Source: a virus. From it: 25,790 bases of DNA. Of the stretch, positions 1 to 25,790 are shown in pieces. Both the position numbers and the translations under genes were made by a program. Every line of letters begins with the position of its first letter. The first letter of the stretch is position 1. A model generated the notes under the pieces. It did not search any database and was not told the DNA's origin. It was given only the letters and a program-made list of their open reading frames with translations. The stretch spans positions 1 through 25,790 of IMG/VR virus record IMGVR_UViG_3300031977_003433. The stretch is one strand, 5' to 3'.

Positions 1-255
1 TTATACCTGCCTGATACTGTCGTTGAGCAGGCACACGTGTCTACTCAAGTGGGTTATGTACTGAAAGTGGGTCCTTTGGCCTACAAAGATAGCGAAAAAT
101 TCCCTTCCGGCGCGTGGTGCGAGGAAAAAGATTGGGTGATGTTCGCTAGATATTCCGGTTCACGCTTTAACATCGACGGTGGCGAAGTGAGAATCTTGAA
201 TGACGACGAGATTTTGGCTCGAATTTCCGATCCAACCGACGTTTTGCATTACTAG
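1..255 (+). CDS. GroES-like co-chaperonin, 5'-truncated
   Basis: The frame is open from base 1, so the gene starts upstream; 84 C-terminal residues are visible. They follow the GroES pattern: LPD near the start, a KVGPL turn, an acidic stretch, WVMFARYSGSRF (the family's V-I/L-F-x-K/R-Y-x-G strand), then IDGGEVRILNDDEILARI, matching the family's end (D-G-x-E-Y-x-I-L-x-x-x-D-I-L-A). GroES caps the GroEL folding chamber. Phage versions such as T4 gp31 replace host GroES for folding of the capsid protein. The mobile loop that contacts GroEL would lie upstream and cannot be checked. The stop is 9 bases before the scaffold gene, in the same head operon, which fits a capsid-folding role. Family call from sequence; capsid role is inference. 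Confidence 0.75.
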   Translation, partial: LYLPDTVVEQAHVSTQVGYVLKVGPLAYKDSEKFPSGAWCEEKDWVMFARYSGSRFNIDGGEVRILNDDEILARISDPTDVLHY

Positions 256-264
256 GAGAATACC

Positions 265-1137
265 ATGGCAGAGCAGGAAGAAGAACAATTAGAAATGGAA
301 ATGGACACCGAGGTTGAGGTCGAAGCACCTGAAGAATCGGTAGAAGTTGTTGAAGATACATCTGATGATCAGTTTCAAAAGGCTCAAGACAGCACGAAGA
401 AACGTATTGATCGTTTGACTAAGAAAATGCGTGAGGCCGAGCGTCGTGAGCAGGAGGCTATTAATTACGCAAAACAGGTTCAACAGGAAGCAAATCAGCT
501 TAAACAACGCTTCAGTAACCTTGATAACAACTATGTTAATGAGTACAGCACTCGCGTTCAGACGCAAATGGAGCAAGTTGAGAAAGAACTAGCTCGTGCA
601 ATGGAGATTGGTGATACAGCGGCAGCCGTAGATGCCAACAAGCGCATGATTGCGTTAGCTCAGGAGAGCGAACGTGCGAGTCAAGCAAAGGTTGCTCAAG
701 AACGCAATCGTCGTCAGGCGGAATTACAGCGTCAACAGCAAGCTCAACAGCCGCAACAGCAACAACAACCTCGTCAGCAAGAGGTGCGTCGTCCTGATCC
801 GAAAGCGGAACAATGGGCGCAACGTAATGATTGGTTCGGTCAAGACGAAGCAAAGACATTTGCGGCTTTTGGAATACATAAAAAACTTGTCGAAGACGAA
901 GGGTTTGACCCACAGACCGATGAGTACTATACTGAACTTGATCGCCGCATTGCCGATACCTTCGGTGGTAACGCGAAAAACACCGGTAAACGGCCCGCTC
1001 AGACGGTTGCCGGCGTTTCAAGATCAAACTCTGGGCGCAGCAGTGGGAAAAAGGTTAGACTCACCCCTAGCCAAGTCGCAATTGCGAAAAAATTGGGTGT
1101 GCCGCTAGAAGAATATGCGAAATACGTGAAGGAGTAA
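265..1137 (+). CDS. Probable capsid scaffolding protein
   Basis: 290 residues, start supported by AGGAGA about 5 bases upstream. Layout: a strongly acidic N-terminus (1-35), long charged helical or coiled-coil sequence (40-160), a Gln-rich linker (about 152-173), a folded-looking segment with Trp residues (QWAQRNDWFG, 183-192) and a basic C-terminus ending in a short helical pair (LTPSQVAIAKKLGVPLEEYA, 266-285). Scaffolds are typically acidic, helical, and carry a small basic C-terminal helix-turn-helix that binds coat protein, as in P22. It sits between the co-chaperonin and the MCP, the usual scaffold position. No protease motif was seen, so it is probably a scaffold only. Role inferred from composition and position. 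Confidence 0.65.
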   Translation: MAEQEEEQLEMEMDTEVEVEAPEESVEVVEDTSDDQFQKAQDSTKKRIDRLTKKMREAERREQEAINYAKQVQQEANQLKQRFSNLDNNYVNEYSTRVQTQMEQVEKELARAMEIGDTAAAVDANKRMIALAQESERASQAKVAQERNRRQAELQRQQQAQQPQQQQQPRQQEVRRPDPKAEQWAQRNDWFGQDEAKTFAAFGIHKKLVEDEGFDPQTDEYYTELDRRIADTFGGNAKNTGKRPAQTVAGVSRSNSGRSSGKKVRLTPSQVAIAKKLGVPLEEYAKYVKE

Positions 1138-1142
1138 GCAAG

Positions 1143-1622
1143 ATGACTGATGAAAATACAGGACCAATCAAGCGTACTGCTCGCGCTAACCAAACAAGGG
1201 AAAAAACGGCTCAAAGACGGCCGTGGGCACCCCCGTCAATGCTAGATGCACCGCCTGCACCGGATGGATTTAAGCATCGTTGGATTCGCTCTGAAACACG
1301 AGGGTTTGACGATACTAAAAACATCAGCGCGAAAATGCGCGAAGGTTGGGAATTGGTTCGTAAGGACGAATATCCTGATTTTGAGGCCCCGGTAATTGAA
1401 TCAGGTAAGTATGAAGGTGTTTTTGGAGTAGGCGGACTTATTCTCGCACGGATTCCGGAAGAGACTATTGCCGAAAGAACTGATTATTTCCAAGGAAAGA
1501 CTCAGGATCAGATGGAAGCAGTCGATTACGACATGATGCGTGAGAATGCACATTCAACCATGACGATTAGCAAAGCTGACCGTCAGTCTCGTGTAACCTT
1601 CGGTGGCCCTCGTAGAAATTAG
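1143..1622 (+). CDS. Conserved-type head-module protein, function unknown
   Basis: 159 residues. AAGGAG at the end of the scaffold gene serves as its ribosome binding site. The N-terminal 45 residues are basic, Pro-rich and probably disordered (RRPWAPPSMLDAPPAPDGF), followed by HRWIRSETRGFDDTKNISAKM and a compact alpha/beta-looking region (WELVRKDEYPDFE, then a Gly-rich GVFGVGGLILARIPEE). The C-terminus is charged and ends GGPRRN. No enzyme motif or membrane segment is visible. Its place between scaffold and decoration/MCP genes suggests a procapsid or minor head component. I do not recognise a named family. Confidence 0.6.
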   Translation: MTDENTGPIKRTARANQTREKTAQRRPWAPPSMLDAPPAPDGFKHRWIRSETRGFDDTKNISAKMREGWELVRKDEYPDFEAPVIESGKYEGVFGVGGLILARIPEETIAERTDYFQGKTQDQMEAVDYDMMRENAHSTMTISKADRQSRVTFGGPRRN

Positions 1623-1648
1623 GGTCGCCTTATTAGGAGAAAACTAAA

Positions 1649-2299
1649 ATGGCAAATGCAAATACTGCCTATGGTCTTCGTCCTATCGGGCTAGTTGGAA
1701 ACGGTGTTAACTCTACTGGTGTAACCCAGTACGAGATCGCTTCTAACAACACCAACGCAATTTACCAGTATTCTTTGGTAACTCCGCAAGCTGCGGGTGT
1801 TGTCGATTATGCCGGTGCGACAGACGGAGGCACTGAGCCTGCGTTAGGTGTCCTGATGGGCGTGGAATACGTTGATTCAGTATCTAAGAAACCAGTGTTT
1901 CTGAACTACTGGCCCGGTTCGGGTTCCGTCAGCGTGGATACTAATCACCCTGTTAAAGCTTTTGTTGCTGATAATCCGAATCAGTTGTTCAAAGTAGCGT
2001 CAGACGCGTCTCTTACAGACCGTGCAACAGCCTTGGCGGCTGTTTTTGCTAACGCATCTTTGGGAACATCTGCACGTACCGGTTCTTCCGACAACGGCAA
2101 TTCCAATTCAGCATTGAGCGTATCTTCTATTGCGACTACGGCAACATTGCCGCTTCGCGTAGTAGGTATTATGGATGATGAGGCAAACAGCGACTATACA
2201 GCCGCGGGTATTCCTTTAATCGTTCGTATCAACGCTCATTTCAACGCAACAACGTCGCGGTTTGATTCACAAACTACAGCGACCTCAACAGGCGTATAA
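1649..2299 (+). CDS. Probable head decoration or minor capsid protein
   Basis: 216 residues, start set by AGGAGA upstream. Composition is rich in Ala, Gly, Ser, Thr, Asn and Val, nearly free of Cys, and looks all-beta. It begins MANANTAYGLRPIG and has short strand-like segments ending LIVRINAHFN before a Ser/Thr-rich tail. The gene lies directly upstream of the MCP, the position of capsid decoration genes in lambda-like heads. From memory, an ANTAYGLRPIG-type start is common in marine podovirus contigs, where it is annotated only as structural. Decoration is inferred from position and composition; a minor head or fibre protein is possible. Confidence 0.55.
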   Translation: MANANTAYGLRPIGLVGNGVNSTGVTQYEIASNNTNAIYQYSLVTPQAAGVVDYAGATDGGTEPALGVLMGVEYVDSVSKKPVFLNYWPGSGSVSVDTNHPVKAFVADNPNQLFKVASDASLTDRATALAAVFANASLGTSARTGSSDNGNSNSALSVSSIATTATLPLRVVGIMDDEANSDYTAAGIPLIVRINAHFNATTSRFDSQTTATSTGV

Positions 2300-2313
2300 G
2301 GAGAGCGTAGAAT

Positions 2314-3225
2314 ATGGCTATTTCACGCGCACAACTAGCTAAAGAGCTAGAACCCGGCCTGAACGCGTTGTTTGGACTGGAATATGATCGTTACGAGAAC
2401 GAGCATGCTGAAATCTTCGAAGAAGAGTCATCTGACCGTGCATTCGAAGAGGAAGTAATGCTTGGTGGTTTCTCAACAGCACCGACAAAAACTGAAGGCG
2501 GAGCCATTAGTTTTGACGATGCACAAGAGACATACACTGCTCGTTACACTCACGAAACTGTTGCTTTGGCCTTCTCTATTACTGAGGAAGCGATTGAGGA
2601 CAACCTATATGACCGCTTGGCGTCTCGTTATACGAAGGCTCTAGCGCGTTCTATGGCTCAAACAAAGCAAATCAAGGCGGCATCTATATTGAACAATGCG
2701 TTCAACACAGGTGCAAACGCTATCGGCGACGGTGCAGCACTTTGCTCAAATTCACACCCAAGCTTGTCAGGTAACCAATCAAACATCTTGGCGACAGCGG
2801 CAGACCTCAACGAGACATCTCTTGAGCAAGCTCTGATCGACATTGCAGGTTACACAGACGAGCGTGGCTTGAAAATTGCGGTTCGTGGTATGAAACTTAT
2901 CATTCCAAAAGAACTTCAGTTTATTGCAGAGCGTGTGCTTAACTCAAACCTACGTCCGGGTACAGCGGACAACGACACCAACGCAATGCGCTCAATGGGC
3001 ATGTTGCCAGAAGGTGCTGTTGTAAACCACTTCCTAACGGACACAGACGCGTTCTTCATCAAGACAGACGCGCCTAACGGGTTTAAGTACTTCAACCGTT
3101 CGCCAATCAAAACTGCCATGGAAGGCGATTTTGATACAGGCAACATGCGCTTTAAAGCGCGTGAGCGTTACAGCTTCGGTGTTTCAGATTGGCGTTCAGT
3201 GTTCGGTACTCCGGGCGCAGCGTAA
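2314..3225 (+). CDS. Major capsid protein (HK97-fold type)
   Basis: 303 residues, preceded by AAGGAG. The pattern is of an HK97-fold coat subunit: an acidic helical N-arm (1-50), a central ALARSMAQTKQIKAASILNN helix with a downstream GDGAALCSNSHPSL loop (a common coat-protein motif, GDG followed by HP), a P-domain-like region (LKIAVRGMKLIIPKELQF) and a beta-rich C-terminus ending in YSFGVSDWRSVFG. No separate prohead protease gene or long cleavable delta-domain is seen, consistent with a separate scaffold. The gene is followed by a strong terminator, as in T7 where the coat gene precedes a terminator. Coat identity is well supported by motifs, length and operon position; the subfamily is not certain. 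Confidence 0.85.
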   Translation: MAISRAQLAKELEPGLNALFGLEYDRYENEHAEIFEEESSDRAFEEEVMLGGFSTAPTKTEGGAISFDDAQETYTARYTHETVALAFSITEEAIEDNLYDRLASRYTKALARSMAQTKQIKAASILNNAFNTGANAIGDGAALCSNSHPSLSGNQSNILATAADLNETSLEQALIDIAGYTDERGLKIAVRGMKLIIPKELQFIAERVLNSNLRPGTADNDTNAMRSMGMLPEGAVVNHFLTDTDAFFIKTDAPNGFKYFNRSPIKTAMEGDFDTGNMRFKARERYSFGVSDWRSVFGTPGAA

Positions 3226-3243
3226 TCTGTTTACAATACTTCG

Positions 3244-3275
3244 AAAGGGTCGCTTACGCGGCCCTTTCTTTTTTT
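3244..3275 (+). terminator. Intrinsic terminator after the capsid gene
   Basis: AAAGGGTCGC (3244-3253), a TTAC loop and GCGGCCCTTT (3258-3267) form a 10-bp stem with one G-T wobble, followed by C and seven T residues (3269-3275). It lies 18 bases after the MCP stop. This is a textbook rho-independent terminator on the + strand. Confidence 0.9.
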
Positions 3276-3283
3276 GTTGAATA

Positions 3284-3292
3284 TGCTATTCT
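3284..3292 (+). promoter_or_regulatory. Candidate extended -10 promoter
   Basis: TGCTATTCT reads as an extended -10 (TG-C-TATTCT). No good -35 lies 16-18 bases upstream because that space is the terminator's T tract. The predicted start, 5-7 bases downstream, falls at about 3297-3299, the first bases of the GTGGGG stem. Weak on its own; location after a terminator and before the tail genes adds some support. Confidence 0.3.
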
Positions 3293-3296
3293 GCCA

Positions 3297-3378
3297 GTGG
3301 GGTAACATTAGCCTTGCAGACAGGATTACGCCCCACCTGACGTTGCACAGACTGCTCGGCGAAACCTTGTGCAAAGGG
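3297..3378 (+). promoter_or_regulatory. Candidate structured mRNA leader with two hairpins
   Basis: Hairpin 1 pairs GTGGGG (3297-3302) with CCCCAC (3331-3336), continues with TAA/TTA across a 2-base bulge, and has a small inner CCT/AGG stem. Hairpin 2 pairs TTGCACA (3343-3349) with TGTGCAA (3368-3374) around an 18-base loop containing GG-CGAAA-CC. The 3' arm of hairpin 2 runs into AAAGGG (3373-3378), the likely ribosome binding site for the gene starting at 3386. This layout could protect the transcript 5' end or tune translation. I do not match it to a known RNA family. Confidence 0.4.
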
Positions 3379-3385
3379 TAATATT

Positions 3386-3610
3386 ATGGCATCGACCACA
3401 TTCTCAGGTCCAGTGACTTCAACAGACGGATTCATTGGCGACATCAAAGTTCCAACTTACACTGTAGCAAATGCACCTTCCGCGTCTGACGCAGGCGCAG
3501 GCACAATCGTTTATGTATCAAACGGTGCGGCGGGTTCTGCAATTTTGGCTTTTTCTGACGGTACGAACTGGAAACGTTCAGATACCGGCGGAACAATTGC
3601 AGCGGCATAA
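3386..3610 (+). CDS. Small virion-type protein, function unknown
   Basis: 74 residues, preceded by AAAGGG at 3373-3378 with 7-base spacing. It is Ser/Thr/Ala/Gly-rich and beta-like, with a short core (GTIVYVSNGAAGSAILAFSD) ending GTNWKRSDTGGTIAAA. The F-S-D-G-T-N-W turn is common in phage fibre and decoration domains, where it closes a beta-hairpin. It is the first gene after the MCP terminator and structured leader, so it may be made at a different level from the head genes. Probably a virion surface or decoration protein; this is inference from composition and place. Confidence 0.6.
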   Translation: MASTTFSGPVTSTDGFIGDIKVPTYTVANAPSASDAGAGTIVYVSNGAAGSAILAFSDGTNWKRSDTGGTIAAA

Positions 3611-3618
3611 GGTGACCT

Positions 3619-3834
3619 ATGAGCAGATTTAAACCGGCCGGTCCGGAAGAAATGGCGGCGCGTGGCTTGAATCCAGATGGGACACCTTTGACTACCCAAA
3701 AGGTTCGCGCTCGCAATTCAGATGGCACTTTAAAAGCAGACGATCCAAGCACTCCTGAAAATGAGGCATGGACTACAAAAGTAGTGAAAAAGGCTACTTC
3801 TCGTAAGAAAACTGCTTCAAAGAAAAAAGGATAG
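3619..3834 (+). CDS. Small basic protein, function unknown
   Basis: 71 residues with AAGGTG as ribosome binding site. The N-terminal part has FKPAGPEEMAARGLNPDGTP, and the last 20 or so residues are a Lys/Arg/Ser/Thr tail ending in a run of basic residues. It probably lacks a stable fold at the C-terminus and may bind nucleic acid or a charged virion surface. Stop and the next start are 4 bases apart. No family recognised. Confidence 0.55.
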   Translation: MSRFKPAGPEEMAARGLNPDGTPLTTQKVRARNSDGTLKADDPSTPENEAWTTKVVKKATSRKKTASKKKG

Positions 3835-3838
3835 CTAG

Positions 3839-4114
3839 ATGGCTAATTCAGACGTAAAAACCAAACGTCTGACGGGAACTGGTGCGGCTTCGGTAGGCCG
3901 CGCTAGATTGCGTCAGATTCAAGTTTTGACAGGAGCGGGCGCAGGGCGACTTACGTTGACCGACGGAAACGGCGGGGCAACGGTGCTTGACATAGACTTT
4001 TTGGCTTCAGATTCGCACTCTGTAAACATTCCAGATGAGGGTGTTTTGTTTACCGATGACATTTATGTTGGCACTGCAACAAATGTTACTGCGATGACCA
4101 TTTTCTATAGTTAG
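3839..4114 (+). CDS. Small beta-sandwich virion-type protein
   Basis: 91 residues; the ribosome binding site is the AAAAAAGGA at the end of the preceding gene. Alternating hydrophobic strands (ARLRQIQVLTG, RLTLTD, TVLDIDFLA, SVNIPDEGVLF, VTAMTIFYS) suggest a single beta-sandwich. Its C-terminal strand order resembles the proteins encoded at 9590-9934 and 9934-10233. Small domains of this type are typical of marine podovirus virions. Function inferred as structural only. Confidence 0.55.
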   Translation: MANSDVKTKRLTGTGAASVGRARLRQIQVLTGAGAGRLTLTDGNGGATVLDIDFLASDSHSVNIPDEGVLFTDDIYVGTATNVTAMTIFYS

Positions 4115-4123
4115 GGGTCTTCT

Positions 4124-4927
4124 ATGTCTCGTGAAGTAAGCTCTATTACACGGATTGGTACTAGCGAGCCGTTTGAGCTTCAAATTGCGCGTGGACAAAT
4201 TGCTTGGCACAATCCGCTTTTTAAGTTCGGCAACAACGCCACTGTTGGAAACAGTTTGGAAACCATATGGGCAGAAGGTGGCCTTTACAGTTACTTGACT
4301 GCGGCAACTGTTCTAAAAGTTTCTAGCTCGTCTACAGACGACACTTCTGCGGGAACAGGGGCAAGGACAGTTCAACTGTACGGACTTGATGGTGACTACA
4401 ACGAAATAAACGAACTCGTTACCTTAAACGGGCAAACTGCTGTAAACACTACGCAATCATTTTTACGCATAAATCGTATGGTTGTGCGTTCTGCGGGATC
4501 GGGTGGAGCAAATGCAGGTGTTATTTATGCGGGAACAGGCACGGTAACGACAGGTGTCCCTGCAAATGTTTATGCTTCCATAAACGGAGTAGCGGGATCA
4601 AACCAAACTCTAATGGCTCTTTGGACTGTTCCTGCGGGATACACGGCGTACCTGCTCCAATATGACGTATCTAATGGAACTACTTCTAACACTCCGGCGG
4701 TTTGTAAACTTATTTTGGCGGTGAGGCCGTATGGCGAAGTGTTTCAGTCAAAAGATGTGAAATCTTTGACAACAGGTATGCACGTTGAAGAAACTTTTTC
4801 GGTTCCGCAAAAAATTACAGAAAAGTCGGACATAGAGGTAAGGGCAATATCGTCCTCCGCTTCTGTAACTTTTGACATTTCTGCGGCATTTGAGATTGTT
4901 TACATTAAAAACGGAGACACTTTTTAA
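4124..4927 (+). CDS. Virion structural protein, beta-rich
   Basis: 267 residues, ribosome binding site AGGGGT overlapping the previous stop. Largely beta: an N-terminal segment (FELQIARGQIAWHNPLFKFG), a middle region with VQLYGLDGDYNEINELVTLN (105-130), and a C-terminal beta-sandwich (about 165-267) with TVPAGYTAYLLQYDVSNGTT. The Y-G-L-D-x-D-Y-N-E-I segment is, from memory, common in uncultured marine podovirus structural proteins. It may be a head fibre, stabiliser or tail component. The stop TAA shares its last base with the next ATG. Confidence 0.6.
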   Translation: MSREVSSITRIGTSEPFELQIARGQIAWHNPLFKFGNNATVGNSLETIWAEGGLYSYLTAATVLKVSSSSTDDTSAGTGARTVQLYGLDGDYNEINELVTLNGQTAVNTTQSFLRINRMVVRSAGSGGANAGVIYAGTGTVTTGVPANVYASINGVAGSNQTLMALWTVPAGYTAYLLQYDVSNGTTSNTPAVCKLILAVRPYGEVFQSKDVKSLTTGMHVEETFSVPQKITEKSDIEVRAISSSASVTFDISAAFEIVYIKNGDTF

Positions 4928-5223
4928 TGCCTGAAAAGAAAGAAAAACCCATACGTCGCACCACTTCTGGCAAAGGGGCTAATTATCGCAAGACTAAGTC
5001 TGGCGCGGGCATGACGGAAAAGGGTGTGAAAGAGTATCGCAAAAAGAACCCCGGTTCTAAGCTTCAAACCGCCGTAACTGGTAAGGTTAAAAAGGGAAGC
5101 AAAGACGCCAAGCGTCGTAAATCCTACTGCGCTCGTTCCGCGGGACAGATGAAGAAGTTTCCCAAAGCAGCTAAAGACCCTAACTCACGCCTGAGACAAG
5201 CGAGAAAGCGGTGGAAATGCTGA
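4927..5223 (+). CDS. DUF6321-like very basic small protein
   Basis: 98 residues with about 34 Lys/Arg against about 6 Asp/Glu by my count. Recognisable family signature: GMTEKGVKEYRKKNPGSKLQ, then TGKVKKGSKDAKRRKSYCAR, and a C-terminus KDPNSRLRQARKRWKC. This is the pattern I associate with DUF6321 proteins, short basic proteins of unknown role in marine phages. Two Cys (in SYCAR and the terminal KC) are conserved-looking. Starts by TAATG overlap, without a clear Shine-Dalgarno, so it is probably translationally coupled to the upstream gene. Possible DNA-binding or condensing role is inference. Confidence 0.7.
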   Translation: MPEKKEKPIRRTTSGKGANYRKTKSGAGMTEKGVKEYRKKNPGSKLQTAVTGKVKKGSKDAKRRKSYCARSAGQMKKFPKAAKDPNSRLRQARKRWKC

Positions 5224-5441
5224 TGGCGGATAAAAGTGTACACGATTTGGAGTTGGAATTAGTGAAATTTCAAACGCAGCAAGATCATCTCGTAAAAAGC
5301 GTAGATACGCTTCAAAAAGACATGCGCGAAGTAAAGGTTACTTTGTTTCAGGCGAAGTGGATGATTGTCGGTGCTTTGGTGGTGGCCGGTTTGATGAACA
5401 GCGAAACTTTAATGCAGGCAATTATAGGGTTAGCAAAATAA
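5223..5441 (+). CDS. Coiled-coil single-span membrane protein (possible holin-type)
   Basis: 72 residues from the ATG at 5223, chosen because it forms a TGATG overlap with the previous gene; a GTG at 5211 would add four residues. Residues 5-43 are an amphipathic helix with heptad-like hydrophobics (LELELVKFQTQQDHLVKSVD), followed by one membrane segment (WMIVGALVVAGLMNSETLM) and a short amphipathic tail. This layout resembles XhlA-type haemolysin proteins associated with phage lysis. No endolysin is in the window, so lysis is unproven; a membrane-anchored virion or assembly factor is an alternative. Stop overlaps the next ATG (TAATG). Confidence 0.6.
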   Translation: MADKSVHDLELELVKFQTQQDHLVKSVDTLQKDMREVKVTLFQAKWMIVGALVVAGLMNSETLMQAIIGLAK

Positions 5442-5629
5442 TGGCTTATTCACGTAAAGGTAAAGGTGCCGCAAAGAAAAGTAAGGGTAGCAAGATTTGT
5501 CCTGCGGGCAAAGCGTGGGCGGAAAGAACTTTTGACACGTATCCTTCTGCGTATGCCAATATGGCGGCTTCTAAATACTGCAAGGACCCTAATTACGCTA
5601 AAAAAGCAAAGGGTAAGAAAAGTGGGTGA
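5441..5629 (+). CDS. Small basic Cys-containing protein, function unknown
   Basis: 62 residues starting at the TAATG overlap; longer upstream frames are not needed. Basic ends flank a conserved-looking core, SKICPAGKAWAERTFDTYPS (17-36) then SAYANMAASKYCKDPNYAKK. Two Cys lie 27 residues apart, and the net charge is about +13. The core looks like the short CPxGKAW...YPSAYA...YC proteins I associate with marine phages and large algal viruses, but I cannot name a family. Its end overlaps the next gene by 8 bases. Confidence 0.6.
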   Translation: MAYSRKGKGAAKKSKGSKICPAGKAWAERTFDTYPSAYANMAASKYCKDPNYAKKAKGKKSG

Positions 5630-5996
5630 GCTTAAAAAATGGCGGGACCAAGATTGGGTTAGGATTGGAACGGATGGTAAAATTAAAGGTAAGTGTGGCA
5701 CTTCAAAGAATAAAAAGAATCCTGACAGGTGCCTTCCACGATCTAAAGCAAATAGTCTTTCCAAATCCGAAAGAGCCTCAACAGCCCGCAAAAAGAAGCG
5801 CGAAGGGGCAAAAGGCAAAACCTTCGTCAAAAACACCAAAGCCGCGGAAGTCAAATTCAAAGCCCTCGGCGGTGAAATCAAAGCAACAAAAGCCAAAAGG
5901 CCGGCCCCGAAAGCAAACGCCCAAGGGGTCATAGCACGAGGCTGCGGCAAAGTTCTCTCTAGTCGCAGAAAACGTGCAAAGGGGTCTGTAAGCTGA
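5622..5996 (+). CDS. DUF5872-like basic protein
   Basis: 124 residues from a GTG at 5622. I chose this start because the readable family sequence begins there (GELKKWRDQDWVRIGTDGK) and the frame upstream of it is the shadow of the preceding gene. The core is KGKCGTSKNKKNPDRCLPRS, then KANSLSKSERASTARKKKRE, the C-G-x-S...P-x-C-x-P...S-x-x-x-R-x-x-x-x-R-K-K pattern I associate with DUF5872 and related phage proteins. The C-terminal half is Lys/Ala-rich and ends in a Cys-containing basic segment (ARGCGKVLSSRRKRAKG). Net charge is about +29. Nucleic-acid binding is inferred from charge. The TGA overlaps the next ATG. Confidence 0.65.
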   Translation: MGELKKWRDQDWVRIGTDGKIKGKCGTSKNKKNPDRCLPRSKANSLSKSERASTARKKKREGAKGKTFVKNTKAAEVKFKALGGEIKATKAKRPAPKANAQGVIARGCGKVLSSRRKRAKGSVS

Positions 5997-6580
5997 TGTC
6001 CGTCGTAGCGTTCAAACCTTCTTTGGAGAAAGATATTTACGCTGAAATCATAGCGTGGTCGGAGCATACGTTACAGAAACCTAACCCATATTTCAACAAC
6101 TTACCTACATGTCCTTACGCAAAAAAAGCTTGGGCAGAAGGGCGTGTAGCGGTTTTGTATAAGTACGAAAGCAACTATCAATCTATTTATAGTACGGTAT
6201 CGCAGTATGATGACACCTTTGATTTGGTTATTGTTGTCGATTTAGCTTACAAAAAAGACCCGGATGCTTTTCATGATTACCTTGAACAGTTAAACGAGGC
6301 TATTTCGTTAGGTTTTTTTGTAGATCGTGATATGTGGCTTATGGGGTTCCATCCTTACGACGAAGAAAGTGATTACTTGGACGAAACTACTTTTGAGCAG
6401 CTTGTTTCTGAAGAGTATGCTATGATTTTTATACAGAGACTATCGAAAGTGTACAAATCGTCAAAACAACTCAAAGCCTTGGGATATTACGAAGAGTATG
6501 CTAAAGATTATGATGTAGAAGCTATTTTTGCTCAAAGAGAAAAACTTTATAGGAGACTGATCGATGGCGATGAAACCTAA
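5996..6580 (+). CDS. Protein with CPYA and FHPYDEE motifs, possible DUF1415 relative
   Basis: 194 residues, start fixed by TGATG overlap and AAGGGG upstream. Unlike its basic neighbours it is acidic and aromatic-rich, and reads as a soluble globular protein. Key segments: NPYFNNLPTCPYAKKAW (30-46), FDLVIVVDLAY (75-85), MWLMGFHPYDEESDY (113-127) and SKVYKSSKQL (150-159). The order CPYA, then a hydrophobic strand, then FHPY-acidic resembles DUF1415 proteins, which carry CPFA and FHP-x-Y motifs. That link is by eye and weak. It is not obviously a virion protein, and its role among small basic genes is unknown. Confidence 0.6.
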   Translation: MSVVAFKPSLEKDIYAEIIAWSEHTLQKPNPYFNNLPTCPYAKKAWAEGRVAVLYKYESNYQSIYSTVSQYDDTFDLVIVVDLAYKKDPDAFHDYLEQLNEAISLGFFVDRDMWLMGFHPYDEESDYLDETTFEQLVSEEYAMIFIQRLSKVYKSSKQLKALGYYEEYAKDYDVEAIFAQREKLYRRLIDGDET

Positions 6581-6701
6581 AAAGAAAATGCGCGGCGGGC
6601 CTGTGAAAAAGCTTCGCGGTGGCGGAATGGTGAAGAAAATGCGCGGCGGGGGCATGTTGAAAAAGATGCGTTCTGGTGGTGCTGTTAAGAAAAAGAAGTA
6701 A
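6564..6701 (+). CDS. 45-residue Lys/Arg/Gly/Met repeat peptide
   Basis: Starts inside the end of the previous gene (17-base overlap) with a good AGGAG (6551-6555) 8 bases upstream, and stops 3 bases before the next ATG. It consists of four near-repeats of 8-9 residues, KKMRGGPV, KKLRGGGMV, KKMRGGGML, KKMRSGGAV, and a KKKK end, with 18 basic and no acidic residues. From memory, similar MRGGG-type short peptides occur in marine phage genomes. It could bind DNA or be a virion-associated peptide. The good ribosome binding site and precise packing argue that it is real. Confidence 0.65.
   Translation: MAMKPKKKMRGGPVKKLRGGGMVKKMRGGGMLKKMRSGGAVKKKK
6582..6650 (+). repeat. 18-bp direct repeat inside the KMRGGG peptide gene
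   Basis: AAGAAAATGCGCGGCGGG occurs exactly at 6582-6599 and 6633-6650, a period of 51 bases (17 codons), so the reading frame is kept if the copy number changes. Confidence 0.85.
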
Positions 6702-6704
6702 GCT

Positions 6705-7373
6705 ATGACAACTTCTGGAAGTAAAGATTTTGAGCTTGATGTAGCCGAATACATCGAAGAGGCTTTTGAGCGTTGCGGCTTAGAAGTTCGCACGGGGTAT
6801 GACTTAAAGACTGCAAAGCGTTCTATGAATCTTATGCTTGCAGAATGGGCAAATCGTGGCTTGAATCAGTGGACCATAAAGCAGCGTACAATTACAGTGA
6901 CTGAGGCAGATCGTGAATACGCTTTGGGGACCGACGTAATCGATGTTTTATCCGTGGTTGTTCGCCGTAGTGGTACAGATTATGCATTGGATCGGGTAAG
7001 CCGGGATTCGTATTTGTCGATTCCAAATAAAACGACAAAGGGTCGTCCGTCTCAATTTTTCTTGGATCGTCAGGTAACGCCTAATTTAAAACTTTGGCCC
7101 GCACCAGAAAACAGCACGGATGTTGTAGTTTATGATGCGCTCACTCGTATGGACGATGCGGACACTCAAACCAATACGCTTGATATGCCATTTCGTTTCT
7201 ACCCCTGTCTAGCGGCCGGTTTGGCGTATTACATTGCGATGAAACGTGCACCTCAGCGCATACAGCTTTTGAAAGCTGTGTATGAAGAAGAATTTGAACG
7301 CGCTATGGCTGAAGATCGGGACCGAGCTTCGTTTAACGTAGTGCCTCAATACGAGTATTTTAGGACGAACTGA
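6705..7373 (+). CDS. Head-tail adaptor, P22 gp4-like type
   Basis: 222 residues. The helical N-terminus carries AKRSMNLMLAEWANRGLNQW (37-56), the hallmark of P22 gp4-like tail accessory or connector proteins, followed by beta sequence (TITVTEADREYALGTDVIDV), a YLSIPNKTTKGRPSQFFLDR loop, LKLWPAPENS and a C-terminal helix (KAVYEEEFERAMAEDRDRAS). In P22, gp4 binds under the portal and closes the packaged head. It is followed by other connector-region genes, supporting this. Stop and next start overlap (TGATG). Confidence 0.75.
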   Translation: MTTSGSKDFELDVAEYIEEAFERCGLEVRTGYDLKTAKRSMNLMLAEWANRGLNQWTIKQRTITVTEADREYALGTDVIDVLSVVVRRSGTDYALDRVSRDSYLSIPNKTTKGRPSQFFLDRQVTPNLKLWPAPENSTDVVVYDALTRMDDADTQTNTLDMPFRFYPCLAAGLAYYIAMKRAPQRIQLLKAVYEEEFERAMAEDRDRASFNVVPQYEYFRTN

Positions 7374-7861
7374 TGTCAAAGTTTGCTACCGGTAAAAACT
7401 CATATGCAATCTCAGACCGATCCGGTTTCCGGTATCGGTACAAAGACATGCGTAAAGAGTGGAATGGTGCATTAGTCGGACGAGATGAGTACGAACCAAA
7501 ACAGCCTCAACTTGGGCCGTTTCGTAAAGTTATTGACGCACAAGCCTTGTTGGATGCGCGGCCGGATAGAACAGAGCCTGCGTCGGAGGTTTTGCTGACC
7601 AATAACCCCTTTATATCGGGGGATAGCGGTAGTGGTGTCACGCAGGTGATCGAAAAGGGGCATGGCCGTGAAACTGGTGATCGGGTGCGTTTTGAAAACG
7701 CCGTTGGTTTTGATGGCTTAACTAAAACCCAAATAAATCAAAGTGCCGGCTACGTGATTACAGTTATAGATACGGAAAAGTACTCTATTACTTTGACAGA
7801 TACCGCAAACACTGGCGGATTGCGCGGTGGTGGCAGTTTGTGTTCGGTAACGGCGGTATAG
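7373..7861 (+). CDS. Virion protein with C-terminal FCCH-like beta module
   Basis: 162 residues. The N-terminal 70 residues (KFATGKNSYAISDRSGFRYR, then EWNGALVGRDEYEPKQPQLG) are extended and basic/acidic mixed, as in proteins that wrap or anchor to a neighbour. Residues 89-146 form a beta module (GHGRETGDRVRFENAVGF, then YVITVIDTEKYSITLT) that aligns by eye with residues 111-166 of the gp10-like protein at 17565. Such modules often match the E1-FCCH domain model. The position between two adaptors suggests a connector or tail structural role. Confidence 0.65.
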   Translation: MSKFATGKNSYAISDRSGFRYRYKDMRKEWNGALVGRDEYEPKQPQLGPFRKVIDAQALLDARPDRTEPASEVLLTNNPFISGDSGSGVTQVIEKGHGRETGDRVRFENAVGFDGLTKTQINQSAGYVITVIDTEKYSITLTDTANTGGLRGGGSLCSVTAV

Positions 7862-7872
7862 TGGAGTTTTAA

Positions 7873-8517
7873 ATGAATTACGGTGAATTAAAACAAGCGA
7901 TACAGGATTACACGGAAAACGACGAAAGCACCTTTGTCGCTAATATACCGTTATTCATAAGAATTGCGGAAGAGCGCATTTTAAAAGGTGTGCAGCTTAG
8001 TTTGTTTCAGAAAAATGCTACCGCCTCGTCTACGGCGAGTAATAAGTACTTAGCGTGTCCTGTGGACTTTTTAGCTCCGATGTCTTTAAGTTTTGCAGGT
8101 ACAGACGGCGATAAGTTTTTCTTGGAGTTTAAAGACGTCAGCTTCATACAAACGGTAACGCCCGATTCTACCACGGAAGGCTCTCCCCGTTACTACGCTC
8201 AATTTGACGTAGACAATTTTATTTTGTCTCCTACGCCTGATTCTGCGTTTACTGCCGAGCTACATTATCTTTATCGCCCTGCGAGTATTACTGCGGGAGC
8301 TGATAGCGGAAGTACGTGGTTAAGTACAAATGCGGAATTAGCTTTGTTGTATGGTTGTTTGACTGAGGCGTATCTGTTCATGAAGGGTGAGCAGGATATG
8401 ATGCAATTTTATACTCAACGTTTCCAAGAAGCCTTAGTCGGCTTGAAAATGTTGGGTGAGGCAAAAGAAACCACTGATCAGTACAGAACAGGTCAAATTA
8501 TAAGGCAGAAACAGTGA
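7873..8517 (+). CDS. Phage adaptor protein (SU10-type, tail connector)
   Basis: 214 residues with GGAG upstream. N-terminal helices (MNYGELKQAIQDYTENDE, FIRIAEERILKGVQ), then CPVDFLAPMSLSF, a SPRYYAQFDVDNFILSPTPD beta unit, the ELHYLYRPASI strand and a C-terminal helical region (NAELALLYGCLTEAYLFMKG, then QRFQEALVGLKMLGEA). This is the arrangement of small podovirus adaptor proteins such as the SU10 family, which form a ring between portal and tail. It coexists with the gp4-like gene upstream. Stop overlaps the next ATG. Confidence 0.7.
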   Translation: MNYGELKQAIQDYTENDESTFVANIPLFIRIAEERILKGVQLSLFQKNATASSTASNKYLACPVDFLAPMSLSFAGTDGDKFFLEFKDVSFIQTVTPDSTTEGSPRYYAQFDVDNFILSPTPDSAFTAELHYLYRPASITAGADSGSTWLSTNAELALLYGCLTEAYLFMKGEQDMMQFYTQRFQEALVGLKMLGEAKETTDQYRTGQIIRQKQ

Positions 8518-8813
8518 TGTTTAAGTTTGACCTAAATGTTCCGCAAAACGAAAAGATTATCGATGTAAAGACCACGGATAACCGAGGGTTTACTGCTGAC
8601 GAGCTTGCAGAGCAGTGTGTGCAAAAAATTATATCGGTATCGGATGACGCACATCCGGGGTTGCGGGATCAAGCTCGTGCGTTTTCAAAACACATAGAAA
8701 AGCTTGTTGCTTTTTATATGAGACAGGCTATTCGCAGTGACCGGACAACTGTGTATAATGCTTTAAAAGACGCCGGACACCCTGATCTAGCGGAGCTTAT
8801 AAGGAGACTTTAA
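8517..8813 (+). CDS. Small helical conserved protein, function unknown
   Basis: 98 residues from the ATG at 8517 (TGATG overlap); a GTG at 8514 would add one Met. An N-terminal beta-like segment (FDLNVPQNEKIIDV) is followed by helices: GFTADELAEQCVQKI, HPGLRDQARAFSKHIEKLVA, FYMRQAIRSDRTTVYNALKD and a conserved-looking end GHPDLAELIRRL. The pattern HP-x-x-R-D-Q-A...H-x-E-K-L-V...Y-M-R-Q-A-I-R-S-D-R is, from memory, widespread in marine phages, always near tail genes. It may be an assembly or adaptor subunit. Confidence 0.6.
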   Translation: MFKFDLNVPQNEKIIDVKTTDNRGFTADELAEQCVQKIISVSDDAHPGLRDQARAFSKHIEKLVAFYMRQAIRSDRTTVYNALKDAGHPDLAELIRRL

Positions 8814-9248
8814 ATGGCTTTTACCGGAAACTTTATGTGTACTTCGTTCAAATCAGAGCTTTTGACGGGCACACATAACTTTACAAACAGCACTGGAGAC
8901 ACGTTCAAATTGGCTCTGTACGACAACAATGCGTCCTTTACGGCAGCAACGACAGCGTACACAGCCACAAACGAAGTCTCCGGAACAGGTTATACCGCGG
9001 GCGGCGGAACACTTACAAATGTAACACCAACGTCAAGTGGCACGACAGCCTTTACGGACTTTGCCGATTTGACCTTTTCAAGTGCAACCATTACGGCTCG
9101 TGGAGCGTTGATTTACAACGACACGGCTGCGGGCGACCCATCTGTTGTAGTCTTAGACTTTGGCTCAGATAAATCTTCGTCTTCTGGAGACTTTCAAATT
9201 ATCTTCCCGACGGCGGATGCAACGGATGCAATCATAAGGATTGCATAA
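8814..9248 (+). CDS. Beta-rich tail or fibre-type virion protein
   Basis: 144 residues, AAGGAG in the end of the previous gene, stop directly abutting this start. Ser/Thr/Gly-rich strands: [60 protein letters not shown], and a C-terminus [19 protein letters not shown]. This sequence style is frequent in marine phage tail-module proteins annotated only as structural. Function inferred from sequence style and place. The TAA shares a base with the next ATG. Confidence 0.6.
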
Positions 9249-9586
9249 TGGTTACGTTGGCCAACAGAGTAAAAGTTGCGACTAGTACAACGGGTACTGG
9301 CACGATTACTTTGGGCACTGCGGAAACAGGTTATCAATCTTTTTCAGGGGGCGGCGTTAGCGACGGCGATTCTGTAAGATACACTATCGAAGATGGTAAT
9401 AATTGGGAAATTGGAGAGGGTGTTTACACTGCTTCTGGAACAACACTAACTCGCAGTGTTGATGAAAGTTCTAATAGTGGTTCCGCAATTAATTTGAGTG
9501 GAAGTGCAGTTGTGTTTTTAACAGCATCGTCGAAGGACATTGTTCAAAAGGCGGTAGCCGTGGCTTACGCAAACATGTTGGGGTAA
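9248..9586 (+). CDS. Tail-fibre-like domain protein
   Basis: 112 residues starting at a TAATG overlap. It contains the widespread phage fibre unit [69 protein letters not shown], ending in a short helix. This unit occurs as a domain inside larger tail fibres of many phages. Here it is a free-standing small protein, probably a fibre or baseplate-tip subunit, which is inference. Confidence 0.65.
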
Positions 9587-9589
9587 TTT

Positions 9590-9934
9590 ATGGCTAATCC
9601 AAATTTACTAGAAATCACTAGCATAACCGGCGAATTAACAACTACAACGGTGGGCACGAGTGCTACAATTATGTGTACTGCGCCTTCAAACGGCATTATT
9701 AAAATAGTTTCTTTGTATGTTGCAAATCAAAGCACAGCAACACATAGCTTTAACGTATATATTTTTTCCGGCGGTCATTACATAACAAGAAACTTAGATT
9801 TGCCTCCAGAAAGCTCCATACAGGTTATTTCGAAAGATGCCCCTGTTTATATAACAGAGGGTAAATCTCTGCGCTTATTTGCTAGTTCTGCCAGTGTAAT
9901 TGATGCCGTATGCTCATATGAGGTAATGACCTGA
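9590..9934 (+). CDS. Small beta-sandwich virion protein
   Basis: 114 residues. It begins MANPNLLEITSITG and shows a beta-sandwich strand order: TIMCTAPSNGIIKIVSLYVA, SFNVYIFSGGHYITRNLDLP, SIQVISKDAPVYITEGKSLR, LFASSASVIDAVCSYEVMT. The V-I-S-K-D-x-P-V-Y-I-x-E-G and terminal S-Y-E pattern is, from memory, common in marine phage structural proteins. It overlaps the next gene by TGATG, and the two probably form a pair. Role in the virion unknown. Confidence 0.6.
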   Translation: MANPNLLEITSITGELTTTTVGTSATIMCTAPSNGIIKIVSLYVANQSTATHSFNVYIFSGGHYITRNLDLPPESSIQVISKDAPVYITEGKSLRLFASSASVIDAVCSYEVMT

Positions 9935-10233
9935 TGTCTCAAAGTATGGACTTTAATTTAACGACTTCAGAAACTGTAGTGTTTGACACTGACGCGGCAA
10001 GTGCCAAGGTCACGACTATTGTGGTTTCAAACGAGACGGATTCAACAGAGCTAGATTACACAATATCATGGTCTGTTGGACCACAAGATTTGTGGAGCGG
10101 TACAGTAAAACCTGAAGATGCAACACCACTACTGAACGGGTTGTATTTCATGCAAGAATCCGGTGCTAAGATGACTGCCACCTCTTCGGGAGTGGGTCTG
10201 ACTCTGCACGTTGTATATGAGGACCTTGATTGA
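9934..10233 (+). CDS. Small beta-sandwich virion protein, paired with upstream gene
   Basis: 99 residues. Strands: MDFNLTTSETVVFDT, KVTTIVVSNETDSTELDYTI, SWSVGPQDLWSGTVKPED, LLNGLYFMQESGAKMTATSS, LTLHVVYEDLD. The last three strands run parallel to those of the preceding protein (hydrophobic turn, E-S-G or E-G-K, A-S/T-S, V-x-Y-E), suggesting a shared fold. Start and stop overlap neighbours by TGATG. Probably a tail or fibre accessory subunit. Confidence 0.55.
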   Translation: MSQSMDFNLTTSETVVFDTDAASAKVTTIVVSNETDSTELDYTISWSVGPQDLWSGTVKPEDATPLLNGLYFMQESGAKMTATSSGVGLTLHVVYEDLD

Positions 10234-11012
10234 TGTTTAAAGAAGAGTCCTATTTCAGAGGTATTCAAGGCCCGGCTTCAACAACCCTTGTGGAGCCGTC
10301 TATTTCGCAAGCCGGCGACACAAACAAAGGCGGTTTGCTAACTTTAAATTCTCAACTTATGAGAATAAAAAAAGGCACTGCGCCTATTCCACTAATAAGC
10401 ACAACTTTTTACACTGCCAACTGGTCACATCCTGCAAATGTTGCTCAATCCTCTTGGATTTCTTCAGGTACAGTTACCGCCTCTGGTGCCCCTTCTGGGG
10501 GCAGCACGGGTCGTTGGGTGTGGTTGATAAGAGATGTTACAAATTGGTATTCAGACTTTCAGATGAACACTTTTTCGTTTAACTCTAGTTACACAGACCC
10601 TTCTAATACGGCCTCTGCGTTAAATGCAGCATTCGAAACGCATAATCATGATGCGGGATTTGATAATGTAGATACAGATACTCAGGCGGAAAGAGAATTA
10701 GCTTACACGAATAAAATAAATAACTTGGACTCTTTTCCATTCCGACAAGTTGTCACCGCTTCAACAAATTCTGTGTGGGTTTCAGATGCTAATGGAACTC
10801 CAAGTAGTGGTACAGGTGCGTCTGACGGTACAAATGTTTATTATGTTTACTATGAAGCAAGTGGCAGCTTTACTGGCGGAAACAACAGCTTTTTGCGTAC
10901 TGAAGAAATGACTTACACGGGGATACCGACAATAAGCTTTCGTTATATCGTTGTATCCTCTTCAACTTCCGCTGTGGGGCAAGTTTTGTTATATTGGGTT
11001 GTTGAGTCTTAA
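10233..11012 (+). CDS. Probable tail or fibre protein, function unknown
   Basis: 259 residues from the ATG at 10233 (TGATG overlap); a TTG three bases upstream is unlikely. Aromatic- and Ser-rich beta sequence with several Trp: TFYTANWSHPANVAQSSWIS, GRWVWLIRDVTNWYSDFQMN, a middle segment SALNAAFETHNHDAGFDNVD that looks helical, and a beta C-terminus ending QVLLYWVVES. No named domain recognised. Surrounding genes argue for a host-recognition or tail role. Confidence 0.55.
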   Translation: MFKEESYFRGIQGPASTTLVEPSISQAGDTNKGGLLTLNSQLMRIKKGTAPIPLISTTFYTANWSHPANVAQSSWISSGTVTASGAPSGGSTGRWVWLIRDVTNWYSDFQMNTFSFNSSYTDPSNTASALNAAFETHNHDAGFDNVDTDTQAERELAYTNKINNLDSFPFRQVVTASTNSVWVSDANGTPSSGTGASDGTNVYYVYYEASGSFTGGNNSFLRTEEMTYTGIPTISFRYIVVSSSTSAVGQVLLYWVVES

Positions 11013-11017
11013 AAACT

Positions 11018-11026
11018 AAGGAGGAG
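11018..11026 (+). promoter_or_regulatory. Very strong Shine-Dalgarno
   Basis: AAGGAGGAG contains a full AGGAGG (11019-11024), 6 bases before the ATG at 11031. It is the best ribosome binding site in the window, placed before the repeat-protein gene, which suggests high translation of that protein. Confidence 0.8.
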
Positions 11027-11030
11027 TATA

Positions 11031-12515
11031 ATGCTTGGTTTTACACCTCTCGCAGGTGCTCCTCTCGCAGATACTGGTATAGCCGAAGGTGGTAACGTTG
11101 TAGTCAACGTTACGGGTGTTTCCGCCACAGGTGAGGTTGGTGGTTTAGTCGAACGCGTCAACGTTACGGGTGTTTCCGCCACAGGCGGTGTTGGTAATGT
11201 TTCTAACATAGCGGATGCAAACATAAACCCTACGGGTGTCGCGTCTGTAGGTAATGTTGGTAGCCTTACCGTGTCCGAAGGCACGGGCGTAACCGTTACT
11301 TTCAGTGGCTTTGGTTTTGACGGTTGGGGAGAAGTAGGTTGGGGTCAATCTACGCCTCCGACGTCTGCCCTTATTGGCAGCACCAATGATGTATCCGTTA
11401 CCACAATATCTAATGTTTATATTCAAGTGCCTCCTGCGGGATGGGGTCAAAACGCATGGGGCGACTTCGCGTGGTCTTCGTCTCCGGCACTCGACGCTAT
11501 TTCGGGAAGTGTTGGCTCTGTAAACATTTCTGCAAACGCCATTGTTTCACTTACGGGCGTTTCCGCTACGGCAAGTGTTGGCTCTACTAGTGTCGTGGGC
11601 ACCGCCGAGGTTGACGTCACGGGTGTTGAGCAAACTGGCGCAGTAGGCTCCGTTACCGTTGAGGCGCAGGCGAATGTCCCTACTACGGGTATAAGTGCAA
11701 CAACCAATGTAGGTACTGTAACGGTTGCGGCTGCGGCAAACGTGGATGCAACGGGTTCCGAGGGCACGAGCGCAGTAAACGGTGTCACGACAAGTGGTAC
11801 AGCCGAGATTGACGTCACGGGTATTGCCGCGACAGGTGCCGTCGGAACTGTTTTAATCGCCGCAAATGCAAACGTCTCTGTTACGGGCATAGGCGTTGGT
11901 GCGGATGTAAATGGTGTTTCCGTTTCCACAGGGGTAAACGAATCCGTAACAGGCGTAGAAGCAACCGCCGAAGTTGGCAGTGTTTCTGTACGCGAAGGCA
12001 TCATAGTTAACGTAAATGGTGTTTCTGCTACAGGTGGTGTTGGTAGCGTCACTATTGGCACTGGTGTTAACGTAACCTTGATTGGTGTCGCGGCGACAGG
12101 TTTCGTCGGCAGCGTAGACTTACCATTCTGGATTAACATCTCTCCAGACCCTGATTCTGACTACTCCGGCATCCTGCCGGGAGTAATACCTTCGTATACA
12201 GGTATATCCCCGGATCAATTAGCGGTTTATGCCTCGTTAAGTCCAAGTCCCGGCACTTCTTTCGCGGCCATTGTGCCGGCACAAGGCGCATCTTATTCTT
12301 CAATAGACCCGTCTCCGTTGACAAGTTACAGCACGGTAAGTCCAGTAAGTTCCGCGGTCTATTCTGAAATAAGTGTAGGTCAGTCCGCAAGCTACAGCGA
12401 ATTGAGTGACCTTTCTTCCGCAACTTATACAGAAGTTGCTCCAAGCGTCGGAACAAGCTATACTGACGAAGAACCCCTCTCTGAAGCTATTTGGACAGAA
12501 ATAGAGGCAGCATAA
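11031..12515 (+). CDS. Tandem-repeat tail fibre protein (22- and 11-residue repeats)
   Basis: 494 residues. Residues 22-365 are made of units with the consensus V-x-V-T-G-V-x-A-T-G-x-V-G-S-V-x-V-x-x-x-x-N. The T/N/I-G pair recurs at residues 28, 46, 68 and 90, then 175, 197, 219, 241, 263, 285, 307, 329 and 351, so the last nine are exactly 22 residues apart. Between residues 94 and 155 the array is broken by Trp/Gly-rich loops (GFDGWGEVGWG, GWGQNAWGDFAW). From residue 378 a second repeat takes over: ten 11-residue units (aromatic-S/T-x-I/V/L-x-P...) plus a 7-residue partial unit WTEIEAA at the end. It has no Cys and is likely a beta-solenoid or fibrous adhesin. Tail-fibre role inferred from location among fibre genes. 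Confidence 0.7.
   Translation: MLGFTPLAGAPLADTGIAEGGNVVVNVTGVSATGEVGGLVERVNVTGVSATGGVGNVSNIADANINPTGVASVGNVGSLTVSEGTGVTVTFSGFGFDGWGEVGWGQSTPPTSALIGSTNDVSVTTISNVYIQVPPAGWGQNAWGDFAWSSSPALDAISGSVGSVNISANAIVSLTGVSATASVGSTSVVGTAEVDVTGVEQTGAVGSVTVEAQANVPTTGISATTNVGTVTVAAAANVDATGSEGTSAVNGVTTSGTAEIDVTGIAATGAVGTVLIAANANVSVTGIGVGADVNGVSVSTGVNESVTGVEATAEVGSVSVREGIIVNVNGVSATGGVGSVTIGTGVNVTLIGVAATGFVGSVDLPFWINISPDPDSDYSGILPGVIPSYTGISPDQLAVYASLSPSPGTSFAAIVPAQGASYSSIDPSPLTSYSTVSPVSSAVYSEISVGQSASYSELSDLSSATYTEVAPSVGTSYTDEEPLSEAIWTEIEAA
11103..11185 (+). repeat. 29-bp exact direct repeat in the fibre gene
   Basis: GTCAACGTTACGGGTGTTTC plus CGCCACAGG occurs at 11103-11131 and again at 11157-11185, a period of 54 bases (18 codons). 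Other units of the same protein repeat are much more diverged at DNA level, so this pair looks recent. Confidence 0.85.
11541..12131 (+). repeat. Array of 66-bp (22-codon) units
   Basis: Nine consecutive protein units with the T-G pair exactly 22 residues apart (residues 175 to 351). The DNA is diverged between units while the protein pattern is kept. Confidence 0.8.
12162..12515 (+). repeat. Array of ten 33-bp (11-codon) units
   Basis: From Tyr378 each 11-residue unit begins with an aromatic (Y, Y, Y, F, Y, Y, Y, Y, Y, Y, then W). Examples are YTGISPDQLAV, YSSIDPSPLTS and YSEISVGQSAS. The array runs without a gap to the C-terminus, where a partial unit ends the protein. Confidence 0.85.
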
Positions 12516-12524
12516 GGAAATAAC

Positions 12525-13424
12525 ATGGCTAGTACTTATACCACATCAGGTATCGAACTCATTGCTACTGGTGAACAGTCTGGCACATGGGGGGATACAA
12601 CAAACACAAACTTGCAGATGTTGGATCGACTCGTAAACGGTGTCGGCACAATTACCTTAAGTGGAACAACACACACCCTTACAACAAGTGATGGCGCATT
12701 ATCTGACGGACAGTATCGGGTTTTAGTCTTTGCCGGGTCACCCTCTGGAGAAAACACGGTAACCATAGCCCCCAATAGCGCGTCACATCTTTATTTTGTT
12801 TACAACAATAGTGGTCAAAATGTTGTTTTAACTCAAGGTACGGGCGGTAATGTTACGGTAGCAAATGGCGATTCTGCCATTGTTTATTGTGACGGAGCGG
12901 GTTCCGGTGCCGAAGTAAAAGACTTGACAACTATTCTACAGATTGACTTAACCCAGATGGGGGTTACGGCGACAGCCGCTGAGTTAAACTATAACGACAT
13001 AACTACTTTGGGCACGTCTGAAGCAAGCAAGACTGTAACTGCGGACGCGAATGGCGATGTTTTAGTAAGCGAAGAGTTTAAGGCAAAGTCGTATAACGAA
13101 ACTTATTCCGCTATTTCTTCGTCATCCGGTACGCTGACCGTGGATTGTGAATCAGCAAACGTGTTTCAAACCACGCTGACTGAAAACGTCACCACGCTTA
13201 CCATCAGTAATCCGCCTGCAACGGGGACGGGCTATGCCTTTACTTTGAAAATAGTACAAGACACCACGGCAAGAACGTTCGCTTGGCCCGCATCGATTAG
13301 TTGGGCAGGTGGAACGGCACCTACTTTGAGTACGGGTTCTGGTAATGTGGATATTTTCACGTTTTACACCACAGACGGTGGAACAAACTGGTATGGGTTT
13401 ATCGGGGGTCAGGAGTTTAGCTAA
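12525..13424 (+). CDS. Tail fibre / virion structural protein
   Basis: 299 residues, AAGGAA upstream. It opens with YTTSGIELIATGEQSGTWGD (5-24), then NTNLQMLDRLVNG, a pattern I recall from many marine phage tail proteins. It includes the QMGVTATAAELNYND linker (about 145-160) that commonly joins fibre domains, and a beta C-terminal domain (residues about 195-299) with LTISNPPATGTGYAFTLKIV, then TFAWPASISWAGGTAP, ending GFIGGQEFS. Fibre or short-tail appendage role inferred. The stop overlaps the next ATG. Confidence 0.7.
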   Translation: MASTYTTSGIELIATGEQSGTWGDTTNTNLQMLDRLVNGVGTITLSGTTHTLTTSDGALSDGQYRVLVFAGSPSGENTVTIAPNSASHLYFVYNNSGQNVVLTQGTGGNVTVANGDSAIVYCDGAGSGAEVKDLTTILQIDLTQMGVTATAAELNYNDITTLGTSEASKTVTADANGDVLVSEEFKAKSYNETYSAISSSSGTLTVDCESANVFQTTLTENVTTLTISNPPATGTGYAFTLKIVQDTTARTFAWPASISWAGGTAPTLSTGSGNVDIFTFYTTDGGTNWYGFIGGQEFS

Positions 13425-16400
13425 TGAGCTTATCTCGTAAAGTTGTAATGGGGCGTGAGCAAAAGGGAACGCCTTGGACATTCGATACTGCAAAGCCGGT
13501 GCCGGGCGATGGCTATACTAATCAGTGGGCGTATGAAGCCATAGGGGACTATTTCAATAGAGGTTTAGTTTTTAATTCAGACGGCACTATTGCTATTTTG
13601 CTGACAGGTGACAACACAGATTGGTATTTATGGAAATTTTCCTTAGACGAGCCGTATATAATGTCTACGGCCACTCGAACTCAAACGCAGAAGATTAATG
13701 ATACCTACACCGGAGTTAGTTTAGGTCCTTTAAGAGTAACTTCGGATGGTACAACTTTTCATTTTGTTGATAACAACGATAGATTGTATCAAGTAGAGTT
13801 CACAACGGGTTGGGATTTAAGCTCCTCTTATACTGAAACAATTATCACGTCTGTCTGTGATCCTTCTACAGTAGGGTACACCTTTACAGGTAATTTTAAC
13901 GGCGATGGTACAAAATATTACTGCGTTTTAGACACCGGAACTGCAATAAAAGTTTTCAATTTAACTACCGCATATGATCTATCTTCGGGCGTTACTGCCG
14001 GTACGGACATCACTAGTATATCTGGAAATGGTTTTGCGAGCATAAGGGATTCAAACTTTTCTTCAGACGGTTCGGTCTTTTTTATTCATGACGCTAATAA
14101 GCCGTTTTCTTCGGTGGAGCTTACGACGGCGTATGACTTAACGACACTTGATTGGAATACGTTAGACGTATCGAATTTGCAGCCTGTTGTAGGTGCAATT
14201 GGTCCAGATAACCTTGGTGATGACTACTTTATGGTCGTCAGTAGTAGCAATAAGACGCGTATTTTTCATTTAAATCACGGTGTTTCCTCAGTTTTCGTTG
14301 ACGGTGGACCCACAACTAGTCTCACCTCCTATCAGCCAGAATTTGCAAGCAAAACATTATATCCAGACCCGACAGGTAATTCTGTTCCATTAGACACTAC
14401 TATGCAGACCATGGACCTTATTTTCAATGCGGATGGAACAGAGTTTTATAAATTTAATTTTGACAATAATTATAATGGTGACGACATTGTAAGAGTTTTA
14501 AGATACAATCTTACAACGGCTTATGATCTTTCGACGGCATCTTATTTTAGTGTGACGAATTTCTTTACACAGGACTATGTTAACAACGCTCAAAGTGTCA
14601 ATATCAGTTTAGACGGAAAAACGTTAACGGTAGTGTCTGTAGGTAATGCTTATACGACACACATGGCCACCCCATATGTTTTCAATGCTAAAGTGGCAGA
14701 CCACGTAGATGATTTGGGTTCTTATAGGTTGTCGGCTTTTGATAATGCGTACAGTTTTACTTTTAACGATGATCAAACAGAAGTAACTTTTGCTGTTGGT
14801 AATAGTTATAATAAAGGGACTACTAATGACGACTTAATGGTTTTGCCGTATGGGTTTTATACTGTGCCAGTAACCACCGCAGGGGACCCCGGAACCGCGG
14901 ACACCGGCGGAATAGGTTATATGAAATCTAGTCGTGAACAAAGTAACTTATATTATAATAATATTGGGTTTGAGTGGAATGCCGACGGCAGTGAATTTTA
15001 CAAAATAACCAAGGACGATGGAAGAATATATGAATTTTCGCCGTATACCAATTATGGCGTAGCAGCAAACTCGCCGAATTACATAACTGGCGAGTTTAGT
15101 AGATCGCTTAATACAACCTCTTCGGGGATTTCGTCATTTCAGTTTAATTCTGATGGAACAAAATGTTTTATCTGCGACCAAACATTAAAATGTATTTTTA
15201 CTTTCAGCTTGTCTACGGCTTATGACATAACTAGCAAAACAGACTTCAAACCCGACAATGTGTTTGCGCCTAGTGATACTTCGAGTTGGGATTCTTTCAC
15301 AATGAACCCTGCGGGCACAAAGATACAAGTTGTCCTCGGTGGAGTAGTTAGACAATACTCTCTCACTACGGCCTACGATTTGAGTACAGCTAGTGCCACA
15401 TTCGATACTACAACCTTGACCGTTGATTCCGATATTGATAGTGGCGATATTGCATGGGGGGACAATGGAAATTATTTTTACCGTTTAACTGATGGAACTA
15501 CCTCTTCTACGCTAAAAAGGTATAGTTGTTCTACCGCATATGACATTACTACAGCTAATGCGACACCTGATAAAACATTTACGTTTGGGACCTTTACAAT
15601 AGGTTCCTCAACCTTTCAAACTAGAATGTTTTTCAAGCCAGACGGTTTGAAGCTTTACACATATGCCTTAAGTTATAACTCTAACACAGAGTATGTTTTT
15701 CAGTGGGACCTAAGCACCGCTTGGGATATAAGCACAATCGGAAGCACGACAACTCCCGATGCATCCAAAACCTTATCTTTAGTCAATGATAGTAAGGCGG
15801 CGGGTCTTCACTTTAAGTCAGACGGGTCCATTCTGATCATCAGACAGAGACAGTACCTTTATCGTTTTGATTTAACGACAAACTGGGACCTTAGCACTAT
15901 TCCAAGTACACCTACGCAAACCTATAATGGACAAGCTTTGCCCGGAGGCGGCGATGCGGAGGAAGGCTTGTTTATGACCGACGATGGTACAAAACTATTT
16001 TACGGGTGTGATAGTCTTAGCACCAGAATGATAAGAACCGACATGTCTACCGGATATGATTTTAAAACAATTTCTCACGATGGTGGTTCTAATGTTTGGT
16101 ATTTCGCTGACCCCTTTATACGCAGCACCATTCCTCACACAGCTAGTGGATTTAGTAGTAAAGAATTTAGGTTCGGGGACAGTGGTAGTAAATTGTATAT
16201 GCTCGACGAAAACAGTACTTCTCAAACTTGGCCGAGACGCACCGATACTACTTTTTCTGGTGACGTTGTGGTCAATCAATGGAATCTGTCCACCGCGTAT
16301 GATCTGAGCACGGCAACTTGGAATGAAAAGTACATAAAATGCAACGGGGCATTAGCAACAACGTCGTACACCTTTGACATAAGTAGCAATGGCCTTCATT

Positions 16401-17068
16401 GGATTTTTCCAAGCAGCGGTGATTTATATATGGGAACCATGACTACCCCGTGGGATATTACCACTCTTGGCTCACAAACCGCTCAACAGGTTAACGGTGT
16501 AAGTTGGGGTTATAATGGCTTTACAGACGCGGCTTCGCCCGCTCATTCTGTACGTTGGAGTAGTGACGGAACCGCTATTTGGACCTCTATGGCTTGGGGC
16601 AGTTCAGATGTCGTTTTTTTAAAGCTTGCTTTAAGTACAGCATATGATCCGACTACAGCATCTCATGAGATATCCGGAAACGCAAAATATCTTGAGGTTT
16701 TGCCTACTGTTGCTTCGTATGGTTCATTCCCTTGGACGAGCACCTCGTCTCTTCCTTGGTTCAGAAATATTAAATTTGCAAATGACGGCTACAACCTTTA
16801 CGCGATAGAAATTTCATCTTCTCAAACTGTCGAGCAAACAAGAGACATATATATTCGCGCATTTGAACTTACTACGGCATACGATATAACAACGGCGACC
16901 GAGCTTACTTCCGCAAAACTATGGGTTCCGCCGTCACCGCCGGACCCTAACGGACTGAACCCTATTAATAATCTGGTGACACATAATGTGGGGCCGTTTT
17001 GTTGGAATGCCGACGGAACAAGGTTTTTTCTTAACTATGGCAACTATGTGGGAGAATTTAAAGTATGA
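13424..17068 (+). CDS. Giant propeller-like repeat protein, probable receptor-binding adhesin
   Basis: 1214 residues, the largest gene here. At least 14 copies of an LTTAYDLSTA-type strand (codons near 13799, 13962, 14119, 14509, 15209, 15362, 15527, 15709, 15870, 16042, 16286, 16438, 16631 and 16868) are each preceded by an F-N/S-x-D-G-T-x-x-Y hairpin. Spacing is usually 50-80 residues, and two or more degenerate copies fill the 14530-15200 interval. Such F-x-x-D-G-T...Y-x-L-S-T-A-Y-D-x-S-T repeats resemble YVTN/WD40-like beta-propeller blades. The blade number would suit two propellers, but this is inference. No Cys-rich, signal or membrane segment. It lies between a fibre gene and a fibre-assembly-type chaperone, which supports a role at the tail tip. 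Confidence 0.65.
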   Translation: MSLSRKVVMGREQKGTPWTFDTAKPVPGDGYTNQWAYEAIGDYFNRGLVFNSDGTIAILLTGDNTDWYLWKFSLDEPYIMSTATRTQTQKINDTYTGVSLGPLRVTSDGTTFHFVDNNDRLYQVEFTTGWDLSSSYTETIITSVCDPSTVGYTFTGNFNGDGTKYYCVLDTGTAIKVFNLTTAYDLSSGVTAGTDITSISGNGFASIRDSNFSSDGSVFFIHDANKPFSSVELTTAYDLTTLDWNTLDVSNLQPVVGAIGPDNLGDDYFMVVSSSNKTRIFHLNHGVSSVFVDGGPTTSLTSYQPEFASKTLYPDPTGNSVPLDTTMQTMDLIFNADGTEFYKFNFDNNYNGDDIVRVLRYNLTTAYDLSTASYFSVTNFFTQDYVNNAQSVNISLDGKTLTVVSVGNAYTTHMATPYVFNAKVADHVDDLGSYRLSAFDNAYSFTFNDDQTEVTFAVGNSYNKGTTNDDLMVLPYGFYTVPVTTAGDPGTADTGGIGYMKSSREQSNLYYNNIGFEWNADGSEFYKITKDDGRIYEFSPYTNYGVAANSPNYITGEFSRSLNTTSSGISSFQFNSDGTKCFICDQTLKCIFTFSLSTAYDITSKTDFKPDNVFAPSDTSSWDSFTMNPAGTKIQVVLGGVVRQYSLTTAYDLSTASATFDTTTLTVDSDIDSGDIAWGDNGNYFYRLTDGTTSSTLKRYSCSTAYDITTANATPDKTFTFGTFTIGSSTFQTRMFFKPDGLKLYTYALSYNSNTEYVFQWDLSTAWDISTIGSTTTPDASKTLSLVNDSKAAGLHFKSDGSILIIRQRQYLYRFDLTTNWDLSTIPSTPTQTYNGQALPGGGDAEEGLFMTDDGTKLFYGCDSLSTRMIRTDMSTGYDFKTISHDGGSNVWYFADPFIRSTIPHTASGFSSKEFRFGDSGSKLYMLDENSTSQTWPRRTDTTFSGDVVVNQWNLSTAYDLSTATWNEKYIKCNGALATTSYTFDISSNGLHWIFPSSGDLYMGTMTTPWDITTLGSQTAQQVNGVSWGYNGFTDAASPAHSVRWSSDGTAIWTSMAWGSSDVVFLKLALSTAYDPTTASHEISGNAKYLEVLPTVASYGSFPWTSTSSLPWFRNIKFANDGYNLYAIEISSSQTVEQTRDIYIRAFELTTAYDITTATELTSAKLWVPPSPPDPNGLNPINNLVTHNVGPFCWNADGTRFFLNYGNYVGEFKV

Positions 17069-17514
17069 ACTATGTTTTGTTAAACGACGATGGGCAGGTT
17101 GAAAAATTCCCTTTTTCATTAAGTGCGTTGAAAAAACTTCACCCTCAAGTGAGTTTTCCTAACGTTGTGCCTCACGAAACGCTACGATCTTTTAACGTGT
17201 TTCCCGTAGAGCCTGCAAGGATGCCTATTTATAACCAAGACCTGCAAAAATTGGAGACAGGTATAGAGAATGTAGACGGTGTTTGGCGTGAAACAAAAAC
17301 AGTCGTGCCGCTTTCTTTGGAAAAAATGAGTAGTCGCATTAAAGCAAAAGCGATGAAAGAGCTTAAAGACACAAACGACATTATTTTGTCTTTTGTAGAA
17401 AGAAACCAAAAAGTCCCTCCAGATTGGGTTGATTATCGACATTTCTTGAGAAACATCACGGGCATGAGCGGTTTTCCAGATCGTTTGAACTGGCCAGATC
17501 GTCCTGCGGTATAG
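17065..17514 (+). CDS. Tail fibre assembly chaperone-like protein
   Basis: 149 residues, starting in an ATGA overlap with the giant adhesin gene. The layout fits phage tail assembly chaperones: N-terminal beta (NYVLLNDDGQVEKFPFSLSA), FNVFPVEPARMPIYN, a hairpin DGVWRETKTVVPLS, a long helix (SLEKMSSRIKAKAMKELKDT) and the family's ending W-x-x-Y-R-x-F-L-R-N-I-T-x-x-x-G-F-P, seen as DWVDYRHFLRNITGMSGFPD near the C-terminus. These proteins sit directly after the fibre they help to fold, as here. Confidence 0.7.
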   Translation: MNYVLLNDDGQVEKFPFSLSALKKLHPQVSFPNVVPHETLRSFNVFPVEPARMPIYNQDLQKLETGIENVDGVWRETKTVVPLSLEKMSSRIKAKAMKELKDTNDIILSFVERNQKVPPDWVDYRHFLRNITGMSGFPDRLNWPDRPAV

Positions 17515-17564
17515 AAACAAGCAAGCCTGTGTGATAGGGTTGGTTAAAAGTTGAGGTCGCAAAT

Positions 17565-19460
17565 ATGCCGTTTTCCAAGTTTTCGTTTAAGCCGGGAATA
17601 AACACTGAAATAACCCCCTACTCAAATGAGGGCGGTTGGGTTGATTGCGACAAAATTAGGTTTCGTCTGGGTTTTCCAGAAAAAATAGGTGGTTGGACAA
17701 AAACAAGCGCAAATTCTTTTTTAGGGGCTTGTCGTTCCCTGCATCCCTTTATTTCCTTGTCTGGGGATAAATACACGGGTGTTGGGACTAACTTAAAGTT
17801 TTACGTTGAAACAGGAGCGTCGTTTAACGACATAACCCCCATTCGCGCCACCACTAGTGCCGGAGATGTAACCTTTAGTGCAGCCACAGGATCGTCAACT
17901 CTTACGGTTTCTCATGTAAATCATGGCGCGGTTCTAAATGATTTTGTGACGTTTTCTGGTGCAGTAAGCTTAGGCGGAAACATTACGGCGGATGTTTTAA
18001 ACCAAGAGTATGAGATCATAGAGATCGTAGATACTTCAAGCTACAAAATACAAGCACGAACAGCGGGTACAAGTATTTCGTCAATAACGGAAGATGGTGA
18101 ACTAAACCCGACATTAGTAACTGCGACGGCCTCGGATTCGGGAGATGGTGGTTCCGCGGTAGTCGGCGCGTATCAAATAAACACTGGCTTGGATGCTGCG
18201 GTGACGGGGTCTGGTTGGGGTGCCTCTACTTGGGCACGAGGTACATGGGGTTCTGAAGCAAGCACAACGGTGGTCGGCGCACAACTTCGTTTATACGAGC
18301 AGGACAACTTTGGGGAAGACCTTCTGTTTAATGTAAAAGACGGCAACATTTACTATTGGGATAACAGTGGAGGCATTGAAACCCGGGCAGTAAGCCTAGA
18401 CTCTTTGAGCGGTGCCTCGGATACGCCAACGGTTGCTCGTAAGATCATGGTTTCTGATAGAGATCGCCATATCATTGCATTTGGCTGCGATGCGGTTGGG
18501 AACACTGGCGTTCAAGACCCTCTGTTAATTCGCTTTTCGGACCAAGCGTCTTTGACCGATTGGACGCCTACTTTAGAAAACACCGCGGGGGACTTGCGGT
18601 TAGGCTCTGGGTCACAGATTGTTACTGCCATAGAAACCCGTCAACAGATCATGGTGTTTACCGATACCACCCTTTATGCCATGCAGTTTTTGGGTCCGCC
18701 GTTTACCTTTGGGGTACAAGGCATTTCTGAAAACATAAGTATAGCAAGTCCGAAGTCGGCAGTGGCCGTGGACGACGCGGTATATTGGATGGGCGAAGGT
18801 GAGTTTTACATCTTTAATGGTAGCGTTCAACGCATTCCTTGTACCGTAAAAGACTCGGTCTTTAACAACTTTAATTACTCGCAAAGTTTGAAGATTACGG
18901 CGGCTACTAATTCTAGTCACTCTGAAATCTGGTGGTTTTATCCATCCGAAGGCAGCGAAACTAATGACAAGTATGTGGTCTTTAATTATCAAGAGAACTC
19001 TTGGTATTATGGCACTTTGACCCGTACTGCGTGGATGGACCACGGTATTTATGAATACCCTATTGCGGCAAGTACCGACGGTTACCTCTACAACCATGAG
19101 AATGGGTTTGACGACGGAAGCACTTCTCCGCCTACGGCTATTACCTCATATGTCACTTCCGCTCCTTTGGATATTGGTGACGGCGAAAACTTCGTGTTTA
19201 TCAAACGGCTGTTGCCCGACGTATCCTTTAGAAACTCCACGGAGCCTTCTCCGGAAGTTGATATAAACACTCGCGTTCGTAACAAATCTAGCGGTTCGTT
19301 CTTAAAAGAAACAGAAAGTGCTGTTACGGAGGATACGGAATACGTCAACCTACGGCTTCGTGGGCGTCAAATGTCTATCAACGTGCGTTCTGACAGAACA
19401 GGAACAGCGTGGAGATTAGGAACATTGCGTTATGATCTGCGTCCGGACGGTAGACAATGA
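17565..19460 (+). CDS. Tail hub / DNA-stabilization protein, P22 gp10-like
   Basis: 631 residues, GAGGT upstream. The N-terminus reads FSFKPGINTEITPYSNEGGW, VDCDKIRFRLGFPEKIGGWT, HPFISLSGDKYTGVGTNLKF, the typical opening of podovirus gp10-like packaged-DNA stabilization or tail tube B-type proteins. Residues 111-166 are an inserted FCCH-like beta module, followed by a Trp-rich loop (SGWGASTWARGTWGSEAS). The remaining beta-propeller-like body includes DRHIIAFGCDA, IRFSDQASLTDWTPTLENTA, LRLGSGSQIVTAIETRQQIM, GPPFTFGVQGISENISIASP and WMGEGEFYIFNGSVQRIPCT. The C-terminus is ETESAVTEDTEYVNLRLRGR, then RTGTAWRLGTLRYDLRPDG. Well supported. Confidence 0.8.
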   Translation: MPFSKFSFKPGINTEITPYSNEGGWVDCDKIRFRLGFPEKIGGWTKTSANSFLGACRSLHPFISLSGDKYTGVGTNLKFYVETGASFNDITPIRATTSAGDVTFSAATGSSTLTVSHVNHGAVLNDFVTFSGAVSLGGNITADVLNQEYEIIEIVDTSSYKIQARTAGTSISSITEDGELNPTLVTATASDSGDGGSAVVGAYQINTGLDAAVTGSGWGASTWARGTWGSEASTTVVGAQLRLYEQDNFGEDLLFNVKDGNIYYWDNSGGIETRAVSLDSLSGASDTPTVARKIMVSDRDRHIIAFGCDAVGNTGVQDPLLIRFSDQASLTDWTPTLENTAGDLRLGSGSQIVTAIETRQQIMVFTDTTLYAMQFLGPPFTFGVQGISENISIASPKSAVAVDDAVYWMGEGEFYIFNGSVQRIPCTVKDSVFNNFNYSQSLKITAATNSSHSEIWWFYPSEGSETNDKYVVFNYQENSWYYGTLTRTAWMDHGIYEYPIAASTDGYLYNHENGFDDGSTSPPTAITSYVTSAPLDIGDGENFVFIKRLLPDVSFRNSTEPSPEVDINTRVRNKSSGSFLKETESAVTEDTEYVNLRLRGRQMSINVRSDRTGTAWRLGTLRYDLRPDGRQ

Positions 19461-19753
19461 GTAGGAACCTTGTTCGTCCGTTCTTTCCGGTTGCGCCGGT
19501 AGAATACAACCAACAATACATGTCGGAGGTAGTTCGCTCCTTCTCTGTTTTGCTTGAGCAGTTACAGAACCCCGGAGAAGGACGTAATACGGCTTTAACT
19601 TTGACAGCATTGCAAACAGACGACTATAACCTAAGAGAGAATGCGCTCTTTCAACAAGGCGGCTTTGTAAAAATAAGTCTACCGTCTATCCCGCATCCAC
19701 GCGGGGTTTCGGGGACCGCGGCCGTCGGAACAGTAACGGTGACCACAACATGA
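19457..19753 (+). CDS. Small virion-type protein, function unknown
   Basis: 98 residues starting at an ATGA overlap. It has RPFFPVAPVEYNQQYMSEVV, an amphipathic helix (VVRSFSVLLEQLQ), NPGEGRNTALTLTALQTDDY and a beta C-terminus (GGFVKISLPSIPHPRGVSGT, then VGTVTVTTT). The P-F-F-P-x-A-P-x-E-Y and N-P-G-E-G-R-N-T segments look conserved in marine phages, by memory. The position between the tail hub and a zinc-ribbon gene suggests a tail component. Confidence 0.6.
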   Translation: MSRNLVRPFFPVAPVEYNQQYMSEVVRSFSVLLEQLQNPGEGRNTALTLTALQTDDYNLRENALFQQGGFVKISLPSIPHPRGVSGTAAVGTVTVTTT

Positions 19754-19980
19754 CCGACACAGTAATTAAAATGGATGATGGCTCCTCTTGGCGGCCTTCT
19801 ACGAGCACTGAAACGTTACACTGCGAAAACTGTCCTAATATTGTAGATACGCCCGAAGAGATTGCATCTTATCCAAACGGCAATTGTCCTGATTGCGGAC
19901 AACCGTGGACAGGTGTTGAGCGTCGTAATACGAGCATCTCCGTGACAATGCCACAATCTATGGGTGGAACTACGTTGTGA
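19750..19980 (+). CDS. Zinc-ribbon protein
   Basis: 76 residues with ATGA overlap. Two CxxC pairs (Cys25/28 in HCENC, Cys46/49 in NCPDC), 17 residues apart, form a predicted zinc ribbon, followed by GQPWTGVERRNTSISVTMPQ. The first part is polar and likely flexible. Zinc binding is inferred from the four Cys. Its partner is unknown; it may help tail or ejection assembly, or be a regulator. It is the last gene before a gap holding a promoter candidate. Confidence 0.65.
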   Translation: MTDTVIKMDDGSSWRPSTSTETLHCENCPNIVDTPEEIASYPNGNCPDCGQPWTGVERRNTSISVTMPQSMGGTTL

Positions 19981-20004
19981 TTATTATAGAAACTATGGTA
20001 TATA
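19975..20004 (+). promoter_or_regulatory. Candidate promoter for the ejection-protein operon
   Basis: TTGTGA (19975-19980), an 18-base spacer and TATATA (19999-20004) with TGG just before it (extended -10 TGg-TATATA). An inverted repeat GTATA (19998-20002) ... TATAC lies over the -10 and downstream. Sequence is A+T-rich for this region. Placed 40 bases before the next gene, this fits a sigma70-type promoter. Confidence 0.45.
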
Positions 20005-20038
20005 TTTGTTAGTATACGGGTAATCTGAAGGCTTTGTG

Positions 20039-21436
20039 ATGAAATACAACTCTTTAAAACGAATACCCGAAGGCGGTCTGGCTTCCTTTCTGACGTCCAA
20101 CATGGACGAGATTGAGGACAATGTTCTAGCTTTTGGTGCCCCTCGGGGCATTAATTCTATGGTTGAAGTAGGTAACCGTATGGCGTCTTATGGGCGCAAC
20201 GGTGACGATCAACTTGTGCACATGAAGACAGGCGAGATTGCGGTTTCTCCTGAGATTCTGAAAGAAAACCCTAAATTAGCCAAAGAGCTTACTCAAGCGT
20301 TTGATCGGTCTAACGTGGACATGGAGCGTTATACGGTAGGTTCTGGTGCCAACAGCATTAACCCTGTCACAGGTCAGCCCGAGTTTTTCTTGAAGAAGTT
20401 GATCAAGGGGATCAAAAACGTCTTTAAGAAGATCGCTCCGATTATCATTCCAATCGGCCTTAACATGCTGCTACCGGGCCTTGGCGCAGTGGGTTCTGGT
20501 GCTTTAGGCGCGGGAATTACCACACTTGTACAGGGTGGCAACTTTAAAGACGCCTTGAAAAATGCGGCCTTTGGTGCTCTGGCCGGCGGCTTTACCGCGG
20601 GTATACAAACAGGTTTTGGTGAAGGGTTTACTCAAGCCGCCTTCGGCACACCGGGTCAACGCTTGGCTGTGAATCCAAAAGTTAAAGAGTTCGTTACAGG
20701 CAAAGCACCCGCGGCAACCCCGATTAAGACTGCAGTGACTGCTCAACAGCAGGCTGCTCCTGCCTCTACACCGGCCGCGGCAACACCTTCCCCCGCAGCA
20801 AAGCCTCAAAACTTCTTTGAGAAGTATTTAAGCCCTAATCGCGGGGTTGCGAGTCCCGCAGAACAGCTAAATCAAGTTGCGTCTATTGTAGATAAAAACC
20901 CTAATTTGGTTGAAACTCTCGGCAAAGACGCAGTTGTTAAGATGGCGCAAGATCAAGTCGCGCAAGCGCAGCCGGGCCTACTGGCTAGATACGGACCTTT
21001 GGCCGCGGTTGGTACGGGATTGGCCGCAGCGGCAGGTGCTTTTGAAACACCAGAAGTCAACTTAGATGACTCACCTTTCGGTATTACCTCTCAAGAGTTG
21101 TATGCGCAGAATCCTGAGAAATATAGTGTATTTGCTCGTATGCCTTTCGGCACTACTCTTGGTCGCAAGCGCAGACAGCCTAAGCAGGAAGACTATATCT
21201 TCCAAAGCTATCTGCCGCAGTATGCTGCTCAAGGCGGTGAAATGTATCCTCGTCGCCAAGGATATATTGCAGGTCCGGGCACAGAGACTTCTGATGACAT
21301 TCCCGCGATGCTGTCTGACGGTGAGTTTGTAATGACCGCTCGTGCAGTTCGCGGTGCAGGAAACGGCAGCCGTGAAAAGGGCGTTAGAAAGATGTATGAT
21401 ATGATGCGGGCGTTTGAAGGTGGAGTTGTGGCATGA
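20039..21436 (+). CDS. Internal virion / ejection-type protein with Gly-rich hydrophobic segment
   Basis: 465 residues from the ATG at 20039; a GTG at 20036 is the alternative. Residues 56-74 (GDDQLVHMKTGEIAVSPEIL) and about 415-440 (TSDDIPAMLSDGEFVMTARAV) carry similar GE-I/F-x-V turns. Residues 132-195 are hydrophobic and Gly/Ala-rich (IAPIIIPIGLNMLLPGLGAV, then GALAGGFTAGIQTGF), with a second such stretch at about 321-337, between Pro/Ala-rich linkers. The N-terminal and C-terminal regions match what I recall of large marine podovirus internal virion proteins. A membrane-interacting ejection protein is plausible by analogy with T7 gp14-16 and P22 ejection proteins. Starts the right-hand operon. 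Confidence 0.6.
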   Translation: MKYNSLKRIPEGGLASFLTSNMDEIEDNVLAFGAPRGINSMVEVGNRMASYGRNGDDQLVHMKTGEIAVSPEILKENPKLAKELTQAFDRSNVDMERYTVGSGANSINPVTGQPEFFLKKLIKGIKNVFKKIAPIIIPIGLNMLLPGLGAVGSGALGAGITTLVQGGNFKDALKNAAFGALAGGFTAGIQTGFGEGFTQAAFGTPGQRLAVNPKVKEFVTGKAPAATPIKTAVTAQQQAAPASTPAAATPSPAAKPQNFFEKYLSPNRGVASPAEQLNQVASIVDKNPNLVETLGKDAVVKMAQDQVAQAQPGLLARYGPLAAVGTGLAAAAGAFETPEVNLDDSPFGITSQELYAQNPEKYSVFARMPFGTTLGRKRRQPKQEDYIFQSYLPQYAAQGGEMYPRRQGYIAGPGTETSDDIPAMLSDGEFVMTARAVRGAGNGSREKGVRKMYDMMRAFEGGVVA

Positions 21437-22665
21437 CCGTACAAACAACAATTACAAAACAAGACCCGCAGATTGAAGCGTATCGTTTAGGTCTTTTAGA
21501 GGACACTCAGGGCTTAATTCGCAATGAGATGTTTGGACAGCAGGTGCAAAACCTGCGGGCCGAAGGCTTATCCGACGAAGAGATTGCGCAGCGTCTGTCC
21601 ATGCCTGCCGAGGGCGTTGAAGGCGAAGAGGGCTATCTTCCGGCCCTTGATTATTCCGTAGAAGACATCAGTGCCATTTCTCCTGATGCTCAGTTTGGAA
21701 TGCCTGACTATCAGGTTGCCGGACTTACCACGGGTCAGCAACAAGCCATTGAGAAAGCCGAAGCGGGTGTTGGTTCGTATAAGCCCTATATCGCAGAGGG
21801 TGTAGGCGACGTTCGCGCTGCTAAAGACTACACCGAAGACGCAATTACAGGCATGGGTACGGCGACGGATAAAGGCGTTTCGGCGGCGGAAAAAGGGATT
21901 GAATCGTTAGCCGGGGCCGGAGCCGAGTTTTCTCCGGATGGTATTACAGCCTTTATGAACCCTTATGAACAAGAAGTAATTGACCGTACCATTGCTGATT
22001 TAAGAAGTAACTTTGATTCCCAACAGGCTATGCGGGCAAGCGATATTGCAGCTAAAGCGGTGTCTGCGGGTGCTTACGGACAGAGTGGTTTTGAACGCGC
22101 ACGGGCGCGGGACCTTGATCCACGTCAAGAAGCCTTTGAAAAGAGCTTGGCCTCGACTGTGGCGGACTTGCGTATGCAAGGCTACCAAGATGCGGCAACT
22201 CGTGCTCAAACGGCTTTTGAAAGCGGCAAGGATCGCACCATTACCGCGGCATCTACTGAGGGTCAGCTTGGTCTGGGCATTGGTGAACTCGGTCAGGCCG
22301 GAGCTTTGGGTGAAGCGGGCATGGCGGATCAATTAAGCAACCAAGGCGTGGTGACCGCGGGCTTGGGTGAATTAGAGGCTAACCTAGCAGCCGGTGATAT
22401 CAACAACCTAATGACAACCGGTGGCATGGAACAGGCTAATGAGCAAGCGATTTTGGATGCGCAGCGTTTAACTGATGAGCAGAATTACCAAGAGCCTTAC
22501 AAGCAGCTTGGCTTCCTATCCGACGTATATGCGGGGATTCCAACATCACAGTCTACACAAACTATGAGCAGTGGAAGTAGCGCATCTCCCTTTATGCAGG
22601 CAGCTAGTGCCGGTATTGCAGGGTTAAGTGCTTATGGTGGAGCCAAACAGGCGGGGATTTTGTAA
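21433..22665 (+). CDS. Internal virion / ejection-type helical protein
   Basis: 410 residues, start overlapping the previous stop by ATGA. Mostly helical and Ala/Glu/Gln-rich. N-terminal IEAYRLGLLEDTQGLIRNEM, then a central region FMNPYEQEVIDRTIADLRSN with AKAVSAGAYGQSGFERARAR and KSLASTVADLRMQGYQDAAT, a Gly-rich repeatlet (GLGIGELGQAGALGEAGMAD) and a low-complexity tail ending ASAGIAGLSAYGGAKQAGIL. The F-M-N-P-Y-x-Q-x-V-I-D unit is, from memory, seen in several phage injection-associated proteins. Role inferred from place and composition. Confidence 0.55.
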   Translation: MTVQTTITKQDPQIEAYRLGLLEDTQGLIRNEMFGQQVQNLRAEGLSDEEIAQRLSMPAEGVEGEEGYLPALDYSVEDISAISPDAQFGMPDYQVAGLTTGQQQAIEKAEAGVGSYKPYIAEGVGDVRAAKDYTEDAITGMGTATDKGVSAAEKGIESLAGAGAEFSPDGITAFMNPYEQEVIDRTIADLRSNFDSQQAMRASDIAAKAVSAGAYGQSGFERARARDLDPRQEAFEKSLASTVADLRMQGYQDAATRAQTAFESGKDRTITAASTEGQLGLGIGELGQAGALGEAGMADQLSNQGVVTAGLGELEANLAAGDINNLMTTGGMEQANEQAILDAQRLTDEQNYQEPYKQLGFLSDVYAGIPTSQSTQTMSSGSSASPFMQAASAGIAGLSAYGGAKQAGIL

Positions 22666-25562
22666 TGAATAAAGGTTTTAGATCACTTCCGGAGCACGTT
22701 CAGCGTAAAATATCCCCTGAAATGGCTAAAAAGTACATGGCCGGTGGTCCTGTTATGCAGCGTCCAATGTTCCGACAAGCCGGTGGTCCCGTAGCACCGT
22801 CCGCGGCCCCAATGGCACCCCCACCGCCCGCACCGGCTCCAATGGCACCCCCATCGCCATCAAATTTTATGCAAGAGGCCACCGCAAAAGCACAGGCTAC
22901 AGGACGACAGGCCGGTGAGATCGCGTCGGCTCAAATGATGGCAAATATTGAACAAGCCGATGATCCGAAGTCCATGATCGATGCAATTAGAGGCAATGAA
23001 AGGCCCCTTGAAGCGCGGTACACGGAACTTGCTCAGTATGTTGGTGAGGTTGATGCTAACAAAACACCGGAAAGTGTTTTGGCCATGGTTCAGCCGACAA
23101 TTATGATGACGGAAGAAGGCGCAATTGATAGCGGCATTGGCGAGTTAATGCAGGGCCTGTCTAACCAAATCGACATGGAAATGCCCTCTGGAGAGCCTAC
23201 CCCAATGGGGCAGGGCGTTGGCCAACTCATGATGCAGGGGGCGGGCAACACTCCACCTAGAAATTTTAACCGAGGCGGCGAAGTCCGCCATTTTGCACCC
23301 GGCGGCGAAGTAGCGTCTGGTGCGGCGGCATACATGCCTGAGTTCCAGAAGCTTTATTCTGGCGTTTTAGGCGATCAAGCATCACGCGACGCGCAACTTG
23401 AAGAGCGCAAAAAGATGACACAAGCGCAGATGCTGTTTGATATCGCTCAAGCGGCGTTAGCTGCGGGTGCACCCACGGACCGTGCAATGTCTCCTGCGGA
23501 ACGTTTGATGAACGCCGCGCAGTCTACGCAGTTGTTCGAGAAAATCGGATCACGGGCCGCGGGCCAACTGGATGCCAAGCAGGCTATGGATGCTGAAAGA
23601 CGGCAGATGGACTTAGCCGCGTTGCAAAGTTCCATACAGGCGTCACAGTCTGACGTGACCGCCAAGCAGGCGTTAGAGCGTACCATTGCGGGTAAATCAG
23701 CCACAAAAGCCTTACAGCCTGATTATAAACGTGTGGTAAGCAGCAACGGTGTGGATTTAGGTACATTTAACGTAAATGACCAACAACAGGCGGCAAACTT
23801 TGAAGCACTTGTAAAAAGAACACCGGGTGCAACGGCCTATAACCTTGGATCAGAACCCAAATCAGATAAGCCTGACTTTAAAACAGTAACGCTTTACCCT
23901 AAAGACGGCGTAGGCGAACCCATTACCATGCCTTTAACTAACAAGGAAGACTTTGCAGCGATCATGCAGAAAACAGGTGCTGCCGGTGATTACACTGAAA
24001 GTGACACTGCTTATAATCAACGCATAGCAGATGAAACTGCGAAGAAAGCCGCAGAACGCGACGTTGAGACAAAGACGCTGTATGACTTGGCTAATCCTCT
24101 TGCTGTGCCGCAAAGCTTTAACATCAACGATCCAAATCAACGAGCGGAGTATAATAAGCTTCTCAACGCAGGTACTCACACCGCGGACTCTCAAGCTTAT
24201 GACCTCGCGCTATCTTCGAAAGTTGAGCAAACACAGTACGACAGAAACCGCAAAGATGAGTTGTACGATATTTCAGAAGCTATTAAGGTTGATATTCAAG
24301 CCGAAGAACGCGCTTTGAACCGCGAATTAAGTCGTGAAGAACGTGCTAAAATTGAGTTTAATCGTCGCTTGGCTATGGAAACTAATCTTGAAATAGAGCG
24401 CGAGCAACGTGCGCTACGGCGTGAATTGAATGCTGAAGAGCGAAAAAATGCGGAAGCCCGTGCGCTAATTAAGGTCAGAGCCGATCAAGAGCTTGCGACT
24501 CAGAAAGAAATTCTTAAACTTACAGGTAACTTCACGTTCCGCGAGCAGAATGGTCAGATTGTTGCAATCGACAATGCAACGGGAGATGTCAGACCTATAT
24601 TTGGTACGCCCGAAGCACCTGAACCAGAATACGCACAAATTACGTTGCCCAACGCATCAGGTACACCTGTTACGACCATTGTTGATGTCAACTCACCCTC
24701 TGGTAAGCAAGCTATTGCTCTGGTTAATCAAGTATCTAAAGACGGCGGCCAAGCGAGTATGCAGAAAATCTCAACTGCAAGTGTTACTCCACGCGGCTTC
24801 CTCATTCCTGAAAAAGGTGTCTTTACAAGTTACGACGGCGGTAGAACCTACGTTGATGAAAACGGTGTCACACAACAAGTTCCGGGCGATGCATTCGAAG
24901 TTTCTAACACAATTGCATATGACGTCGCTAAAAATGAAAAAGTTCGTTCTAATGCTCTAACCCAGTTATCTGAAATGGACGCTCTTATCATTACAGGAAT
25001 GACTGACGAAGAGGGCAATCCAATCAGTGCAACGGACATGGAAGATGTTAAAGACGCTTACGATCAAGCACGTAAGGGTACAGGCTTCTGGTCTAAGATT
25101 TACGCCGCAATCGATGCTACCGCCGGTGGCATCGTCGCCCCTGAGTATTTTGCTGAAACGTTTAAGGATACACAGGAAGCTCGTAAGTTTACTAAAATGG
25201 TTCGTGTCCTTGGTCGGTCTGCGTTGGCGGTATCGCCACGTTTTGCGGTAGCGGACCTGCAACAAGTTGAACAGTTGTTCCCAACAGAAGAAGCTCTGTT
25301 TGCTAACCCTGTAACAGAAGCTAATAAACTAAAGACACTTGCGACTTACTTAGATCAGCAAAAACGTATCATCCTAGAAAACTTAGCAGGCGATGTGCCT
25401 CTTGATAGCACAATGAAATCACAGCTAAGTCAGAAGCTGTTTGAGATCAATCGCTTGCAAGAAATTCTAGGGCCAGTACAATCTATAGGGTCAGAAGGCT
25501 CAAGTGCCGCGGCATTTGATGCGGCGAAGAGTTTGATAAAGAAAAGCGTTAAAAAGGAATAG
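22665..25562 (+). CDS. Large internal virion protein with coiled coil and repeated beta modules
   Basis: 965 residues, TAATG overlap. N-terminus LPEHVQRKISPEMAKKYMAG with GGPV repeats, a Pro/Ala/Met-rich linker (44-67), then helical sequence including PTIMMTEEGAIDSGIGELMQ and a Gly-rich GGEV pair (about 204-217). About residues 353-515 and 656-707 hold four related modules. About 540-620 is a charged coiled coil (EERALNRELSREERAK, then EQRALRRELNAEERKN). The C-terminal 200 residues are helical (TDEEGNPISATDMEDVKDAY, AYFAETFKDTQ-like region, VRVLGRSALAVSPRFAVADL). No Cys or membrane segment. The size and position suggest a DNA-ejection or core protein; no enzyme motif was found. Confidence 0.6.
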   Translation: MNKGFRSLPEHVQRKISPEMAKKYMAGGPVMQRPMFRQAGGPVAPSAAPMAPPPPAPAPMAPPSPSNFMQEATAKAQATGRQAGEIASAQMMANIEQADDPKSMIDAIRGNERPLEARYTELAQYVGEVDANKTPESVLAMVQPTIMMTEEGAIDSGIGELMQGLSNQIDMEMPSGEPTPMGQGVGQLMMQGAGNTPPRNFNRGGEVRHFAPGGEVASGAAAYMPEFQKLYSGVLGDQASRDAQLEERKKMTQAQMLFDIAQAALAAGAPTDRAMSPAERLMNAAQSTQLFEKIGSRAAGQLDAKQAMDAERRQMDLAALQSSIQASQSDVTAKQALERTIAGKSATKALQPDYKRVVSSNGVDLGTFNVNDQQQAANFEALVKRTPGATAYNLGSEPKSDKPDFKTVTLYPKDGVGEPITMPLTNKEDFAAIMQKTGAAGDYTESDTAYNQRIADETAKKAAERDVETKTLYDLANPLAVPQSFNINDPNQRAEYNKLLNAGTHTADSQAYDLALSSKVEQTQYDRNRKDELYDISEAIKVDIQAEERALNRELSREERAKIEFNRRLAMETNLEIEREQRALRRELNAEERKNAEARALIKVRADQELATQKEILKLTGNFTFREQNGQIVAIDNATGDVRPIFGTPEAPEPEYAQITLPNASGTPVTTIVDVNSPSGKQAIALVNQVSKDGGQASMQKISTASVTPRGFLIPEKGVFTSYDGGRTYVDENGVTQQVPGDAFEVSNTIAYDVAKNEKVRSNALTQLSEMDALIITGMTDEEGNPISATDMEDVKDAYDQARKGTGFWSKIYAAIDATAGGIVAPEYFAETFKDTQEARKFTKMVRVLGRSALAVSPRFAVADLQQVEQLFPTEEALFANPVTEANKLKTLATYLDQQKRIILENLAGDVPLDSTMKSQLSQKLFEINRLQEILGPVQSIGSEGSSAAAFDAAKSLIKKSVKKE

Positions 25563-25568
25563 TAGGTA

Positions 25569-25790
25569 ATGGCTGAAGAGAACACACCAAATCTTCCTTT
25601 TGCTCAGTTTGACAAAGAAACCTTTGATCAAATCATGTCGGTTTACGGCAGCGATGTTGGTATGTTCGCCAAAAACCTTACTGAGGTTCTTAATGAAGAA
25701 TATGACGATCCGGAGTTTTTGACTTATCAGGGTCTACGTGACGGTACGGCTCCGGCCTTTCAGTTGTTTCCAAGCCTAAAAGACTTAGCT
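25569..25790 (+). CDS. Start of a further virion-module gene, 3'-truncated
   Basis: The frame opens at ATG 25569, with AAGGA in the end of the previous gene at 11-base spacing, and continues to the last base. The 74 visible residues read MAEENTPNLPFAQFDKETFD, then VYGSDVGMFAKNLTEVLNEE and a soluble, acidic stretch PAFQLFPSLKDLA. No family recognised. As the next gene in the ejection operon it is probably another internal protein or tail component, but this is position-based. Confidence 0.6.
   Translation, partial: MAEENTPNLPFAQFDKETFDQIMSVYGSDVGMFAKNLTEVLNEEYDDPEFLTYQGLRDGTAPAFQLFPSLKDLA

Follow-up and report, generated by a model that had tools for sequence, protein, structure and literature searches.

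In the virus record IMGVR_UViG_3300031977_003433, analysed here over its full 25,790 bases (the window; all coordinates below are window positions), some 110 bases of non-coding-looking sequence separate the terminator of the major capsid gene from the gene that begins at 3386, which raises the question of whether this stretch is an RNA element and what it might do. A first-pass annotation made from the sequence alone had read it as a structured 5' leader with two hairpins, starting near 3297 and possibly a new phage RNA element, placed ahead of tail genes. All the features described are present in the sequence, namely, besides the -10 box (3284-3292) and the terminator stem (3243-3268), GTGGGG (3297-3302) with CCCCAC (3331-3336), TTGCACA (3343-3349) with TGTGCAA (3368-3374), AAAGGG (3373-3378) before the ATG at 3386, and CAGG (3321-3324) with CCTG (3336-3339); the interpretation given to them was partly supported.

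Taken by itself the window gave evidence at chance level. Folding of 3276-3400 alone, the check proposed with the annotation, yielded a stability equal to that of shuffled sequences (z -0.03), likely because the helix sets {S1,S2} and {K,T,P3} (Table 1) cross; the nested minimum free energy of 3297-3388 was -24.0 compared with -14.6 for K+T+P3, the pseudoknot energy being left out of the latter. The -10 box at 3284-3292 was absent from the promoter scan's listing for the window, and a tRNA/tmRNA search found none in the window. No match to the window at gathering threshold was obtained with the 4227 covariance models of Rfam 15, the best sub-gathering match (E 0.056) lying over the capsid end and the terminator, and RF03012 (Mu-gpT-DE, gathering 49 bits) matched neither the window at that threshold nor positions 3200-3450 at E<=5.

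Comparison with relatives brought the evidence for the leader far beyond chance. Using the capsid protein as query, at least 80 IMG/VR loci were retrieved and the DNA 3' of the capsid stop was examined. By pattern, 14 of the 80 loci listed carried a window-like leader (class A) and 5 a leader in other letters (class C), and among the matches listed 50 of 69 distinct leaders belonged to class B, which resembles Mu-gpT-DE. The capsid loci, two pattern scans and a genome-contig scan together provided at least 84 distinct class A and at least 75 distinct class C elements. A further 240 loci were collected with the capsid proteins of Pelagibacter phage HTVC023P, lake phage DSL-LC04 and Manatee Spring virus ct7L0027; an MxxTTF-type start was located for 130 of these, many of whose leaders showed the same architecture in different letters, and the other 110 were left out of the analysis. 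The pairing statistics reported here do not take phylogeny into account. The genome-contig scan returned 38 places, and on reading two were judged true (L212 and L224, on MAG contigs 4,241 and 5,841 bases long); the remaining 36 resemble chance matches, many of them in one common coding-like context. A chromosomal or prophage origin was rejected on this count, and the element looks virus-borne. No such leader was seen 3' of the capsid genes of HTVC027P (L083) and 023Pt_psg01 (L085), where the next gene is of another kind. Three loci of the HTVC023P set have a further small hairpin type at the leader site, with AACCCTATGACCCTTCGGGGACTATTAACAAAAGGAG in L440 and L448 and different letters in L411.

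The architecture runs, in order, S1 5' arm, K 5' arm, ACnG (T 5' arm), S1 3' arm, Cn'GAC (T 3' arm), S2 5' arm, AGA, K 3' arm, P3 5' arm, S2 3' arm, P3 3' arm with the Shine-Dalgarno (SD) sequence, and AUG, and the window's copy occupies 3298-3378 (Table 1). The two hairpins first annotated are real, although they do not stand alone: a kissing helix, K, forms between their loops, and both are parts of a larger structured RNA. The CAGG/CCTG pairing, taken earlier as a competitor of the last pair of hairpin 1, is instead a real mini-helix, T, which links hairpins 1 and 2 and covaries outside class A. Since T takes C3336, the stem of hairpin 1 is present with 5 bp and lacks G3297-C3336. The 3' arm of hairpin 2, described as lying at the ribosome binding site, forms the six-base loop of a further hairpin, P3, whose 3' arm is the SD core. 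In the proposed fold this core, 8-11 nt 5' of the AUG, is base-paired within P3, and the outermost pair of hairpin 2 (3349-3368) competes with P3. The window's own K has 7 of 9 pairs (mismatches U3314.C3357 and U3315.U3356), so that the functioning of this very copy is uncertain.

Table 1. Features of the capsid-decoration junction in the window and the evidence for each.
Feature	Position	Strand	Basis or remark
Major capsid protein gene (Mu gpT-like)	2314-3225	+	PHROG 371, E 6e-23; Pfam Phage_capsid_4 and Mu-like_gpT on 2314-3222
Intrinsic terminator, stem-loop followed by T run	3243-3268	+	11 pairs, 7 GC
Extended -10 box TGCTATTCT, hexamer 3287-3292	3284-3292	+	Seen in the sequence; similar placement in relatives
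S1 5' arm UGGGG	3298-3302	+	Partner 3331-3335; covariation of S1 in relatives
K 5' arm GCCUUGCAG, loop of hairpin 1	3311-3319	+	Partner 3352-3360; covariation
T 5' arm CAGG	3321-3324	+	Partner 3336-3339; middle pair varies in other relatives
S1 3' arm CCCCA	3331-3335	+	As S1 5' arm
T 3' arm CCUG, followed by AC	3336-3339	+	As T 5' arm
S2 5' arm UUGCAC	3343-3348	+	Partner 3369-3374; 99.6% of cells paired, 84 sequences
AGA joint preceding K 3' arm	3349-3351	+	No variation among the 47 divergent A3 leaders
K 3' arm CUGCUCGGC, loop of hairpin 2	3352-3360	+	As K 5' arm
P3 5' arm CCUU (anti-SD)	3365-3368	+	RNAalifold from the alignment alone; paired in 84/84
S2 3' arm GUGCAA, 6-nt loop of P3	3369-3374	+	RNAalifold, P3 swap test, pairing count
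P3 3' arm AGGG, SD core	3375-3378	+	RNAalifold, pairing count
Gene for 74-aa protein (MASTTFSGPV), probable capsid-decoration/head-fibre protein	3386-3610	+	Constant N-terminus common to relatives; DSL-LC04 'cement protein'

Within the 84 class A sequences (alignment A1) the helices K, T and S2 together contained 137 cells with two-sided changes (114 in K and 23 in S2), compared with 30.4 in shuffles and with none of 500 shuffles reaching the observed number. In K such changes occurred at 6 of the 9 pairs, and sliding the partner by 1-3 columns left only 2-17 two-sided cells in the same test. With the alignment as its sole input, RNAalifold proposed K, T and P3. Paired cells made up 96.0% in K, 100% in T, 99.6% in S2 and 100% in P3, the values for T and partly for S2 being forced by the search pattern, which demands GACAGG and CC[CT]GAC and, at pattern-derived loci, also TTGC. 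For S1 the mean helix score in class A was 14.48, above the partner-swapped controls (mean 12.84, maximum 13.42 of 200), and helices of at least 4 bp were found in 80/84 sequences, which is not above the swap control (mean 75.5, maximum 81); this test misread L088, L143, L181 and L189, in which CCCCGAC was taken for CCTGAC. Compensatory changes in both stems, the test set by the annotation itself, were found: in S2 as a change from C-G to U-A in 23 of the 84 sequences, and in S1 in the divergent alignment A3 described below.

More divergent leaders were parsed using the order of S1, K and S2 only, with no mismatch allowed and T not used. The architecture was recognised in 92 of 176 distinct leaders at no more than 4 of 100 dinucleotide shuffles, 81 of them at 0/100. 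Six of the 92 are mis-registered (L031, L087, L553, L559, L574 and L601), and in L551 and the positive L515 the stretch taken does not begin at the capsid stop. With the six counted as negatives and the window, L515 and L551 set aside, the corrected total is 85/174, under half of the leaders, made up of 28/41 in the HTVC023P set, 32/34 in the DSL-LC04 set, 8/23 in the ct7L0027 set, 14/69 in the first set and 3/7 named phages (DSL-LC04, L082; HTVC023P, L086; ct7L0027, L250). The window, L001 and L024 score 'none' because no mismatch is allowed, leaders of the window type often failing through a mismatch in K.

The T motif was present in 79 of the 92 parser positives (the 13 without it include the six mis-registered rows), and its middle pair was Watson-Crick in 79/79, compared with a shuffled mean of 30.0 and maximum of 43, and occurred in all four forms (A-U 41, U-A 24, C-G 10, G-C 4). 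Conversely, a selection of leaders by T alone, class B included, contained 71 distinct K arm pairs, of which 48 formed at least 6 of 7 pairs (swap mean 8.5, maximum 18); 48/71 is probably an undercount, as the first AGA was taken and several HTVC023P and DSL K arms are therefore two bases out of register. The six mis-registered rows remained in both of these tests and were dropped from those on P3. Alignment A3 comprised 47 of the 60 divergent rows, L515 among them (left out were L385, L390, L392, L394, L398, L415, L418, L455, L493, L514, L516, L517 and L519). Its covariation score was 0.759 against 0.212 in shuffles (0/500) and its two-sided cells numbered 223 against 80.7; since the parser had preselected the rows for pairing in S1, K and S2, the values for S1 and K are inflated, and that for T is unbiased. 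Further pair types in A3 were not above shuffles (37 against 34.1, 51/500). ACnG, CnGAC and AGA were invariant across the 47 leaders. The base pairing proposed for the kissing leader is well supported by covariation.

Across all classes P3 is weaker than K, T and S1. At least 3 bp around the 6-nt loop were formed in 38 of 74 distinct leaders of all classes (swap mean 21.2, maximum 28, 0/500), with the pair variants CUC/GAG, CUU/AAG, CC/GG, CCUU with GGGG, AGGG or GAGG, and GUG/CAC. The P3 score of 7.26 lay above right-flank swaps (maximum 7.21) and moderately exceeded left-flank shuffles (mean 6.65, sd 0.25, maximum 7.44). Most leaders of the HTVC023P type have a weak P3 or none, so pairing of the SD is not universal. 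In the window-like leaders it is the rule: the SD lies inside the structure (P3 3' arm, 3375-3378) in 84/84 class A sequences, and a covarying RNA structure that holds the SD has the marks of a cis-regulatory translation leader. The distance from S2 to the start codon was 9-13 nt in 76 of the 92 parsed leaders.

The position of the element relative to promoters bears on a different explanation, namely that the pseudoknot is purely a 5'-end stabiliser, which blocks 5'-end-dependent decay and so supplies an abundant structural protein with plenty of stable mRNA, while translation goes unregulated. From the end of the best -10 hexamer to S1 there are 6-9 nt in 26/28 leaders of the HTVC023P set and 31/32 of the DSL set, and 5-9 nt in 11/14 of the first set; in class A the -10 box lies 14-24 nt before K in 74/83 leaders. 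For the HTVC023P and DSL sets this position would put the transcript start at hairpin 1, so that S1 would be formed by the first bases of the transcript, and terminator and new promoter together imply a separate transcript, all of which suits a stabiliser, as does the independence of the leader from the C-terminal domain encoded downstream (see below). A plain hairpin would suffice for that purpose, however, and the invariant ACnG, CnGAC and AGA and an SD-pairing P3 would be unneeded; moreover, the ct7L0027-set leaders keep the fold with a -10 at this place in 0/6. We therefore regard stabilisation as the sole role as rather unlikely.

The genomic placement of the element was scanned on both strands of 81 sources (603,676 bases) for perfect helices plus T at a score of at least 40. 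Of the 26 places found, 17 were class A or C leaders, all of them before an MxxTTF gene, and three were class B leaders at the leader site that had been read in the wrong register (L029, L031, L038); six lay elsewhere, one of which, in L023, scored 47 and thus more than the weakest true leader (43.5), and shuffled DNA gave 7 places. The two mismatches in its K caused the window's own copy to be missed. In L515 about 1 kb separates the element from the capsid gene, with another reading frame between them (the preceding stop is 1,048 bases beyond the end of the capsid match), and an MxxTTF-type gene still follows, which indicates that the element goes with the downstream gene. The intervening frame of L515 (2401-3448) begins VIYKIIN...YVGSTNN and looks GIY-YIG-like, perhaps an inserted homing endonuclease.

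That the element might be a trans-acting small RNA or a ribozyme, its position before the next gene being incidental, is suggested by the typing of the neighbouring Mu-gpT-DE as 'Gene; sRNA' in Rfam and by the nested pseudoknots that occur in ribozymes. The short spacing to the start codon, the SD inside P3 and the arrangement in L515 argue against it, and no terminator-like site is listed between the element and the 3386 gene, the only other plus-strand site being at 3526-3541, inside the gene; we consider this explanation very improbable.

The gene following the leader, which had been annotated as a tail gene, looks instead like a head-decoration gene. In class A the next protein begins MASTTFSGPV, of which TF is forced by the start-codon pattern (AC.TT[TC]) and the rest is not, and the protein of phage DSL-LC04 with this N-terminus is annotated as 'cement protein'. 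On the constant N-terminus and this annotation the window's 3386 gene probably encodes a capsid-decoration protein and not a tail protein. Searches with the 74-aa window protein gave no PHROG, Pfam or credible PDB match, its AlphaFold model (pLDDT 79.8, pTM 0.58) had no PDB match at E<=0.001, and a PDB sequence search with the DSL-LC04 cement protein gave no credible match. The decoration-type genes combine a constant MxxTTFxGP N-terminal arm with exchangeable C-terminal domains of very different length, independently of leader class. Over all classes the C-terminal parts formed 18 clusters, of which 3 were singletons, and the largest cluster was found behind leaders of class A (49), C (36), B (4) and D (2). 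Feedback by the protein's own C-terminal domain is weakened as an explanation, since the same cluster follows several leader classes. On the 3' side of the decoration-type genes the window has a run of short, partly overlapping reading frames (4927-5996), at least the first of which is lysine-rich by eye.

The same independence bears on the idea of a ligand- or protein-sensing switch, in which a metabolite, the capsid protein or a host factor would exchange a sequestered for a free SD. The invariant bases outside the main helices of otherwise divergent sequences look like a binding or tertiary core, and P3 competes with the outermost pair of hairpin 2, but exchange of the leader class takes place without regard to the downstream domain. 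A sensing switch appears to us improbable.

Many relatives carry a Mu-gpT-DE-like RNA at the leader site instead of the kissing leader. Mu-gpT-DE is said to stem from the work of Weinberg et al. in 2017, and we know of no role for this candidate RNA. Rfam searches of nine relatives matched only RF03012, in the class B loci L002, L018 and L055, and gave no match at gathering threshold in the class A and C loci L010, L024, L053, L048 and L070. In eight class A, C, D and E loci searched at E<=0.5 RF03012 was not found and only two sub-gathering matches appeared (L086 3846-3984 and L515 2403-2462), both upstream of the elements. The two RNAs share a locus between a Mu gpT-like capsid gene, which they directly follow, and an MxxTTFxGP gene, and the RF03012 trait of lying downstream of a Mu gpT-like head gene is thus present in the window; they have the short words CTGAC and GACAGG in common, and the SD is probably paired in Mu-gpT-DE too, but Mu-gpT-DE has a 53-nt model and a different helix order. 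In class B a CCTG/CAGG pairing lies at the SD, and the linker preceding GACAGGAG shows complementarity to the start region in 65/65 pattern-matching leaders (46 distinct, e.g., L002, L018, L055, L084 and L245), as GCC with UGGC in 39 and CCC with UGGG in 26; because the pattern itself requires CC and TGG[CG], this rests on one informative base, and sequences rather than independent events are counted. The complementarity suggests a pseudoknot over the AUG that extends beyond the 53-nt Rfam model.

Leaders with a pseudoknot that overlaps the ribosome-binding site and sequesters the SD are known from the E. coli alpha operon (S4), rpsO (S15) and T4 gene 32. The kissing leader resembles them in that respect and appears to have another topology, consisting of two hairpins, a loop-loop helix and the mini-helix T. 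In TAR-TAR* and ColE1 RNA I-RNA II, too, a hairpin loop of 6-7 nt pairs along its full extent, which is the arrangement put forward for the P3 loop and S2; those complexes are intermolecular, whereas the kissing leader would form within one RNA. We rate the leader as a putative new RNA family of a known general kind. A literature search covering part of the published sources found no such leader described, which is no proof of absence; Mu-gpT-DE is named in a single passage of PMC7657543, and the main text of the 2010 list of 104 candidate RNAs (PMC2864571) has 0 occurrences of 'capsid'.

A structured RNA at the first bases of the transcript and an SD paired in P3 point to control of translation initiation, and the presence of Mu-gpT-DE at the same site, with its start-region complementarity, supports such a mechanism. 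We therefore somewhat favour the reading that the element acts in cis, as a 5'-terminal RNA of the decoration-gene mRNA, to gate translation and in addition to shield the 5' end. Transcription would restart past the capsid terminator and the first bases of the transcript would fold into S1, whose loop would be locked to the S2/P3 region further downstream via K and T, with the P3 loop pairing with the S2 5' arm. The SD core paired in P3 would throttle or time translation initiation of the gene after the capsid gene, and the structured start would also shield the 5' end of the mRNA, likely as a by-product. Some trigger would open the gate; candidates are the loading of ribosomes, a protein of phage or host, and the kinetics of folding. 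Both this opening and a lowering of translation by the paired SD are what we infer from the fold and its place.

On a wider and more tentative reading, which we hold possible while giving it somewhat less than even credence, the kissing leader would represent a phage-wide, undescribed class of pseudoknotted riboregulators, an exchangeable 5' cassette (promoter, kissing RNA, SD and constant N-terminal arm) in front of exchangeable decoration domains that meters decoration against capsid synthesis, with Mu-gpT-DE filling this role in sister phages. Through this analysis an abundant group of aquatic (marine and freshwater) phages, which includes the cultured HTVC023P and the named DSL-LC04, gains an RNA fold backed by covariation, and Mu-gpT-DE gains a testable role at the same locus. 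It also gives a concrete picture of how the capsid-to-decoration protein ratio might be adjusted by phages, and does so in isolates amenable to culture and mutation.
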